Below are positions 1 to 64,000 of a stretch of 64,000 nucleotides of DNA, one piece after another. Made by a program: the position numbers and the translations under genes. A model generated the notes under the pieces. It did not search any database and was not told the DNA's origin. It saw only the letters and a list, made by a program, of their open reading frames with translations. Every line of letters starts with the position of its first letter. The first letter of the stretch is position 1. The DNA is from Rufibacter roseolus (lineage in GTDB: Bacteria; Bacteroidota; Bacteroidia; Cytophagales; Hymenobacteraceae). The stretch spans positions 62,001 to 126,000 of the forward strand of contig NZ_JAFMSU010000003.1 of NCBI RefSeq assembly GCF_017916365.1, given 5' to 3'.

Positions 1-2300
1 CTTCCCGCTCTAACCGTTTACAGCCTATTTCCATCAAAACGGCCCCAAACGCGGAGGTCACGCTGGCCTTGGTAGACGAAGGCATTCTGCAGCTCAAAGA
101 TTACCAGACCCCAGATCCGCACGGGTTCTTCTACCAGAAGCGCGCGCTGGAGGTAGAGGCCTTTGATCTGTATCCTTTCCTGTTTCCGGAACTTTCGGGC
201 ACCCGCTCCAGCGTGGGCGGCGACGGCTATGACCTGGAGAAACGCATCAATCCGCTGACCTCTAAAAGGGTGAAACTGGTGTCTCTGTGGAGTGGTCGGC
301 TTAAGACCAACGGCAGCGGGGAAGCCAGGGTGAACGTGAAAATTCCGGAATTCTCCGGGGCCGTTAGAGTGATGGCGGTGGCGTACAAAGGCAATGCCTT
401 CGGCTCTGCCGAGAAAATGATGCGCGTCGCTGATCCGGTGGTGATCAGCACGGCCCTGCCCCGGTTCCTGAGCCCTAAGGACACGCTCCTGGTGCCGGTC
501 ACCATCAGCAACACTACCCCTAAAAATGCTGCTTTCAGTAGCTCCATTTCCGTTAAAGGGCCGCTCCGCGTAGTGGGTTCTGCCACTGCCTCCAACTCCG
601 CCGGCGCCAACGCCGAGAAGCAGGTGCTCTACAAACTGGTGGCAGCGCCGGTGATTGGGCCAGCCTCAGTGAAAGTGGTGGTGAAGGCCCTGGGCGAGCA
701 GTTCAGCTCTACCACGGAATTATCGGTGAGGCCAGCCGCTCCTTTGGCGCAGTTCACCCAGGCGGGCACGTTGAAAAACGCAACTAGTGTGCAGATAAAC
801 GCGGCGACTGATTTTCTGCCTTCCTCGGTGTCTTCTAAACTGGTGGTGAGTACGTCGCCGCTGGTACAGTTCACCGATGACATCACCTACCTGCTTCAGT
901 ACCCGCACGGCTGCCTGGAACAGACTACTTCCACGGCGTTCCCGCTCCTGTACTACACAGATCTGTCGCGCTCTTTGAACCAGCAGCAGAAAGGCCGCAC
1001 GTACAACCCGGCGTACCTGGTGCAGGAAGCCATCACCAAGATTGAGGGCATGCAGCAGTATGACGGTGGCTTCACCTACTGGCCGGGTGCCACCACCACC
1101 GATTGGTGGAGCAGCGCCTACGCTACCCACTTCCTGCTGGAGGCCCGCAAGGCCGGTTATCCCGTGAACGAACCAGTGCTGAACCGCGCGATTACCTACC
1201 TGCAACGCATGGTAAAAGGCAAAGCCACCGAGGTGTACCGGTTTTACAATGCCTCCCAGCAGGTGCAGAGCAAGTACATCGCGGCGCATGAGGCCTCTTA
1301 CTCGCTGTACGTGCTCAGCCTGGCGGGAAAGCCCGATTGGCCCACCATGAACTACTACAAGGCCAAACCCGAGCTGCTTTCCCTGGATTCCCGCTACCTG
1401 CTGGCCAGCACTTACGCACTCAACGGCGGCCAACAAAGTTTCCGGCAACTGCTGCCGCGGGCGTTTGCCGGGGAAACCTCGGTGCGGGCCCTGGATGGTT
1501 CCTTCTACTCCCCGCTGCGGGACATGGCTATCTCCCTGAACAGTCTGGTGGAGGCTAACCCGGATCATCCGCAGGTAGCCACCCTGGCCCGGCACGTATC
1601 GCAGGAGCTGCGGTCCAGCCGCTGGTACAACACCCAGGAACGCGCGTTTGCCTTACTGGCCTTGGGCAAACAGGCCCGGCGAAGCGGCGGCAACGCCACG
1701 GCCCAGGTTTTACAGAAAGGAAAATCCGTTGGTGCGTTTACGGGCAAAGACCTCATGCTCACGAATAAACTGAACAACGGAGCTTTCACCCTCCAGAGTA
1801 AAGGCCAGGGCATTCTGTTTTACTACTGGCAGATGGAAGGCATCAGCGGAAGCGGCAGTTACAAACAGGAAGACAATTACCTGCAGGTGCGCCGCACGTA
1901 CTTCAACCGCGATGGCAAAGAGATCACCAACCGAACCGTGAAACAGAACGATCTGGTGGTGGTCCGCATTGCGTTGCAGTCACTGGACGGCCGCACCATT
2001 CCGAACGTAGCCATCACCGATCTGCTGCCCGCCGGTTTTGAGATTGAGAATCCGCGCCTGATGACCTCGCGGGAGTTCAGCTGGTTACAAGCCATGGAAC
2101 CCGCCACCCCCGACTACCTGGACATCCGCGACGACCGCATTAACCTCTACGCCACCGCCCGACCCAAAACCCAGTACTTCTTCTACCAGGTGCGGGCGGT
2201 ATCAAAAGGCGACTTCCAGGTGGGTCCGGTTGGGGCTGATGCCATGTACAACGCCGAATACCACTCGTACCATGGAGCCGGAGTCATGAAAGTGCGATAG
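1..2300 (+). CDS. alpha-2-macroglobulin family protein, 5' end outside window
   Basis: The reading frame is open from the first bases of the window, so the N-terminal part of this large protein lies outside; about 765 C-terminal residues are visible. Bacterial alpha-2-macroglobulins are periplasmic or outer-membrane protease traps: a protease cuts a bait region and a thioester then captures it. The phrase VDEGILQL near base 70 is typical of the domain before the bait region. The thioester motif GCLEQ is encoded at 909-923 inside the helical thioester domain, followed by the C-terminal receptor-like domain (about 1870-2290). The next gene on the same strand is pbpC; this pairing is well known (yfhM-pbpC in E. 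coli) and fits joint protection and repair of the envelope. The intact thioester Cys-Gln suggests the active, not the thioester-less, type. Confidence 0.93.
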   Translation, partial: SRSNRLQPISIKTAPNAEVTLALVDEGILQLKDYQTPDPHGFFYQKRALEVEAFDLYPFLFPELSGTRSSVGGDGYDLEKRINPLTSKRVKLVSLWSGRLKTNGSGEARVNVKIPEFSGAVRVMAVAYKGNAFGSAEKMMRVADPVVISTALPRFLSPKDTLLVPVTISNTTPKNAAFSSSISVKGPLRVVGSATASNSAGANAEKQVLYKLVAAPVIGPASVKVVVKALGEQFSSTTELSVRPAAPLAQFTQAGTLKNATSVQINAATDFLPSSVSSKLVVSTSPLVQFTDDITYLLQYPHGCLEQTTSTAFPLLYYTDLSRSLNQQQKGRTYNPAYLVQEAITKIEGMQQYDGGFTYWPGATTTDWWSSAYATHFLLEARKAGYPVNEPVLNRAITYLQRMVKGKATEVYRFYNASQQVQSKYIAAHEASYSLYVLSLAGKPDWPTMNYYKAKPELLSLDSRYLLASTYALNGGQQSFRQLLPRAFAGETSVRALDGSFYSPLRDMAISLNSLVEANPDHPQVATLARHVSQELRSSRWYNTQERAFALLALGKQARRSGGNATAQVLQKGKSVGAFTGKDLMLTNKLNNGAFTLQSKGQGILFYYWQMEGISGSGSYKQEDNYLQVRRTYFNRDGKEITNRTVKQNDLVVVRIALQSLDGRTIPNVAITDLLPAGFEIENPRLMTSREFSWLQAMEPATPDYLDIRDDRINLYATARPKTQYFFYQVRAVSKGDFQVGPVGADAMYNAEYHSYHGAGVMKVR

Positions 2301-2308
2301 CCTTCTTT

Positions 2309-2347
2309 CTGTTTCGGGCAGTTTTGCGGAAATCAGCCCCGAAACAG
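2309..2347. repeat. dispersed palindrome copy, possible terminator
   Basis: A 10-bp perfect stem (ctgtttcggg / cccgaaacag) encloses a T-rich then A-rich loop, 8 bases after the stop of the macroglobulin gene and followed by an A-rich tract. It is one copy of the palindrome family found throughout this window. Confidence 0.75.
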
Positions 2348-2370
2348 ACAAAAAATATTACACGCATTCC

Positions 2371-2526
2371 GTCCCCCTTTGAAGGGGGTAGGGGGATGAC
2401 AAGGCTGCATCAAGAACCGTCGTGCTCCTGCTACAGATCAAGGGCAACCACAAGGGATTGCCCTACATTTTGGGAATGCTGTTACCTGCACGAGTAGTCA
2501 TCCCCCTACCCCCTTCAAAGGGGGAC
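2371..2526. repeat. long inverted repeat with nested hairpin (REP-like)
   Basis: Two perfect 30-bp arms, 2371-2400 and 2497-2526, each the reverse complement of the other, flank about 96 bases. Inside is a second small hairpin (2442-2463, gggcaa...ttgccc) whose sequence also appears in the repeat at 45749-45822. The element fills the gap between the macroglobulin gene and pbpC. It has no coding potential and looks like a REP or MITE-type element rather than an insertion sequence. Confidence 0.85.
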
Positions 2527-2606
2527 GAAGAAGTGGCAAAACAGAATTAGTGAATTACATTCATCAACATACGACCAACCCGTAATGTATTGCGGCTCTA
2601 CAGACC

Positions 2607-4961
2607 ATGACGATTACCAGCAAAGTTCGCAGTTTCAAATTCACCAACCTTCCTGGAAAAGGAAGGCGATGGCTGCGCTTTGCAAGTGGTGGATTGGTTC
2701 TTTTCATGGGCTTGTTTATTCTCCTGAATCTGCTGTTTCCGCTGAAAGTAGACATCTCCTACTCCCCAGTGATCACCGCCGCCGATGGCAGTATCCTGCA
2801 CTCGTTTCTGAGCAAAGACGAGAAATGGAGGATGCAGCTGGAGCCCGATGAGGTGAGTCCCATGCTGAAAAAAGCGGTGTTGCTGAAGGAAGACAAGTAT
2901 TTCTATCACCATCCGGGGGTGAACCCGTTGGCGGTGGGTCGGGCTTTTTTGAAGAACATCGCGCAGGGCAAGACCACCTCGGGGGCATCTACCATCACCA
3001 TGCAGGTGGCGCGCCTGCTGTACCCCAACGAGCGCACCTACTGGCATAAACTCACCGAGGTATTCCGGGCAATGCAGCTGGAATGGCGCTATTCCAAGGA
3101 CGAGATTCTGCACCTGTATCTCACCCTGGTGCCTTACGGCGGCAACATCGAGGGCGTAAAAGCGGCCTCGGTGCTGTACTACCACCAATCGCCGCGGCAG
3201 TTGAGTCTGGCACAGGCGGTGGCGCTGACGGTCATTCCCAACAAGCCTTCTTCGTTGCGCATCGGGCGGCAGAACGAGAAAATTGTAGAGTTCCGGAACA
3301 AGTGGCTGCGGTATTACGCCCGAGAAGGCGCTTACCCGAAGGAACAGATTGAGGATGCCCTGTACGAACCGCTGAATGCCCATCGGTTGGAGGCTCCTAA
3401 GGTGGCGCCGCATTTTGCCCTCCGTTTGCATAAAACGCACCAAAATCAGGCGATCATCAAAACCACGCTGAACCCGGCGGCGCAGGAGAAGGTGGAGCTA
3501 TTGGCGTACAATTACCTGCAGCAGCTGAAGTACCGCAACATCCACAACGCGGCGGTGCTGGTCATCAACAACCAAACCCACGCCGTGGAAGCGTACCTGG
3601 GCTCCGCCGATTTCACCGATGTGTTGCACAGCGGGCAGGTGGACGGCGTGCGGGCCATCCGCTCGCCGGGCAGCACCTTGAAGCCTTTCCTGTACGCTAC
3701 GGCTTTTGAACGCGGCCTGATCACGCCCAAAACTATCATCTCAGACGTGCCCATTGATTACGCCGGGTACCGGCCCGAGAACTATTTCGGGACGTACAGC
3801 GGCAACATCACCATTGAACGGGCACTGGCCACGTCTCTGAACATTCCGGCGGTGAAGCTACTGGACCAGGTGGGCGTGACGGCATTTGTGCAGAAACTAT
3901 CGCAGGCCGAGTTCTCGCAAATGAAGCAGCGCGGCGACCAGTTGGGTTTATCGCTTATTTTGGGCGGATGCGGGGTAAAACTGGAAGAACTCACGGCGCT
4001 GTACTCGGCCTTCGCGAACGAGGGCACCTATGCTCCTTTGCGCTGGCTTCAAGGAGACCCGGTGCGGCAGGAAAAGCGGCTGCTATCTCCCGGCTCGGCG
4101 TTTATGGTGAACCAGATCCTGACCCAACTGCAACGGCCCGATCTGCCGCACAATGCCGGGAATAGCGCTCATTTACCGAAAATCGCGTGGAAAACGGGAA
4201 CCTCTTACGGCCGCAAGGACGCATGGAGCATTGGGTATAACCAGAAGTACACAGTGGGTGTGTGGGTAGGGAATTTCTCGGGTGAGGGTGTTCCGGAACT
4301 GAACGGCACCGATACGGCCACCCCGCTCCTGTTCTCCATTTTCAACACCATTGACTACAACAGCCCCAACGGGTGGTACAAAGCGCCCAAGAGCATTGGT
4401 ACCCGCAGCGTGTGTCTGGAAAGCGGTTTGCCCGCCAATAGCTTCTGCCAGGATTTGGTGGTAGATACGTATCTGCCCGGCATTTCCTCATCCACGAAAT
4501 GCAGCCACCTGAAACAGGTTCCGGTTTCTTTGGATGGAAAGTACGCGTATTGCACCAGTTGCCTGCCGGAGAGCGGTTGCCAGCAGAAATGGTACCCCAA
4601 CCACTCACCGGAGATCCTGACGTATTTTGTGACCCAGCACCAGCCCTACGTAGCCTTGCCGCCGCATAACCCCACTTGCAGCCGCATTTTCCAGGAATTT
4701 GCCCCGGTAATCGCCTCCCCTACCCAAGGCATGGAGTATCTGTTAGAGCGCGCCGATCATCAGAAACTGATGCTCCAGTGCAACGCGCACAACGAGGTGA
4801 AGAAAGTCTATTGGTACGTTAACGACCAGCTCCTGCAGGCCGCCCCGCGGGATGAACCGGTGTTTTTTGAGCCGCAGCAAGCCGGCAAACTCAAAATCTC
4901 CTGCCTGGATGACCAGGGCCGTAATACCAATGCGTATGTGACCGTGCGGTTTATGGATTGA
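2607..4961 (+). CDS. pbpC: penicillin-binding protein 1C (PbpC), bifunctional
   Basis: A 784-residue class A penicillin-binding protein that polymerises and cross-links peptidoglycan at the outer face of the inner membrane. A membrane anchor spans about residues 27-45. The glycosyltransferase domain carries the catalytic glutamate in EDKYFYHHPGVN (E95). The transpeptidase domain has the SxxK motif S356-TLK and the KTG motif near residue 529. A C-terminal BiPBP-type beta domain (about 690-784) is characteristic of the PBP1C subgroup, as is the macroglobulin gene directly upstream. The start chosen follows a short 5' region after the long inverted repeat. The stop lies 5 bases from the stop of a convergent histidine kinase gene, with no clear terminator between them. 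Confidence 0.95.
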   Translation: MTITSKVRSFKFTNLPGKGRRWLRFASGGLVLFMGLFILLNLLFPLKVDISYSPVITAADGSILHSFLSKDEKWRMQLEPDEVSPMLKKAVLLKEDKYFYHHPGVNPLAVGRAFLKNIAQGKTTSGASTITMQVARLLYPNERTYWHKLTEVFRAMQLEWRYSKDEILHLYLTLVPYGGNIEGVKAASVLYYHQSPRQLSLAQAVALTVIPNKPSSLRIGRQNEKIVEFRNKWLRYYAREGAYPKEQIEDALYEPLNAHRLEAPKVAPHFALRLHKTHQNQAIIKTTLNPAAQEKVELLAYNYLQQLKYRNIHNAAVLVINNQTHAVEAYLGSADFTDVLHSGQVDGVRAIRSPGSTLKPFLYATAFERGLITPKTIISDVPIDYAGYRPENYFGTYSGNITIERALATSLNIPAVKLLDQVGVTAFVQKLSQAEFSQMKQRGDQLGLSLILGGCGVKLEELTALYSAFANEGTYAPLRWLQGDPVRQEKRLLSPGSAFMVNQILTQLQRPDLPHNAGNSAHLPKIAWKTGTSYGRKDAWSIGYNQKYTVGVWVGNFSGEGVPELNGTDTATPLLFSIFNTIDYNSPNGWYKAPKSIGTRSVCLESGLPANSFCQDLVVDTYLPGISSSTKCSHLKQVPVSLDGKYAYCTSCLPESGCQQKWYPNHSPEILTYFVTQHQPYVALPPHNPTCSRIFQEFAPVIASPTQGMEYLLERADHQKLMLQCNAHNEVKKVYWYVNDQLLQAAPRDEPVFFEPQQAGKLKISCLDDQGRNTNAYVTVRFMD

Positions 4962-4966
4962 ATTAC

Positions 4967-6964
4967 TTAGGCCTGAACTGCATTTTCCAACTCCTGGGGC
5001 TGTTCATTCTTCACCACGCAAGGCAGGAAAATAGTAAAGGTGCTGCCCTGGTTTTCTACGCTCTGCACCGTAATTTCTCCGCCCAGGCTTTCCACCAATT
5101 CCTTGCAGAGCATGAGCCCCAGCCCCGTACCTTCTTCTTTAAATGTTCCGGGCGTAGTGAACCGCTTTTCAGAAAACAGTTTAGCCAGATTTCTTTCCGA
5201 GATTCCTTTACCGGTATCCTGCACCTTTACCACTACTCCGGCCTCGGCTTTGTACGCGCTCAGGGTAATTTCCCCAGATTCAAAACAAAACTTGATAGCG
5301 TTGCTCAGCAGGTTCCTCAAGACGAAGGCTAGGCGTTCTTTGTCGGTGAACAGCATGAGGTCTGGGCTGACCTGGTTGTGCAGCTTCACTTGTTTGGCCT
5401 GTGCTTGCTCATATACCACCTCCAGGCTTTGCCCCGCAAATTCGTGGAGGTTCAAGGGTTGCATTTCCAGGGCAGAGCCTTTCATCTGGGCTTTGGACCA
5501 GGCCAGCAGGTTGTTCATCATGTTCACCATCACCTCCATGTTCCGGCCAAGGGTCTCAAAAATGCGCTTCACCTCGCCCTCGGTCAAAGACCGATTCTGG
5601 ACCAACTGCAGAATGCCCTGGATAGAGTTGAAAGGAGCCCGAAGATCATGGGAAACGATGGAGAAAATTTTGTTCTTAAAGCTGTTGTGGCGGTCTAACT
5701 GGGCATTCTTTTGCTGCAGGCTTTTTGACTGACGGCAGATTTCTTCTTTCTGTGTCGTGATCTGCTCGTTTTTAACCGTCAGCAAAGAGGTGGCTTCCCT
5801 CAACTGCCGCGAGATGTTTCTGAAATGCTGCCTGCTCAGGTATAATCCACCCATTACCAGCAACAACAGGCCCAGAACGGCCCAGCCAAACATCAGGGTG
5901 ATATTCTGCTGCCTTATTTCGGCTTGCTGCAGACGTCTCTGGGCTTTCAGTTCCAGGTTCTCCAGATCCTTCTGCTTGGTTTCATAGCGGGCAATGATTT
6001 CCGCTGCCACCCGGTTTTGCCGCTCATTATCCAGAACTGAATCTTGACGGGCAAATGCTTGCTGGTAATGGTACGCCTGCTGGTACTCGCCTTTAGAAGC
6101 GTAGATTTCTGCCAGAAGCCGGGCCGAGGCCACCACCTTTTTCCCTGATTCCGTTTTCTCAGCTACTTCATAACTTTTGAGGGCATACTTCAGGGCGGTA
6201 TCCAGTTGCTTGAGACCAACATATGAGGTAGCGATTCCCCGCAGAGTCACGGTCATGTTCATGAGGTTGTTGATCTCCTCGTCTAACTCCAGCGCCTTAA
6301 ACAGGAAAGGCAAGCCTTGCGCAGGTTTACCCATGGCATTGTAGAGGTTACCAATGTTCAGCAGGTTCACCGCATAGCTTTTCTTATTGCCTAACTTCTG
6401 CTGAATGGTGGCTGCCTTCTGGTAGAAGGCAAGGGCTTTGGGGAACTCGCCGCGGGTTTCAAAGATGTCGCCCTGGTTGTTGTACACCATGGCCATGCCA
6501 GACTGGTTGTTGGTTTTTAAAGCCAGCTCAAAGGACTTGTTGTAATATTGGAGGGCACGTTTTTCATCTTTGGTTTTGAAACAGAGAATACCCAGGCTGT
6601 TGTAAGTGGAGACTAACAGCGCCGTATCTTTCAACTCTTCCCCAATACTAAGCGATGTGTAATAATTGGGAAAAGCTTTGTCAAACTCGCCCAGAACCAG
6701 GTACCCGTTGCCAATGAGGCCGATGGCTTTGGCTTCTCCCCGGGCGTAGTGCAGCTGTTTCGCTAAGGTTACAGCCACCCTGGCGTGTTCCATGCTTTTC
6801 TTCACATCAGAGAGGCGGTATTCTCTGCTGAGTTCACAGAGCAGGCCCACTTTGGCCGTGTCCTCTGGGGCAGTTGTTACCCTATGCTTCAATTGCTCAA
6901 TCCTGTTCTCCTGTGCCCAGGCCAAGCTTGGCAACAAAAACATTAGCGCGTAAAGTATTCTCAT
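4967..6964 (-). CDS. TPR-domain sensor histidine kinase
   Basis: A 665-residue sensor kinase. It has a signal peptide (residues 1-17, ending AWAQ), a periplasmic array of tetratricopeptide repeats (about 20-305), a coiled-coil stretch, one transmembrane helix (about 357-377), a second coiled coil, and a cytoplasmic HisKA domain with the phospho-acceptor H439 in SIVSHDLRAPF. The ATPase domain carries the N box (NLLSNAIKF), G1 box (DTGKGIS) and G2 box (GTGLGL). This architecture is common in Bacteroidota; the ligand is unknown. No response regulator is adjacent, so it is an orphan here. It faces pbpC tail to tail. A second kinase of similar plan but a different HisKA type lies at 21777. Confidence 0.93.
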   Translation of the reverse strand: MRILYALMFLLPSLAWAQENRIEQLKHRVTTAPEDTAKVGLLCELSREYRLSDVKKSMEHARVAVTLAKQLHYARGEAKAIGLIGNGYLVLGEFDKAFPNYYTSLSIGEELKDTALLVSTYNSLGILCFKTKDEKRALQYYNKSFELALKTNNQSGMAMVYNNQGDIFETRGEFPKALAFYQKAATIQQKLGNKKSYAVNLLNIGNLYNAMGKPAQGLPFLFKALELDEEINNLMNMTVTLRGIATSYVGLKQLDTALKYALKSYEVAEKTESGKKVVASARLLAEIYASKGEYQQAYHYQQAFARQDSVLDNERQNRVAAEIIARYETKQKDLENLELKAQRRLQQAEIRQQNITLMFGWAVLGLLLLVMGGLYLSRQHFRNISRQLREATSLLTVKNEQITTQKEEICRQSKSLQQKNAQLDRHNSFKNKIFSIVSHDLRAPFNSIQGILQLVQNRSLTEGEVKRIFETLGRNMEVMVNMMNNLLAWSKAQMKGSALEMQPLNLHEFAGQSLEVVYEQAQAKQVKLHNQVSPDLMLFTDKERLAFVLRNLLSNAIKFCFESGEITLSAYKAEAGVVVKVQDTGKGISERNLAKLFSEKRFTTPGTFKEEGTGLGLMLCKELVESLGGEITVQSVENQGSTFTIFLPCVVKNEQPQELENAVQA

Positions 6965-7258
6965 ATAATTAAATCAAGAACCCTGCAATCCTCCCCAGAA
7001 AAAATAGATAATGTCTGAACTTACCTTCAGACAACTCCCAAAGATAATTCATTCAGTAGTAAGCACATTTGCTCTGAATAACTTTATTTTAAGTAGCCTT
7101 GAAAAACCGCTTCGGGCCAAATATAAATTTTATTGTGTTTTATAAGATTGGAGCTTAACTAAGCGCTTCGGGCTTAGCGTTTTTAGATCCAGGCAGTATG
7201 GGGTTGGCCACTAAGGTTCCATCTAGTATCTTACCCGCACATATTTAAACCGTCACGT

Positions 7259-8731
7259 ATGTTTCAGAAAAAGTATTGGGCTGCAAGCGCCTTTGCCTTC
7301 TTGTTTTCCTTCCAGACAATGGCCCAGGGAGATCCGGCCTGGCCGGGAGTTTTCCAGAAAATCAACACCGAGGTTCAAACCAACTCCAAGGCCTATAGTT
7401 CTTTGAAGACCGCCTCAGAAGCCATAGGGCACCGCATGACGGGTTCCCCTAACGGTAAGAAAGCGGAGGAATTCGCCTATAACCTGTTCAAGGCTTACGG
7501 TTTCACCGATGTGCGTTACCAGCCGTTTGAGGTGGAAAGCTGGAGTCGCGGATCTCTGACCTTGCAGGTGGGTCCCAATGCAAACCAATTACAGAACATC
7601 AAAGCAGTGTCTTTGGCGCACTCGCCGGTAAAAGCGAACCTCACTGGCCAGGTGGTGGACATGGGCAACGGTCTGGAAGCTGATTACCAGTCCCGTCCGG
7701 ATGCAGTGAAAGGCAAGATTGCGCTGGTGTATTTAGGCGTGCTGCCCGGCTCGCCGGAAGGTACCCGCAGTCTGCACCGTTCAGAGAAAACAGCCTTGGC
7801 TACCAAATACGGCGCCACCGGCGTCATCATCATCAACACCGTGACGGGTGGCACCTTGCTTACCGGAACTGCCTCCGTAACCGGCAAACTGATTCCCATT
7901 CCGGCGGTGTGCATTGGTCTGGAAGACGGTCAGAACCTGAAGGCGCAACTACAGAAAGCCCCTTTGACTGCGAAGATTGACATGACGAACAACTCCGGCA
8001 AAATCAAAGCGCGCAACGTTATCGCCACACTCAAGGGCACTTCGCTGCCCAACGAGAAAGTGGTGGTGGGCGGACACCTGGACAGCTGGGACCTGGCCTC
8101 CGGCGCCATTGACAACGGCATAGGTTCCTTCTCGGTCATTGACATGGCTCGCACTTTCCAGGCCCTGAAACTGAAACCCAAACGTACTATTGAGTTTGTC
8201 ATGTTCATGGGCGAAGAAGAAGGCTTATTGGGTTCTGAGGCTTATTTAGAGGAAGCCATCAAAAACAAGAAATTGCAGCAATTGGCCTTTATGCTCAACT
8301 ATGACATGACCAACGACCCCAAAGGCTACAACGCTAGCCAGGAGTCTTGCCGGGAACTTTTCCAGAGCATCGGGGCTATTGCGGCTAAGATAGACACCAC
8401 CTTCAAGAACAGCTTCAGCTCGCGGGCCGGGCTGCACTCAGACCACCAGCCGTTCATGCTGCACGGCATTCCTACCGGGGGTTCCTCGGGCGGCAAACTG
8501 CCCAAGGGCGCCGGTGACTGCTACCACGCTGATTGCGATTCTTTCAAACTGGTGGATGAGCAAGGTCTGAAAAATACCGTGCGGTTCAGCAGCATGCTCC
8601 TCTACGGCATTGCCGATGCCAACACCATCCCGGCCCGGCGCCTTAATGACGAGGAAACCAAAGCTTTCTTACTGCAGAACAACCTCAAGGAGCCCCTGAA
8701 GATTGCCGGCGAGTGGCGCTGGAACGACTAG
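7259..8731 (+). CDS. secreted M28 family zinc peptidase with PA domain
   Basis: A 490-residue aminopeptidase or carboxypeptidase of the M28 family, resembling carboxypeptidase Q. It has a signal peptide (residues 1-22, ending TMAQ), then a protease-associated (PA) domain (about 110-240) inserted before the catalytic fold. Zinc-site motifs are visible: GGHLDSWD (H273), the bridging Asp in AIDNG (D285), the catalytic glutamate pair in GEEEG (E319/E320) and a late histidine in LHSDHQPF. It probably acts in the periplasm or outside the cell on peptides. It stands alone: a divergent kinase gene lies upstream and a strong hairpin follows the stop at 8760. Confidence 0.93.
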   Translation: MFQKKYWAASAFAFLFSFQTMAQGDPAWPGVFQKINTEVQTNSKAYSSLKTASEAIGHRMTGSPNGKKAEEFAYNLFKAYGFTDVRYQPFEVESWSRGSLTLQVGPNANQLQNIKAVSLAHSPVKANLTGQVVDMGNGLEADYQSRPDAVKGKIALVYLGVLPGSPEGTRSLHRSEKTALATKYGATGVIIINTVTGGTLLTGTASVTGKLIPIPAVCIGLEDGQNLKAQLQKAPLTAKIDMTNNSGKIKARNVIATLKGTSLPNEKVVVGGHLDSWDLASGAIDNGIGSFSVIDMARTFQALKLKPKRTIEFVMFMGEEEGLLGSEAYLEEAIKNKKLQQLAFMLNYDMTNDPKGYNASQESCRELFQSIGAIAAKIDTTFKNSFSSRAGLHSDHQPFMLHGIPTGGSSGGKLPKGAGDCYHADCDSFKLVDEQGLKNTVRFSSMLLYGIADANTIPARRLNDEETKAFLLQNNLKEPLKIAGEWRWND

Positions 8732-8759
8732 CAAGTACTATAGAACTTACAAATTAAGG

Positions 8760-8807
8760 AATCCCGCTTCGGGCCTGTATTTCAGAAAACAGGCCCGAAG
8801 CGGGATT
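8760..8807. terminator. 18-bp perfect hairpin after the M28 peptidase (palindrome family)
   Basis: The arms 8760-8777 and 8790-8807 are perfectly complementary over 18 bases with a 12-base loop. It lies 28 bases after the stop codon. It is the strongest member of the dispersed palindrome family and probably ends transcription, although no long T run follows. Confidence 0.8.
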
Positions 8808-9154
8808 CCTCATTCAAGCCCTTTCTCGTTTTCATCCTACTTTCCACCTATTTATAAATGCAACCCAAAGCTGGCTGAGAAAGAATCAGGAGAGTGCCTC
8901 TTTGAAAAGTTTGATATCTAACCCCCTGTTTTCCTTGCCTTTCCAAAATAGAGGTTTTCTGATTAGCAGGTCTTCTCAGGAAGTAATAGCTTGTCACTTA
9001 GCGCCTCTTTGCCCTCTTTAAACCCCTTCAAACCCGCTTTGGGCGAAATTACCCGCTCCCTGTTTAGCATTTTATCAACTTTAAATATGATTTACATCAT
9101 CTAAATGGAACCTTTTGATACAGATATTTATTCAACATTAAAAGCTAAGAAAAT
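8808..9154. other. non-coding gap upstream of the stress protein
   Basis: About 350 bases become AT-rich toward the next gene, as expected of a promoter region. No open frame with family features, no clear TAnnTTTG box and no repeat was found. The promoter of the universal stress gene probably lies in the last 100 bases. Confidence 0.5.
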
Positions 9155-10015
9155 ATGGGAAGATTTATATGCGCAACAGATTTTTCAGGAGCCTCTGAAA
9201 ATGCAATTCAATATGCGGGTGAGATTGGGCAGCGCATAAACTCTGAGATTGTTTTATTCCATAATATCTGTGAAACCAAAGAACCTGTTATGGTAACGGC
9301 TTCAGGAGAAAATCACTGCCCTATTGCCAGGGAAAAAGAGCAGAAAAAAGAGGCAAGGGCCCAGATGAAGCGGCTGCAGACGTATCTTGAAAACGGTGAC
9401 GAGGACTTCTCTCTGGGTTATAAATCAAAGATCAGCCACGGTGATACCTCCCAAACTATCGCTACCCTGGCCCAGGAAGAACATGCTGACCTGGTGGTGC
9501 TTGGCTCTGACCCATCACACGGGCTCCGGGAAATGGTAGACCAATCCTTAACGGCCCGTATCATAAAGCAGGTGCCTTGCCCGGTGCTGGTGGTGCCAGG
9601 TAACGTTTCTTTCAGGCCAATCCGCCGGATGGTGCTGACCATAGACTTACACGGCTTTTGCCCGGCCAACATGGCTGAGGTTCTGAAACTGGCAGGTTAT
9701 TTTGGGGCGCAGTTGCAGTTGCTTTTCGTGCTTCCCAAAGAAGAACCTACGGCTCGGCAGTTTGTGGAGGAAGAACTGGAAAGAATCAGCAAACGCCTTC
9801 CTTACCAACGCATTACCCGACACATAGAAGTAAACCCATCGGTGGAAGAAGGCATCAGCCAATTCTGCTTTAACCACCGTGCCGATATGCTGGTAGTGGG
9901 TGCCCACGCTACCAACGTCTGGAAACACCTCCTGCAGCCCGGCCATCAGCAAACCCCATCTTATTATCCAAACCTGCCCTTGCTGGTGGTGCACCCCAAG
10001 AAGATCAGGCTCTAA
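9155..10015 (+). CDS. universal stress protein, tandem UspA domains
   Basis: A 286-residue cytoplasmic protein with two UspA domains. The first (about 1-147) opens with ICATDFSGASENAIQYA and ends with VVLGSDPSHG...PCPVLVVPG, close to the ATP-binding Gly pattern of the ATP-type family. The second (about 152-286) keeps the fold (VVGAH...LLVVHPKK) but has a weaker nucleotide loop. Proteins of this kind are made in stress or stationary phase and bind ATP; no specific role can be read here. It is monocistronic, with a bidirectional terminator at 10103. Confidence 0.92.
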   Translation: MGRFICATDFSGASENAIQYAGEIGQRINSEIVLFHNICETKEPVMVTASGENHCPIAREKEQKKEARAQMKRLQTYLENGDEDFSLGYKSKISHGDTSQTIATLAQEEHADLVVLGSDPSHGLREMVDQSLTARIIKQVPCPVLVVPGNVSFRPIRRMVLTIDLHGFCPANMAEVLKLAGYFGAQLQLLFVLPKEEPTARQFVEEELERISKRLPYQRITRHIEVNPSVEEGISQFCFNHRADMLVVGAHATNVWKHLLQPGHQQTPSYYPNLPLLVVHPKKIRL

Positions 10016-10102
10016 TCTTCTTTCATAAGCGGGCACTTAATGGCCTCTGTTCTTCTAAATCCAGAGGCCGCATTTCTTCTCCTCATCATTCATAGTTCAA
10101 AC

Positions 10103-10132
10103 AAAAAGCCGGACAAACTGCCCGGCTTTTTG
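10103..10132. terminator. bidirectional terminator between uspA-like gene and DUF421 gene
   Basis: The stem aaaaagccgg / ccggcttttt has an 8-10 base loop with A and T tracts on either side. It suits both the plus-strand stress gene ending at 10015 and the minus-strand DUF421 gene ending at 10206. Confidence 0.85.
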
Positions 10133-10205
10133 CGTTCTCTTAAACTTAAATGGTCTTCTCAACCTGGTATTCTTTTGGGACCTATTTCCCAAAAACAGCG
10201 TAAAT

Positions 10206-10898
10206 TCAGGAAACAACGGCGGGGCTCCAATCCTGACTGTTGCAGTTAGGGCAGGTAGTCTGGGGCTTCTGGGCCTGCTTTTCTACATGGCCACAGGTGG
10301 CGCACGCAAATGTGTTGGGCTCTGTTTTCTGTTCCTGCCGCAGTTCCTCGTCTATCTCCGGGATAATGGAAAGGCCGGGCCGCTCGTCTGGGTACTGCAG
10401 GATGGTGAAGGCGCCGTTGGCTTCCATGTAGGTGCGCTGCACCTTGCCCAGGTTGTAGATATCCTCGTGGCGGAACTGGGCCAGCAGGCGTTCGCGGGTG
10501 ATGCGGGTGCGTTCCATCACTCCCAACTGTAGCGCGCCGTCTTTTACCAGAATATCCATGTCATCCATCACTTTCCGCTCAAAACCGGCATCCTGGGTGC
10601 TGCGCCAGGCAATAAAGCGTTCCACGCCCACTACCACCACGGCAATGATTACAATGGGCAGCACGCCCCTGGAAGGGTCCATGAGCGCCACCCCGTTCGC
10701 GGCGGCCAGGGAAACCAGGGCGGCCATCTCGGTACGGCTCAGCATAGAGGACATCCGCTTGCCCATGGCGCGCATGGCAAACATCAGAATAAAGTAGATA
10801 ATGGCAATCCTGATCACCACCTCTAACAGGAAAATCCAGGGCACCTCGCCCAGCACAATCCGCAACCAATCGGTGATTTGTATTTCTTCTGGTTTCAT
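10206..10898 (-). CDS. DUF421 (YetF-like) membrane protein with C-terminal zinc ribbon
   Basis: A 230-residue protein of the DUF421/YetF family: three N-terminal transmembrane helices (about 18-100, including IAIIYFILMFAMRAMGKRM) and a cytoplasmic alpha-beta domain (about 100-175). The molecular role of the family is unknown; a link to spore or envelope functions in Firmicutes does not carry over safely. The unusual part is the C-terminus, which has two CxxC-type pairs (CATCGH and CPNC) near residues 198-222, a zinc-ribbon or rubredoxin-like tail. It is the second gene of a two-gene operon, 10 bases after a paralogue with the same tail. Confidence 0.85.
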   Translation of the reverse strand: MKPEEIQITDWLRIVLGEVPWIFLLEVVIRIAIIYFILMFAMRAMGKRMSSMLSRTEMAALVSLAAANGVALMDPSRGVLPIVIIAVVVVGVERFIAWRSTQDAGFERKVMDDMDILVKDGALQLGVMERTRITRERLLAQFRHEDIYNLGKVQRTYMEANGAFTILQYPDERPGLSIIPEIDEELRQEQKTEPNTFACATCGHVEKQAQKPQTTCPNCNSQDWSPAVVS

Positions 10899-10908
10899 GT
10901 TCGTTTAC

Positions 10909-11610
10909 TTATTTGGCGGCCGGAATCCATTCGTCACAGGAACAGTTGGGGCATGGCTGGCCTTGCACCTGGTTGGCCTGGGCTATGGTACCGCAGCGGG
11001 TACAGGCCTGGTGATTTTTATCTACATCAAGGGAATCCATCAACTCCCGGTCTTTGGCCGGATAAATAGGCAACCCCGGTTTGGGGTCTTTGGCTTTGAC
11101 TACGCTAAAAAGGCCACAGGCCTCCAGATACAGCCGTTTCACCTGGCCCAGATGGTGGATATTATGGGTTCTCAGGGCCGCAAACACCTGGTCTTTTGAC
11201 AAGCGTGCCTGCTCCATCTCATTGATATTCAATACGCCCTCCTTTAATACCATGGAAAGCTGTCCCTGGGTGATCTCTTCCATCCGCCGGCTCCGGAAAG
11301 CCCACAGGTTAATGCCGCGCTGGAAGAACAAGGCACAGATGAAGATCACAATGCCCAGCAGAATACCCCGGTCGGGCAACTGCATAGGCGCCGAGGCAAT
11401 CCCGCCCAAGGTAACCATCACGGCCAGTTCTGATATGGTGAGCTGCGCGTTCATGCGTTTTCCCATGAGGCGCAGGACGATGAGCAAGGCAATGTATATC
11501 ACGATGGTCCGGATGAGGACCTCCAGCATGAATTCCCAGGGCGTGTTCCCGATGAGGAGCCGTTGCCAGTCTGGGAAATAAATCTCTTCTTTTTTCATAA
11601 CCTTCTGCAA
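10909..11610 (-). CDS. DUF421 (YetF-like) membrane protein with C-terminal zinc ribbon, paralogue
   Basis: A 233-residue paralogue of the next gene with the same plan: three transmembrane helices (about 22-105, with LLIVLRLMGKRMNAQLT), a DUF421 cytoplasmic domain and a C-terminal tail with two Cys pairs (CTRCG and CPNCSC) near residues 202-226. The two genes differ clearly in sequence, so the duplication is old. The conserved LMGKRM / AMGKRM phrase after the second helix is typical of the family. It is the first gene of the pair; its upstream region is shared with the divergent ECF sigma factor gene. Confidence 0.85.
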   Translation of the reverse strand: MQKVMKKEEIYFPDWQRLLIGNTPWEFMLEVLIRTIVIYIALLIVLRLMGKRMNAQLTISELAVMVTLGGIASAPMQLPDRGILLGIVIFICALFFQRGINLWAFRSRRMEEITQGQLSMVLKEGVLNINEMEQARLSKDQVFAALRTHNIHHLGQVKRLYLEACGLFSVVKAKDPKPGLPIYPAKDRELMDSLDVDKNHQACTRCGTIAQANQVQGQPCPNCSCDEWIPAAK

Positions 11611-11963
11611 TACGAGGGGGCAACAGAACAGAGTTACCCTGATTCTTAGGGGATTAATACGGATGCTTTCCTTAAAGAGAGATCTGCAGGCCTATAGCCA
11701 AGGTTAATTTTTCTTAAACTCTGATGTTGGTTTAGGGCCTATTGGGCAAAACAGGCCCTAAACTGGGAAAGCCCATCCACCAAAAATCTACCCTTACACG
11801 GGGCCGGTTAATACGCAGGAGAGAAAAGAAAAAAATTCAATTCTGGTTTATGGATTCAGCACCGGCGCTGCATCTTACCTTCAAAGAATGGAAAAGGCCA
11901 AGACAGGTATGTTTTACTTTTAGTTATTATCCTTTTATTTATACCCGCTTACTGACCCGCTGC
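11611..11963. other. divergent intergenic region with palindrome copy
   Basis: About 350 bases separate the DUF421 operon from the sigma factor gene. They contain a family palindrome at 11730-11763 and an AT-rich tract (11925-11950) just before the sigma factor start. An in-frame extension of the sigma factor frame exists upstream, but its basic, low-complexity translation and the palindrome inside it argue that it is not coding. Confidence 0.55.
11730..11763. repeat. dispersed palindrome copy
   Basis: A perfect 11-bp stem (gtttagggcct / aggccctaaac) with a 12-base loop. It lies between divergent genes, where a terminator would have no obvious job. Confidence 0.75.
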
Positions 11964-12548
11964 ATGTTTCTAAAGCTATTCTCCCGCGCTAAGCCTCCGC
12001 AAGACCTGGAACTGATACAGCAGTACCAGGAAAGTGGTGACGTGGAGTTGGTGGGGCAGTTGTTTGAGCGCTACACAGAGATGGTGTACCTGATCTGCCT
12101 CAAGTACCTGAAGAACGAGGACGAGAGCAAAGACGCCACCATGCACATCTTTGAGCAGCTGATCCCCGCGCTGCGCAAACATGAGATCGGCAATTTCAAA
12201 AGCTGGCTGCACGTGCTCTCCAAGAACTACTGCCTCATGTACCTCCGGAACCAGAAAAAGCGGGGCGCCGACCTGATTGACGAAAAAACGCTACCAATGG
12301 TAGAGAAAGCAGCCAGCACCCTGGCAAACGATCCGGACCATGAACCGGAGTTGCAGCTGCTCTCAAAGGCCCTCACCACCCTGGGACCTGAGCAGCGCGC
12401 CTGCGTGGAGCTCTTCTACCTGGAGAAAAAAAGCTACAAAGAAGTGGCCGAGCTGACCGGACTGGAGATGGGCAAAGTGAAAAGCCACATCCAGAACGGC
12501 AAAAGAAACCTTAAAATCTACATGGATAAAAACTATGAGCAGGAATAA
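11964..12548 (+). CDS. ECF-type RNA polymerase sigma factor
   Basis: A 194-residue sigma-70 family protein. Region 2 covers about 12-85 (QLFERYTEMVYLICLKYL) and the helix-turn-helix of region 4 covers about 135-190 (YKEVAELTGLEMGKVKSH). It directs RNA polymerase to promoters of an unknown regulon. The start is placed at MFLKLFSR because upstream residues lack sigma-factor similarity and region 2 begins just after it. The last 14 bases overlap the start of the anti-sigma gene, pointing to translational coupling, the usual arrangement for an ECF pair. Confidence 0.9.
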   Translation: MFLKLFSRAKPPQDLELIQQYQESGDVELVGQLFERYTEMVYLICLKYLKNEDESKDATMHIFEQLIPALRKHEIGNFKSWLHVLSKNYCLMYLRNQKKRGADLIDEKTLPMVEKAASTLANDPDHEPELQLLSKALTTLGPEQRACVELFYLEKKSYKEVAELTGLEMGKVKSHIQNGKRNLKIYMDKNYEQE

Positions 12549-13158
12549 CCTTCCCGAAGACTGGGACATGCAGGAGCACCCTTCCCTTGAGGTGCTGCGG
12601 CAATACCAAGCCGGGGAACTATCCGCTCCCCAAAGCCACCAACTGGAACGACACCTGCTTTCCTGCGAGATGTGTTCTGATTTGGTGGAAGGTATGTCGC
12701 TCTCACAGCCTTACCGCGTAAAATCGGCGGTGCGGGAAACCCGCGGGCGCCTCAAAAACTTTTTGGCCCAGAAGAAACGCAAACGCAAGGTGTTTCAGTG
12801 GCCCGCCTGGCAAACAGCGGCCGTACTGCTGGTGCTGCTCTTCGCCATTGGTGAGGTGGTGTACCACCAGTTCTTTGCCAACCACAACCACTTCCAGACC
12901 ACTACCGGAGAAACGAAAAAGGCTTGGAGACTGACCGGACGCGTAGAAGACAACACCGGGCAAACTGTTTCCGGAGCCACTATCCAGGTAGTTGGAGGCC
13001 AAACCAAAACCATTACAAACCAGGAAGGCGGATTTGAACTGGAAATACAGAGCCAGAAATCCAGGATCATGGTTTCGCACCCAGACTTTAGCACTAAAGA
13101 AGTTGAAGTCAACTCCTCCAGCCCTCAGGTTAACATTACCCTGGAAAAGGCAGAATAA
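12535..13158 (+). CDS. membrane anti-sigma factor with carboxypeptidase-regulatory-like domain
   Basis: A 207-residue protein that probably holds the ECF sigma factor at the membrane. Its N-terminal cytoplasmic part contains the zinc anti-sigma pattern H40-xxx-C44-xx-C47 within HQLERHLLSCEMCSDL. A basic stretch (KKRKRK) is followed by one transmembrane helix (about 92-111). The periplasmic part (about 128-207) is a CarboxypepD_reg-like beta sandwich (VSGATIQVVGGQ, TNQEGGFELEI), a domain more often found at the start of SusC-type receptors or M14 peptidases. The signal sensed is unknown. The gene overlaps the sigma factor gene by 14 bases. Confidence 0.85.
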   Translation: MSRNNLPEDWDMQEHPSLEVLRQYQAGELSAPQSHQLERHLLSCEMCSDLVEGMSLSQPYRVKSAVRETRGRLKNFLAQKKRKRKVFQWPAWQTAAVLLVLLFAIGEVVYHQFFANHNHFQTTTGETKKAWRLTGRVEDNTGQTVSGATIQVVGGQTKTITNQEGGFELEIQSQKSRIMVSHPDFSTKEVEVNSSSPQVNITLEKAE

Positions 13159-13173
13159 GCTTCTACCGCTAAC

Positions 13174-13806
13174 ATGATAGACAACTACCTCCGCCAGACC
13201 TGGCAGCAACTGGCATCACACTACACCGCAGATCAGGCATTGATCACGCGATTATGGAAAGAACTGGAAAAAGCGTACTCGGGTAAGTCAAGGCATTACC
13301 ATAACCTATGGCACATAGAAGCCATGTTGCGGTTAGCCGAGGAATACCAAACAACCCTCGGCTCTCCCAACTTGGTGAAGTTCGCCATCTTCTACCACGA
13401 TGCCGTGTACCGTTCCACCAGATCAGACAACGAGGAAAAAAGCGCGCAAATGGCTTGTGCCAGGGTTCAGGAATTAGGCATTTCGCTGACAGAGGCTAAC
13501 ACCGTAGTGGAGATGATTTTAGCCACCAAAACACATGAATCCAGCCACAACCATGATGTTAGCTATTTACTGGATTTTGACTTATCCATCTTGGGTGCTC
13601 CCTGGGATGCTTACCTACAGTACAGCAGACAAATAAGAAAAGAATACAGCCTCTACCCGGATTTCCTATATAACAGTGGCCGCCAAAAGGTGCTTCGGCA
13701 TTTCCTAGAAAAAGAGAGTATCTTCCAAACAGCCTTCTTCAAAGCAAAGCTGGAGGGCCAAGCCCGACAGAACCTGGAAAAAGAGTTGCAGTTGCTAAGC
13801 ACTTAG
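13174..13806 (+). CDS. HD-superfamily metal-dependent phosphohydrolase
   Basis: A 210-residue soluble protein of the predicted HD phosphohydrolase group often annotated only as 'metal-dependent HD superfamily'. Metal ligands are visible: H46 or H49 in YHNLWHIE, the HD pair in IFYHDAVY, and a late Asp in LLDFDLSILG. The substrate is unknown. It follows the anti-sigma gene by 15 bases and is probably cotranscribed with it, so it may belong to the sigma factor's output, though coincidence is possible. A hairpin with a T tract follows its stop. Confidence 0.85.
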   Translation: MIDNYLRQTWQQLASHYTADQALITRLWKELEKAYSGKSRHYHNLWHIEAMLRLAEEYQTTLGSPNLVKFAIFYHDAVYRSTRSDNEEKSAQMACARVQELGISLTEANTVVEMILATKTHESSHNHDVSYLLDFDLSILGAPWDAYLQYSRQIRKEYSLYPDFLYNSGRQKVLRHFLEKESIFQTAFFKAKLEGQARQNLEKELQLLST

Positions 13807-13817
13807 CAAATCCCTTA

Positions 13818-13863
13818 ACCCAGTTTGAGTCCTTTCTTTCTTAAATCAGCCTTAAAACTGGGT
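13818..13863 (+). terminator. terminator-like copy of the palindrome family
   Basis: The stem acccagttt / aaactgggt is followed at once by gcttttttctttctt, which makes this family copy a plausible intrinsic terminator for the sigma/anti-sigma/HD transcript. Confidence 0.75.
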
Positions 13864-13923
13864 GCTTTTTTCTTTCTTCTAAAAAAGTAATTCACTTTCT
13901 CTTTCCGTGGATTCTCACCTACA

Positions 13924-13956
13924 TTTAGGGGCCGGTTTAAAGAAAACCGGCCTAAA
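13924..13956. repeat. dispersed palindrome copy abutting a start codon
   Basis: A stem of about 13 pairs with one bulge (tttaggggccggttt / aaaccggcctaaa). It ends 5 bases before the ATG of the oxidoreductase at 13962, so it would cover the ribosome landing site if transcribed. Confidence 0.75.
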
Positions 13957-13961
13957 ACGCC

Positions 13962-14951
13962 ATGGCAGAAGAAACTACAAAAACCATCCGGTGGGGCATT
14001 ATTGGGTGCGGCGATGTTACCGAGGTGAAAAGCGGTCCGGCCTTCCAGAAAGTACCCCATTCCAAACTGGTGGCCGTCATGCGACGAAATGGGGAGAAAG
14101 CCCAGGACTACGCCCGGCGTCACAACGTGCCCAAGTGGTACGATGATGCCCAGGCCTTGATTCAAGACCCCGAGGTGGATGCCGTATACATCGCGACGCC
14201 GCCCGGCTCCCACCTGGAGTACACCCTGGCCGTGGCCGCCGCAGGCAAACCGGTGTACGTAGAAAAACCTATGGCCTTGAACCACACGCAGTGCCAGGAA
14301 ATGGTAGCCGCCCTCCAAAAAGCTGGGGTGCCTTTATATGTGGCCTATTACCGCCGGCGCCTGCCCTCGTTTCTCAAGGTCAAGGAACTGGTAGACGGCG
14401 GTGCCATCGGGGAGGTGAGATTCGTCAACATCAGGCTTTTCCATCCGACGCAGGATAACCTAGATCAGCAGAACCTGCCCTGGCGGGTACAACCCGAGAT
14501 CTCCGGCGGCGGCCTCTTCTTTGACCTGGCCTCCCACCAACTGGATTACCTGGATTACCTCCTGGGTCCTATCGCCAGCGCCTCGGGGCAGACCGCGAAC
14601 CAGGCCGGCCTCTACCCCGCCGAGGACATTGTGACCGGGCAGTTCCGGTTCCAGAACAGTGTGCTGGGCACCGGAATCTGGTGCTTTACCGTGGCGCCCG
14701 GCCAGTTCAGGGACGAGATCGAGATCATCGGGAGCCGGGGCCGCATTACGTTTCCTTCTTTCGCCTTGGAGCCTATCAAACTGGAGACTGACAAAGGACC
14801 GGAAGAATTCTTTTTACCCCCACCGCCGCACGTGCAGCAGCCTTTCATCCAGACCATTGTAGAAGAACTCACAGGCCAGGGCTTATGTCCCAGCACCGGC
14901 GAGACTGCGGCCCGCACTGCCTGGGTCATGGACCAGATCGTGGGCCGGTAA
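13962..14951 (+). CDS. Gfo/Idh/MocA family NAD(P)-dependent oxidoreductase
   Basis: A 329-residue cytoplasmic dehydrogenase. The N-terminal Rossmann fold has the dinucleotide loop in WGIIGCGDV, and the family signature YVEKPMAL places the catalytic Lys of the EKP motif near residue 94. The C-terminal part is the family's alpha-beta substrate domain, with the active-site region GGGLFFDLASHQLDYLDYLLG. Members act on sugars, inositols or sugar-nucleotide derivatives; nothing here fixes the substrate. The gene stands alone between two palindrome copies, with no sugar genes adjacent. Confidence 0.92.
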   Translation: MAEETTKTIRWGIIGCGDVTEVKSGPAFQKVPHSKLVAVMRRNGEKAQDYARRHNVPKWYDDAQALIQDPEVDAVYIATPPGSHLEYTLAVAAAGKPVYVEKPMALNHTQCQEMVAALQKAGVPLYVAYYRRRLPSFLKVKELVDGGAIGEVRFVNIRLFHPTQDNLDQQNLPWRVQPEISGGGLFFDLASHQLDYLDYLLGPIASASGQTANQAGLYPAEDIVTGQFRFQNSVLGTGIWCFTVAPGQFRDEIEIIGSRGRITFPSFALEPIKLETDKGPEEFFLPPPPHVQQPFIQTIVEELTGQGLCPSTGETAARTAWVMDQIVGR

Positions 14952-14980
14952 ATTCTCCTTTCCTATTGCACCACTTCCGA

Positions 14981-15028
14981 GTGCCTGTTTATCGCTTGTT
15001 TTCTCCAGAACGGCCCTGAAACAGGCAC
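14981..15028. repeat. dispersed palindrome copy
   Basis: The stem gtgcctgttt / aaacaggcac is perfect over 10 bp, 30 bases after the oxidoreductase stop. The rest of the gap up to 15251 is AT-rich toward the patatin gene and shows nothing else. Confidence 0.7.
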
Positions 15029-15251
15029 CCCGGGGTCTTTTCTGCCACCCTTCAGTTAAGCAGGCGAACCATCAGCCTGGCAAAAGCACAAGAAGCCTTG
15101 GTGAACAGCAAAAGACTCCTATGTTTCTATGAACGCCTGCACCCGACTTGAATCTATTTCTGGCAAGCCATAAACCTTTAAATAGCCTATCATTTCAATT
15201 ATATTTTAACTAGCTTTATTTCAATATGATACGCTTCTAAAATTCAGCCCG

Positions 15252-17114
15252 ATGGAACAGAACTTTATTCCGGAACCCCTGCAGGAGAATCATTCCCAAG
15301 GGTCCCGGTTGGCCAGATTAAAGCACCTCATCAGCGCCCGGTTCCCGCAGTTAAAAGAACCAGTGGTGGAGGAGTTGCTGCTGAAGTTTAGTTGGGTTGA
15401 ATTAAACCGGGGCGAAATCCTGTGCCGCGAAGGTGAGGTGGGCGACTGCGTGTACCTTCTGGTCTCGGGCAGGTTGAAGGCCTGGGTGGATTTCGCTACG
15501 CAAGAGGCCCGCGAAGTAGGGGAAGTTGCCCAAGGCGAAAGCGTAGGCGAGATGGCGCTGATCACCGGCGAGGCCCGCACCGCTACCATTGTGGCCATGC
15601 GCACCTGCATGTTGGCCAAACTGCTCAAATCAGACTTTGATGAACTGGTAGCCCACCACCCTGAGGTAGCGGTTAACCTTTCAAAGCTGATTATTGACCG
15701 GCTCACCTTTGCCATGCACCACACCCGCGTGCCGGCCAAATACACCAACATTGTCCTGGTGCCCGCTACCTCCAGTTCTGTTACCAGGGAGTTTATGGCT
15801 CAATTGGTTGAAGCATTGCATGCGCATTACCACATCAGGCATATCCACAAAGATTTGCTGCCTCACCCCTTGCGGAACGGGTCGATGCCGGAGGAGGAGC
15901 GCTTTTTTGAAATCCACAACTGGCTCGCCGAGCAGGAAGTGGAACAGGGCTACGTGATTTTCGAGGCCGACCCACAAGACCATGAATGGACCGGCCATTG
16001 CCTCCGTCAGGCCGATAAAATCCTGCTCTTGACCGAGGCAGCCCAGGGTACCACCCTTTCACAGGTGGAGGAATCTCTGTTCTCTGGCGGGGATTTGCAA
16101 CTGCAGCAGGCCACGGAAGTAGCATTTTTGTACCCTCCTGCCACCGAGACTCCCACCCAAACCCACGAAATGCTGGAACTTAGGCCGGTTTCCCGCCACT
16201 ATAACATCAGGCTCCAGGACCAGCGACACCTGAACCGGTTGGCCCGAATGCTCACAAACAAAGGCATCGGGCTGGTGCTGGGCGGCGGCGGGGCGAAAGG
16301 CTTTGCCCACGTCGGCGTTTTTAAAGCACTGCGCGAGGCCGACATTCCCATTGACATGGTCTGCGGTACCAGCATAGGTGCCATCATTGCCGCGGCCATC
16401 GCCCATGAATGGGACCCGGAGGAGATTTACCGCAAAGGACGAAGCGCTTTTGTGACTGACAAGCCCCTGAATGATTACACCCTGCCCGTACTCTCGCTTA
16501 TCAAAGGACACAAACTCCAGAGTACCAACCGAAAATACTTCGGGGAAAAGAACATTGAAGACCTCTGGCTTAACTTCTTCTGCATCTCCAGCAACTACAC
16601 CCTCTCAGAAATGGTGGTGCATGAACGCGGTCCCCTCTGGAAATACGTCACGGCTTCTGTTTCTATTCCGGGGGTGCTGCCGCCGGTGGTAGATGGCAAC
16701 AACCTGCTTATAGATGGTGCTTCTTTCAACAATTTCCCGGTAGATGTCATGAAAGCCCGTTACGGCGGAAAACTCATTGGCATTAACCTCCTGGAAGACA
16801 AAGAATACAAACTGAACTACAACAATCTGCCGGGAGGCTGGCATCTTTTCTTTTCCAGGTTCCTTCCTTTCCTGAAACGCTACAAAAGCCCCAGCATCTC
16901 GGCCATCATGCTCAAATCCACCATCCTCTCCAGCATGGTGCACCAGCGGAAACAAATCAATGACCTTGACCTTTTCCTGAATCCACCGGTAGGTAAGTTC
17001 AGCCTCCTGGACATGAAGAACTTTGATGCCATCGCCGCCACGGGATATGCCTACGGGAAAGAATTCCTCCAGACAACTAACCTTGATGCCCTGAGAACCC
17101 AGATAAAGGTGTAG
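15252..17114 (+). CDS. cyclic nucleotide-binding / patatin-like phospholipase (NTE family)
   Basis: A 620-residue protein with the plan of neuropathy-target-esterase-like lipases. An N-terminal cyclic nucleotide-binding domain (about 30-150) has the phosphate cassette GESVGEMALITGEARTA, including the Arg that contacts the phosphate. A middle region (about 155-320) of unclear fold follows. The patatin domain (about 335-500) has the oxyanion loop GGGGAKG, the nucleophile elbow GTSIG (S374) and the DGA motif (D488), so the Ser-Asp dyad is intact. It probably hydrolyses phospholipids or lysophospholipids under cyclic-nucleotide control. A cyclase gene lies 9 kb downstream and another cNMP-binding gene 9 kb away. 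It is preceded by an AT-rich promoter region and appears monocistronic. Confidence 0.92.
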   Translation: MEQNFIPEPLQENHSQGSRLARLKHLISARFPQLKEPVVEELLLKFSWVELNRGEILCREGEVGDCVYLLVSGRLKAWVDFATQEAREVGEVAQGESVGEMALITGEARTATIVAMRTCMLAKLLKSDFDELVAHHPEVAVNLSKLIIDRLTFAMHHTRVPAKYTNIVLVPATSSSVTREFMAQLVEALHAHYHIRHIHKDLLPHPLRNGSMPEEERFFEIHNWLAEQEVEQGYVIFEADPQDHEWTGHCLRQADKILLLTEAAQGTTLSQVEESLFSGGDLQLQQATEVAFLYPPATETPTQTHEMLELRPVSRHYNIRLQDQRHLNRLARMLTNKGIGLVLGGGGAKGFAHVGVFKALREADIPIDMVCGTSIGAIIAAAIAHEWDPEEIYRKGRSAFVTDKPLNDYTLPVLSLIKGHKLQSTNRKYFGEKNIEDLWLNFFCISSNYTLSEMVVHERGPLWKYVTASVSIPGVLPPVVDGNNLLIDGASFNNFPVDVMKARYGGKLIGINLLEDKEYKLNYNNLPGGWHLFFSRFLPFLKRYKSPSISAIMLKSTILSSMVHQRKQINDLDLFLNPPVGKFSLLDMKNFDAIAATGYAYGKEFLQTTNLDALRTQIKV

Positions 17115-17715
17115 GCCCATGTAGCCTAGATGAGCCCCTTAGCAGCATTTATCAGTGGCCTTTTTACCGGCCAACCAAATGCTGGAAACAGGGTTTGGGA
17201 ACAGCATCTGTTTAAAAGGCATTTTAGGAAAAACAGGTCCAAAACAGATTTACCCTGATTGAGAAACCTCGGTTTGTACTATTATCCTGAAGAGCACAGA
17301 CGTCCTGTAGGTGCGTGCACCTAATTACTTGCGGTTTCCCTTGAAAATAGCCAATCATTTTAGTACATTGGCAGGAAATTTTATAAATGGTCAACTTTTT
17401 AGTTGAGTTGATTAAACAAAAATCAGAGGACTCTCGCCACCGTTCATATTCCCAAGTAACGGTTTTTAGCACAGTTCAGGAAAAAAGCTATCAAAACAAT
17501 CCTGTTTGGGTGAACCTGATAGTTTTTTAATGCGAAATTGAACAAATATCACCTTTAAGCAGGAAAACTGCTTCATTCACCATTCCTTTCTCCTTTTTAA
17601 TTAATACCCAAAGGCAGTTTGCCTTTTCTTTTCTCTTGTCCTTTGCTACGCCCTCCTTCCCCCAGCATTTAGAAGGCGTTTTCAATTTCAAAGTGGTCTC
17701 CTTTAAATCACCTTA
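17115..17715. other. 600-base non-coding region with palindrome copy
   Basis: An AT-rich region between the patatin and protease genes. It contains a palindrome copy (17206-17249, stem atctgttt / aaacagat) soon after the patatin gene. A minus-strand frame at 17224-17472 has no recognisable features. The last 200 bases probably hold the promoter and leader of the protease; no motif was clear enough to call. Confidence 0.55.
17206..17249. repeat. dispersed palindrome copy
   Basis: The stem atctgttt / aaacagat encloses a loop containing ttttaggaaaaa. It is a weaker copy of the family. Confidence 0.55.
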
Positions 17716-20700
17716 TTGAAGCACTTCATGATGGCAACCAATACCTTACATATTCAGACTCAAATCAGAAAACCTTCTATCTCTGCTGCGGTCAGGACCT
17801 TTCTTCTCTATTGCTCCTTCTTTTTCAGTTTCTTCTTTTATTTACCTTTTAATGGGTTTGCCCAAACCACCGATACAGAAATTATCCCCATGCTGGAGTG
17901 CGTCAAATGGCTTCCGGCCGAAAACAAGTTTGAGGCCGTCTTTGGCTACAACAACCCCAGTAAATCAAACATAACCGTGCCCCCGGAAAACAGTACTTTG
18001 TCTTGTAACGCCCAAGTGGTCGCCGGGCAGGTGCCTACCGTTTTCAAGCCTGGCCGGGTATTCTCCGCATTTTCAGCCAAGTTTGACTGCCCGGTGCTCA
18101 CCTGGACCGTGACCGGGCCCAGCGGCAAACCAAAGTCAGTAACAGCCAGCGGCAGTTCCACTGCCTGCGCCACCAGCGGCAACATTAAACCCGTGATTAG
18201 TTCGCCGGGTAAAAACTTTACCAAGATTGGGTCAGAACTCAGCATTTTACCTAATTCAGGGGTACTTACCACGAACAAAGTCTACCAGATAGAGCAAGTG
18301 AACGGACAGAGTTACGTGTTCATCAGCCTTTATGCGGTATCAGGAGCCACCACTGCCCTGCTCACTGATCTGAAAACCTTAGGTCTTTTAGACCCCAAAG
18401 TAAGTAACCTGCACATCACCGGCTGGCTACCCATTGCCCAACTGTCTAACCTGAACGGGTTGGCCAATCTGGACCTGGCCATGCCGGTTTTCACCCCGTT
18501 GACCAACGTAGGTGCCACCACCACCCAGGGAGACCGCGCCCAGCGCACCGATCTCCTCCGGACCGCCTTTGGCGTCCAGGGCCAGGGAATCAAGATTGGG
18601 GTCTTATCTGACAGTTACAATGCCCGTTTGGGCAACGGAGCTTTGTTGGGAGTGAGGCAAGGTGATTTACCCGGTCCCGAAAATCCTCTCAATACCGTTC
18701 CAATCCAGATTTTAAGAGATCTCCCCCCTAACTCTGCCCTAGGCACCGATGAAGGAAGGGCCATGCTGGAGATTATCCATGATGTCGCACCTAAAGCAAC
18801 GCTTGCCTTCCGGACCGGCTTTGACGGCCCCATTGACATGGCCCAGGGCATCAGGGATTTGAAGGCAGCCGGCTGTAACATCATTATAGACGACATCACC
18901 TACATAGATGATCCTTTTTTCCAGGATGGGATTGTGGGGCAGGCGGTTGACGAGGTGGCTGCCCAGGGCGTCGCTTACTTCTCCGCGGCCGGTAACTTCG
19001 GGGAGTTGTCTTACCAGGGAGTGTACACCCCGGTAGATCCTGCCTCAAACCGGAAACACAATTTTGGAGGCGGTGATGTGCGGCAACGCGTTTTCCTGCC
19101 CGAAGGGGCTTATACCCTGGGTATGCAGTGGTATAGTGCTACCGGCCAGGACCTGGACTTCTACCTCACTGATGACAACGGAAACATTCTGGTGGGGCAT
19201 AATCGGGCCAGTACGTTTCCTTTTGAGGGCATGTCCTTTGATGTAACAGCCGGCGGCGCCACCGCCAATATTGTGGTGGAGAATGCCAGTACTACGCTGG
19301 ACCCTAACGTGGTATTCAAGTACATCATCTTCAGGGGCAATGCTGCCATTGGCGAGTACCGCACCGGCACTTCCACCATCACCGGCCACGCCAACGCTGC
19401 CGGTGCCATGACGGTGGGTGCGGTTCTGTACTCCAATACTCCCCGGTATAATGTTCCTTTGCCTACTATTGCTTCATTTTCCTCCAGAGGTGGCACTCCC
19501 TTGCTGGCCTCCGGCACTCCGGCCCGGAGCAAACCAGATTTTGCCGCGCCCAACGGGGGCAATACCACCGTTCCGATCGGGACTCTGTACAATGACGGGG
19601 ATTCATTCTATAACTTCTTCGGGACTTCCGCAGCGGCCCCGCATGCCGCCGCCGCTGCAGCCTTGCTTATGGAAGCGCACGTGAGGTTCTCGGGCCCAAC
19701 GCTGGCCCCGGCCCAAGTGAGAAGCCTCCTGCGGTCCACGGCACTGGACATGGGACCTAGTGGCCCAGATGTAGCCACAGGTTACGGATTTATCAGGCCA
19801 GACAACGCCATCTCCACCTTTGCTACCCCTACTCCTATTGCTTTGAGCATTTCAACCCCGGAAGGCGTTACGCCAGGAAGTAAATTGGTTGTGACCGGGC
19901 ACTATTTCAAGGGCTCCAGCCAGGGCAGCATCTCCAGAATCAAGTTCGCTGGTGCTGAACTGCCTACTACCTTTATCAGTGAAACCGAACTGCAGACAGT
20001 TATCCCTTCATACACCGGCAATCCGTCCATCCAGGTCTGCAGCCCCTCTACCAGCATCAAGGGCGGGGACGGTGGTTGCTCCAAACCGCTGTACCTGTTC
20101 CCCAAAACGCTTATCACCATCAAAGCCAATAATACAACCAAGGGCTACGGCGATGCCTTGCCCACCTTTACCGCAACCTTTACGCCCAATGATAGCCTCA
20201 GGGCAAGTAGCATCACTTTCACTACCCTGGCTACCGACCTGAGCGATGTAGGTGCCTATATTGTCACCCCCTCCCTCGCGTCTACCCACCCATTTTTGGC
20301 TCGCGCCGATAAGTACGAGGTGGTGTATGAACCCGGTATTCTGCAGATAGAGAAAATCGCCCTGGAAATAGCGGCCCGGGATGTGGCTATTACGGAAGGC
20401 GCGCCGCTCACCGGTTTTGCCTACAACTTCAACTTCCCAACGCCCGTCCGGAACACGAGTGACCGGATTGAACAAGTCCGGAATACCCTCCTGCAATCTC
20501 ACTTGTCTCTCCAGACCAACAAGGTGGCCCTGGTCACTGAAGCTGAGCTATTGAACCTGGAAGCTATCAGGAACCGGAGTTTCCTGGTGAGTGATTTGGC
20601 AGAGACCAGTGCCGCTAGGGTCATCAATGCCACCCGGGTATTGAACGTGAGCAGCAGGTTGCTCAATGAGGTATACACCAGTGAGCTGAATGTCTCTTCT

Positions 20701-21672
20701 GTCTTTAACGCCACCTACCTCATGAATGCCGCCCGCGTGATTAATGCGGCCCGAGTCATCAATGCGGCCCGTGTCATCAATGCCGCCAGGGTACTGAACA
20801 CCAATACCGTAGGACCGGCCAACAATGAGAAATCAATCCTGATCCTGAACGAGGCAGACGAGGTGCTCTCCAGGTTGTATTCCATCAACCTCATCACCGG
20901 TTACACGCTGGGTACGCACCGCTGGGCGCCGGCTTCGCTCCTTTCCCCTAACGTGAACGTGACCTACGGTGAACCCGCCAACTTCTTTGTGAACCCAATT
21001 GGCACCGGGGTAAGGGCCGTGAAACCAATTCTGGAATGCGTGCAGGTTTCCAGCAGACCGGGTTACTACATCGCCCATTTCTATTATGAAAACCCCAACC
21101 CCACCACGGTGGGCCTGCCGCTCAACAGTGAAAACAAACTCACTTACGCCGGAGCCCAGCCCCCTTGTTTTGTGAACAACACCAGGATTCCGACCATTTT
21201 CAAGCCGGGCAGAAACTACGCTTTCTCTGTGGAGTTTGACGGCACTAAAGTATACTGGGAACTCACCAGTATACAGGGTACCAAAAAGACTTCCATTGCC
21301 TCTTACGCCAGTTCCACTTCGGCCAGGTGCAAATCCAATGTTGCCGTTACCTCTCCCTGCGCCAGCACTACTCTCCAGGGTGTGATCGCCAGCAAGTTAG
21401 AAGCGGCTCCTGTTGAAGAAAGCGCCGCTATCAGGGTATATCCTAACCCCATCGGGAATGAAGTCTCCCTGGACTTGAGCGCCTTAGGGGAAACAGAGGT
21501 GACTGTCTCTATTGCGGATGTTTTAGGAAAAACGTGCCTGAAACGCCAGCAGTTACAAGCGGGCAAATCTGCTCCGGTCCTCAACACCAGCCACTTGGCT
21601 TCCGGGGTATACCTGCTGAAAATAGAATACGGCAATGAGGTGAAATCCTTCCGGCTGGTGAAGCGGGAATAA
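17716..21672 (+). CDS. secreted S8/S53-like serine peptidase with MBG, IPT and T9SS sorting domains
   Basis: A 1318-residue secreted protein. A signal peptide (hydrophobic core about 30-48, ending GFAQ) is followed by a beta-rich domain (58-152). The peptidase domain (about 285-690) has Asp in GVLSDSYN (D299), Glu where subtilases have the His of HGT (E346 in DEGRAMLEIIHD), the oxyanion Asn in SAAGNFG (N427) and Ser in GTSAAAPHAA (S638). An IPT/TIG domain (about 713-795) and an MBG-type domain (about 797-880) come next. A further MBG-like region is interrupted by a hexapeptide-repeat stretch (about 920-1030). A second copy of the N-terminal beta domain (1104-1206) precedes a type IX secretion sorting domain (about 1235-1318, starting VYPNP). 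It is probably exported through the Por system to the surface or medium. Its substrate is unknown. A TPR kinase gene follows after 104 bases. Confidence 0.88.
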   Translation: MKHFMMATNTLHIQTQIRKPSISAAVRTFLLYCSFFFSFFFYLPFNGFAQTTDTEIIPMLECVKWLPAENKFEAVFGYNNPSKSNITVPPENSTLSCNAQVVAGQVPTVFKPGRVFSAFSAKFDCPVLTWTVTGPSGKPKSVTASGSSTACATSGNIKPVISSPGKNFTKIGSELSILPNSGVLTTNKVYQIEQVNGQSYVFISLYAVSGATTALLTDLKTLGLLDPKVSNLHITGWLPIAQLSNLNGLANLDLAMPVFTPLTNVGATTTQGDRAQRTDLLRTAFGVQGQGIKIGVLSDSYNARLGNGALLGVRQGDLPGPENPLNTVPIQILRDLPPNSALGTDEGRAMLEIIHDVAPKATLAFRTGFDGPIDMAQGIRDLKAAGCNIIIDDITYIDDPFFQDGIVGQAVDEVAAQGVAYFSAAGNFGELSYQGVYTPVDPASNRKHNFGGGDVRQRVFLPEGAYTLGMQWYSATGQDLDFYLTDDNGNILVGHNRASTFPFEGMSFDVTAGGATANIVVENASTTLDPNVVFKYIIFRGNAAIGEYRTGTSTITGHANAAGAMTVGAVLYSNTPRYNVPLPTIASFSSRGGTPLLASGTPARSKPDFAAPNGGNTTVPIGTLYNDGDSFYNFFGTSAAAPHAAAAAALLMEAHVRFSGPTLAPAQVRSLLRSTALDMGPSGPDVATGYGFIRPDNAISTFATPTPIALSISTPEGVTPGSKLVVTGHYFKGSSQGSISRIKFAGAELPTTFISETELQTVIPSYTGNPSIQVCSPSTSIKGGDGGCSKPLYLFPKTLITIKANNTTKGYGDALPTFTATFTPNDSLRASSITFTTLATDLSDVGAYIVTPSLASTHPFLARADKYEVVYEPGILQIEKIALEIAARDVAITEGAPLTGFAYNFNFPTPVRNTSDRIEQVRNTLLQSHLSLQTNKVALVTEAELLNLEAIRNRSFLVSDLAETSAARVINATRVLNVSSRLLNEVYTSELNVSSVFNATYLMNAARVINAARVINAARVINAARVLNTNTVGPANNEKSILILNEADEVLSRLYSINLITGYTLGTHRWAPASLLSPNVNVTYGEPANFFVNPIGTGVRAVKPILECVQVSSRPGYYIAHFYYENPNPTTVGLPLNSENKLTYAGAQPPCFVNNTRIPTIFKPGRNYAFSVEFDGTKVYWELTSIQGTKKTSIASYASSTSARCKSNVAVTSPCASTTLQGVIASKLEAAPVEESAAIRVYPNPIGNEVSLDLSALGETEVTVSIADVLGKTCLKRQQLQAGKSAPVLNTSHLASGVYLLKIEYGNEVKSFRLVKRE
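20725..20796 (+). repeat. four tandem 18-bp units encoding a hexapeptide repeat
   Basis: Four in-frame 18-base units, starting at 20725, 20743, 20761 and 20779, encode NAARVI three times and then NAARVL (residues 1004-1027). Synonymous differences between units show selection on the protein. Looser copies with Asn about every six residues run upstream to about 20610. Confidence 0.9.
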
Positions 21673-21776
21673 GCTTTGCCTTTGGCCCGGAAGACTGAGG
21701 CCAACCGCTTTCTCTGGGTGATGCCCAAGGAAGGCGGTTGGATTCAAGTATGTAGAAGCTCTTAAACGCATGAGGT

Positions 21777-23987
21777 ATGAAAAATTCAACGTTGCTGCTG
21801 CTTTGTTTCCTTCTCTCCCATCTGCTGCTGGCCCAGAAAACGCCTCAGGACAGTTTACAGGCTCTTCTTAAGACGGCCAAAGACACGTCAAGGGTGAACA
21901 TCTTGTTGGAGTTGAGCAAAGCCTATAACGGGTCTGACCAGCCCAAAGCCATTTCCTATGCAAAACAAGCCCTAGCCGATTCCCGGACCTATAGTTTCCC
22001 CAAGGGAGAAGCCTATGCTTTGAAAAGCCTGGGGCTGGCCTACGTGAACGAGGGGAATTACCCCGAGGTAATCCGCTACTGGGAGCAATCATTGGCCATC
22101 TTCAACAAACTGGGCGATAAAGTGGGGGCCAGCAATATGCTCAGCAACATTGGGGTCATTTACTCTATCCAGGGGTGGGAAGCCAAAGCCATTGAGTTTT
22201 ACCTTAAATCTTTGAAAAAGGCCGAAGAAAGCGGCGACAAGCTCCGGATTGCCACCGCCCTCCTGAACCTTGGCGCCGAATATTACAACAACCCCGCGAA
22301 TCTGGACAAAGCCCTCTCCTACTATCTGCGGGCCCTGCCACTCAGCAAGGAGATCGGGGATCAGACTACGCTGGGTACGCTTACGGTGAACATAGGGGAG
22401 ATCTACTTTGCCCAGGGTGACCATAAAAAAGCATTGTCTTATTACCAGGAAGCCCTGAAGATCCTGAATGCCGCCGGGGTGAAAGACAAAGTGGCTTATA
22501 CTCTGAACAACATCGGGAAGGTGTATGACGCGCGCGGCGATCTGCGCATGGCCCTGGAACAGCACCAGAAAGCCCGCCAAATCGCTAACTCCGTGGCTGC
22601 CAAACTGGAAGAAGCCCAGGCCCTGAACTACATTGGACAGATCAACCTGAAGCTGAACCACGCAAACCAAGCCTTGTCCACCTTTCTGCGGTCAAAAGAA
22701 ATTGCCACTTCCCTGGGCGCCAACTACGAGCTTAAGGATGCCTACGCCGGCCTGGCCCAGTCTTACCAGAAGCTCTCAGACTACCGGCAAGCCTACCAAT
22801 ACCAATCCTTGCTGCTGGGCATCAAAGACACCTTGTACAACGCTGAGACCAAGGAGAAAATAAACAACCTGGAGGCCGCCTACCAGAATGAGAAAAAGCA
22901 GAACCAGATAGACCTTCTAACCAAAGACAGCCAACTGAAACAAGCCAGCCTTGAGCGGCAGCAGGTTTTCCGTAACGCCTTGCTGGCGGTGCTGGGCCTG
23001 ATCATCATCATTGCGGTAGGGCTGTTCTTCAACATCCGGAACAAGGTGAAAGTCAATCGGCTGTTGCAACACAAAAACGAAGAGATCAACGCGCAGAAAG
23101 AGGAACTGGCCACCCAACGGGATAATCTGGAGAAAACGTACAATAACCTGGTGAACACCCAGGACCAACTGGTGCAGTCAGAGAAAATGGCCTCGCTTGG
23201 TCAGCTTACCGCCGGGGTGGCCCACGAGATCAACAACCCCATCAACTTCGTCTCGGCGGGTATTGAGTCGCTGCGCGCTAACTTTACTGATATCATGGAG
23301 GTGGCCAAAGGATACTTCCAACTGAAACCCGGCGCGGATAACACCCAGCAGCTGCAGCAACTGGAGAAACTCAAGGCAGAGTTGGAGGTGGAAGAACTCA
23401 TTGAGGAATCTGAGCAGCTGTTCTCCAGCGTGAAAAACGGCGCCACCCGCACGAAGGAGATCGTGAAGAGCCTGAAAAACTTCACCCGTCTGGACGAAGA
23501 CAACCTCAAGAAAGCCAACCTGCACGAAGGCCTGGACTCTACCCTGGTGATCCTGAACAACCAATTGAAAAACCGCATCAAGATTGTGCGCAACTACGGC
23601 GATCTGCAGGAAGTCAATTGTTACCCCGGCCAGCTGAACCAGGTGTTCATGAACATCCTCAATAACGCCGCCCAGGCCATTCCGGGAGAAGGGACCATCG
23701 CCATCAAAACCTACACCGATGATGACTATGCCGTAATCAAGATCAGGGACAACGGGGTGGGGATGTCTGAGGAAGTGAAAAAACACATCTTTGAACCCTT
23801 CTTCACCACCAAAGACGTGGGCGAAGGCACGGGCCTGGGCCTTTCCATTTCCTACGGCATCATTGAGAAGCACAAAGGCAAAATAGAGGTAGAATCCCGG
23901 CCCGGCGAAGGGACCGAGTTCACCATCCGGATTCCCCTGCAGTTCACCCCAGCCTCCCAGAACCTGAAATTAGAGACTGTTTCATAA
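21777..23987 (+). CDS. TPR-domain sensor histidine kinase
   Basis: A 736-residue sensor kinase. It has a signal peptide (1-19, ending LLAQ), about eight tetratricopeptide repeats in the periplasm (about 40-370), a transmembrane helix (about 400-421), a coiled coil (about 430-475) and a kinase core. The core has H483 in [15 protein letters not shown], an H box of the type found in NtrB-like and Hpk4-like kinases, a helical insert, and ATPase boxes ([23 protein letters not shown]). Only 42 bases separate it from the response-regulator/cyclase gene, so the two form a likely two-component pair in one transcript. It may also share a transcript with the upstream protease gene (104-base gap). Confidence 0.94.
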
Positions 23988-24029
23988 TTAGCCACCTGTA
24001 CAGACCGCCATTCATCCCCCCTATAAACC

Positions 24030-25196
24030 ATGGAAAACATGACCTTGGAACAAGTTGTTTCATTCCCTACCCAAGCCTCAGAGAAACCTTCCATTCTGTA
24101 TATAGATGATGAGGAGGATAACCTGGTTGTCTTTAAATCAGCGTTCAGGCGGCACTACAACGTGCACACGGCCAAATCCGGGGAAGAAGGGCTGGAGATT
24201 CTCAAGTCGCTGGATGCCAGCCTGGTGATCACCGACCAGCGCATGCCCAGGATGACGGGCGTCCAGTTCCTGAAAAACCTGCCCGAGGACAAAGACACCA
24301 TCCGGATGATCCTGACGGGTTACAGCGATATGGAATCTGTGGTGGAGGCCATTAACACGGGGCAGGTCTACCGTTACATTGTAAAACCCTGGGACAAGGA
24401 AGAACTGAAAATTACCCTTGACAACGCCATTGAAGCTTTCCAGCTGCGCCGCACAAACAAACACCTCATCCATGAACTCCAGGAAGCCAACGAGGTGCTG
24501 GAGCAGAAAGTAGAGGAGCGCACTCAGCAGGTGAACCAGCAAAAAGAAGAGATTGAGAAGCTATTGCTCAATATTCTGCCCGTGGAGGTGGCCAATGAAC
24601 TGAAGGAGACGGGAGCGGCTACCCCCCGGTTCTACGAAAGTGCCACCGTCCTTTTCACCGATTTCGTGGGGTTTACTTCCATTGCCGAGGGGCTTTCCCC
24701 TAATGAGCTGGTGTCTGAGCTGAACAACTGCTTTCTGGCATTTGACACCATTGTGGAGAAGAACAACCTGGAGAAAATCAAAACAATTGGTGATGCCTAT
24801 ATGTGCGCCGGCGGCCTTCCGGTCTCTAACCAGACCCACGCCGTAGACGCCATTCTGGCCGCCATTGAAATTCAGGAGCACATGAAACGCGTGAACGAGG
24901 CAAGGGCCTCCCACGGCCTGGTGCCGTGGAGTTTACGCATTGGCATCCATACAGGTCCGTTGGTGGCGGGGGTGGTGGGCCGCAAGAAGTTTGCCTATGA
25001 CATCTGGGGCGATACTGTGAACCTGGCCAGCCGCATAGAGTCCAGCGGAGAGGGCGGTAAAATCAACATCTCTGAGACTACTTTTGAGGCCGTGAAAGAA
25101 TGGTTCAGTTGCCTGTACCGGGGCAAAGTACCGGCCAAAAACAAAGGAGAGGTAGACATGTACTTTGTGCAGAGTAAGCTAAATAAGAGAGAGTAA
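24030..25196 (+). CDS. response regulator fused to class III nucleotide cyclase (probable adenylate cyclase)
   Basis: A 388-residue cytoplasmic protein. A receiver domain (about 20-135) has the acidic pair in YIDDEED, phospho-acceptor D69 in VITDQRMP, and the conserved Thr and Lys (ILTGY, VKPW). A coiled coil (about 140-185) leads to a class III cyclase domain (about 200-385). Both metal-binding Asp are present (D211 in LFTDFVGF, D255 in KTIGDAYM). The purine-selecting positions are Lys (K251) and Asp (D324 in YDIWGDTVN), the adenylate cyclase pair rather than the Glu/Cys pair of guanylate cyclases. Phosphorylation by the kinase encoded 42 bases upstream probably controls cAMP output. The architecture is known in Bacteroidota and cyanobacteria; adenylate specificity is inferred from residues only. 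Confidence 0.93.
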   Translation: MENMTLEQVVSFPTQASEKPSILYIDDEEDNLVVFKSAFRRHYNVHTAKSGEEGLEILKSLDASLVITDQRMPRMTGVQFLKNLPEDKDTIRMILTGYSDMESVVEAINTGQVYRYIVKPWDKEELKITLDNAIEAFQLRRTNKHLIHELQEANEVLEQKVEERTQQVNQQKEEIEKLLLNILPVEVANELKETGAATPRFYESATVLFTDFVGFTSIAEGLSPNELVSELNNCFLAFDTIVEKNNLEKIKTIGDAYMCAGGLPVSNQTHAVDAILAAIEIQEHMKRVNEARASHGLVPWSLRIGIHTGPLVAGVVGRKKFAYDIWGDTVNLASRIESSGEGGKINISETTFEAVKEWFSCLYRGKVPAKNKGEVDMYFVQSKLNKRE

Positions 25197-25244
25197 AGGC
25201 GGCTTTCTAGCCTGTATTTTTCAAATTACCCTTCCCGATGAGGT

Positions 25245-25282
25245 CGTTTTACGGCCTTTTTCCTGAAATCTGCTTTAAAACG
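25245..25282. repeat. dispersed palindrome copy
   Basis: The stem cgtttta / taaaacg encloses a loop with cggccttttt and gaaatctgc. It lies between the cyclase gene and the HD gene and ends 39 bases before the latter's start. Confidence 0.65.
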
Positions 25283-25320
25283 CCCCTTATGGCCTGCAGC
25301 ACTAACCCTTGATAACCCGT

Positions 25321-25932
25321 ATGGCCCCTACCCCATTTTCGCAGATCCGGCAGCACGTCATTCAGAAACTACAGACCGGCCTGGCATCGCACCTTACCTA
25401 CCATTGTATTGCCCATACCCTGGATGTTCTGGAACAGGCCGAAGCGATTGCCCTGGCAGAGAAATTCAAAGCCCCCAAAGAGCTGCTGCTATTGAAGGTA
25501 GCGGTTCTTTACCACGATGCGGGTTTTGTGAAGACCTACCAAAACCATGAAGAAATGAGCCGCGAGATAGCCCGGCAGGAACTGCCGATGTTTGGGTTTC
25601 CCCCCCGGGACATAGAAACCATAGGTCACCTCATCATGGCTACCAAGCTGCCTCAGAGCCCCCAGACCAAGCTGGAACAGGTGATCTGTGACGCGGACCT
25701 GGATTACCTTGGCCGCGATGACTATGCCCCCATTGCCGACCGGCTGTACCGAGAACTGCTTTCCCTGGGCATTCTGCAGACCGAGGAACAATGGATACAG
25801 ATGCAGATCAACTTCCTGGAGAAACACCACTACTTTACCAAGTACTGCCAGCAAAACCGGGAAAGCCGCAAACAAGCCAACCTGCAGGAACTGAAAGTCA
25901 AAACAAGTCAACTTCAGAAGACTGGTGCGTAG
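25321..25932 (+). CDS. HD domain phosphohydrolase
   Basis: A 203-residue soluble HD-domain protein. Metal-binding positions are visible: H29 or H33 in YHCIAHTLDV, the HD pair in LYHDAGF, and Asp in CDADLDYLG. It differs from the HD protein at 13174 and resembles small HD proteins encoded beside cyclase or REC-domain genes in Bacteroidota. An activity on cyclic nucleotides or nucleotides is possible but not shown. The ATG at 25321 is chosen; a TTG four codons upstream is less likely. Its last 35 bases overlap the 3' end of the convergent cNMP-binding gene. A palindrome copy separates it from the cyclase gene. Confidence 0.85.
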   Translation: MAPTPFSQIRQHVIQKLQTGLASHLTYHCIAHTLDVLEQAEAIALAEKFKAPKELLLLKVAVLYHDAGFVKTYQNHEEMSREIARQELPMFGFPPRDIETIGHLIMATKLPQSPQTKLEQVICDADLDYLGRDDYAPIADRLYRELLSLGILQTEEQWIQMQINFLEKHHYFTKYCQQNRESRKQANLQELKVKTSQLQKTGA

Positions 25933-26350
25933 ACACCAGGCGGGCATCCATCTGCCGGAGCCGGCGGCACAAGGTCTTCAGGATTCCCTTGAGCACTTCG
26001 GCGTTGTTCAGCAGAATCTCATAGAACGGCTCCTGCGCCAGTTTGAGCAGGATGGCGTCTTCTAGGATGGTGGCGCTGGCCGACCGGGGTTCCGTATCCA
26101 GGATGGAGAGTTCTCCCAGCAACTCGTTTTCCTCCAGCTCGGCAAAGGTGTGTTCATGGTCATGGATTTTGACCCGGCCTTTGTAGATGATGTACATACT
26201 GTCCCCAATCTCGCCTTTCCCAAACAAGACGGTACCAGGCGCTAAATGGATTTCTTCCAGCACGCCGGCCAGTTCCACCAGCTCCGGTTCAGGGGTTTCG
26301 CTAAATATCTCTGAGGCCCGTAGCGTCAGTACCTTTTCAATGAGTAACAT
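25898..26350 (-). CDS. stand-alone cyclic nucleotide-binding domain protein
   Basis: A 150-residue protein that is essentially one cyclic nucleotide-binding domain. The phosphate-binding cassette ELLGELSILDTEPRSAS carries the Glu and Arg that hold the ribose and cyclic phosphate. There is no DNA-binding helix-turn-helix, so it is not a Crp-type regulator. It starts 8 bases after the stop of a transporter gene with a helical-repeat tail. In many bacteria a similar transporter, HEAT tail and cNMP domain form one polypeptide, so this protein is probably the regulatory subunit of that transporter. Its 3' end overlaps the opposite HD gene by 35 bases. Confidence 0.9.
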   Translation of the reverse strand: MLLIEKVLTLRASEIFSETPEPELVELAGVLEEIHLAPGTVLFGKGEIGDSMYIIYKGRVKIHDHEHTFAELEENELLGELSILDTEPRSASATILEDAILLKLAQEPFYEILLNNAEVLKGILKTLCRRLRQMDARLVSTHQSSEVDLF

Positions 26351-26358
26351 AGTACATA

Positions 26359-29109
26359 TTACTTTAAGGCAGATAAAACATACTCTTTTGTCTCCTGGAA
26401 GAGGAGATCCTGCGGGAGCCGTTCCTCATCGGAGAGAATCATCTGGGCAGAGGAAATTCCAAGCTGGGGCAGCAGGTAACAAGCCACTGATCTGGTCCAG
26501 GCGGAGCACTGCATCTGGGTGTTCTGGATGATGGAGGCCACCATCATCGAGGCCGGTACTTCGTGTTTGATCCTTACATTCAGGTTATTGCCTTCGTCTG
26601 GTGACTCACTGGTGAAGTCCAGGATGCGGTCCAGTTGCAGAAAGCAGGCTTTGGGGATGAGGTGCTCCAAAATTTCTATGGCATTGGCCATTCGGGATTC
26701 ATCATGCAATTTCAGCAGGCTCATGACGCGACCAATCTGTTGGCGGTCGTACCGGAGGGCCAGGCCCTTCAGCAGCAGCAGCACATCCTGGTTTATCTCC
26801 CGGGTGAGGGTGGTAGCCAGCAACTGCAGTTCTGGTTTGGTCCTGAGCTCACGGCAGGCGGAGGTTTTCTGCAGGCAGCTCGCCAGGTTCTTACTCAGCC
26901 AGGCATCCAGGTCCTTCTGGCCTTCATTGCTCATTTCGGCCTGTTTTAGCCAAAGGGCCTCAATAACGTCACCGGTGGGCCCCTCTTCCCGGGCCAGCAA
27001 ATCCAGCAGGAATTCAGTGGAGTTTTCCCCCTTCACCTTACCCGCGGCCAGCACCACCGCCCGTACAAAAGCCGCCGGGGCCCGCGACTTAAGGGCCTCT
27101 GCCGTAAACACCGGATCACCGAAATAAACGAGGGATTTCTGCAGGGCGTGCCAGGCCAGGTGGGTTTTGGCGGTGTCCACCACTTGCCCCAGCAGACTGA
27201 ATTCCTTCACCCGGCCCACGGTTTCAATGGCTTTTTTATAAATCGGCTCAAAATCAGAGTTCAGCAATTTGCCCAGTACCTCCTGGAACCCACTGGCGGG
27301 CGCCTCCCAGAGAATGTCCAGAACCAGTTGCTGGTGAGAAGCATTGCACGTATCCACCATGGCGTTCAAAGCGGTTTGCACCACCTCTTTCGCATCTTCG
27401 TTCTGCCGCTGCAGAAGCCCTACCAAGGCCGCCTGGTAGGCCTCCGGCTCCATTGATGCCATAGCCGTCTGGTCAGCGACGCTGATGTCAGGAACCAGGC
27501 TGTAATAGGCTTTGAGTAGTTCGGGTTTCAAAGGATCTGCCTTCTCTGAGGCCAACTGCTGCTGCACCAGGTCCAGCACGTTCTTTCCCTCCAGCCGGAT
27601 AAGGCTGGCCAGGACAAACCGGCGCACCTCATAAAAAGGGCTGTCAAATTGGTGCTCCAGCAGTTGTTTCAACTTGCGGTACCCCGACCGCTCCAACAGT
27701 TCCAAAGCCAGAAGCACGTCTTTGGGATTGTTGCTGGTAGCTTTGCTCAGAAGGAGTTCCTGCACGGGACCGTCATGCAAAAAGAGCTCAGAACCGGTAA
27801 ACCACCCCTTCCGGATGGCCCGCACCAAGGTGCGCAGGTATTCTTTCTTCACCAGGAAAACAGAACTGATCCAAAGCACCAGTAACACAAAGAGCACCTG
27901 CGCAATAAAATGAATGCCCAGTTCTCCCCGGATTTGGTAGCAGAGCAGCAGAAATGCCCCGCTGCCCAGCAACGCAAAGGGCAGCATGTAGCCTTTTGCC
28001 ACCAGGTGCCCTTTGAGCCGCACGTGGGGTTCAAGCGGCTGAAAAAGAATAAAGAAGGCCGGCTCCTGCACCGCAGACTTCAACACCTCAGAGAGCAGCA
28101 CCATCACCCCAAAGATATACAGGATGGTGTTCACGCTTTCTCCGGGCAAAAGCAACAGGCCAGTCAACACCAGCACTACTACCGGAGAAAGCAGCAAAGC
28201 ATTGGTTAACCCCAGCCTACTGATGACCCGACTACTGAACAGAAGCTTGAAGAAGATGGCTAGTACCCGCCCCACAGCGAAGAACACCCCAATGAAAATG
28301 GCCAAATCGGGACTTTTGGCAAACCTGACTTTTACCTCGCCCAGCAGCGTGTAATCAATAAGCGCGAACACGGTGAAAGCGATGAGGGAAAAAAGCGCGA
28401 TGGAAAAGATAAGGCGGTTGTAGAAAAGCCGGGTGATGAATGAGGAACGGAACGGTGCCTTTTCCTGGGCTGCCAACATGGGGCTTTGGTGTGGTGCATG
28501 CACGGTGCGGTCTACTACCCGGTGCTGGAATTTGCCCAAGAAATGGTAGGCGCCTACAAAAGCCAGCACCGAGATCCACAGCAGGTTATTGACCCCAATA
28601 AAGGGCGTGAGCACCGGCACCAGGGCGTACCCCATCAATTTAGCCGGAATATCGCCGGACCCAACCACCGCAAAGATGCGCTTGCTTTCCCGCACGTTGA
28701 AAATGATGGCCGCCATGCCCCAAAAAGCATAACTGACCAGCATGTACACCACCATGTTCCAAGCCGAGAGCAGGAATGGAAGCCACTTGAAATCCAGGAA
28801 TGAAATAGTGACCCAGGTAAAAAGCAGGGAACCCGCTGAAAAAAGAATGATTTTCTCCAGCAACTTGCGCGAGGTAAGCCGGTGCTCCAGTTTGGAGTAG
28901 CCCCAGTTGGCCAACAGTAACAGCAAAGCAGACAAAATGTACACCTCCGGGATATGCTGCACCGAGAAGGAATGCAGAAACATAGTCAAGGTGCTGGTAA
29001 ACAGGAAGGCCGTGGCAATACCCAGGAAGAACTGCACCAAAAACAACTGCCGGACTATCTTATACTCAGAAGGCTTGATGTTGAGAAGTGCATAGAACTT
29101 GTAATGCAT
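26359..29109 (-). CDS. ATP/ADP-translocase-like (NTT) MFS protein with C-terminal HEAT-type repeats
   Basis: A 916-residue protein. The N-terminal half (about 15-440) has roughly twelve transmembrane helices and resembles the nucleotide-translocase (NTT) branch of the MFS, including the opening phrase IKPSEYKIVRQLFLVQFFLG. The C-terminal half (about 450-900) is a long run of helical HEAT-like repeats, probably cytoplasmic. Free-living bacteria with this protein do not exchange ATP with a host, so the transported compound is unknown and the protein could be a sensor or scaffold. The next gene, 8 bases on, encodes a cyclic nucleotide-binding domain, suggesting control by cAMP. The 586-base gap to kduI holds the divergent promoters. 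Confidence 0.82.
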   Translation of the reverse strand: MHYKFYALLNIKPSEYKIVRQLFLVQFFLGIATAFLFTSTLTMFLHSFSVQHIPEVYILSALLLLLANWGYSKLEHRLTSRKLLEKIILFSAGSLLFTWVTISFLDFKWLPFLLSAWNMVVYMLVSYAFWGMAAIIFNVRESKRIFAVVGSGDIPAKLMGYALVPVLTPFIGVNNLLWISVLAFVGAYHFLGKFQHRVVDRTVHAPHQSPMLAAQEKAPFRSSFITRLFYNRLIFSIALFSLIAFTVFALIDYTLLGEVKVRFAKSPDLAIFIGVFFAVGRVLAIFFKLLFSSRVISRLGLTNALLLSPVVVLVLTGLLLLPGESVNTILYIFGVMVLLSEVLKSAVQEPAFFILFQPLEPHVRLKGHLVAKGYMLPFALLGSGAFLLLCYQIRGELGIHFIAQVLFVLLVLWISSVFLVKKEYLRTLVRAIRKGWFTGSELFLHDGPVQELLLSKATSNNPKDVLLALELLERSGYRKLKQLLEHQFDSPFYEVRRFVLASLIRLEGKNVLDLVQQQLASEKADPLKPELLKAYYSLVPDISVADQTAMASMEPEAYQAALVGLLQRQNEDAKEVVQTALNAMVDTCNASHQQLVLDILWEAPASGFQEVLGKLLNSDFEPIYKKAIETVGRVKEFSLLGQVVDTAKTHLAWHALQKSLVYFGDPVFTAEALKSRAPAAFVRAVVLAAGKVKGENSTEFLLDLLAREEGPTGDVIEALWLKQAEMSNEGQKDLDAWLSKNLASCLQKTSACRELRTKPELQLLATTLTREINQDVLLLLKGLALRYDRQQIGRVMSLLKLHDESRMANAIEILEHLIPKACFLQLDRILDFTSESPDEGNNLNVRIKHEVPASMMVASIIQNTQMQCSAWTRSVACYLLPQLGISSAQMILSDEERLPQDLLFQETKEYVLSALK

Positions 29110-29695
29110 AGATGAATTCTCCTCTGTTCATGGTACACAACTCCTGCGAAACATCAAAAAACAACATCTATACCTGGCTGGGATTTCCCTATAAACTCAG
29201 ATAGTGGCGGGTGTGGGGTTCAATTCACCTAAAGGCGTTTTCTAACCTCATCCAAAATACAAAATTTATTTGGCTTATTTATAAAACAAGGCCCAAAGAC
29301 GCCAATTAACAGCTTTTATACGGTGTAAATCCGTATTCCCGCAGCCTCTGCCATCCTCCATTTTCTACTTCACTTTGACACAAAGGAAAAGCAACCAATT
29401 TCCGCTGGATGGTTTTTAATGGATTATGCTTGAGCCAAACTCTCTGCCTGGTCAAAGGGCAAAATCCTCGCTGAAACCAGATCATACCAGATCTCGGAAA
29501 AGCTTATAGCCAGCCAGTTTTGGGGCAAATTGAATAAATGGTCCAGAAAGCGAGTAGAGCAACAGCGTGGAAAGATTAGCAGCGTCAGTAAGGCACCAGT
29601 TCTGCGGAGGAAAAACATCTTTCTTACCCAACACAGCCTAACAGATTGGTAAAATTGTAATTTGCGCAAACGATTACATCATTTAAGCCAAAGCT
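29110..29695. other. divergent intergenic region with LacI-type operator
   Basis: A 586-base gap between the divergent transporter and kduI genes. It is AT-rich around 29240-29400. A partial, degraded palindrome may lie at 29232-29303. A minus-strand frame at 29424-29669 has no family features. The clearest item is the operator at 29665-29678 just before kduI. Confidence 0.55.
29665..29678. promoter_or_regulatory. LacI-family-type operator upstream of kduI
   Basis: CGCAAACGATTACA (reverse strand TGTAATCGTTTGCG) fits the LacI-family operator pattern TGnAAnCGnTTnC with the central CG. It ends 17 bases before the kduI ATG, so a bound repressor would block the start of the uronate operon. The likely regulator is of the kind whose C-terminal remnant lies at 31341-31610. 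It was found by eye and not scored against a matrix. Confidence 0.6.
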
Positions 29696-30538
29696 ATGAG
29701 CCTCCACCATACCACCCGGCATGCCATACACCCCGCCGATTTTAAGGGATATGACACCGCCAAACTTCGCGAGCACTTCCTGATCGAGAACCTTTTCCAG
29801 GCAGACACCATCCAACTGACTTATACCTTATATGACCGGTTGATTGTAGGAGGCGTGCATCCGGTAAACGGTCCGGTCCGGCTGGACACCTTCCCAACCC
29901 TGCGGTCAGAGAACTTCCTGGACCGGCGGGAGATTGGTATCATCAACGTGTCTTCAGACAGCACCATCACGGTTGACGGCGAGGAAATCATCCTGAAGAA
30001 CAAAGAGGCTTTGTATATAGGCAAGGGCGTGCAGGAAGTCCTGTTCCACCCGGCCGCCAACGGTGCCGACACCCGCTTCTATTTCAACTCGGCGCCCGCG
30101 CACCACGCCTATCCTACCAAGAAGGTGCAGTTAAGCGAGGCCGAGACCGTGGAACTGGGTTCCCTGGAGACCGCCAACGCCCGCACGATCCGGAAGGTGT
30201 TGATCAACTCCGTAGTAGAAACCTGCCAGCTGCAGATGGGCATCACCGAACTGAAAACCGGCAGCGTCTGGAACACCATGCCCGCCCACACCCATGACCG
30301 GCGAATGGAAGCCTATTTCTATTTTGAGGTACCCCAGGACCAGACGGTGTGCCATTTCCTGGGCGAGCCGCAGGAAACCCGCCATATCTGGATGCAGAAC
30401 CAACAGGCGGTGCTCTCCCCACCCTGGTCCATCCACTCGGGCGCCGGAACCTCCAACTATACCTTTATCTGGGGCATGGCCGGCGAGAACCTGGATTACA
30501 ACGACATGGACAAAGTAGCCACCACCGACCTTAAATAG
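29696..30538 (+). CDS. kduI: 5-dehydro-4-deoxy-D-glucuronate isomerase
   Basis: A 280-residue cupin-type enzyme that converts 5-keto-4-deoxyuronate to 2,5-diketo-3-deoxygluconate in the breakdown of unsaturated uronates released from pectin or related polymers. Family phrases are plain: YDRLIVGGVHPV, LDTFPTLRSENFLDRREIG, and the metal site MPAHTHDRRMEAYFYF. Length matches the family. It is the first gene of the uronate operon: kduD follows after 6 bases, and a LacI-type operator sits just upstream. It acts in the cytoplasm. Confidence 0.97.
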   Translation: MSLHHTTRHAIHPADFKGYDTAKLREHFLIENLFQADTIQLTYTLYDRLIVGGVHPVNGPVRLDTFPTLRSENFLDRREIGIINVSSDSTITVDGEEIILKNKEALYIGKGVQEVLFHPAANGADTRFYFNSAPAHHAYPTKKVQLSEAETVELGSLETANARTIRKVLINSVVETCQLQMGITELKTGSVWNTMPAHTHDRRMEAYFYFEVPQDQTVCHFLGEPQETRHIWMQNQQAVLSPPWSIHSGAGTSNYTFIWGMAGENLDYNDMDKVATTDLK

Positions 30539-30544
30539 CCGTTC

Positions 30545-31333
30545 ATGACCCATTTATTTGATTTAAGCGGTAAAGTAGCTTTAGTAACCGGCGCCACCCA
30601 CGGCTTGGGCATGGCCATGGCCACAGCCCTAGGCAAAGCGGGTGCTACCCTGGTAGTGAACGGCAATTCCCCTGAGAAAATGGAACGCGCCCTGGAGCAG
30701 TACCGCCAACAAGGGCTGGATGTGAAAGGCTATCTGTTTGACGTCACAGACGAGGCGGCGGCCAAAGAAAACATCGCACGCATGGAGCAGGATGTAGGCC
30801 CCATCTCCATTCTGGTGAATAACGCCGGCATGATCCAACGCACCCCCGCCCTGGAGATGGAAGTAGCCGATTTCCGGAAAGTGCTGGACGTGGACCTTAC
30901 CGGTCCGTTCATCATGTCCAAGACCGTGGGCAAATACATGGTGGAGCGCCGGGCCGGCAAGATCATCAACATCTGCTCCATGATGAGCGAACTTGGCCGC
31001 GATACGGTTTCTGCCTACGCGGCGGCCAAAGGTGGCCTGAAGATGCTCACCAAGAACCTGGCCACCGAGTGGGCCCGGTACAACGTGCAGGTGAACGGCA
31101 TCGGGCCGGGGTATTTTGCCACGGACCAAACGGCTCCCATCAGGGTAGACGGACATCCGTTCAATGAGTTCATCATCCAGCGTACCCCGGCTGGGCGCTG
31201 GGGAGACCCCGAGGATCTGGCGGGGGCCACCATTTTCCTGGCCAGCAAAGCCAGCGATTTTGTGAACGGACAAATTGTGTATGTAGACGGCGGCATTCTG
31301 GCCACCATCGGGAAACCCAGCAACGAGCGGTAA
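30545..31333 (+). CDS. kduD: 2-deoxy-D-gluconate 3-dehydrogenase (SDR family)
   Basis: A 262-residue short-chain dehydrogenase that reduces 2,5-diketo-3-deoxygluconate to 2-keto-3-deoxygluconate (KDG), the step after KduI. It has the nucleotide motif TGATHGLG, the NNAG motif, catalytic Tyr and Lys in YAAAKGG, and the catalytic Ser region before it (ICSMMSEL). Its position 6 bases after kduI supports this assignment over a general gluconate 5-dehydrogenase. After its stop the operon is interrupted by degraded sequence before uxaC. Confidence 0.93.
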   Translation: MTHLFDLSGKVALVTGATHGLGMAMATALGKAGATLVVNGNSPEKMERALEQYRQQGLDVKGYLFDVTDEAAAKENIARMEQDVGPISILVNNAGMIQRTPALEMEVADFRKVLDVDLTGPFIMSKTVGKYMVERRAGKIINICSMMSELGRDTVSAYAAAKGGLKMLTKNLATEWARYNVQVNGIGPGYFATDQTAPIRVDGHPFNEFIIQRTPAGRWGDPEDLAGATIFLASKASDFVNGQIVYVDGGILATIGKPSNER

Positions 31334-31340
31334 GGCTTAG

Positions 31341-31610
31341 CGACCGAAGGAAAAGTGTTGTGGATTTTTCAAAGTACCCCAGGAGGTCGCCATAGCAGGT
31401 TTCGGAAACGAGCCGTTTACTTCTTTCTCTGACCCGGCGCTCACCACGGTGGACCAGTTCAGTTTAACCATGGGCCGCATCACCGCCGAACTGTTCTTTG
31501 AGCATTTCAAAACCGGGCCGGATCAGAAACAATTGCCCCAGAAAACGGTGCTCAAACCTGAACTCATCATCAGGGGATCTTCGCTCAAAAGAGACTTCGA
31601 TAAGGAATAA
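31341..31610 (+). pseudogene. C-terminal remnant of a LacI-family transcriptional regulator
   Basis: The frame from 31341 (just after an in-frame TAG) to the TAA at 31608-31610 encodes about 89 residues, of which roughly the last 78 match the C-terminal third of LacI-family repressors. Phrases include VPQEVAIAGFGNEPF, LTTVDQF, GRITAELFF and a late KTVLKPELIIRGSS. The DNA-binding domain and most of the sugar-binding domain are absent, and there is no start codon with a plausible start site. This is a deletion remnant, probably of the regulator of this operon. The first dozen residues before FKVPQ are not homologous-looking and may mark the deletion join. Confidence 0.85.
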
Positions 31611-31819
31611 AGAACATCGGTCCTAAGCACTTTACCCAGGGCTTTGGGCCCGATTTCCTGAAAACCGCCCTTAAACGCCAAGGCTAGTTTCATCCTCTCG
31701 CAACCCCCTGTTTACAGGATAACAAACAAAGGAAGACCCTTTCCCTTGCTCACTTACAAAGCAAAAGCGGAGAGGGATTTGTTGCTCCTCTCCAAAAAGC
31801 GCAGGCAGTCCCTCAATAA

Positions 31820-31975
31820 AGGTGCTGGACTTCTCCGGGCCGCCTGGCAGAAAAACCTACCGCCGAGACCGTGCAGCCCGTGCTTTCCAACCAGGAGTTC
31901 TGGGGCACCGACCTGACCCAGGTAGCAAGCCTGGAAACTCTGGTGAACCAGGAACTGGAAGCGCTCCTGCAATAA
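31820..31975 (+). pseudogene. probable C-terminal remnant of tagaturonate reductase (UxaB)
   Basis: A frame ending in the TAA at 31973-31975 encodes TAETVQPVLSNQEFWGTDL and then TQVASLETLVNQELEALLQ. The pattern FWGxDLxxV...L near a C-terminus is typical of UxaB-type altronate oxidoreductases of the mannitol dehydrogenase family. Only the last 40 or so residues are recognisable; upstream the frame reaches a stop at 31817. Its place just before uxaC is where a uxaB gene would be expected in a uronate operon. The match rests on memory of the family, so the identity is likely but not certain. Confidence 0.65.
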
Positions 31976-32010
31976 AAACTGGCTAAAAAGCACTAATTCA
32001 TACTCTTTTA

Positions 32011-32053
32011 ACAAAAACAGGCACCCACACAGGTGTTGGTGTCTGTTTTTGTC
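32011..32053. terminator. hairpin after the uxaB remnant
   Basis: The stem acaaaaacag...gcacc / ggtgtc...tgtttttgt, with a T run on its 3' side, looks like an intrinsic terminator left behind the old uxaB gene. If active it would separate kduID from uxaC. Confidence 0.65.
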
Positions 32054-32072
32054 CTATTTTAAGCAAATTACC

Positions 32073-32116
32073 CTGAAAACGCCCGACTAACTTACCGGCA
32101 ATCGGGCTGTTTTCAG
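32073..32116. promoter_or_regulatory. strong hairpin in the uxaC leader
   Basis: The arm ctgaaaacgcccga pairs with tcgggctgttttcag with a single bulge and a 15-base loop, ending 29 bases before the uxaC ATG. It is related to the palindrome family in its gaaaacg/gttttc ends. It may act on uxaC expression or be a repeat copy. Confidence 0.6.
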
Positions 32117-32145
32117 ATCCTTTACAGTATCCCAACGCTACGTTT

Positions 32146-33543
32146 ATGTCATTTTTAGACGATAACTTCTTACTTCAGACCAAGACCGCCCAAACGCTGT
32201 ACCATGAGCATGCCAAACACATGCCCATCATTGACTACCATTGCCACCTGAACCCCGCCGACATTGCCAATGACCGAAAGTTCAGAAACCTGACCCAAAT
32301 TTGGCTGGAGGGCGATCACTATAAATGGCGGGCCATGCGCACCAACGGCGTTCCTGAGCGGTTCTGCACCGGCCACGCCGATGATTTTGAGAAGTTTGAG
32401 CAGTGGGCCAAAACCGTTCCGCTTACCATGCGCAACCCCTTGTACCACTGGACGCACATGGAGCTGAAGCGGCCCTTCGGGATACAGAAAATCCTGAAGC
32501 CGGAGTCTGCCCGCGAGATTTATGACACCGCCACTGAGATGCTGCAGTCAGATGAATTCAGCGTGCGCGGCATCCTGAAGAAGATGAACCTAGTCACCAT
32601 CTGCACCACCGATGACCCCATTGATTCCCTGGAGCACCACCAGAAAATTGCCGCCGATGATTTCGGAATAAAGGTGTTGCCTACCTTCCGTCCCGATAAA
32701 GCCATGGCCATTGAGGACAGCGGATATTTAGCTTACCTGGAGAAACTGGAAGCCGCTTCGGGCGTTTCCATCAGCAATTACCAAAGCCTGCTGGATGCCC
32801 TGAAACAGCGCCACGACTTCTTCCACGCCCAAGGCGGACGCTTGTCTGACCACGGCCTGGAAACCATGTACGCCGAGGAATACACCGACCAGGAGATTGC
32901 CGCCATTTTTGAAAAAGCGCTGCAAAAACAGGCTTTGACCCAAGAAGAGGTACTGAAATTCAAATCTGCCATGCTGGTGGAACTGGCTTTGATGGACCAC
33001 GCCAGAGGCTGGACGCAGCAGTTTCACCTGGGTGCGCTGCGCAACAATAACACACGCATGATGCGCGAACTGGGCCCGGATACCGGCTTCGATTCCATCG
33101 GGGATTTTGATGTGGCCCGTCCGTTGGCTAAATTCATGGACAAACTGGACAACTCTAATCAGTTGGCCAAGACCATCCTCTACAACCTGAACCCGAGCCA
33201 GAACGAATTGTACGCTACCATGATAGGAAACTTCAACGACGGCAGCACGCCGGGCAAAATCCAGTACGGCTCGGCGTGGTGGTTCCTAGATCAGAAGCAA
33301 GGCATGGAGGCACAGATGAACGCGCTTTCTAACATGGGCCTACTGAGCCGCTTCGTGGGCATGCTCACCGATTCCCGCAGCTTCCTCTCCTACCCGCGCC
33401 ACGAGTACTTCAGAAGAATCCTCTGCAACATGCTGGGCAATGACGTGGAGAACGGTGAACTGCCGGCGTCTGAACTGGAATGGATCGGGCAAATGGTGGA
33501 GAACATCTGCTACAACAACGCTAAAAACTACTTCAATTTCTAA
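32146..33543 (+). CDS. uxaC: glucuronate isomerase (uronate isomerase)
   Basis: A 465-residue enzyme of the amidohydrolase superfamily that interconverts D-glucuronate with D-fructuronate and D-galacturonate with D-tagaturonate. Family phrases include IIDYHCHLNP, near the N-terminus, with the metal-site His pair, HYKWRAMRTNGV, TTDDPIDSLEHH, and FLSYPRHEYFRRILCNMLG near the end. It starts the second intact block of the locus and is followed by kdgK after 3 bases. The next steps from its products (UxaB/UxaA or UxuB/UxuA) are not encoded intact in this window. Confidence 0.97.
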   Translation: MSFLDDNFLLQTKTAQTLYHEHAKHMPIIDYHCHLNPADIANDRKFRNLTQIWLEGDHYKWRAMRTNGVPERFCTGHADDFEKFEQWAKTVPLTMRNPLYHWTHMELKRPFGIQKILKPESAREIYDTATEMLQSDEFSVRGILKKMNLVTICTTDDPIDSLEHHQKIAADDFGIKVLPTFRPDKAMAIEDSGYLAYLEKLEAASGVSISNYQSLLDALKQRHDFFHAQGGRLSDHGLETMYAEEYTDQEIAAIFEKALQKQALTQEEVLKFKSAMLVELALMDHARGWTQQFHLGALRNNNTRMMRELGPDTGFDSIGDFDVARPLAKFMDKLDNSNQLAKTILYNLNPSQNELYATMIGNFNDGSTPGKIQYGSAWWFLDQKQGMEAQMNALSNMGLLSRFVGMLTDSRSFLSYPRHEYFRRILCNMLGNDVENGELPASELEWIGQMVENICYNNAKNYFNF

Positions 33544-33546
33544 GGT

Positions 33547-34575
33547 ATGACCAGCGGAAAAGTCTTATCGTTTGGGGAGCTATTGCTCAGAATCTGTCCG
33601 GATGGGCAAGGCCAGTGGCTGCAGGAGAACCGGCTGCCCTTCTACGTGGGCGGCGCTGAACTGAACGTAGCCACGGCACTGGCGCTGTGGGACGTTCCCT
33701 CGGCGTACCTCACTGCGCTGCCCGAGAACTTCGTGTCTGAGCAGCTCATGGGCTACATGCAGGAACGCCAGATTGATACCAGCCCCGTGGTGCTGCAAGG
33801 TGACCGCGTAGGGCTTTATTACCTGCCTAAGGGAAAAGACCTCAAAAACGCCGGCGTGATCTATGACCGCGCGGGATCGGCGTACGCCGATCTGAAAACT
33901 GGCACCATCAACTGGGACCAGGTATTCGAAGGAGTGAGCTGGTTCCATTTCAGTGCCATCTGCCCGGCTATCAACCAGAACGTAGCCGAGGTCTGCGCCG
34001 AGGCGCTACAAGCGGCCCAAGAACGCAACATCTTCATCTCTTTGGACCTGAACTACCGCGCCAAGCTCTGGAAGTACGGCAAAGACCCGGTTGAGGTCAT
34101 GCCATCGTTGGCCTCTTCCTGTGACCTGATCATGGGCAACGTGTGGGCCGCGAACAAAATGCTGGGCATGCCGCTGGAAGAGGAACTGGTGCAGGACATT
34201 GAAAAAGAGAAACTCTTGCAGCACGCCACCTTAACATCTGAAGCGATTCTGAAAGAATTCCCCAAATGCAGGATCGTGGCCAACACCTTCCGGTTTGACC
34301 ACGGGCCGCAGGGCATCCGCTACTTCACCACGCTTTATACCCAGGGCGAACTGCACGTGTCACAGGAGTACGTGATAGACAAAATCCTGGACAAAGTGGG
34401 TAGCGGCGACTGCTTCATGGCCGGGCTCATCCACGGCTTTTACCACCAGCGCTCGCCGCAGGAAACCCTGGAGTTTGCCACCGCGGCGGCCTTTAAGAAA
34501 TTATTCATCGAAAGCGATGCTACCACTAGCACGGTAGCCGAGATTGAGGAAACCATTCAAGCGTATGCCAAATAA
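33547..34575 (+). CDS. kdgK: 2-keto-3-deoxygluconate kinase (PfkB family)
   Basis: A 342-residue sugar kinase of the PfkB/ribokinase family that phosphorylates KDG to KDPG. It has the N-terminal PfkB signature region (YVGGAELNVATALALW) and the C-terminal signature KVGSGDCFMAGLIHG with catalytic D288. The family usually shows GAGD; here it is GSGD, a tolerated change. Assignment as a KDG kinase rests mainly on context: it sits 3 bases after uxaC and its last 11 bases overlap the KDPG aldolase gene. Confidence 0.93.
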   Translation: MTSGKVLSFGELLLRICPDGQGQWLQENRLPFYVGGAELNVATALALWDVPSAYLTALPENFVSEQLMGYMQERQIDTSPVVLQGDRVGLYYLPKGKDLKNAGVIYDRAGSAYADLKTGTINWDQVFEGVSWFHFSAICPAINQNVAEVCAEALQAAQERNIFISLDLNYRAKLWKYGKDPVEVMPSLASSCDLIMGNVWAANKMLGMPLEEELVQDIEKEKLLQHATLTSEAILKEFPKCRIVANTFRFDHGPQGIRYFTTLYTQGELHVSQEYVIDKILDKVGSGDCFMAGLIHGFYHQRSPQETLEFATAAAFKKLFIESDATTSTVAEIEETIQAYAK

Positions 34576-35224
34576 AGAAACGGCCCTGCAGGCCATCGTA
34601 AACCAAGGGCTTCTGCCGTTATTCTTCCATGAGGACCCACAACTGAGCCTGGACGTGGTGAAAGCCCTGTACCACGCGGGCGTGAGAACGCTGGAGTACA
34701 CCAACCGCGGGGCCGCCGCGCTGGAAAACTTCACGTTTCTAAAAAAAGAGCTCAAAACGTACCAGGACCTGCACCTGGGCATCGGGACCATCAAAACCGT
34801 GCAGCAGGCCGAGGCATTCCTCCAAGCCGGCGCCGATTACGTGGTGGCCCCTATTGTGGACCCGCAGGTAGGCAACCTGGTGCACGAGGCCGGTCTGCTC
34901 TGGATTCCGGGGTGCTTCACGCCCACCGAGATTCATGTGGCGCAGCAGGCGCAGGCGGCTTTGATCAAGATCTTCCCGGCCAACATTGTGGGTCCGGCGT
35001 TTGTCTCTTCCATTAAAGAGCTATTCCCGGGGCAGTTGTTCATCCCTACCGGGGGCGTGGAAATGGAAGAGGAGAACTTCCGAACCTGGTTTAAGGCGGG
35101 TGTCTGTGCCGTGGGCATGGGCAGCAAACTCATCAGCAAAGACATTTTGGCCAACCGGCAGTTTGAAACCTTACAGGACCTCACGGCACAAGCATTGGAA
35201 TTAGCGCAGAGATGTAGAAAATAG
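34565..35224 (+). CDS. kdgA: 2-keto-3-deoxy-6-phosphogluconate aldolase
   Basis: A 219-residue class I aldolase (eda/kdgA family) that splits KDPG into pyruvate and glyceraldehyde 3-phosphate, the end of the uronate route. The Schiff-base Lys lies in IKIFPAN (K135) and the catalytic Glu in LEYTNRG (E44). The ATG at 34565 is chosen over an upstream TTG; it gives an 11-base overlap with kdgK, consistent with translational coupling. The transporter gene follows after 14 bases. Confidence 0.94.
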   Translation: MPNKETALQAIVNQGLLPLFFHEDPQLSLDVVKALYHAGVRTLEYTNRGAAALENFTFLKKELKTYQDLHLGIGTIKTVQQAEAFLQAGADYVVAPIVDPQVGNLVHEAGLLWIPGCFTPTEIHVAQQAQAALIKIFPANIVGPAFVSSIKELFPGQLFIPTGGVEMEEENFRTWFKAGVCAVGMGSKLISKDILANRQFETLQDLTAQALELAQRCRK

Positions 35225-35238
35225 TTAACCCCGCCCTT

Positions 35239-36639
35239 ATGACCCAAACAAAACAAACAAAACCAATCATTATGACAGGCCAGGAAAAGATTGGCAAGTA
35301 CCGGTGGACCATCTGTGCCCTGCTTTTCTTCGCCACCACGGTCAATTACCTGGACCGGCAGGTGCTCAGCCTGCTGCAGCCGCTGCTAGCGGAGAAGTTT
35401 GGCTGGTCCAACACCGATTACGCCAACATTGCGGCGGTTTTCCAGTTCACCTACGCCATTTCCATGCTCTTCGCCGGCCGCATTATTGACCGTTTAGGAA
35501 CAAAGAAAGGCTATGCCTGGGCACTGATCATCTGGTCTTTGGCCGCCATTCTGCACGCCTACGCCGAGCCGCTGGGCAGGTCGGTGAGTCCGTTGTTCAC
35601 AGCCCTTGGGTTCGGGGCGTTGCCAGTTTCGGTGATCGGGTTCATGGTGGCCCGGGCTTTCCTGGGCTTCGGGGAGTCTGGTAACTTCCCGGCGGCCATC
35701 AAGGCTACCGCCGAGTACTTCCCTAAAAAAGAACGCTCTTTGGCGACGGGTATCTTCAACTCAGGTTCCAACGTGGGGGCCATTCTGGCTCCGATTACCG
35801 TGCCCTGGATTGCCGCGCACCTGGGCTGGGAATACACCTTCTTTATCATCGGGGCGATTGGGTTTCTGTGGCTGTTTTTCTGGTTCACTTTCTACGAAAC
35901 ACCCGATAAACAGAAAAGACTCTCAGCCGCCGAGCGCGACTACATCAGCAGCGACAGCGAGCCCGTGCTGGAGCCAGATTCCCCGGCCTCGGCGGAGAAA
36001 GTGTCCTGGTTCAAGCTGTTGGGCTTCAAACAAACCTGGGCTTTCGCCTTCGGGAAATTTCTCACCGACGGGGTTTGGTGGTTTTTCCTTTTCTGGCTGC
36101 CGGCTTACCTTAAAGCCCAATATGGCTTAACGGGTACCCAGGTGATGCTCCCGTTATCCGTGCTGTACAGCATGACCATGGTGGGCAGCATTGGCGGTGG
36201 TTGGTTCCCGATGTACTTCATTAACAAAGGCTACAATCCTTACGAAGGACGTATGCGGGCCATGTTCGTAATCGCGTTGTTCCCGCTGTTGGTGCTGGCG
36301 GCGCAGCCTTTGGGCGGCATCAGCTACTGGTTCCCGGTACTGTTCATCGGTATCGGAGCTTCGGCGCACCAGGCCTGGTCGGCCAACATCTTCACCACCG
36401 TTTCTGATATGTTCCCTAAGAAATCCGTGGCCTCGGTGACGGGCATCGGCGGCATGGCCGGGGGTATCGGTGGCGTGGTGGTGACCAAAGTGGGGGGATA
36501 TCTTTTTGACCATTATGAAGCCCTGGGTCACGTGGAGACCGGTTACACCATCATGTTTGCGTTCTGCGCCTTGGCGTACCTGGTAGCCTGGTCAGTGATG
36601 AAATCGCTGGTGCCTAAGATGAAACCGGTGGCGTTGTAA
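35239..36639 (+). CDS. exuT: MFS hexuronate transporter (ExuT-like, ACS family)
   Basis: A 466-residue inner-membrane transporter with twelve predicted helices. The segment YRWTICALLFFATTVNYLDR before helix 1, the DRLGTKKG loop between helices 2 and 3, and RAFLGFGESGNFPAAIKA are typical of the anion:cation symporter family that includes ExuT. As the last gene of the uronate operon it probably imports glucuronate or galacturonate with protons. An internal ATG 12 codons later is an alternative start. A hairpin follows the stop at 36700. Confidence 0.92.
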   Translation: MTQTKQTKPIIMTGQEKIGKYRWTICALLFFATTVNYLDRQVLSLLQPLLAEKFGWSNTDYANIAAVFQFTYAISMLFAGRIIDRLGTKKGYAWALIIWSLAAILHAYAEPLGRSVSPLFTALGFGALPVSVIGFMVARAFLGFGESGNFPAAIKATAEYFPKKERSLATGIFNSGSNVGAILAPITVPWIAAHLGWEYTFFIIGAIGFLWLFFWFTFYETPDKQKRLSAAERDYISSDSEPVLEPDSPASAEKVSWFKLLGFKQTWAFAFGKFLTDGVWWFFLFWLPAYLKAQYGLTGTQVMLPLSVLYSMTMVGSIGGGWFPMYFINKGYNPYEGRMRAMFVIALFPLLVLAAQPLGGISYWFPVLFIGIGASAHQAWSANIFTTVSDMFPKKSVASVTGIGGMAGGIGGVVVTKVGGYLFDHYEALGHVETGYTIMFAFCALAYLVAWSVMKSLVPKMKPVAL

Positions 36640-36699
36640 TCAGCCTGCCTCGTTTCTTAGGTGCAATCACTGGAAGGCTTTCTTCTAAGATTCTCCTCA

Positions 36700-36740
36700 T
36701 GAATAAGCCTTTGGATTCTGCGATCTGAAGGCTTATTCAT
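36700..36740. terminator. hairpin after exuT
   Basis: The arms atgaataagcctt and aaggcttattcat are perfectly complementary over 13 bases, about 60 bases after the exuT stop. There is no T run, so termination is likely but not certain. Confidence 0.65.
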
Positions 36741-36791
36741 GTACAAGCCTTCCTCTTTCTGCTTTATCTACCGCTTTGTTTCCCGTTACCT

Positions 36792-36828
36792 GTTTTTAGC
36801 CTATTTTCAGAAAATCAGCCCCTAAACG
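36792..36828. repeat. dispersed palindrome copy abutting the GH95 start
   Basis: The pattern tgtttttagcc...ttttcagaaaa...cccctaaacg is a somewhat degraded copy. It ends 7 bases before the ATG at 36836. Confidence 0.6.
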
Positions 36829-36835
36829 TAGCCCC

Positions 36836-39310
36836 ATGAACCCCGTGTATTTTCTCAGGTTTACCTTCCTACTGCTATTCACTGTTACTACCTGTTTCGC
36901 TCAGCACCAGGCGCCCCTCACGCTTTGGTACGACAAACCCGCCGCCAACTGGAACGAAGCCCTTCCGCTGGGCAACGGTCGCCTCGGGGCCATGGTATTC
37001 GGCGGGCCGGCCAAAGAGCAGTTGCAGTTGAACGAGGAAACGGTCTGGGCCGGCGAACCGGGCAACAATGTGAAGAACGACCTTTACAGCGCCCTACCTA
37101 AAATCCGGAGGCTGATCTTTGAGGGCCAGCACAAAGAGGCGCAGGCCCTGGCGTTGGAAAAACTTCCCAGAAACGCGCCCGCCAGCAACAACTACGGCAT
37201 GCCCTACCAACCCGTAGGCAACCTGTTCATGCACTTCCCCGGCCACGAGAAAGCCACTTCCTACCGTCGTGAGCTGGACATCAGCCAGGCGGTGGCCTCA
37301 GTCTCCTACAAGGTGGGCGAGGTGACCTACAAACGGGAAATGCTTTCTTCTTTCCCCGATGATGTCCTCCTCATCCGGCTCACCGCCGATAAACCCGGCA
37401 GCCTTACCTTCACTGTGGGCGCCGACAGTCCGCATAAAAGCTACGCGGTGAGCACGCAGGGAGACCAGTTGCTGCTGAACGGGGTTTCCGGGGACAGGAA
37501 CAACAAGAAAGGCAAGGTGCGGTTCCAGGCCCGTGTGCAGCCCAAAGTGACCGGGGGCAAGCTCACGGCTACCGCCAACGCGCTCCAGATCACCGGCGCC
37601 GATGAAGTGGTCCTCTACGTGTCCATGGGTACCAACTTCAAGAACTACCAAGACATCTCCGGCGATGAGGCGGCGAAAACAGCCCATTTCTTGAAAAAGG
37701 CCTTCAAAAAAGACTACCCTAAAGCCCGCGAGGCACACATCCGGCACTACCAGAATTATTTCAACCGCGTATCGCTGGATTTGGGCACCACGGAGGCCAT
37801 GGGCAAACCCACCAACGTGCGCCTGGCCGAGTTCGCCAAAGGCAACGATCCGCAGCTGGTGAGCTTGTACTTCCAGTTCGGGCGGTATTTACTGATCTCC
37901 ACCTCGCAGCCGGGAACGCAGCCGGCCAACCTGCAGGGCATCTGGAACGAAAAAGTTTCTCCGCCCTGGGACAGCAAGTACACCGTCAACATCAACACCG
38001 AGATGAACTACTGGCCCGCCGAGGTCACCAACCTGCCGGAGATGCACGAACCGCTTTTCAGTATGCTGAAGGACCTGGCCGAGGCCGGCAAGGAAGCCGC
38101 CTCCAAGATGTACGGCGCGCGCGGCTGGGCCCTGCACCACAACACCGATCTCTGGCGCATGACCGGTCCGGTAGACGGAGCGTTTTACGGCCTGTGGCCC
38201 ATGGGCGGCGCCTGGCTCACGCAGCATCTGTGGCAGCATTACCTCTACACCGGCGACAAGAAATTCCTGAAGCAGGTCTACCCCACCCTGAAAGGCGCCG
38301 CCACGTTCTACGTCGATGTTTTGCAGGAAGAGCCCACCCACCGCTGGTTGGTGGTGACCCCGTCCATGTCGCCGGAGAACTCCCACCAGAACGATGTTTC
38401 CATTGCGGCCGGCACCACCATGGACAACCAGTTGGTGTTCGATGTCTTCTCCAACGTCATCCACGCGGCCGCCGCTTTGAACACTGATCGGGCTTTCGCC
38501 GATACGCTCCAGAAAATGCGGGACCGGTTGCCGCCCATGCAGGTAGGCCAGTACAGCCAGTTGCAGGAATGGCTCCACGACTGGGACAGCCCCACCGACA
38601 AGCATCGCCACGTATCGCACCTCTACGGCCTGTTCCCCAGCAACCAGGTATCGCCGTACACGCAGCCTGAGCTGTTTGAGGCCGCCAAAACCTCGCTCGT
38701 CTACCGCGGCGATAAATCCACGGGTTGGTCCATGGGCTGGAAAGTGAACCTTTGGGCCCGGCTCTTGGACGGAAACCGCGCCTACAAACTCATAGAAGAC
38801 CAACTCACGCCCGCCGGGGCAGTGGAATCGGGAGAAGGCGGAGGCACCTACCCCAACCTTTTCGATGCCCACCCACCTTTTCAGATCGATGGGAATTTCG
38901 GCTGTACCTCTGGCATCGCCGAGATACTGTTGCAGAGCCATGACGGCACCCTGCACCTGCTTCCGGCCTTGCCGGACAAATGGCAATCCGGCGAGGTGAA
39001 AGGCCTGGTAGCCCGGGGCGGCTACGTGGTGGACATGCGCTGGGAGAACGGGAAAGTGAAAGCCCTCACTGTCCATTCCAAACTGGGCGGTAATTGTCGC
39101 ATCAGGGTAGCCAACGGATTGGAACTGAAAAGCAAGGGAGACCTGAAGAAAGCCGAGGGAACCAACCCCAATTCCTTCTACCAGATGGCAGCCATCAAAA
39201 CGCCTTTGGTGTCGCCCAAGGCAACCGTTAAGCCGGCTACTGTTCCCAACACCTCGCTGCTTGATCTGAAAACTGAGAAAGGGAAAACCTATGAGCTCAT
39301 CGGGCTGTAA
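36836..39310 (+). CDS. glycoside hydrolase family 95 (alpha-L-fucosidase or alpha-L-galactosidase)
   Basis: An 824-residue secreted enzyme. A signal peptide (1-22, ending CFAQ) precedes the GH95 N-terminal beta domain with [19 protein letters not shown] and [12 protein letters not shown]. The central (alpha/alpha)6 barrel carries [20 protein letters not shown], which holds the paired catalytic-site Asn, and [14 protein letters not shown] with the late Asp region. GH95 enzymes invert alpha-1,2-fucosides or release alpha-L-galactose from plant and algal polymers. It follows the uronate operon but is separated by a hairpin and a palindrome copy, so it probably has its own promoter; a shared role in using plant polysaccharide is plausible. 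Confidence 0.94.
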
Positions 39311-39365
39311 GTATTTCCGGGTTTATCTTGTTTAAAGCCTTCTGTTTTCCACACAAGGGATAGAC

Positions 39366-39409
39366 TTCCGTTTAGGGCCAGTTTTAGAGAAATCGGCTGG
39401 AAAACGGAA
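39366..39409. repeat. dispersed palindrome copy
   Basis: The stem ttccgttt / aaacggaa with an inner ggcca / ggctgg region lies 56 bases after the GH95 stop. Confidence 0.7.
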
Positions 39410-39517
39410 AGCTTCTGCCGCTTCGGCGGATAAAAGGAAATTAGCTTATATTTTAAAAATTGGTTATTAAAGCTCATTTAATACTAGAGAACCCTTAACA
39501 AAGAAGCCAATATCTTC

Positions 39518-39525
39518 TATATTTG
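39518..39525 (+). promoter_or_regulatory. candidate -7 promoter box for ppc
   Basis: TATATTTG matches the Bacteroidota -7 element TAnnTTTG exactly, 85 bases before the ppc ATG. The -33 TTTG partner is not well preserved at the expected spacing. Confidence 0.4.
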
Positions 39526-39610
39526 TTAATGACCATTCCCTTATACTACCGAGTTGGTCTGAAATTAAGAAATGAGGTGCCTCTAGGCGTACCTCACAAT
39601 TTGCCAAATT

Positions 39611-42187
39611 ATGGATGGTTCATCTAACAGTGCCCTGCAAACCTATGACAAACACGTAGGGCTAAAATTTCAATTATACAACAGCTTGTTCACGGCGCTT
39701 CCGTTCCACCGGGTGGAGAAAACGGGCGTGTTGCTTTCCATTTTCCTGCTGCATTGCGAGGAAGGTTTTGAGAAAGTCCTGAGCCCTGCCGAGATCATCA
39801 GCACGTTCTTCAGCCAGTACACGCCTTACCGCACCGAGCAGGAGCAGATGGATCTGCTGTTCCGGTTTGTGCAGTACGCCGAGCGCCAGGTGGTGCTGTT
39901 CGATGCCTTGGAGGACGCTTCTTTCCGGGAGACGCACGACATGAGCGGGGCTGGTACCCTGAAGCACCTGCAGGCTGAGGTGGAACAGACCCAGGCCCAC
40001 CAGCAGTTGAAAGAGAAACTGAGAGATTTCTCAGTGCGGTTGGTGCTCACGGCCCATCCTACCCAGTTTTACCCCAGCGAGGTGCTGGGCATCATCAACG
40101 ACCTGTCCAAGGCTTTGGTGAGCGATAACACAGCGCAGGTGAACAGCTATTTGCGCCAATTGGGCAAAACTCCGTTTTTCAAGAATGAGAAACCCTCCCC
40201 CTATGACGAGGCTGTCAGCCTGATCTGGTACCTGGAGAACGTGTTTTACCAATCGGCGGGGCAGATCATGTCTTCCCTGAAAACCCAGTTCCCCGAGGCG
40301 GTTTTAGCGGATAATCCTTTGATCCGGCTGGGCTTCTGGCCCGGCGGCGACCGCGATGGCAACCCCTTTGTCTCAGCGCAGATCACGCTCAAAGTGGCCG
40401 AGGCTTTGCGCGGGGCCATCATCAAGTCCTATTACCAGGATGTGCGGCGGCTCAAGCGGCGGCTCACCTTTAAAGGCGTTTTGAACGAGTTGATTGCGCT
40501 GGAGGAAAAGCTGTACAACAACCTCTTCCTGCCCGGTTACAAAGCCGATATCACCAAGGAAGACATTCTGGCACCGCTGGAGAAAATCACCCAAACGCTC
40601 ATAAAAGACCACAACAGGCTGTTCCTGAACCTGGCCGAAAATCTGGTCCGGAAAGTGGAGCTGTTCGGGTTGTACTTCGCCTCGTTGGATGTGCGGCAAG
40701 ACAGCTCGGCGCACACTGAGGCCCTGGAAGCCATCGCGGCCCAAACCGAGGCACTTCCTAAAAACTACACCCAGCTTTCGGCGGAAGAGAAAATCAGCGC
40801 GCTGCTCAAGGCCAATGCTACCGTGGACTCAACAGCGTTGGAGAATGACCTGCACCGCGATACCGTGGAGTCCATGCAGGCCATCAAGGCCATTCAGCAG
40901 ATCAACGGCGAGCAGGGCTGCCACCGCTACATCATTAGTCATAGCACCAGCGCCCTGGACATTATGGAAGTCTACGGCCTGTTCCTCTTGAGCGGCTGGA
41001 ACCCCGAGGAACTGAGCGTGGACATTGTGCCGCTCTTTGAGACCATTGATGACCTGAGAAACGCCCGCGGGGTGATGCAGGCCTTGTACACCTCTGAGGT
41101 GTACAGGCAGCATTTGCAGCGGCGCGGCAACATCCAGACCATCATGCTGGGCTTCTCAGACGGCACCAAGGACGGCGGCTACCTCATGGCAAACTGGAGC
41201 ATCTACAAAGCCAAGGAAGAACTGAGTCTGCTGGCCAAACAGCACGATTTGCAGGTGGTCTTCTTTGACGGACGCGGCGGACCTCCTGCCCGGGGCGGCG
41301 GCAGAACGCACCAGTTCTACGCGTCCATGGGCTCCAACATCGCCAGCAAGGAAATCCAGTTGACCATCCAGGGGCAGACAATTAGCTCCAACTTCGGGAC
41401 CATTGACGCGGCGCAGTACAACATGGAACAGCTCATGCACGCCGGTATCCGGAACGCGCTGTTCACTTCCCGCGAAACCACCCTCACTCATGAGGAGGAA
41501 CGACTCATGCAGCAAATGGCCGACGAGAGTTACCAAGCCTACAACACGCTCAAGAACCTGCCTAACTTCCTGGAGTACCTCAACTACGCCAGCCCCCTCA
41601 GGTACTACGCCGAGGCCAATATAGGGAGCCGTCCGGCCAAGCGGAAGCCAGGCAAACTGAACCTGAACGACCTCAGGGCGGTGCCTTACGTGGGTTCCTG
41701 GAGCCAGTTGAAGCAGAACCTGCCCGGCTACTATGGCGTGGGCACCGCCATGGAGAAGCTGGAAAACGAAGGCCAATGGGAAGCCGTGGAGCAACTGTAC
41801 TCCCGCTCTTTGTTCGTCCGCACCTTGGTGGGCAACTGCGAGATGGCCATGACCAAGTGCTTTTTCCCGCTCACCGCCTTTCTGGCCAAGCACCCGCAGT
41901 ACGGCGAGCTCTGGAAGATGATCCATGAGGAGTTTGAGCGCACCAAGCAGTACGTTCTGCGCCTCACCGGCAATGCCCAGCTTATGGAAGACAAACCCGT
42001 GAACCGGTTGTCCATCCAGATGCGCCAGCGCATTGAGTTACCCCTGCTCACCATCCAGCAATTCGCCCTCACCAAAATCAGGGAAATGGAAGAGCAGGAA
42101 ACCGAGGCTCCGGACAAAAGCAAATTTGAGAAACTGGTGATGCGCTGCTCCTTCGGGATCATCAACGCCGAACGGAACTCCGCGTAA
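39611..42187 (+). CDS. ppc: phosphoenolpyruvate carboxylase, divergent type
   Basis: An 858-residue enzyme that carboxylates phosphoenolpyruvate to oxaloacetate and refills the citric acid cycle. The catalytic His is in VLTAHPTQ (H149), and GGDRDGNPFV and FSDGTKDGG (with the conserved Lys) are present. Other sites differ from the classical enzyme: the loop usually written FHGRGGxxGRGG reads FFDGRGGPPARGGG, and the C-terminus reads ERNSA where most families end in NTG. The enzyme is therefore of a divergent type and may have changed regulation. It is monocistronic, with a strong terminator at 42208. Confidence 0.93.
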   Translation: MDGSSNSALQTYDKHVGLKFQLYNSLFTALPFHRVEKTGVLLSIFLLHCEEGFEKVLSPAEIISTFFSQYTPYRTEQEQMDLLFRFVQYAERQVVLFDALEDASFRETHDMSGAGTLKHLQAEVEQTQAHQQLKEKLRDFSVRLVLTAHPTQFYPSEVLGIINDLSKALVSDNTAQVNSYLRQLGKTPFFKNEKPSPYDEAVSLIWYLENVFYQSAGQIMSSLKTQFPEAVLADNPLIRLGFWPGGDRDGNPFVSAQITLKVAEALRGAIIKSYYQDVRRLKRRLTFKGVLNELIALEEKLYNNLFLPGYKADITKEDILAPLEKITQTLIKDHNRLFLNLAENLVRKVELFGLYFASLDVRQDSSAHTEALEAIAAQTEALPKNYTQLSAEEKISALLKANATVDSTALENDLHRDTVESMQAIKAIQQINGEQGCHRYIISHSTSALDIMEVYGLFLLSGWNPEELSVDIVPLFETIDDLRNARGVMQALYTSEVYRQHLQRRGNIQTIMLGFSDGTKDGGYLMANWSIYKAKEELSLLAKQHDLQVVFFDGRGGPPARGGGRTHQFYASMGSNIASKEIQLTIQGQTISSNFGTIDAAQYNMEQLMHAGIRNALFTSRETTLTHEEERLMQQMADESYQAYNTLKNLPNFLEYLNYASPLRYYAEANIGSRPAKRKPGKLNLNDLRAVPYVGSWSQLKQNLPGYYGVGTAMEKLENEGQWEAVEQLYSRSLFVRTLVGNCEMAMTKCFFPLTAFLAKHPQYGELWKMIHEEFERTKQYVLRLTGNAQLMEDKPVNRLSIQMRQRIELPLLTIQQFALTKIREMEEQETEAPDKSKFEKLVMRCSFGIINAERNSA

Positions 42188-42207
42188 ACCTTGTGGTAAG
42201 TGATGAT

Positions 42208-42250
42208 AAAGCGAAACCCGGCCCCTACCAAAGTGGCCGGGTTTCGCTTT
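42208..42250 (+). terminator. strong terminator after ppc
   Basis: The stem aaagcgaaacccggcc / ggccgggtttcgcttt is perfect over 16 bases with a short loop, 20 bases after the ppc stop, and runs into tctgtt. Confidence 0.9.
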
Positions 42251-42292
42251 TCTGTTATAGGCCTTTTTTCTGGAAACAGCAGCTAAAACAGA
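42251..42292. repeat. dispersed palindrome copy
   Basis: The pattern tctgttataggcctttttt...cagctaaaacaga is a degraded family copy directly after the ppc terminator. Confidence 0.5.
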
Positions 42293-42318
42293 GCCAAATG
42301 TGAATTTCTTTTTATGTC

Positions 42319-42420
42319 TGGCGCAAGTGTCCGCTTGTGCCTTTTTGGGTGAGGTCTGTTTTGGGGCTATTCTCCAAAAAATAGCTGAATATACGTTGGC
42401 ACAAGGGAACGCTTGCGCCA
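42319..42420. repeat. inverted repeat with palindrome copy nested inside
   Basis: Arms 42319-42341 (tggcgcaagtg...) and 42398-42420 (...cttgcgcca) pair at 20 of 23 positions. Between them, around 42355-42392, lies a sequence resembling the small palindrome family (tctgttttggggctatt...). The arms resemble the repeat at 46013-46128 in style (ggcgcaag / ggcgcgag). Confidence 0.75.
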
Positions 42421-42485
42421 GGTCATCCTTTATAAGGGTTTCGTGTAAACAATGCGCAAGAGAGCCGTTGGCAGAAGTATGGTGT

Positions 42486-43214
42486 TTACACAACTTTAGA
42501 CACAGGCTTTTTCTTTTCATCGACCAGCTTTACTTTGACAAAGAACCAAAGCACCGGCTCGAAACCATTTTCTTCAGCATTCATGTATTCTACTAGCTTT
42601 TCCCAATTGTTGTCATTGGCAATAAGACCGTATTGATTAATCTGCACACCAAACTTATCTACTAGATCGTCAGCAATGTCATGGCAGTGAAAAGTATGGA
42701 AGTCGCCACTAGCCTCAATTCCTATCAAATCATAGCCAATTACTTTTTCTGATTCATCAGCTACTTCAGGTATCTGCCTGTTTACGTTATCCCAAAGTCC
42801 GATAGCTCCAATATCTTTTCCCTCAACTACAAACTCCGCTATCAATGCATCTTTCTCCGTTTCGGGAAAATTCACACTAAAAATTTGATAGTCCTGTGCC
42901 GTGGCAAAGAACCTTTCTTTATATTCATTTAAGGTGTCAAAATCAGAGAAGGTATTTACCCAGCCAATTTTCTTTTCCTCAAACTTTTGGTCAGCCCAAG
43001 TCTGGATTTCCTTGATCTGGGATGTGGTCAGATTGAATTCTTCTCTTGCCTCTTTAAGTCCGCTGTTTCCGCTTGAACTCCAAGAAATTGACCAAGCATC
43101 GAAGTAGGAGTCGTTTATACAAGTACTGCATGTGCAAACTTTAGAACCCTTTCTGGAGCCGAAATCTGCAAGACGTACTTTCAGGAAATAATAGGCTCCT
43201 AGATAATACTTCAT
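42486..43214 (-). CDS. hypothetical protein, AT-rich gene
   Basis: I do not recognise this 242-residue protein. It has no signal peptide or membrane segment, is acidic, and contains a Cys cluster near residues 27-33 (CTCSTC) that could bind a metal. Tracts such as NTFSDFDTLNEY and GIEASGDFHTFHCHD look like a real folded protein rather than a chance frame. By eye its bases are clearly richer in A and T than its neighbours, with few of the GC-ending codons used around it, suggesting acquisition from elsewhere. Repeats lie on both sides. No neighbour gives a hint of function. Confidence 0.7.
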   Translation of the reverse strand: MKYYLGAYYFLKVRLADFGSRKGSKVCTCSTCINDSYFDAWSISWSSSGNSGLKEAREEFNLTTSQIKEIQTWADQKFEEKKIGWVNTFSDFDTLNEYKERFFATAQDYQIFSVNFPETEKDALIAEFVVEGKDIGAIGLWDNVNRQIPEVADESEKVIGYDLIGIEASGDFHTFHCHDIADDLVDKFGVQINQYGLIANDNNWEKLVEYMNAEENGFEPVLWFFVKVKLVDEKKKPVSKVV

Positions 43215-43336
43215 ATTTTTAGCTTGTGCCTAAAAGTGAAAAAAAGAAAACTCTAAACAGGCTAAAGCCCTTCTGGAACTCACTCACAACTTCAAGTTTA
43301 GCTCTGATTTCCGAAAAACAGCTGTGAAACGGAATC

Positions 43337-44299
43337 CTACTTCCAGGTTTGCACCAAATGGTAGATAAGACCAGCGGCCAGCTTGGCGGTGCGGCTGTCA
43401 ATGTCAAGCCGGGGATTCAACTCCACTACATCCACGGAGAGAAGCTTTCCGCTGCCGGCAATTTCCTGCAGGAGGGGCAAAACAGCTTGGGGCGAAAGGC
43501 CAAAAGCGGTGGGCGCACTCACGCCGGGCGCGTAGGCCGCCGCGAACACGTCCAGGTCAATGCTGAGGTACACCTTGTCCACCCTAGAAATAAACTGCTG
43601 AATTTTCTGCTTTATGGTTTCCGTCATCCCAAACTGTAAGTCCTGGGCGACTACATAGTCCACGCCCAGATCAGCGGCGGTCTGGAAAAGTTTGCGGGTA
43701 TTGCCGTACTCCTGGATGCCCAGACAGAGGTATTGGAATTCTTTCCCCGCCACGTTCAGCTCATGGGCAATCTGCAGGAACGGGCTTCCGGAACTGGAAT
43801 GTGGCATGTAGCTCCGGAGATCAAAATGGGCGTCCAGGTTAATGATGCCTAGTCTCTCCTGAGGTTCCAGTTGCTTGTGGATGCCCAGGAAATGGCCGTA
43901 CGCCGTTTCATGCCCGCCTCCCATGACAATGGGCCGGTATCCTTTTTTGAGGAGCAGCTCCACTTTTCGGCCGAGCTGGGTTTGGGCCTCCTCCAGTTTT
44001 TGGTTCGCGCAGATGATGTCGCCACCTTCGAAGATTTGTACTTCGTCCGGCAGATGATCCGCGAGCGAAGACATGGCCAGGCGAAGGGCATCGGGGCCCT
44101 CGGCGGCGCCCACCCGACCCAGGTTACGCCGCACGCCTTCGTCACAGCTGAATCCTAAAAACGCAAAGTTTCCGTTTCCATCAGCTACTTCCCGGGAAAG
44201 GTCCATTAATTGCACCACTTGGTGCCATCGCAGGCCCAACTCGCCGTCCTGCGGGTCTATCCTCCCTTTCCAAGTAGTTTTGTCTGATGGTTTGTACAT
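43337..44299 (-). CDS. hutG: formimidoylglutamase (arginase family)
   Basis: A 320-residue enzyme of the ureohydrolase superfamily that splits N-formimidoyl-L-glutamate to glutamate and formamide, the last step of histidine breakdown. The manganese-site motifs are intact: GGGHETAYG, NLDAHFDLR and SIDLDVFAAAYAPG. The neighbour hutI supports this role over an arginase or agmatinase. A degraded palindrome copy follows its stop (43296-43330). Confidence 0.93.
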   Translation of the reverse strand: MYKPSDKTTWKGRIDPQDGELGLRWHQVVQLMDLSREVADGNGNFAFLGFSCDEGVRRNLGRVGAAEGPDALRLAMSSLADHLPDEVQIFEGGDIICANQKLEEAQTQLGRKVELLLKKGYRPIVMGGGHETAYGHFLGIHKQLEPQERLGIINLDAHFDLRSYMPHSSSGSPFLQIAHELNVAGKEFQYLCLGIQEYGNTRKLFQTAADLGVDYVVAQDLQFGMTETIKQKIQQFISRVDKVYLSIDLDVFAAAYAPGVSAPTAFGLSPQAVLPLLQEIAGSGKLLSVDVVELNPRLDIDSRTAKLAAGLIYHLVQTWK

Positions 44300-44345
44300 T
44301 TATTCTTAAGCTATTTTAAATCAGATTAAGACATCACGGCTGCGG

Positions 44346-45602
44346 TTATTGCGGTTTGCAGAGCTTTCCACGTTTCCAGACCATGGCTGGTTTCAGTTTG
44401 CCTTGATGATACAGTATTTCACGGTAATCTGCCGTCGGGAAAGCGACCATATCGGCCAGCAGGCCGGGTAACAGGCGACCCCGGTCCTCCAGGCGTAAGG
44501 CGTGGGCTGCCCGGAAGGTTATGCCGGCAAACGTCTCAGTGAGGGTCAGTTTTTCGGCGGCTCCCAGTAACGCAGCCTGGAGCAGCAGATCACCCATAGG
44601 CGCCGAGCCAGGATTCCAGTCGGTGGCAATGGCCACACAGAGGCCTCCGTCCAGGAACTGGCGGACAGGCGCAAAGGTCATCCCCAGGCCTAGGGAGGCT
44701 CCCGGCAGCACAGTGGCCACCACCTCAGCGGCTTTCAATTGCGCAATTTCATCGGGTCCGCTGGCCTCCAGGTGATCTGCGCTGGCGGCTTTTACCTGCC
44801 CCGCCACTTGGCTACCTCCGGTACTGAACTGATCTGCATGCACGGTCACCTCGAACCCTAGAGCTTGGGCGCCTTGCAGGTAAGCCAAGGCTTCGGCCTC
44901 AGTGAAGGCGGTGTCTTCAATGAAGATATCTACCCGCTGGGCAAGGTTTTGCTCTTTTACTTTCGGGAGCAGTTCCTGTAAAATGTGCTGTAAATAAGCG
45001 CCTGCATCTGAGAACTCAGGAGGGCGCATATGGGCAGCCAGGCAGGTAGGCACCAGATCTAAGGCCAATTGCTGGTCTGTTTCTTTAATGGCTTGCAGCA
45101 TTTTGAGTTCCTCGGCTACCGCGAGGCCGTAGCCGCTTTTCACCTCGCTGGTGGTCACGCCCTCGGCCAGGTGCCGCTTTCCCCGATTAATGATTCCTTG
45201 CACCAATTCTTCCTGAGAAGCGGCCCTGGTTTTGGAGACGGTATCCAGGATGCCGCCACCGCTGCGGGCAATCTCCAGGTAACTTTTCCCGGCTACCCGC
45301 AAGGCATAATCGCGGGCTCTGGATCCCGCAAAACACAGGTGCGTGTGGGCATCTATGAACCCGGGCAATAGCACCATGGGCTCTTCTATCTTTTGCAACC
45401 TGTAATGCCGGACTTCCGCTTCCTGCGCCAACTCTGCATAGGAACCCACCTGCTCAATCTTCTCCCCTTTAATGAGGACACCCGCGTTTTCCAGCACCTC
45501 CAATTGTCCGTCATCTAGCGCCCCGTTCAACGGCAAACCTGCCATGGTAATAATCTGACTGAAAGGCCCGATGAGGGTAAAGCGGTCTAGGTCTTCTAGC
45601 AT
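44346..45602 (-). CDS. hutI: imidazolonepropionase
   Basis: A 418-residue amidohydrolase that opens the ring of 4-imidazolone-5-propionate to give formimidoylglutamate. The metal site GFIDAHTHLCFAGSR and the later HADQFSTGG, DHLEASG and ATDWNPGS motifs are intact. The start is set at MLEDLDRF: a longer frame runs upstream but crosses a repeat (45749-45822) and encodes no family sequence. hutG follows after 46 bases and is probably cotranscribed. hutU lies upstream across a repeat cluster. Confidence 0.94.
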   Translation of the reverse strand: MLEDLDRFTLIGPFSQIITMAGLPLNGALDDGQLEVLENAGVLIKGEKIEQVGSYAELAQEAEVRHYRLQKIEEPMVLLPGFIDAHTHLCFAGSRARDYALRVAGKSYLEIARSGGGILDTVSKTRAASQEELVQGIINRGKRHLAEGVTTSEVKSGYGLAVAEELKMLQAIKETDQQLALDLVPTCLAAHMRPPEFSDAGAYLQHILQELLPKVKEQNLAQRVDIFIEDTAFTEAEALAYLQGAQALGFEVTVHADQFSTGGSQVAGQVKAASADHLEASGPDEIAQLKAAEVVATVLPGASLGLGMTFAPVRQFLDGGLCVAIATDWNPGSAPMGDLLLQAALLGAAEKLTLTETFAGITFRAAHALRLEDRGRLLPGLLADMVAFPTADYREILYHQGKLKPAMVWKRGKLCKPQ

Positions 45603-45748
45603 TGGGTTCAAGGTTCTGGCGGGAAGTAGTGCAGGTAGCAAGTTAATGACTGTTGCTTTGCAAAAATGGTTTTTAGGCTCTTTTATGAAAAACAGGCGGA
45701 AAATGCCAAATAGAAGAAAGCAGGTTATAACCAGTAAACAATGTCGAT

Positions 45749-45822
45749 GTAGGGGCAATCCCTTGTGGTTGCCCAATTACGATTGTCGCTGCATTAGGGC
45801 AACCACAAGGGATTGCCCCTAC
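45749..45822. repeat. inverted repeat, 26-bp perfect arms
   Basis: Arms 45749-45774 and 45797-45822 are perfect reverse complements (core gggcaaccacaagggattgc). The same core occurs at 2442-2463 inside the repeat before pbpC. Confidence 0.9.
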
Positions 45823-45900
45823 AGAATCAGATTCATCGTTGGCACGAGCTTGCAGCTCTTGTCCGCACGCATTTCTGATCTCAGGCTTTAGATTGCCCTT

Positions 45901-45930
45901 TCCTGGGTCTGTCCCCTGACAGACCCAGGA
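45901..45930. repeat. hairpin with 13-bp perfect stem
   Basis: tcctgggtctgtc pairs perfectly with gacagacccagga across a four-base loop (ccct). Confidence 0.85.
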
Positions 45931-46012
45931 AATGATAAAGTAAAAAATGTGCGTTGTCCTGTCACAAGGGACAGGCCGAGGTGGAGAATTGCCCCTACTT
46001 TATTCAATACCC

Positions 46013-46128
46013 CGCTGGCGCGAGCCTCCGGCTCGTGCCCAACCGCATTGCTGATAATTACAACCTTGGTAATGAGCAAAAGAAGATCGGGAATATGTGC
46101 GGACACGAGCCGGAGGCTCGCGCCAGCG
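46013..46128. repeat. inverted repeat, 25-bp perfect arms (REP-like)
   Basis: Arms 46013-46037 (cgctggcgcgagcctccggc...) and 46104-46128 are perfect reverse complements with 66 bases between. Each arm itself contains a gagcctccggctc hairpin, the style of REP sequences. Confidence 0.9.
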
Positions 46129-46252
46129 AAAATTAATTCACTAAGATCAGGTTCCACAAATCAGATATCGTGGAGACAAGACGGTGCCTGGTCTCTACAT
46201 AGATTGCAAAAACCTGGGATTTGACCACTAGCCAGAGGGTCTCTCCTAACAT

Positions 46253-47965
46253 CTATAACTCCAGCCCGAACTTCTCAGCGTTTTCCTGGGCGGTTTCATA
46301 GCCGGCATCGGCGTGGCGGAAGATGCCAAGGGCGGGGTCATTGTGCAGCACGCGATGGAGGCAGCGGTCTGCGCGGTCGGTGCCATCGGCTAGGATAACC
46401 ATGCCGGCGTGCTGGGAATAGCCCATGCCTACACCGCCGCCGTGGTGGAAGGAAATCCAGGTGGCGCCGCCACTGGCGTTGGCCATGAGATTGAGGAGGG
46501 GCCAGTCAGAGACGGCATCGGAACCGTCTTTCATGCCCTCGGTCTCACGGTACGGAGAGGCCACAGAGCCGCAGTCCAGGTGGTCCCTGCCGATGACGAT
46601 AGGGGCTTTTATTTTGCCTTCGCGTACCAGTTGGTTGAATAGCAGACCTGCTTTTTCACGCTCGCCCATGCCCAGCCAGCAGATACGGCTGGGAAGTCCC
46701 TGGAACGCCACTTTCAACTCGGCTTGCAGGAGCCAATTGATCATGTGTGTGTTTTTGGGGAAAAGCGCTTTCAGGGCCTCATCGGTTACTTTGATGTCCT
46801 CGGGATCACCTGAGAGCGCCGCCCATCGGAACGGGCCTTTGCCCTCGCAAAACAGCGGCCTGATGAACTCCGGCACAAAGCCGGGGATCTCAAAGGCCCG
46901 GGGTTCGCCGCCCTGCTGGGCGAATTCGCGCAGGTTGTTGCCATAGTCAAAAGTTACGCTGCCACGGCGTTTGAGTTCCAGCATGAAACCCACGTGGCGG
47001 GCCATGCTCTTGAGGGACTGCACCCGGTACTGCTCAGGGTCTCTTTCCCGCAGGGCCAGGGCCTGGGGCAAACACATGCCGTGGGGCACGTAGCCGTTCA
47101 TAGGATCGTGGGCCGACGTCTGGTCGGTGAGGATATCTGGGGTGATGCCGTCCTGGATGAGCTGCTCCAGCACATCGCCAATGTCGCCCACCAGGCCAAT
47201 GGAAACGGCTTCGCCCTTGTCTTTGGCGGCCAGGGCCAGGCGCACGGCCTCGCGGTAATCAAAGGTCATTTTGTCTATGTAGCGGGTCTCCAGGCGTTTT
47301 TTGATGCGCTCGGGGTCAATGTCCACGCCCAAGAAGGTGGCGCCTGCCATGGTCGCTGCCAGGGGTTGGGCTCCGCCCATGCCACCCAGGCCGCCGCTCA
47401 CCACCAGTTTGTGGCGCAGATCGCCGCAGTAGTGCTGCCGGGCGCAAGCCGCGAAAGTCTCATAAGTGCCCTGCAGAATGCCCTGTGTCCCGATGTAGAT
47501 CCAGGAACCGGCCGTCATCTGCCCGTACATCATGAGGCCGCGCTCCCGCAGCTGGTTAAAATGCTCCCACGTTGCCCACTTGGGCACAAGGTTACTGTTG
47601 GCGATGAGCACGCGCGGCGCCTCGGCGTGGCTTCTGACCTTGCCCACCGGTTTCCCGCTCTGGATAAGCAAACTCTCGTCTTCCTCCAGCGTCAGGAGCA
47701 GCTCTACAATCTTGCGGGCATCCTGTGGCGTGCGCGCTGCCTGCCCAATGCCACCGTATACCACCAGCCGTTCCGGGTCCTCGGCCACCTCTTCAGACAG
47801 GTTATTCAAAAACATCCGGAGGGCGGCTTCTGCCTGCCAGTTCTTCGCGTGGAGCGTGGACCCCACCGGCGGAATGTACACGGGGTGGTTTGCGTAAGTC
47901 TGGATGAACTCTTCTACAGAAAGCTTGGGTGAGGAGGCGGGGCGGGACAGAGAGATAGTTTCCAT
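46253..47965 (-). CDS. hutU: urocanate hydratase
   Basis: A 570-residue NAD-dependent enzyme that hydrates urocanate to imidazolonepropionate, the second step of histidine breakdown. Family phrases include [51 protein letters not shown] in the NAD-binding part and [16 protein letters not shown] near the C-terminus. The start is placed at METISLSR, giving the usual family length; an ATG 16 codons upstream is possible. The first enzyme of the pathway, histidine ammonia-lyase (hutH), is not in this window. A repeat cluster separates this gene from hutI on the same strand. Confidence 0.96.
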
Positions 47966-48077
47966 GGGGACAGAGTGGTTTAGTGCTAAAAAGGAAGGCT
48001 TGGGCAATAACAATCCATTAATTTACTAAAAATTCTTAATTTGATTACAAATGCGTAACACAAATCTGGTGGAATTT

Positions 48078-48116
48078 TGTTTTTAGGTTCCTTTACGTAA
48101 AATAGGCTTAAAACAG
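48078..48116. repeat. dispersed palindrome copy
   Basis: The pattern tgtttttaggttcctttacgtaaa...aggcttaaaacag is an imperfect family copy between the divergent hutU and VF530 genes. Confidence 0.55.
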
Positions 48117-48196
48117 GATACGGTAAGCAGCACAAAACCACGAAGCCATTCTATTACCCGGAGAGGGGCATCCGCGTAAACTCAGGGAGAAAAGAC

Positions 48197-48204
48197 TACC
48201 TTTG
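48197..48204 (+). promoter_or_regulatory. candidate -7 promoter box for the VF530 gene
   Basis: TACCTTTG matches TAnnTTTG exactly, 10 bases before the ATG at 48215. This implies a very short leader, an arrangement I consider common in this phylum. Confidence 0.5.
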
Positions 48205-48214
48205 TCCTGGAAAT

Positions 48215-48430
48215 ATGGAAGAACAGAAAAACAACCCCTTGCACGGGAAAACACTAGAGATGATTCTGGTGCTGCTGGTAGACCATTACGGGTGGGAAGA
48301 ACTGGGCGACCGCATCAGGATCAACAGCTTCACGCACAACCCCAGCATCAAGTCCAGCCTAGCCTTTCTGCGAAAAACGCCTTGGGCGCGCAAGAAAGTA
48401 GAAGACCTTTACCTGCGCACCTTCGCCTGA
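48215..48430 (+). CDS. VF530 family small DNA-binding protein (DUF2132)
   Basis: A 71-residue protein of the VF530/DUF2132 family. Family phrases are [40 protein letters not shown] and TPWARKKVE. The family has a small alpha-helical fold and is described as DNA-binding; its cellular role is unknown. Length is normal. It stands alone, with a TAnnTTTG box 10 bases upstream. Confidence 0.92.
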
Positions 48431-48611
48431 TAGCTTGTATAAATTTTGGATTGGTAAGCGAAAAGGGCAAACTCAGGTTCTTGCTATGGACATTTGCAGC
48501 ACCAAAGACAAAGTTTACACATGCCCAGAGGTTTTCTTTTCAGGGGCTTGCCGCCAAAAAGGTGGCGTACATTTTTCCGCACACGTATAGTATTCAGAAT
48601 CAGCACAAGAC

Positions 48612-49847
48612 ATGCCAACAGATAACACCATTCGGCTCAACAAATTCATCAGCGACTCGGGCTTCTGCTCGCGCCGCGAGGCCGACAATTACATAGACGA
48701 AGGCCGCGTCACCATCAATGACCGTACCGCCAAAAAAGGCGCCACCGTGAAGCCCGGCGACAAAGTGGCCGTGGACGGCGAGGCCATCAAAACCCGCAAA
48801 CCCAGCGACCGGCCCATTTACATCGCTTTCAACAAGCCCACCGGCGTCACCACCACCACCGATACCAAGGACAAGAAGAACATCATTGACTTCATTGGCT
48901 ACCCCAAGCGCATCTTCCCTATCGGGCGCCTGGACAATGCCTCTGAAGGACTCATCTTCCTGACCAATGACGGTGACATTGTTAACAAGATCCTGCGCGC
49001 CGACAACAACCACGAGAAAGAGTACGTGGTGATGGTGGACAAGCCCGTGACCGATGACTTCATCCAGAAGATGAGCAACGGCGTGCGCCTCTTTGAGGGC
49101 GTGACCAAGAAGTGCTTTGTGCAGCAGCAGGGCCACAAGGGCTTCAGGATCATCCTGACGCAGGGACTGAACCGCCAGATCCGGCGCATGTGCGAAGCAC
49201 TAGGCTACAAAGTGGAGCGCCTCAAGCGCACGCGCATCATGACCGTGAAACTAGACGATCTGCCTACCGGCCACTGGCGCTACCTCACCCTGGAGGAAAT
49301 CAAATCCATCAACCAACTGGTGGCGGAGTCTTCCAAGACTGAGGATGCCTCCTCGTGGGGGAAAGAAGCGGCCCGCGCTGCCAGAAAAGCCGATGCGGCC
49401 GACCAGGCAGATGAAGACGAGGTAACCGAGGAGTTCGGAGTGAAAGTGCATCGTGTGGCCCGGCCCCAGCGCACAACCCAGGAGTACGTGAACCCCAAGT
49501 CAAAAGCAGTCCGCAGACCCAAGGAAGACGATACCGCCAACCGCCGCCCTGCGCCCGCGTCTAAGGCTGCCCCCACCAGAAAACCCAAAGCAGACCGCGA
49601 CGACTTCTATGACGATGACTTCGCTTCTGAAAGACCAGCCAGAGCCTCCTCTGAGCGCAAGCCCAAAGCCTCTGGGGGTAAGAACCTGAAAACCAAATCT
49701 GAGCACGCTTCCAAAAAGACCCCTCGGTCGCCCAAAGGTTCGCTGGCCCCCAGAAATCCCAAAGCCAAAGCAACCCGCAAGCCCAAACCAGCCGGTGACC
49801 AGACGCCCAAAAGAACGGCCGGTACCCGTGGCAGAGGCAGACGGTAA
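48612..49847 (+). CDS. rluF: 23S rRNA pseudouridine synthase RluF with long basic tail
   Basis: A 411-residue protein. An N-terminal S4 RNA-binding domain (about 7-60, LNKFISDSGFCSRREADNYI) is followed by the RluB/E/F-type catalytic domain (about 65-240) with catalytic D108 in GRLDNASEGL and the motif LTQGLNRQIRRMC. RluF modifies U2604 of 23S rRNA in E. coli; the NRQIRRMCEALGYKV phrase fits RluF. The last 165 residues are a low-complexity tail rich in Lys, Arg, Pro and Ser that typical E. coli RluF lacks. Such tails are seen in Bacteroidota and may aid RNA binding. Confidence 0.93.
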   Translation: MPTDNTIRLNKFISDSGFCSRREADNYIDEGRVTINDRTAKKGATVKPGDKVAVDGEAIKTRKPSDRPIYIAFNKPTGVTTTTDTKDKKNIIDFIGYPKRIFPIGRLDNASEGLIFLTNDGDIVNKILRADNNHEKEYVVMVDKPVTDDFIQKMSNGVRLFEGVTKKCFVQQQGHKGFRIILTQGLNRQIRRMCEALGYKVERLKRTRIMTVKLDDLPTGHWRYLTLEEIKSINQLVAESSKTEDASSWGKEAARAARKADAADQADEDEVTEEFGVKVHRVARPQRTTQEYVNPKSKAVRRPKEDDTANRRPAPASKAAPTRKPKADRDDFYDDDFASERPARASSERKPKASGGKNLKTKSEHASKKTPRSPKGSLAPRNPKAKATRKPKPAGDQTPKRTAGTRGRGRR

Positions 49848-49879
49848 AAGCCAGATTAAGCTATTTCATTTATAAGCCA

Positions 49880-49925
49880 GAAGCGTTTAGTACCTGTTTC
49901 AAGAAAAACGGGGCCTAAACGCTTC
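49880..49925. repeat. dispersed palindrome copy
   Basis: The stem gaagcgtttag / ctaaacgcttc is perfect over 11 bases, 32 bases after the rluF stop. It is a good terminator candidate. Confidence 0.75.
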
Positions 49926-50026
49926 TCTCGTTTACAGGCACCAAACAACCCACCCGGCTAGCAATTTTGGCCTTTACTGGAAAAAGCGCTTTCTTTCGCC
50001 TAGCAATTAACCCCGATTTGCCCGCC

Positions 50027-50794
50027 ATGACCCACACCGCCTACGAAGAAAAAGCGCTCCAGGAGCTACGTGAGTGGCAGCAGCAGATGCTGAGGGAACC
50101 ATCTTTGCTTAACCATCTGGCCCGGGGTATGCAGCAGAAGCTCAACAGCTACATCCCTGAGAAGGTGCACAAGGCCATTACGGCGGCCATCAAGCAAATG
50201 ATCAGGGTGGTGCTGTTTGGCGCGCGGCACACCACGGGCAGCGCCTTCGCGCATGCCACGCTGGAACTGCAGGAGAATGTGGTGCGTGACCGCATTGAAT
50301 TCTACAAGAAAACAGCCGCCGCCGAAGGGGGCATCACGGGCGCGGGCGGCTTCTTGCTGGGTCTCGCCGATTTCCCGCTGCTGCTGAGCATCAAGCTGAA
50401 GATGCTGTTTGATATTGCCGCGCTCTATGGCCACTCCGTGGATGATTACCGCGAGCGGGTGTACCTTTTGCACATCTTCCAACTGGCGTTCAGCGGACAG
50501 CAGCAGCGCCGCGAGGTGTACCTGCAGATGGTAGACTGGGAAACCCAGAAGCTGCACCTTCCCGAGGACATCCACCAGTTTGACTGGCGCACCTTCCAGC
50601 AGGAGTACCGTGACTACATTGACCTGGCCAAAATGGCACAACTCATTCCGGTCATCGGGGCACCCGTGGGCGCGGTAGTCAATTACCGGCTCCTCCAGAA
50701 ACTGGGCATCACGGCCATGAACGCCTACCGCATACGCTGGAAAGAACAATCCACTTTGAACCTGCTCACCCCGGCAGATGATTCTATCCTGTGA
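50027..50794 (+). CDS. EcsC family protein
   Basis: A 255-residue protein of the EcsC family, named for a gene beside the B. subtilis EcsAB transporter; its biochemical role is not established. It has amphipathic helices and a glycine-rich hydrophobic segment (GGITGAGGFLLGLADFPLLLSIKLKML, cited here in parts: GGITGAGGFLLGLADF) typical of the family, and a second one (IPVIGAPVGAVVNYRLLQKLG). It probably associates with membranes. The ATG at 50027 is chosen over an upstream TTG. It appears monocistronic; a weak palindrome remnant lies at 50839-50878. Confidence 0.85.
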   Translation: MTHTAYEEKALQELREWQQQMLREPSLLNHLARGMQQKLNSYIPEKVHKAITAAIKQMIRVVLFGARHTTGSAFAHATLELQENVVRDRIEFYKKTAAAEGGITGAGGFLLGLADFPLLLSIKLKMLFDIAALYGHSVDDYRERVYLLHIFQLAFSGQQQRREVYLQMVDWETQKLHLPEDIHQFDWRTFQQEYRDYIDLAKMAQLIPVIGAPVGAVVNYRLLQKLGITAMNAYRIRWKEQSTLNLLTPADDSIL

Positions 50795-51027
50795 TTATCC
50801 TTAGAAGCCCATCCTTCTAAAGGGGACATTAAAGCTCGTTATTTCAGGGACAGATTCTTAAAAACGGCCTAAAAATAAAGGAAGTCTCCAAAGGTTACCT
50901 CTCTAAGATAAATCCTAGAAATAGGGCGCTGCAACCTATAATTTATTAACACGTTGCTAAGAACAGCACTGCCCGCGCTGCGGGTTTGTACTGACTGTAA
51001 TACTACTTGAGCCTTAACCCTACCGCT

Positions 51028-52509
51028 ATGAAAAATCTATTCACTTATAGTTTGGCCACCGCGGCCATTCTATTGTTTAACTCCTGCGCCACGAACCCAG
51101 TTACCGGAAAAAGAGACATCAACTTTGTGTCTGAGGAACAGGAGGTAGCCATGGGCATGCAAGCCGATCCGGGCATAGTAGCCCAGTTCGGATTGGTGCA
51201 GAACCCCACCCTGCAAAAGTTCATCCAGGAGAAAGGCCAGCAGATGGCCACAATCTCGCACCGGCCTAACCTCAAATACGAATTCAAGATCGTGGACTCT
51301 CCCGTGCTGAACGCCTTTGCGGTGCCGGGCGGCTACGTGTATTTCACCCGTGGCATAATGGCGCACTTCAACTCTGAGGCGCAGTTCGCCGGGGTTTTGG
51401 GCCACGAGATCGGGCACATCACGGCCCGGCACTCGGCGCAGCAGCAAAGCAAGGCCACGCTCACCCAAGTGTTGCTCATAGGCGGCATGATCGCCTCCCC
51501 TACCTTGGCACAATACGGAAATGAGCTCATGCAAGGGGCCGGCCTGCTGTTCCTGAAATTCGGGCGCGACGATGAGCGCCAGTCAGATGAGTTAGGCGTG
51601 GAATACTCCACCAAAATTGGTTACGATGCCAGCCACATGGCCGATTTCTTCCAGACACTGCAGCGGCAAACGGAGCAGGGTGGCCAGGGCCGAATCCCGG
51701 AGTGGCAGTCTACCCACCCCGATCCTGCCAACCGCTACACCACTGTGCACCAGCTCGCCGAACAATGGAAACAGAAAACCCCTGCCGCCAACCTGAAAGA
51801 AGGGCGTGATAGCTACCTGCGCATGATTGACGGGCTCATCTACGGGGAGGATCCCAAACAGGGCTTCGTGGAGAACAGCACCTTCTACCACCCAGAGCTG
51901 AAGTTCCAGTTCCCCATCCCGGCCGGATGGCAGCACCAGAACTCACCGCAACAAGTGCAGATGGCGCCCAAAGACGGCAAAGCCCTGATGTTCCTGCGCC
52001 TGGCCCAAGGCAACTCCCTGGAAGCCGCGGCCCAAAAAATGCTCACCGATAACCAACTGCAGGCCATAGAGTCTAAACAGGTGACCGTAAACGGCATGCC
52101 CGCCCTGGCCGTGATCTCACAGCAGGCACCGCAGCAACAGCAACAGCAACAGCAGCAACAAGCCCAGCAACAGCAGGCGGCGCCCATTCAGGCTTTGAGC
52201 TATTTTATCCAGTACGGCGGCAACATCTACAACCTTACCGGGGTGACCACCGCTACTGACTTCAACACCTATTTCCCGTATTTCAATGGTACCATGCAGA
52301 ACTTCCGGCAACTCTCTGACCCGGATAAACTCAACCGGAAACCTGAGGTGGTCAGAATCAAAACCGTGAGAACTGCGGCTCCCTTGTCTCAGGTGCTTCA
52401 GTCCTACAACGTACCAAGCAAACGCTTTGAGGAAATGGCCATCTTGAACGGCATGCAGTTAACCGACCGCGTAGCAGCCAATACTTTGATTAAGGTGATT
52501 GAAAAGTAG
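51028..52509 (+). CDS. M48 family metalloprotease lipoprotein with polyQ and LysM-like C-terminus
   Basis: A 493-residue lipoprotein. The signal sequence ends in a lipobox (LLFNSC, Cys near residue 19). The M48 zinc peptidase domain (about 30-265) has HEIGH (H126, E127, H130) followed by ITARH, and the third ligand Glu in ERQSDELGVEY. A second domain (about 280-440) resembles a PsbP- or lipocalin-like beta fold and is interrupted by a glutamine run. The C-terminal 50 residues (SQVLQSYNVPSKRFEEMAIL) look LysM-like. Related BepA/YfgC and LoiP proteins handle misfolded outer-membrane proteins; a similar envelope quality-control role is likely. A terminator follows at 52530. Confidence 0.92.
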   Translation: MKNLFTYSLATAAILLFNSCATNPVTGKRDINFVSEEQEVAMGMQADPGIVAQFGLVQNPTLQKFIQEKGQQMATISHRPNLKYEFKIVDSPVLNAFAVPGGYVYFTRGIMAHFNSEAQFAGVLGHEIGHITARHSAQQQSKATLTQVLLIGGMIASPTLAQYGNELMQGAGLLFLKFGRDDERQSDELGVEYSTKIGYDASHMADFFQTLQRQTEQGGQGRIPEWQSTHPDPANRYTTVHQLAEQWKQKTPAANLKEGRDSYLRMIDGLIYGEDPKQGFVENSTFYHPELKFQFPIPAGWQHQNSPQQVQMAPKDGKALMFLRLAQGNSLEAAAQKMLTDNQLQAIESKQVTVNGMPALAVISQQAPQQQQQQQQQQAQQQQAAPIQALSYFIQYGGNIYNLTGVTTATDFNTYFPYFNGTMQNFRQLSDPDKLNRKPEVVRIKTVRTAAPLSQVLQSYNVPSKRFEEMAILNGMQLTDRVAANTLIKVIEK

Positions 52510-52529
52510 ACCTGGAACCTTTCTAAAAC

Positions 52530-52562
52530 AAAAGCCGCTTCTGAACAGGAGCGGCTTTTTTA
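52530..52562. terminator. bidirectional terminator
   Basis: The stem aaaagccgct / agcggctttt with a T run lies between the convergent M48 protease and CvpA-CAP genes. Confidence 0.9.
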
Positions 52563-52583
52563 TGGGCGTTTTCTCAAAACTAT

Positions 52584-53540
52584 CTAATTCCGGAAGTTCT
52601 GAGTGATCATGAGCCGGCGGTCATTGCCCTGCAGCACGCCAATGCCTACCCGCCCGAAATTAGGCCGCAGAATGTTGGCGCGGTGCCCCGGGGAGTTCAT
52701 GAGTCCGTTGTGGGCAATGTCTAAGGTGGGCGCCAGGGCCAGGTTCTCGCCTGCTAACCGAAATAGGACCCTAGCCTTCCGGATGCGGTCAAACGGACTC
52801 CAGCCCTCGGGGGTGTAGTGGGAGAAATAGCCGCGGCGGAACATGTCTTCTGAGTGCAGGCGGGCCACCCGGCGCAAAGAAGTATCCGGGGCCAGGGGCC
52901 TCAGGTTTTGTTTGGCGCGTTCCTCGTTCACCAGTTGCAGCATCTCGGCCTCCAGATCGGGGCGGGGTTTCATGTTGGTGACCTTGTACGGCAACTCAAT
53001 CATCTCCTCGGTGCCCGGCTGCACCGTGAGTTTGCGTATGGTGCGGTTCAAGGCCTCGTCAAAAACCGGCGACAAGGCCATTTCAGCTTTCTCAGAAACA
53101 TAGGAGAACTTCGTAGCCAGGGTACTGCCCTGTACTTCCTCTTGTACATTGGGCGGTAGCGGGAAAGCCGTGAGTAGCACTACCACCAGGACCGCCGTCA
53201 CCAGCCCGCTCAGCAGGCCAGGAATCAGGCCCAGGATCTGGTTGGTTTTGGTTTTATGCACGTTGTAAGGCAACCTGGAAAGGACCCAATCGCCCAGCGC
53301 CTGGATAAGGATACTGGCCAAAACGGCTACCAGAAAAAAGGAGACCGGCAACAGCCAAAGCTCGTTCCAATCCACCACCTTTTCCAGCCAATTGGCTACG
53401 TAAGGGTATAAACTCAGGCCTAAAACCAAACTCCCCACCCACCTGACCAGGTCCAGCAGGCCATAGGTAAAACCCCGGTACCAACCCGTATAAAGGCTGG
53501 AGAGTATGATAAACAACAGAAGCAGGTCAACGTAGTTCAT
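52584..53540 (-). CDS. CvpA-CAP (SCP) fusion membrane protein
   Basis: A 318-residue protein joining two families. Residues 1-130 are a CvpA (colicin V production) membrane domain with four helices, including the loop GWYRGFTYGLLDLVRWVGSL. A linker (about 131-195) leads to a CAP/SCP domain (about 196-316) with the family's sites: LVNEERAKQNL, HSEDMFRRGYFSHYTPEGW, AGENLA and NSPGHRANILRPNFGRVGIG. The CAP domain should be periplasmic. Bacterial CAP domains are suspected to bind or hydrolyse envelope components, but no activity is certain. The same fusion is known from related bacteria. It is monocistronic. Confidence 0.92.
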   Translation of the reverse strand: MNYVDLLLLFIILSSLYTGWYRGFTYGLLDLVRWVGSLVLGLSLYPYVANWLEKVVDWNELWLLPVSFFLVAVLASILIQALGDWVLSRLPYNVHKTKTNQILGLIPGLLSGLVTAVLVVVLLTAFPLPPNVQEEVQGSTLATKFSYVSEKAEMALSPVFDEALNRTIRKLTVQPGTEEMIELPYKVTNMKPRPDLEAEMLQLVNEERAKQNLRPLAPDTSLRRVARLHSEDMFRRGYFSHYTPEGWSPFDRIRKARVLFRLAGENLALAPTLDIAHNGLMNSPGHRANILRPNFGRVGIGVLQGNDRRLMITQNFRN

Positions 53541-53745
53541 AGAAGGCGGGCTAGGGCTCTTTCGGGAGCTAAAAGCTACAAAATCTAAGGTGATTATCCG
53601 TTTCTTTTACCAACGCCCCGGCGGTTCTGTTACCCAACAAACCCTGCTTCTAAGAGGATAAAATACGGAATTTCGCCAAACCGGGGAAGCTGGCGCTTCT
53701 TCTGGCACCTTTTTTCGTATATCCGTTCAAAAAAAGACAAACAAG

Positions 53746-54033
53746 ATGGGCAAGACAGAAGTCATTCATGACGAAGATGACCTTAGGTTCTACATAGACC
53801 TGGACGGCGAGGAAGCCGAACTCACCTATACCTTCACCGAGAACAAAGAATTTGACCTGGATTACACCTTTGTGCCGGAAAGCCACCGCAACCAGGGCCT
53901 CGCAGATAAGCTGGTTAAAACGGCGCTGGACTACGTACGGGACCACCACCTGCACTTCATTGCCTCCTGCCCCGTGGTGGAAACCTACGTGAAACGGCAC
54001 CCAGAGTACAAGGAGTTCATGCACGAGGTGTAA
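53746..54033 (+). CDS. small GNAT-like N-acetyltransferase (NATD1/YjdJ type)
   Basis: A 95-residue protein of the short acetyltransferase family that includes YjdJ and human NATD1. The acetyl-CoA loop region is seen in VPESHRNQGLADKLVKTAL, and the C-terminal part has ASCPVVETYVKRHPEY, all typical. The substrate is unknown. The start follows an A-rich leader. The next gene lies past a palindrome copy. Confidence 0.9.
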   Translation: MGKTEVIHDEDDLRFYIDLDGEEAELTYTFTENKEFDLDYTFVPESHRNQGLADKLVKTALDYVRDHHLHFIASCPVVETYVKRHPEYKEFMHEV

Positions 54034-54067
54034 GCCTGCGCCCGCAGACGCACCTTTTATGACAAAC

Positions 54068-54105
54068 CGTTTCAAGGCTGTTTTACCCAGATCGGCCTTG
54101 AAACG
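54068..54105. repeat. dispersed palindrome copy
   Basis: The stem cgtttcaaggc / gccttgaaacg is perfect over 11 bases, 35 bases after the acetyltransferase stop. Confidence 0.75.
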
Positions 54106-54208
54106 AGCCCATGCTCTCCCATTTCTTCTGTCTGCCCGCCCGGGCAAATGAAAGCCGATAGCAAAACTTGTAGTACCTTCGTGTTTCTACTTGCGTACGC
54201 TTTCAGAC

Positions 54209-55081
54209 ATGAAAACTATCTCCATCATTGGGACCGGGCTTATTGGCGGGTCTGCTGCGTTAGACATCAGAAAAGCAGGTTTTGCCACCCATCTGGTTGG
54301 GGTGGATCAGAACCCCCAGAACGCTGCCCAGGCCGTGGAATTGGGTTTGGTTGACCAGGTGCTTCCGCTGGCGGAAGCCGCCGCCCTCTCTGACCTTATC
54401 CTGGTGGCCATCCCGGTATCTGCCATCCAGAAACTGCTGCCTTCCCTTTTGGATATGGTGCCGCCGCAGACGGTGGTCATTGATCTGGGCTCCACCAAAA
54501 GCCTCCTCTGCGATGCCGTGCGCGAGCACCCCAACCGTGCCCAGTTCGTGGCCGCCCACCCCATTGCCGGTACCGAGTACTCGGGCCCCACAGCGGCGCT
54601 GGAAGGTTTGTACCAAGGCAAGATGAACATCATCTGTGAAAAAGAACTTTCATCTGACCACGCCCTCTCCACCGCTGAGGACTTGTTTTCGACCCTGGGA
54701 TTGAAGACCATTTACATGCAACCCGAGGAACACGACAAGCATGTGGCCTATGTGTCTCACCTCTCGCACGTGAGCTCGTTTCTGCTGGGTTTGACCGTGC
54801 TGGACGTGGAGAAAGACGAGCGCAACATCTTCACATTGGCGGGCTCCGGTTTCGCCTCCACGGTGCGTCTGGCCAAAAGCTCCCCGGATATGTGGGCACC
54901 TATCTTTGAGCAAAACGCCCATTTCCTGAGCCACGCCCTTGCCGAGTACATCAAGCACCTGCAGCAGTTTCACCAGTGCCTCCTCAACGGCGACACAGAC
55001 CAACTCTACCAGATGATGCAGCAGGCGAACCAGATCAGGCCGGTGCTGGATGGCATCGCGCAGGTATCGCCGGTGAAGTAA
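54209..55081 (+). CDS. tyrA: prephenate dehydrogenase
   Basis: A 290-residue NAD-dependent enzyme of tyrosine synthesis converting prephenate to 4-hydroxyphenylpyruvate. The Rossmann loop IIGTGLIGGSAALDI opens the protein; VIDLGSTKS, AAHPIAGTEYSGP with the catalytic His, and HDKHVAYVSHLSHV are family motifs. It has no fused chorismate mutase or ACT domain. The ATG at 54209 is chosen so that the Rossmann strand is at the N-terminus. No other aromatic genes lie beside it. A near-match to TAnnTTTG (taccttcg) lies at 54174. Confidence 0.93.
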   Translation: MKTISIIGTGLIGGSAALDIRKAGFATHLVGVDQNPQNAAQAVELGLVDQVLPLAEAAALSDLILVAIPVSAIQKLLPSLLDMVPPQTVVIDLGSTKSLLCDAVREHPNRAQFVAAHPIAGTEYSGPTAALEGLYQGKMNIICEKELSSDHALSTAEDLFSTLGLKTIYMQPEEHDKHVAYVSHLSHVSSFLLGLTVLDVEKDERNIFTLAGSGFASTVRLAKSSPDMWAPIFEQNAHFLSHALAEYIKHLQQFHQCLLNGDTDQLYQMMQQANQIRPVLDGIAQVSPVK

Positions 55082-55245
55082 AGGCGTTTAGGGGCTGTTT
55101 TTGGTAAATGACCTATCCCAATTCTCAATGAGGGAGGTATTTCCGCCGTGATTCTGGAAAAACATGCTTAAAGCAGGTGAACCCCATGTGGTTAGGCCCG
55201 TACTCTGCAGGAAAGGGATTTTCCACACTACCAAAGGAAATAAGC

Positions 55246-55887
55246 ATGGGCCTCACCGATTTTCTGCAAAAGATTAAGAAAGAATGGGAAGTACTGCAGG
55301 GCGAGAACGCCAAGGATAAATTCTTCTACCACGAGAATACCTATCCAGATGAGGCCACCGCCCGGCAAGAGTTTGTGCGCACTAAACAGAAGCTGTTTGA
55401 TGTGAACCGCTGGTCTTCCCTGCCCGGCATCAACTCCACTTTCCACCTCTATGATAAGCAGGGGCATCCCTCCAATGCCACCAAAGTACAGGTGGGGGAT
55501 TACATGCAGATCATCCTGCCCGCCACGGCCATTGAGAACTGGGTAACCGTGATAGAAGTGGTGGAGGAAGAAGATGCGGCCCAATTCATTGTGCGCCCCT
55601 GCCCCAAACCCGAGGTCCAGAAAGATGCTATGGATGGGGAAGAAGTAAAGCATTTCTTCTCCGAAGAAGCTACCAGCACGTTTCGGGTCCTGCGAGAGGG
55701 CACTAAGATCATGGGTATGGAGATCGGCCGGGACGAGAAACCCAACCGGGGCGACCAGGCCGGTGGCCGAGGCGTTCTCAACACGCTAATCTCGGCCGGC
55801 GGCTGGGCAGGATTCCAAGCCCTGCAATGGGGTAAAATCACACGCTATTACGTGCACCTGGAGGAAACGCCCGAAAACCAGGCCTGA
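55246..55887 (+). CDS. hypothetical protein, Bacteroidota-type
   Basis: I do not recognise this 213-residue protein. It has no signal peptide or membrane helix and is acidic. It contains alternating charged and hydrophobic stretches (VQVGDYMQIILPATAIENWVT, cited in part: VGDYMQIILPATAIENW) that look like beta strands, and a glycine-rich segment near the end (GGRGVLNTLISAGGWAGF). The start at 55246 is preferred because an AAAGGA-like ribosome site precedes it. An in-frame GTG or ATG up to 23 codons upstream is possible. Codon use matches the neighbours. A DUF or lipid-binding role cannot be argued from the sequence. Confidence 0.7.
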   Translation: MGLTDFLQKIKKEWEVLQGENAKDKFFYHENTYPDEATARQEFVRTKQKLFDVNRWSSLPGINSTFHLYDKQGHPSNATKVQVGDYMQIILPATAIENWVTVIEVVEEEDAAQFIVRPCPKPEVQKDAMDGEEVKHFFSEEATSTFRVLREGTKIMGMEIGRDEKPNRGDQAGGRGVLNTLISAGGWAGFQALQWGKITRYYVHLEETPENQA

Positions 55888-55898
55888 AAGAACCCGGG

Positions 55899-56051
55899 TC
55901 AATTCTGGGGCATCGCGGAATCCTGGGGCTTTTTAGGATGGAACCTGCCAAACATGATATTCAGGATGAAACCGGTGTATTTCACTTTTCGGCTAAGATG
56001 GTATTCTGCGCCCAGGCTTAAGCCCACAGTAGAATAAGGGCAAATAATCAT
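55899..56051 (-). pseudogene. short frame resembling the end of a beta-barrel outer-membrane protein
   Basis: A 50-codon frame encodes a start MIICPYSTVGLSLGAEYHL and continues with KVKYTGFILNIMFGRFHPKK. The alternating pattern GLSLGAEYHLSRK looks like a C-terminal outer-membrane strand. There is no signal sequence or upstream barrel, and it begins 10 bases after the stop of the ABC gene on the same strand. It may be a leftover of a lost gene, or chance. Confidence 0.3.
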
Positions 56052-56060
56052 TTCACCTCG

Positions 56061-57566
56061 CTAAAAAGTCACCCTGCCCTGCTCTAGTCTCAGCACTTTG
56101 GTCACGCAGCGCGGAATTTCCTGCTGGTAATGCGTCACGTAGATGAGTGTGGTATTGCTGCTGGCGCAGATGGCCTCAATGATCTGCTGAAAGCGTTGTT
56201 GCTGCTGGGCATCCATCCCCTGGCAGGGCTCGTCCAGGATCAACAGCGGCGGGTTCTTAATGAGGGCGCGGGCCAACAGGCAAAGCCGCTGGGTGCTCGC
56301 CGGCTCCAGCCGAAGGTTCTTTTGCGCCTCCTGCCCTATTCCCAGTAATTGCAGCCACTTCATGGCTTTGGCGGCATTCTCAGGCACACTGTTTTTGAAC
56401 AGACCCAATGTATCATACAAACCTGATTCCACCACCTGCAGACAGGTCTGTTGGTACGGAAAAAACTGAAACAGCTCCGGCGACACAAACCCGATTTTCT
56501 TTTTGATGTCCCAGATGGTTTCACCAGTGCCGCGTTTGCGGTCAAAGAGCGTGATGTCTTTGGAGAAGGCCTGCGGATTATCGCCATTTAGGAGACTGAG
56601 CAAGGTGGTTTTCCCGGCCCCATTGGGTCCCAGCAGCGCCCAGCGTTCGCCTTGCTGTATCTTCCAATTCACCTGGTGGAGCACCGCCTTCCCTGCATAC
56701 TCCACCGATACCTCCTTCAACTCCACAATGGTATCAAACTCAAATGGCGTTTCTGAGGAGAGCAACTCTGCCAGCAGGTTTAGTTCAATGTTCCCTTGGG
56801 ATTCTGGCTGGAAGCCGTCCAGGTCAAAGTTTTCCCTGGGCTGGGCCGACACCAGTTTCCCCTGATGCAGTACCGCCACGTGCGTGATGGCCTGCGGAAT
56901 TTCCTCTGCCGAAGTCGCCATTACCACCGTCACGCCGGAGGCGATGATCTGGGAGAGCAGACCGTTGAAGTTCGCGCGGGAAGCCACGTCCAGCCCGGTG
57001 AGCGGCATGTCCAGGAGCAACAGCTTGGGATTTTTGAGCAGGGCCGCTGCCATGAGCAAGCGCTTGGTCTCGCCGTTGGATAGCTTGATCAGTTCCTTCG
57101 GCAGCAACCCCTGCAAAGCGAAGGTCTCCACCACCTGCACGTACGTCCAGTGGGCATCAGATTCCTCCAAGGGGCGGGTAGAACTCAGGTAATCTTCCAC
57201 AGTGGGCGCGTCCTCCACATCGGTGGCGTGGTAGCGTTGCTGGTAATAGAAATTGCTGCTGTTGGTGGAGAAATTCCGGAAGGAATGGCGTTGGCCCACC
57301 TCCCCGACTAAGTCCTTAAATGTGAAAAGTGGGTCAGAAACGGCATGCTCCTGCACATACTCCTGGTAAAACTCATGCGTCACGTCCCCGCCTACCACGC
57401 TCAGTTTTCCGGCAATGGCCTGCAGCAAACTGGTTTTCCCCGAGCCGCTTTCCCCCACCACGGCCCAGTGCTGGCCTTTCTGCACCTCAAAGGAAAAGTC
57501 CCGGAAAATAACATGGTTCAGGTGACGGACCGTCACGTTACGGAGGGAAAGAAAAGGTGATGACAT
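56061..57566 (-). CDS. ATP-binding cassette protein with two ATPase domains (ModF/PhrA-like)
   Basis: A 501-residue protein of two ABC ATPase domains without membrane segments, resembling ModF (photorepair protein PhrA). Domain 1 (about 1-235) has Walker A GESGSGKTS, signature LSNGE and Walker B LLLLDMP, where the usual catalytic Glu is Met. Domain 2 (about 275-500) has Walker A GPNGAGKTT, Walker B LLILDEP with the Glu, but a poor signature (PASTQR instead of LSGGQ). The two defects fall on the same predicted composite ATP site. No permease gene is adjacent. The role of ModF-type proteins is uncertain. Confidence 0.88.
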   Translation of the reverse strand: MSSPFLSLRNVTVRHLNHVIFRDFSFEVQKGQHWAVVGESGSGKTSLLQAIAGKLSVVGGDVTHEFYQEYVQEHAVSDPLFTFKDLVGEVGQRHSFRNFSTNSSNFYYQQRYHATDVEDAPTVEDYLSSTRPLEESDAHWTYVQVVETFALQGLLPKELIKLSNGETKRLLMAAALLKNPKLLLLDMPLTGLDVASRANFNGLLSQIIASGVTVVMATSAEEIPQAITHVAVLHQGKLVSAQPRENFDLDGFQPESQGNIELNLLAELLSSETPFEFDTIVELKEVSVEYAGKAVLHQVNWKIQQGERWALLGPNGAGKTTLLSLLNGDNPQAFSKDITLFDRKRGTGETIWDIKKKIGFVSPELFQFFPYQQTCLQVVESGLYDTLGLFKNSVPENAAKAMKWLQLLGIGQEAQKNLRLEPASTQRLCLLARALIKNPPLLILDEPCQGMDAQQQQRFQQIIEAICASSNTTLIYVTHYQQEIPRCVTKVLRLEQGRVTF

Positions 57567-57637
57567 TAATGCAAGTAATGGTAATTCCTCTAAAATAGGA
57601 GGATTGCCGCGCCTAACCTAGCCTTTTCTGCGCTTCT

Positions 57638-57675
57638 TGTTTTACGCCCAAAATCAGCAAATCAGGCCTAAAACA
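57638..57675. repeat. dispersed palindrome copy
   Basis: The stem tgttttacgcc / ggcctaaaaca has one mismatch. It lies between the phosphoesterase gene end and the ABC gene start on the minus strand. Confidence 0.7.
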
Positions 57676-57736
57676 GAATCGGGCGAAAGCTATGCCGGAA
57701 TGCAACGCTTACGCCCGATGTTAACTCAGCTTTTGC

Positions 57737-59233
57737 TTAAACCGCCTGCGCCTGGGTGTACACCTTCCCAAAACGATCCGTGACTTCAACCTTGATTTGT
57801 TTGGCGCCCGCCGATGGTTTGGCCCAGAACAGATGGTCGGTCATGGTGGGGTCCACGAACTTGTGTTTGGCCGGTAGATTTGGCCCGGCGTGCAGCTCTA
57901 CTGAGAGCGGGTCCAAGCCCATTTCCTGTTTCATCTCGCCTTTGCGCACCCCGTCTTCAAACCAGGTTACTTTCCACTCCGGGTCCCAGTTCCATACGTT
58001 CACCACCACTTCCTCGGGGCGGTCTTTCACGGTGCCTTTGGGGTAGATCCTGAACTGGTGCTCGCGGTCGTGGCCCACTGATTTGTAGTACCATTTCATC
58101 TCGGAGCCATTCACCTCGTACACCCCGTAGCCGCTGGGCGAACCGTCGGTGCAGATGGGGCCCGTCCACCAGGCGCCGCACACGGCTCCGTGCGTGTGTT
58201 CAATGATGTCGTTCTCTATCACCTTCTCGCAGATGTGCGTGTGGCCGGACATGATGTGCGCTTTGTAGGGCTTCAGGAGCCGGTACAGTTCCTTGCGGTT
58301 AGACACCACGCCGCCCAGCGACTCGTCTTTGAGCTTCATGCGTCTTTTCTCGCCGCTGTTCACCGGAATGTGCACCGATACCACCACCATGCTGCCGGGC
58401 TTCACATAACTTAAATCCTGCTCCAGCCACTGTAACTGCCGCTCCGTGAGGTACCCGATGTAACGCTTGGCCGTGCCGATGAAGAAGACATCGTCCAGCA
58501 CCACGTAGTGCACCTCGCCGCGGTTGAAGGAATAATACGTCGGACCGAACAGCTTCTTGAAAGTGTCAGAGGAGCCTTCGTCGGTGCGGGCGGTGAGATC
58601 CATGTCATGGTTCCCGATGACCTGGAAAAACGGAATGCCCGAGATCCCGATGGCTTTCTGGTAATCCTCAAACAGCTCAAACTTGTCCCACACCAGATCC
58701 CCGCAACCTATGCCATGGAACAGCGTGTTCTTGCCGTAGCCGTCCACCAGCTTCTTCAGATCCGGTGCCGATACGTTCACCAGTTCCTCAGCGTCTTTCT
58801 TGTTGATCATCTGCGGATCGGCCCATACCACAAAGTTGTGCTTGGTATCGTCCTGCGTTAGTTTCTGCAACTCAAAATCGGCGGTGAAACTGGGCTTACC
58901 CGCCGGGATGGGCTGGTAGAACCGCGCCACGCCTTTCTCCTGAGGAATCTCAAAGCCGCGTGGCACCGAGATGTACACAAACTGGGCGGTGGCGTTGCTT
59001 TCCAGGCTGTATTTGCCGGATTTATCAGTGGTAACCAGGTTGATGCCATCGGTGACCACCACCCCGGGAATTCCTTTGCCTCCCGCCTGCACCTTGCCTT
59101 TGATACCCACCGCGGACAGGTCAACTTTCTGGTCGGTGGCTTTCTTGACAGCTTGCGCCTGAACAGCACCCATGGGCAGGGTTAACCCGAGCCCCAAAGT
59201 GCCTAAGCTTTGGAGGAATTTTCTTCTAAACAT
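57737..59233 (-). CDS. calcineurin-like metallophosphoesterase with N- and C-terminal caps
   Basis: A 498-residue exported phosphoesterase. The N-terminus MFRRKFLQSLGTLGLGLTLP has a twin-arginine-like start and ends in AQA. A beta-sandwich cap (about 38-122) precedes the metallophosphoesterase core with Asp in VVWADPQ (D139), GD at 178-179, GNHD (207-210) and GHTH near residue 331. A C-terminal calcineurin-like domain follows (about 355-490). Members hydrolyse phosphomonoesters or diesters in the periplasm; the substrate is unknown. It lies 181 bases after a GDPD gene on the same strand, the last gene of the susCD-GDPD run. Confidence 0.92.
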   Translation of the reverse strand: MFRRKFLQSLGTLGLGLTLPMGAVQAQAVKKATDQKVDLSAVGIKGKVQAGGKGIPGVVVTDGINLVTTDKSGKYSLESNATAQFVYISVPRGFEIPQEKGVARFYQPIPAGKPSFTADFELQKLTQDDTKHNFVVWADPQMINKKDAEELVNVSAPDLKKLVDGYGKNTLFHGIGCGDLVWDKFELFEDYQKAIGISGIPFFQVIGNHDMDLTARTDEGSSDTFKKLFGPTYYSFNRGEVHYVVLDDVFFIGTAKRYIGYLTERQLQWLEQDLSYVKPGSMVVVSVHIPVNSGEKRRMKLKDESLGGVVSNRKELYRLLKPYKAHIMSGHTHICEKVIENDIIEHTHGAVCGAWWTGPICTDGSPSGYGVYEVNGSEMKWYYKSVGHDREHQFRIYPKGTVKDRPEEVVVNVWNWDPEWKVTWFEDGVRKGEMKQEMGLDPLSVELHAGPNLPAKHKFVDPTMTDHLFWAKPSAGAKQIKVEVTDRFGKVYTQAQAV

Positions 59234-59308
59234 GTGAGAGAATTTGGTTGTTGTTGATTAGGGGAATTGACCTAAGCAGGCCGGTAAATTTTCAGATAAG
59301 CGGATTTC

Positions 59309-59345
59309 CGTTTAGAGCCTCATTTTGCAAAAACAGCCTAAAACG
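59309..59345. repeat. dispersed palindrome copy
   Basis: cgtttagagcc / agcctaaaacg pair imperfectly around a catttt...aaaaac loop, between the phosphoesterase and GDPD genes. Confidence 0.65.
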
Positions 59346-59414
59346 ACAATAAAATGTCGGTTAGCCGTTTTCCGCAGCCAACTAGAATGTGCCACGAAAG
59401 CGAGTAGGATCAAG

Positions 59415-60467
59415 TTAGTTCGCGGTTAGTTTCTTTACTTTCTCCAGCAGGATTTCGGGCTCGTTGGTGGTGATGAAATCTACCTTGCGCTGCAGGAGCC
59501 AGTCCATCATGTCGGGGGAATTCACGGTCCAGACATTGACGGTGAGGTTCAGGGCGTGGGCCTCCTCTATCCACTGCGGATTTTTCTTCACTACGCTGTG
59601 GTGATAGTCGAAACCGTACATTTTGTCTTTGGCCAGTTCACCCGGGGCTTTCTCGCCGTTGAGGTAGGCCACCTTCGCCGGGGGCTCCAACTCCTTTACT
59701 TTCCGGCAGATGTCGTAGTCAAAACTGATGTAGTCTACCCAACCCTGGGCTTTGTGCTTTTGCACCATTTCTACCACTTTCCGCGCCAAGGCCTGCCCCC
59801 GCTCTTTGCTGATGGCCGAGGGTTTGATCTCCAGGATCAGCTTGGTTTTGTTCTGGTTTAATCCGGCTTGGAGATACGCCTCCAGCGTGGGAAGCAGTTC
59901 ACCGTTAGGCAGTTTTAGTTTAGCCAACTCGGCAGCCGGGTTTTTCTCAATATGGATGCCGTTCACATCGTGGTCATGGTGGATGAACAGCACCGAGTCT
60001 GAAGACATGTGCACGTCAAACTCGCTGCCGGCGCAACCTAGTTTGATGGCGTGCTGCAAAGCACCTATGGAATTCTCGGTTGCCCCCGTATTCTTCCAGG
60101 CGCCGCGGTGAGCCACCACCCGGTTGGTGATGAATTCGTCCCTGACAATCCGGAAGGTATCCTGAACTGTGTTCTGCCCCTGCCCTACAGCCAGCACTAC
60201 TTCCACCCAAGGCTCAGCCGAGGTGTTCTTCAGTTTCAGGGCGTTGTCTTTACCCAACGTGAATAGACTGGCTGACTTGCCCACCAACGTCACCTTCGCT
60301 TTGGAAGCGGGTGCCACCACCACTTTTCCCACCTCGGTGGAGCCAGGTTTGAAACTATAATTGGTAAGGCTGATTTGTGCTTGTGCCATTGCATGGACTT
60401 GTACCCCTATAAGGAAACTAAAAAGTAGCTTGATAGAGAGTACGTTTTTCAGAGGGAGCTTGATCAT
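59415..60467 (-). CDS. glycerophosphodiester phosphodiesterase, exported
   Basis: A 350-residue enzyme that splits glycerophosphodiesters into an alcohol and glycerol 3-phosphate. A signal peptide (1-28) is followed by a small beta domain (about 30-108) resembling cadherin-like N-terminal domains. The TIM barrel carries the catalytic set: HRG (H120, R121), ENS (E131), EFD (E149, D151) and HHDHD (H163 or H164). Length and motifs are normal for the GDPD family. It follows the susD gene by 99 bases on the same strand, suggesting action on substrates the SusCD pair imports. Confidence 0.94.
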   Translation of the reverse strand: MIKLPLKNVLSIKLLFSFLIGVQVHAMAQAQISLTNYSFKPGSTEVGKVVVAPASKAKVTLVGKSASLFTLGKDNALKLKNTSAEPWVEVVLAVGQGQNTVQDTFRIVRDEFITNRVVAHRGAWKNTGATENSIGALQHAIKLGCAGSEFDVHMSSDSVLFIHHDHDVNGIHIEKNPAAELAKLKLPNGELLPTLEAYLQAGLNQNKTKLILEIKPSAISKERGQALARKVVEMVQKHKAQGWVDYISFDYDICRKVKELEPPAKVAYLNGEKAPGELAKDKMYGFDYHHSVVKKNPQWIEEAHALNLTVNVWTVNSPDMMDWLLQRKVDFITTNEPEILLEKVKKLTAN

Positions 60468-60566
60468 GGCATTCGATTATGGAGTTGGTCAGGTGAAGCC
60501 TGTTGCATCCCTACATCTTGGAATACAGCAGGCTTAACCACTTAATTTATAGACAAAACAGCAAAT

Positions 60567-62006
60567 CTATTTTTCCCACCAAACCTTGGTATTGATGTCA
60601 TCGCCGCCCATCATTTCTACGGCTTTTCTGTAGTTCTCGGCGTTGTTGGTTTGCACCGTAGTGGGGTATCTGAAGCGAACGGGCACCACTTTGTTGTTCA
60701 TCATGGCATTGGTGGTGGGAAGAACCGGGAAACCCGTGCGACGGTATTCAAACCACTGCTGATAATCCACAAAGAACAAGGCCAGGTACTTTTGCAGCAT
60801 GATTTGCTCTAAGGTTCCGTTGTACGCGGCGGCCGGATTGGTGAAATACTCTGCGGGCATCACGGCTCCCCACTGTTCAATGGCGGCCTTCACGCCTTTC
60901 TCATATGCAGCTTTGGCGTCACCGGTCACAATGCCTTTCTGGGCCAGTTCCGCTTTGATGAACTCCACCTCGGCGTAGGGCATGATCACGGTGATCATGG
61001 GAGCGGTCACCAGGGCAACGTTAAAGGTGGAAGGAGCATAGTCAAATTGGGTGTCACTTCCTTCATAGCCACTGGGAATTCCCTTGTACCCTACCTGGGT
61101 TCTACCGTCCTTGGAGGTAGCCTGGGTGAAGAATTTAGCCCGGCGGGGGTCATTCAGAGCGTTCAGGTGATCAATGAAGAAAGAAGAAGCCGCCCGACCG
61201 GTTCTAAAATCAACCGCCCGCCCCCAAGGGGAAATCAACGGCGGAACCCCTGAGATCTGCAGGATGGCCGCATCTGCGTTTGAGGTGAATACCGGAAATT
61301 GCGTGGGATTGTTGAGGATCTCCGTCATTTTAGCCACTGCGTTCGTTTCCGTTCTTTTGGAAACTCTAAGCAGCAATCGTAACCGCAGCGAGTTGCAGAA
61401 TTTCTTCCACTTGGCCACATTGTTATGGTACAGAATATCATCGCCGTAGATCATGGTTTTGGTTGGATCAAACTTGTTGTTGGCGGTTTCCAGATCGGCC
61501 AGAATCTTGTTGTAGATCGATTGCTGCGTATCAAAGGCCGGATACAGAATCCCCTCATCGCCGCGCGAAGCCTCTACCATGGGCACATCGCCGAAGCTAT
61601 CGGTGAGCAGGGAATACACCCAGGCATTCAACGTCAACGCCACTGCCTCATAGTTGGGGTCATTGGCTTTCACGGCCGCGGCCTGCATTTCCTTGATGTT
61701 CGTTAACCAACGATAATAGGTGTTCCAGGTAGAACTGCCGGAGTTCTCGGTGACATCATAGCGGTGAATGCCGCCCGAAGCACTGGGGAACGGAAGCGCC
61801 ACTTGCATGAGGTCAAAGGTGAAGTCATCGGCCCGATTGGCGTTGAAGCTGCTCATCTCATAGAGGATGGGGTTCAGCAAGGTACCCGGGCTGATTTGTT
61901 CAATGCGGTTAGGATCGGTGTTTACCTCTTCAAAATCATCGGTACAGGAGGTGTTGAGGGCACCAAGGGCAAGGAGGAATACAAAAGTCTTCTTTATAGA
62001 TAACAT
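60567..62006 (-). CDS. SusD/RagB-family outer-membrane lipoprotein
   Basis: A 479-residue surface lipoprotein with a lipobox ending at C21 (LNTSC). It belongs to the SusD-like branch that starts with DDFEEVNTDPNRIEQISPGTL and contains TPR-like helices (YRWLTNIKEMQAAAVKANDP, AVALTLNAWVYSLLTDSFGD). SusD proteins form a lid on the SusC barrel and bind the nutrient to be imported. The partner susC gene is 92 bases upstream in the same transcript. The ligand cannot be read from the sequence; the downstream phosphodiesterase genes suggest a phosphate-containing compound. Confidence 0.94.
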   Translation of the reverse strand: MLSIKKTFVFLLALGALNTSCTDDFEEVNTDPNRIEQISPGTLLNPILYEMSSFNANRADDFTFDLMQVALPFPSASGGIHRYDVTENSGSSTWNTYYRWLTNIKEMQAAAVKANDPNYEAVALTLNAWVYSLLTDSFGDVPMVEASRGDEGILYPAFDTQQSIYNKILADLETANNKFDPTKTMIYGDDILYHNNVAKWKKFCNSLRLRLLLRVSKRTETNAVAKMTEILNNPTQFPVFTSNADAAILQISGVPPLISPWGRAVDFRTGRAASSFFIDHLNALNDPRRAKFFTQATSKDGRTQVGYKGIPSGYEGSDTQFDYAPSTFNVALVTAPMITVIMPYAEVEFIKAELAQKGIVTGDAKAAYEKGVKAAIEQWGAVMPAEYFTNPAAAYNGTLEQIMLQKYLALFFVDYQQWFEYRRTGFPVLPTTNAMMNNKVVPVRFRYPTTVQTNNAENYRKAVEMMGGDDINTKVWWEK

Positions 62007-62098
62007 GATTCTTAGTTCTTGGGATGAACCGCCGGCAGACTGGGTTAGACCACCGGTAGTTCTGAAAGGTTGAGTTGAAAAACTAAACTGTGATGTGC

Positions 62099-64000
62099 TT
62101 AGAATTTAAGGGTCACGTTCATGCCCATGGTTCTGGTAGAAGGCATCTGGCCCATTTCAATTCCCGGCATGATGTTGTTCCCGTTCAGGGCAGCCGTTTC
62201 TGGGTCAAAAATCGGAAAGTCGGTGAGCATGGCCAGGTCACGGCCGTAGAGCGCAATGCTGGCGCCGTTGAAGAATTTAGTTCTGGCCAGAAGTGATTTA
62301 GGCAGGCTGTACTCCAAGCGAACTTCCCTCAGTTTCAGGTAAGAGGCATCAAAGGAATTGGATTCCACGTTGGCGCGGCGGTAGTACCGGGTATAGTAGT
62401 CAGCGGGGTTAACTTTTTTGGTGTTCTGGGTGTAGGTACCGTCACCGTTCAGCACCACGCCATCTCCAATGATAAAGCCTTCTTCGCGGCCCATTAAGGT
62501 GTGTTTCAGCTTACCTTGCTCAGACATTTTGTGGTGGGTCTGGGAGTAGATGATGCCGCCGTAAGAAGCATCCAGCAGGAAGCTGAACCGGAAATTCTTA
62601 TAAGAGACCTCGTTCAGGAAACCACCTTTCCAGTCGGCGTAGGCGTTCCCGATGTATTGTACTTCATCTGGGTACGCGGGCAAACCGCTGTTATCATACA
62701 CAATCTGGCCATCGGGACTCCGCACAAACCCGAAGCCGTAGATGTCGCCGGTGGTACCGCCTACTTTGGCAATGATGGAGGCGTTACCTCCAACCCCCAA
62801 CACCTGCTGGTCTTCAATGCCATCGGCGAGTCTCAGCACCTTGTTATCGTTTTTAGACCAGGTGACCGTTGATCTCCACTTGAAGTTGGCAAGGTCAATG
62901 GGTTTGGCGTTCAGGACCAGTTCCAGACCTTGGTTCCGTACTTTACCCGCGTTCAAGACGGCTCGGGTATAACCGGTGGTAGGATCAACCGGAATCTCCA
63001 AAATCTGGTTCTTGGTGAAGTTTCTGTACACCGTGGCATCTAAGCCAATTCTACCGTTGAAGAGCATAAACTCCATCCCGGCCTCATAGCTGGTAGTGAT
63101 CTCGGGCTTGAAGTTGATGTTGTGGAGCGTGGTGGGCACGGAGCCCGAGCCGGCAAAGTCGCTTTGGCCGTAGTATTTTCTGGTTCTGTACGGATCCGTG
63201 TCACTTCCCACCTGGGCGGCAGATAACCTCAGTTTGGCAAAAGAAATGTCGGTGGGCAGTCTGAACAGATCGGTTAAGATAAAGCTGGTACTGATAGACG
63301 GATAGAAGAAAGAGCTGTTCTGCACTGGTAGCGTGCTGGACCAGTCATTACGGGCGGTCAGGTCCACAAAAATCTTATCTTCATAAGAGAAAGCGGCCAA
63401 GGCGTACAAGCTGTTCACTTCCCGGTTCCTGTGACGAGTAGTCATCATGGCGTTGCCTATCCCATTAGAAAGTTTGTACACCCCCGGAATCACCAAACCA
63501 TCCACCACGCCATCCGTGGCGCGGTACCGCTGGTTTCTCAGGTTACCCCCCACCGAGGTTCTCACGTCAATCTTGCTTCCCAGCTGCTCTTTATAGGTCA
63601 GCAAGGCATCTGTGTTGATCTCGTAATCAAAAATGTTCTGCTCTTTGTAGTACCCGTACGGGAAGTTGGCCGTGTTGAAAGGGCGGCGCATGGCCCGGTC
63701 CTCGGCAGTTAAATCAATCCCTGAGCGCACCATAACCTCCAGCTTGGGCGAGAACTCATAGGTAGCCGCCAGGTTCCCCACCACCGAGTAGTTGTTCAGG
63801 GAGTTGGTCATCTCATAGGCAATCACATACGGGTTGTCTATGAAAGAACTGAACGGATGGATCTGCTGCACTTGCTCCTGCCCTGCTTTCCATCTTGGCT
63901 CATACCAGGCCAGATCCACGTTGGGGTTCTGGAAAATCATGAAGTAGGCAATGGATTGGTTGCTGTAGCCTGTGCCTGGCAGGTTATCGCTCTTCTTGTT
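62099..64000 (-). CDS. SusC/RagA-family TonB-linked outer-membrane receptor, 5' end outside window
   Basis: The visible 633 residues are the C-terminal part of a TonB-dependent barrel of the SusC/RagA family; the frame is open to the window edge, so the plug and N-terminal domain are missing. Typical phrases are SNQSIAYFMIFQNPNVD, SLYALAAFSYEDKIFVDLTARNDW (cited in part: FSYEDKIFVDLTARNDW), FYPSISTSFILTDL, KPEITTSYEAGMEF and the C-terminal TMGMNVTLKF ending in Phe, the usual signal for outer-membrane assembly. It imports a nutrient with its SusD partner encoded 92 bases downstream. Confidence 0.95.
   Translation of the reverse strand, partial: NKKSDNLPGTGYSNQSIAYFMIFQNPNVDLAWYEPRWKAGQEQVQQIHPFSSFIDNPYVIAYEMTNSLNNYSVVGNLAATYEFSPKLEVMVRSGIDLTAEDRAMRRPFNTANFPYGYYKEQNIFDYEINTDALLTYKEQLGSKIDVRTSVGGNLRNQRYRATDGVVDGLVIPGVYKLSNGIGNAMMTTRHRNREVNSLYALAAFSYEDKIFVDLTARNDWSSTLPVQNSSFFYPSISTSFILTDLFRLPTDISFAKLRLSAAQVGSDTDPYRTRKYYGQSDFAGSGSVPTTLHNINFKPEITTSYEAGMEFMLFNGRIGLDATVYRNFTKNQILEIPVDPTTGYTRAVLNAGKVRNQGLELVLNAKPIDLANFKWRSTVTWSKNDNKVLRLADGIEDQQVLGVGGNASIIAKVGGTTGDIYGFGFVRSPDGQIVYDNSGLPAYPDEVQYIGNAYADWKGGFLNEVSYKNFRFSFLLDASYGGIIYSQTHHKMSEQGKLKHTLMGREEGFIIGDGVVLNGDGTYTQNTKKVNPADYYTRYYRRANVESNSFDASYLKLREVRLEYSLPKSLLARTKFFNGASIALYGRDLAMLTDFPIFDPETAALNGNNIMPGIEMGQMPSTRTMGMNVTLKF

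Follow-up and report, generated by a model that had tools for sequence, protein, structure and literature searches.

A 2024 structural survey (PMC11593635) divides subtilisin-like active sites into two layouts according to the location of the acid. In savinase, as described there, the active site forms a pentad of Asp32, His64, Ser125, Asn155 and Ser221, in which the carbonyl of Ser125 contacts the base and its side chain contacts the carbonyl of the nucleophile. Table 1 of the survey places the Asp of family S53 on the helix of the Glu, four residues further on, and lists an Asp as the oxyanion residue; PMC6278154 describes the supporting Asp of S53 as not homologous to Asp32. Here, we compare these layouts with a peptidase of Rufibacter roseolus encoded in a window of 64,000 nucleotides (contig NZ_JAFMSU010000003.1, positions 62,001 to 126,000 of the forward strand).

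The peptidase gene lies on the plus strand, as do all features described below, and appears in the list of open reading frames at 17716..21672 (1318 amino acids) with a mechanically assigned TTG start; the ATG codons at 17728 and 17731 are likelier starts. A propeptide-like domain (residues 166-284, 18211..18567), kept in the relatives of alignment A2 and putatively a true propeptide, precedes a catalytic domain of subtilase fold (residues 285-700, 18568..19815) assigned by Pfam and structure comparison. Within the latter sits a beta-rich, PPC-like insert with approximate limits at residues 441-555 (19036..19380), which holds His448 and Trp472; a Pfam scan of A2 returned a PPC match in this insert for one of 79 members (E 0.0047). 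Further downstream, Pfam places a TIG domain (19843..20037) and an MBG_2 domain (20113..20343), and the protein ends in a type IX secretion (T9SS) type A C-terminal sorting domain (21436..21645) recognized by both Pfam (PF18962, E 2.2e-12) and NCBIfam (TIGR04183, E 6e-13). The Pfam Peptidase_S8 match is confined to the serine half of the catalytic domain, and neither Pfam nor NCBIfam holds a model that covers the Glu-bearing half as a family of its own. We take CDD cd05562 ('Peptidases_S53_like'), together with the InterPro 'Glr3161-like domain', to be the probable database home of the family, under a label that points to S53; no papers using these names were found in the open-access literature searched.

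The catalytic residues were placed on the subtilisin scaffold through a distant group of homologs, which share the domain plan including the insert and carry His rather than Glu at position 346. We refer to the two groups as His type and Glu type, the types being defined by residue 346 itself. A Glu-type profile (79 rows) matched a His-type profile (12 rows, alignment A4) with a probability of 100 and an E-value of 1.3e-55 over 426 columns at 26% identity, and the pairing ran without gaps through GVLSDS/AIIDGG, TDEGRAM/TTHGTAC and IIIDDITY/IISHSLGW (Glu type/His type). The His-type profile in turn matched subtilisin BPN' (E 3e-33) with D32, H64 and S125 aligned. Because the two profiles pair without gaps in these motifs and the His-type profile matches subtilisin, Ser298 falls at the Asp32 place and Asp393 at the Ser125 place. 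Matching the N-terminal half to ordinary S8 proteins by sequence was too weak on its own, a gap that the His-type sisters bridged. An AlphaFold2 fragment (pLDDT 95.4) was also aligned to solved structures. Its first pair was 290 with 24 in all 32 subtilisin rows listed, and its last pair was 396 with 128 in 28 of the 32, the remaining four (1q5p, 1st3, 3qtl and 6dwq) stopping at 126 or 127; these end pairs therefore set 298 against 32 and 393 against 125, provided that the alignment is free of gaps close to its ends. Applied to PCSK9, these offsets lead to Asp186 and Pro288, in the numbering given in PMC11593635.

Judged from the profiles and the predicted structure, the family is one with Ser298 (18607..18609) at the Asp32 place, Glu346 (18751..18753) at the His64 place and Asp393, the second residue of the Asp392-Asp393 pair (18889..18894), at the Ser125 place. 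By alignment, Asn427 (18994..18996) is the oxyanion-hole Asn equivalent to Asn155, and Pfam and the row counts identify Ser638 of the GTSAAAPH motif (19627..19629) as the nucleophile equivalent to Ser221. Compared with the savinase pentad, the equivalents of Asn155 and Ser221 are kept, whereas the first three residues are changed in the Glu type. The sequence-only reading had named Asn427 and Ser638 correctly and had rightly seen that Glu346 takes the place of the catalytic His. It had taken Asp299 (18610..18612) for the subtilase Asp, an assignment that the ungapped profile and structure alignments rule out, as this residue lies one past the Asp32 site, and it had missed the Asp392-Asp393 pair.

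Since the types are defined by residue 346, the corresponding counts at this position (113/113 Glu and 28/28 His) are uninformative alone, and the non-circular evidence comes from a Glu set gathered without regard to 346, from fixed states elsewhere and from a tree with masked columns. An initial alignment of 13 proteins had Glu at 346 throughout, and so did 91 of 91 rows after 78 loci of named genomes were added. The scan that supplied these loci left 346 free: it used two patterns, one with the nucleophile motif and the other with S298-D299, and neither contained E346 or D392-D393. The best 80 loci of a longer list were taken and 78 used. In total, 141 unique rows were classed, the window protein included; the 113 Glu rows comprise the 78 from the collection scan, 34 from whole-genome protein and profile searches, and the window protein. 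The whole-genome searches covered the phyla of the window and of its cyanobacterial, planctomycete, proteobacterial, verrucomicrobial and Chloroflexi relatives, and the His-type rows were obtained by searching around genomes of Planctomycetota and Chloroflexota.

From 111 loci, 91 rows were kept, with 4 lacking a match and 15 set aside as too short; L132 was left out, and L186, which coincides with L163 on the contig, yielded no row. A first clean-up removed 8 duplicates together with L195, L197 and L198, three ordinary subtilases in which the His column was misaligned, and a second removed 3 duplicates and 2 further subtilases of this kind (L251, L253). All five removed subtilases have an HGT motif near the misaligned column. 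In the last search round, 23 of 44 loci were taken, namely those matching over most of the domain.

Across the 113 Glu rows, Ser298, Asp392 and Asn427 are each found without exception, Asp393 in 112 (one Asn) and Ser638 in 112 (the remaining row being truncated). Acidic residues are fixed at the site. In contrast, the 28 His rows, which began as three, carry Asp (27) or Glu (1) at position 298 and Ser (26), Ala (1) or Pro (1) at position 393. None of the 141 rows mixes the S/E/D set with the D/H/S set, and 18 further unique rows, added once the pattern was known, all fit it (13 D/H/S and 5 S/E/D). At ten positions (298, 299, 345, 346, 365, 379, 392, 393, 471 and 557), the Glu rows are at least 95% fixed for a residue that the His rows seldom show, and six of these positions fall in the motifs around subtilisin 32, 64 and 125. 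By record title, named Glu-type members span nine phyla: Bacteroidota, Pseudomonadota, Planctomycetota, Cyanobacteriota, Chloroflexota, Chlorobiota, Verrucomicrobiota, Latescibacterota and Kiritimatiellota.

When the trait columns were masked, trees recovered the Glu rows as a single clade, both with 48 of the then 108 Glu rows (support 100/99) and with 53 of 113 (100/94). Its sister group consists of 26 His rows, themselves a clade (98/87), and the joint branch is supported at 98/93; S53 proteins were absent from the trees. Two His rows stand outside: L214 is no sister, falling beside an ordinary subtilase from the window's genome, and L207, a long branch with Glu at 298, was omitted from these trees. 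A single clade with a His-type clade as its sister implies a single switch on one branch, kept since. The sisters have the same domain order with the insert and differ in retaining the ordinary Asp-His-Ser residues.

We favor, with slightly better than even confidence, an active secreted serine peptidase of subtilase fold in which Glu346 is the base for Ser638, the carboxylate is most likely Asp393, and the arrangement was rebuilt in one ancestor. The observations behind this reading are the positions of these residues in the alignments, their conservation and their joint difference from the His-type sisters. In the proposed mechanism, Ser638 would attack the peptide bond, and Glu346, in the former place of His64, would be both the general base and the general acid. 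Its partner would be a carboxylate of the 392-393 strand, most probably that of Asp393, which lies next to Asp392 and occupies the former Ser125 position. By sharing a proton with Glu346, this carboxylate would play the part of Asp32 toward His64, and Ser298 would fill the emptied Asp32 place. The oxyanion hole would be formed by Asn427 and the backbone of Ser638. The acid/base machinery would have been rebuilt once, in the family ancestor, most simply by a shift of the acid from 32 to 125 along with the replacement of His by Glu. Our inferences are an active enzyme, a contact between D393 and E346, and a preference for acidic or neutral pH.

Relative to S8 enzymes such as subtilisin, KP-43, Vpr and CspB, Asp32 is replaced by Ser298, His64 by Glu346 and Ser125 by Asp393, with Asp392 as an extra acidic residue. 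The subtilase fold, the GTS nucleophile, the oxyanion Asn and the glycine after the base are present, whereas the catalytic Asp at 32 and the catalytic His at 64 are absent. The Ser nucleophile and the Glu at the His place, the latter in position only, are shared with S53 enzymes (kumamolisin, sedolisin, CLN2), as would be a supporting Asp without homology to Asp32, and the sequence-only reading had accordingly proposed a form between S8 and S53. Unlike in S53, Glu346+4 is M350 (Met in 105, Leu in 2 and Ile in 1 of 108 rows), the candidate Asp lies on another strand, and the oxyanion hole holds Asn427 instead of Asp, a difference that precludes an exact copy of the S53 mechanism. An S53 profile made from two S53 rows matched in the Ser region only (probability 59, E 9e-5). 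The S53 prodomain Pro-kuma_activ (PF09286) was found neither in the 79 rows of A2 at E <= 0.01 nor in the window's genome at E <= 0.001. There were no S53 entries among the 50 structure matches listed for the whole model, which excludes nothing. Separately, the structure matches of the fragment include two that are, by title, kumamolisin E78H mutants (1siu and 1zvk). As the Glu type is one clade with His-type subtilases as its sister, an S8-S53 intermediate is unsupported, and we regard a true link between the families, or membership in S53, as very improbable. From its sequence, the Glu type instead looks like an offshoot of S8 by descent that resembles S53 in using Glu. If active, it would work in the manner of S53, as a serine peptidase whose base is a carboxylate. 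By its residues, it falls fully under the definition of neither family.

The protein could also be a pseudoprotease that has lost its His, no longer cuts and has a binding or scaffold role. A subtilase that loses Asp32 and His64 together would normally be dead, and the top Foldseek matches of the whole model include CspC of C. difficile, titled a pseudoprotease, along with CspA. Against this stand the near-complete retention of the nucleophile and the complete retention of the oxyanion Asn across the 113 Glu rows, whose named members come from nine phyla, as well as the fixed acidic residues of the active site, where variation would be expected in a dead enzyme; we therefore consider this reading rather unlikely. 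An active Ser-Glu enzyme supported by D299 or D392 in place of D393 is distinctly unlikely. Both residues are specific to the Glu type, and D392 is as constant as any residue of the site; D299, however, is present in 110 of the 113 rows and is replaced by Asn in three otherwise intact ones (L033, L044 and L067). Moreover, subtilisin positions 33 and 124 lie outside the pentad given in PMC11593635, whereas 125 lies inside it. Finally, a histidine from elsewhere might complete a normal triad, such as His448 in the insert, conserved in 110 of the 113 rows of the Glu type, or His355 of the EIIHD motif (18778..18780), which the sequence-only reading had numbered H356 and offered as a possible restoration. 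In the other three rows, position 448 holds N, Y or Q; His355 is kept in 97, and the remaining candidates, H643 and H558, are kept in 103 and 77. With no His fully conserved, the case for the EIIHD histidine fails, and with Ser at the Asp32 place, no usual Asp-His pair is possible, which makes a relocated histidine extremely improbable.

The Rufibacter genome encodes one copy of the Glu-type protein and 11 other S8 proteins above the Pfam cut-off. Read by eye, the latter have the base His and the position-125 Ser in 11 of 11 and the position-32 Asp in 10 of 11. Among the best loci of the named genome set, the nearest relative is from Rufibacter latericius, with 84% identity over the domain. 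The catalytic domain of this pair gives a dN/dS of about 0.06, a rough figure because dS is 1.7 and thus near saturation (the N-terminal half alone was not computable), which roughly indicates purifying selection. An anti-phage role was considered and rejected, the IetS/IteS matches being weak and restricted to the Ser region, and a search of the phage collection with an E-value limit of 1e-5 gave no match.

The C-terminal T9SS signal noted in the sequence-only reading is present, but its combination with the active-site variant, called striking there, is not specific. Among nine full-length relatives scanned, a type IX tail occurs in two Bacteroidota proteins and one Latescibacterota protein, RTX repeats in two and PKD domains in one; two consist of the peptidase only, and one carries TSP3 repeats with a dockerin just under the Pfam cut-off. 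With such varied modules in the relatives, T9SS export is a local solution, apart from the active-site story.

No description of the S/E/D layout or of the Asp32/Ser125 exchange was found in the open-access papers searched; the Glu itself may be known to curators. Within clan SB, the acid is an Asp on strand 1 in S8 and an Asp on the base helix in S53, and here it would lie on the Ser125 strand. Whether this amounts to a third clan SB layout, an active Ser-Glu peptidase that arose once through Asp32 to Ser, Ser125 to Asp and His64 to Glu, we judge to be evenly balanced. If true, it would be a third build of the subtilisin-like active site, beside S8 and S53. It would offer a test case for the rewiring of a triad while the nucleophile and oxyanion hole stay in place, and for Glu replacing His apart from S53; with living His-type sisters of the same domain plan, the route of change would be testable.

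The catalytic domain of the peptidase carries an insert (residues 441-555, window 19036-19380) that retains two strongly conserved positions across the 113 unique relatives, window protein included, with Glu at residue 346. Trp472 is invariant in all 113 of these sequences, and His448 is nearly so (110 of 113). In the C-terminal half of the gene, an 18-base unit is repeated in tandem (3.8 copies, window 20720-20787) and encodes the six residues INAARV.

The flanking genes of the peptidase occupy window positions 15252-17114 and 21777-25196. On one flank lies a patatin-like, cNMP-binding phospholipase of the NTE type. On the other is a histidine kinase with TPR repeats, and next to it a response regulator that carries an adenylate/guanylate cyclase domain. 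Together, the cNMP-binding phospholipase and the cyclase-domain regulator possibly represent a cyclic-nucleotide pair around the peptidase.

The Hormoscilla genome that is the source of relative L107 contains six places scoring above 550 bits, each spanning most of the peptidase domain, of which L134 alone was read. One of the six has two in-frame stops, and a further domain fragment beyond them carries one stop.

Among the 28 related subtilases with His at the position of Glu346, exceptional residues at the Ser125 or Asp32 sites occur in L182, L184 and L207. The Ser125 site lacks Ser in two His-bearing sequences, with Ala in one and Pro in the other, and Glu replaces Asp32 in the long-branched L207. 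L136, a Glu-bearing relative, has Asn at residue 393 (IIDNV), the sole such case among the 113, and thereby provides a natural test of the requirement for D393, the proposed carboxylate partner of E346.
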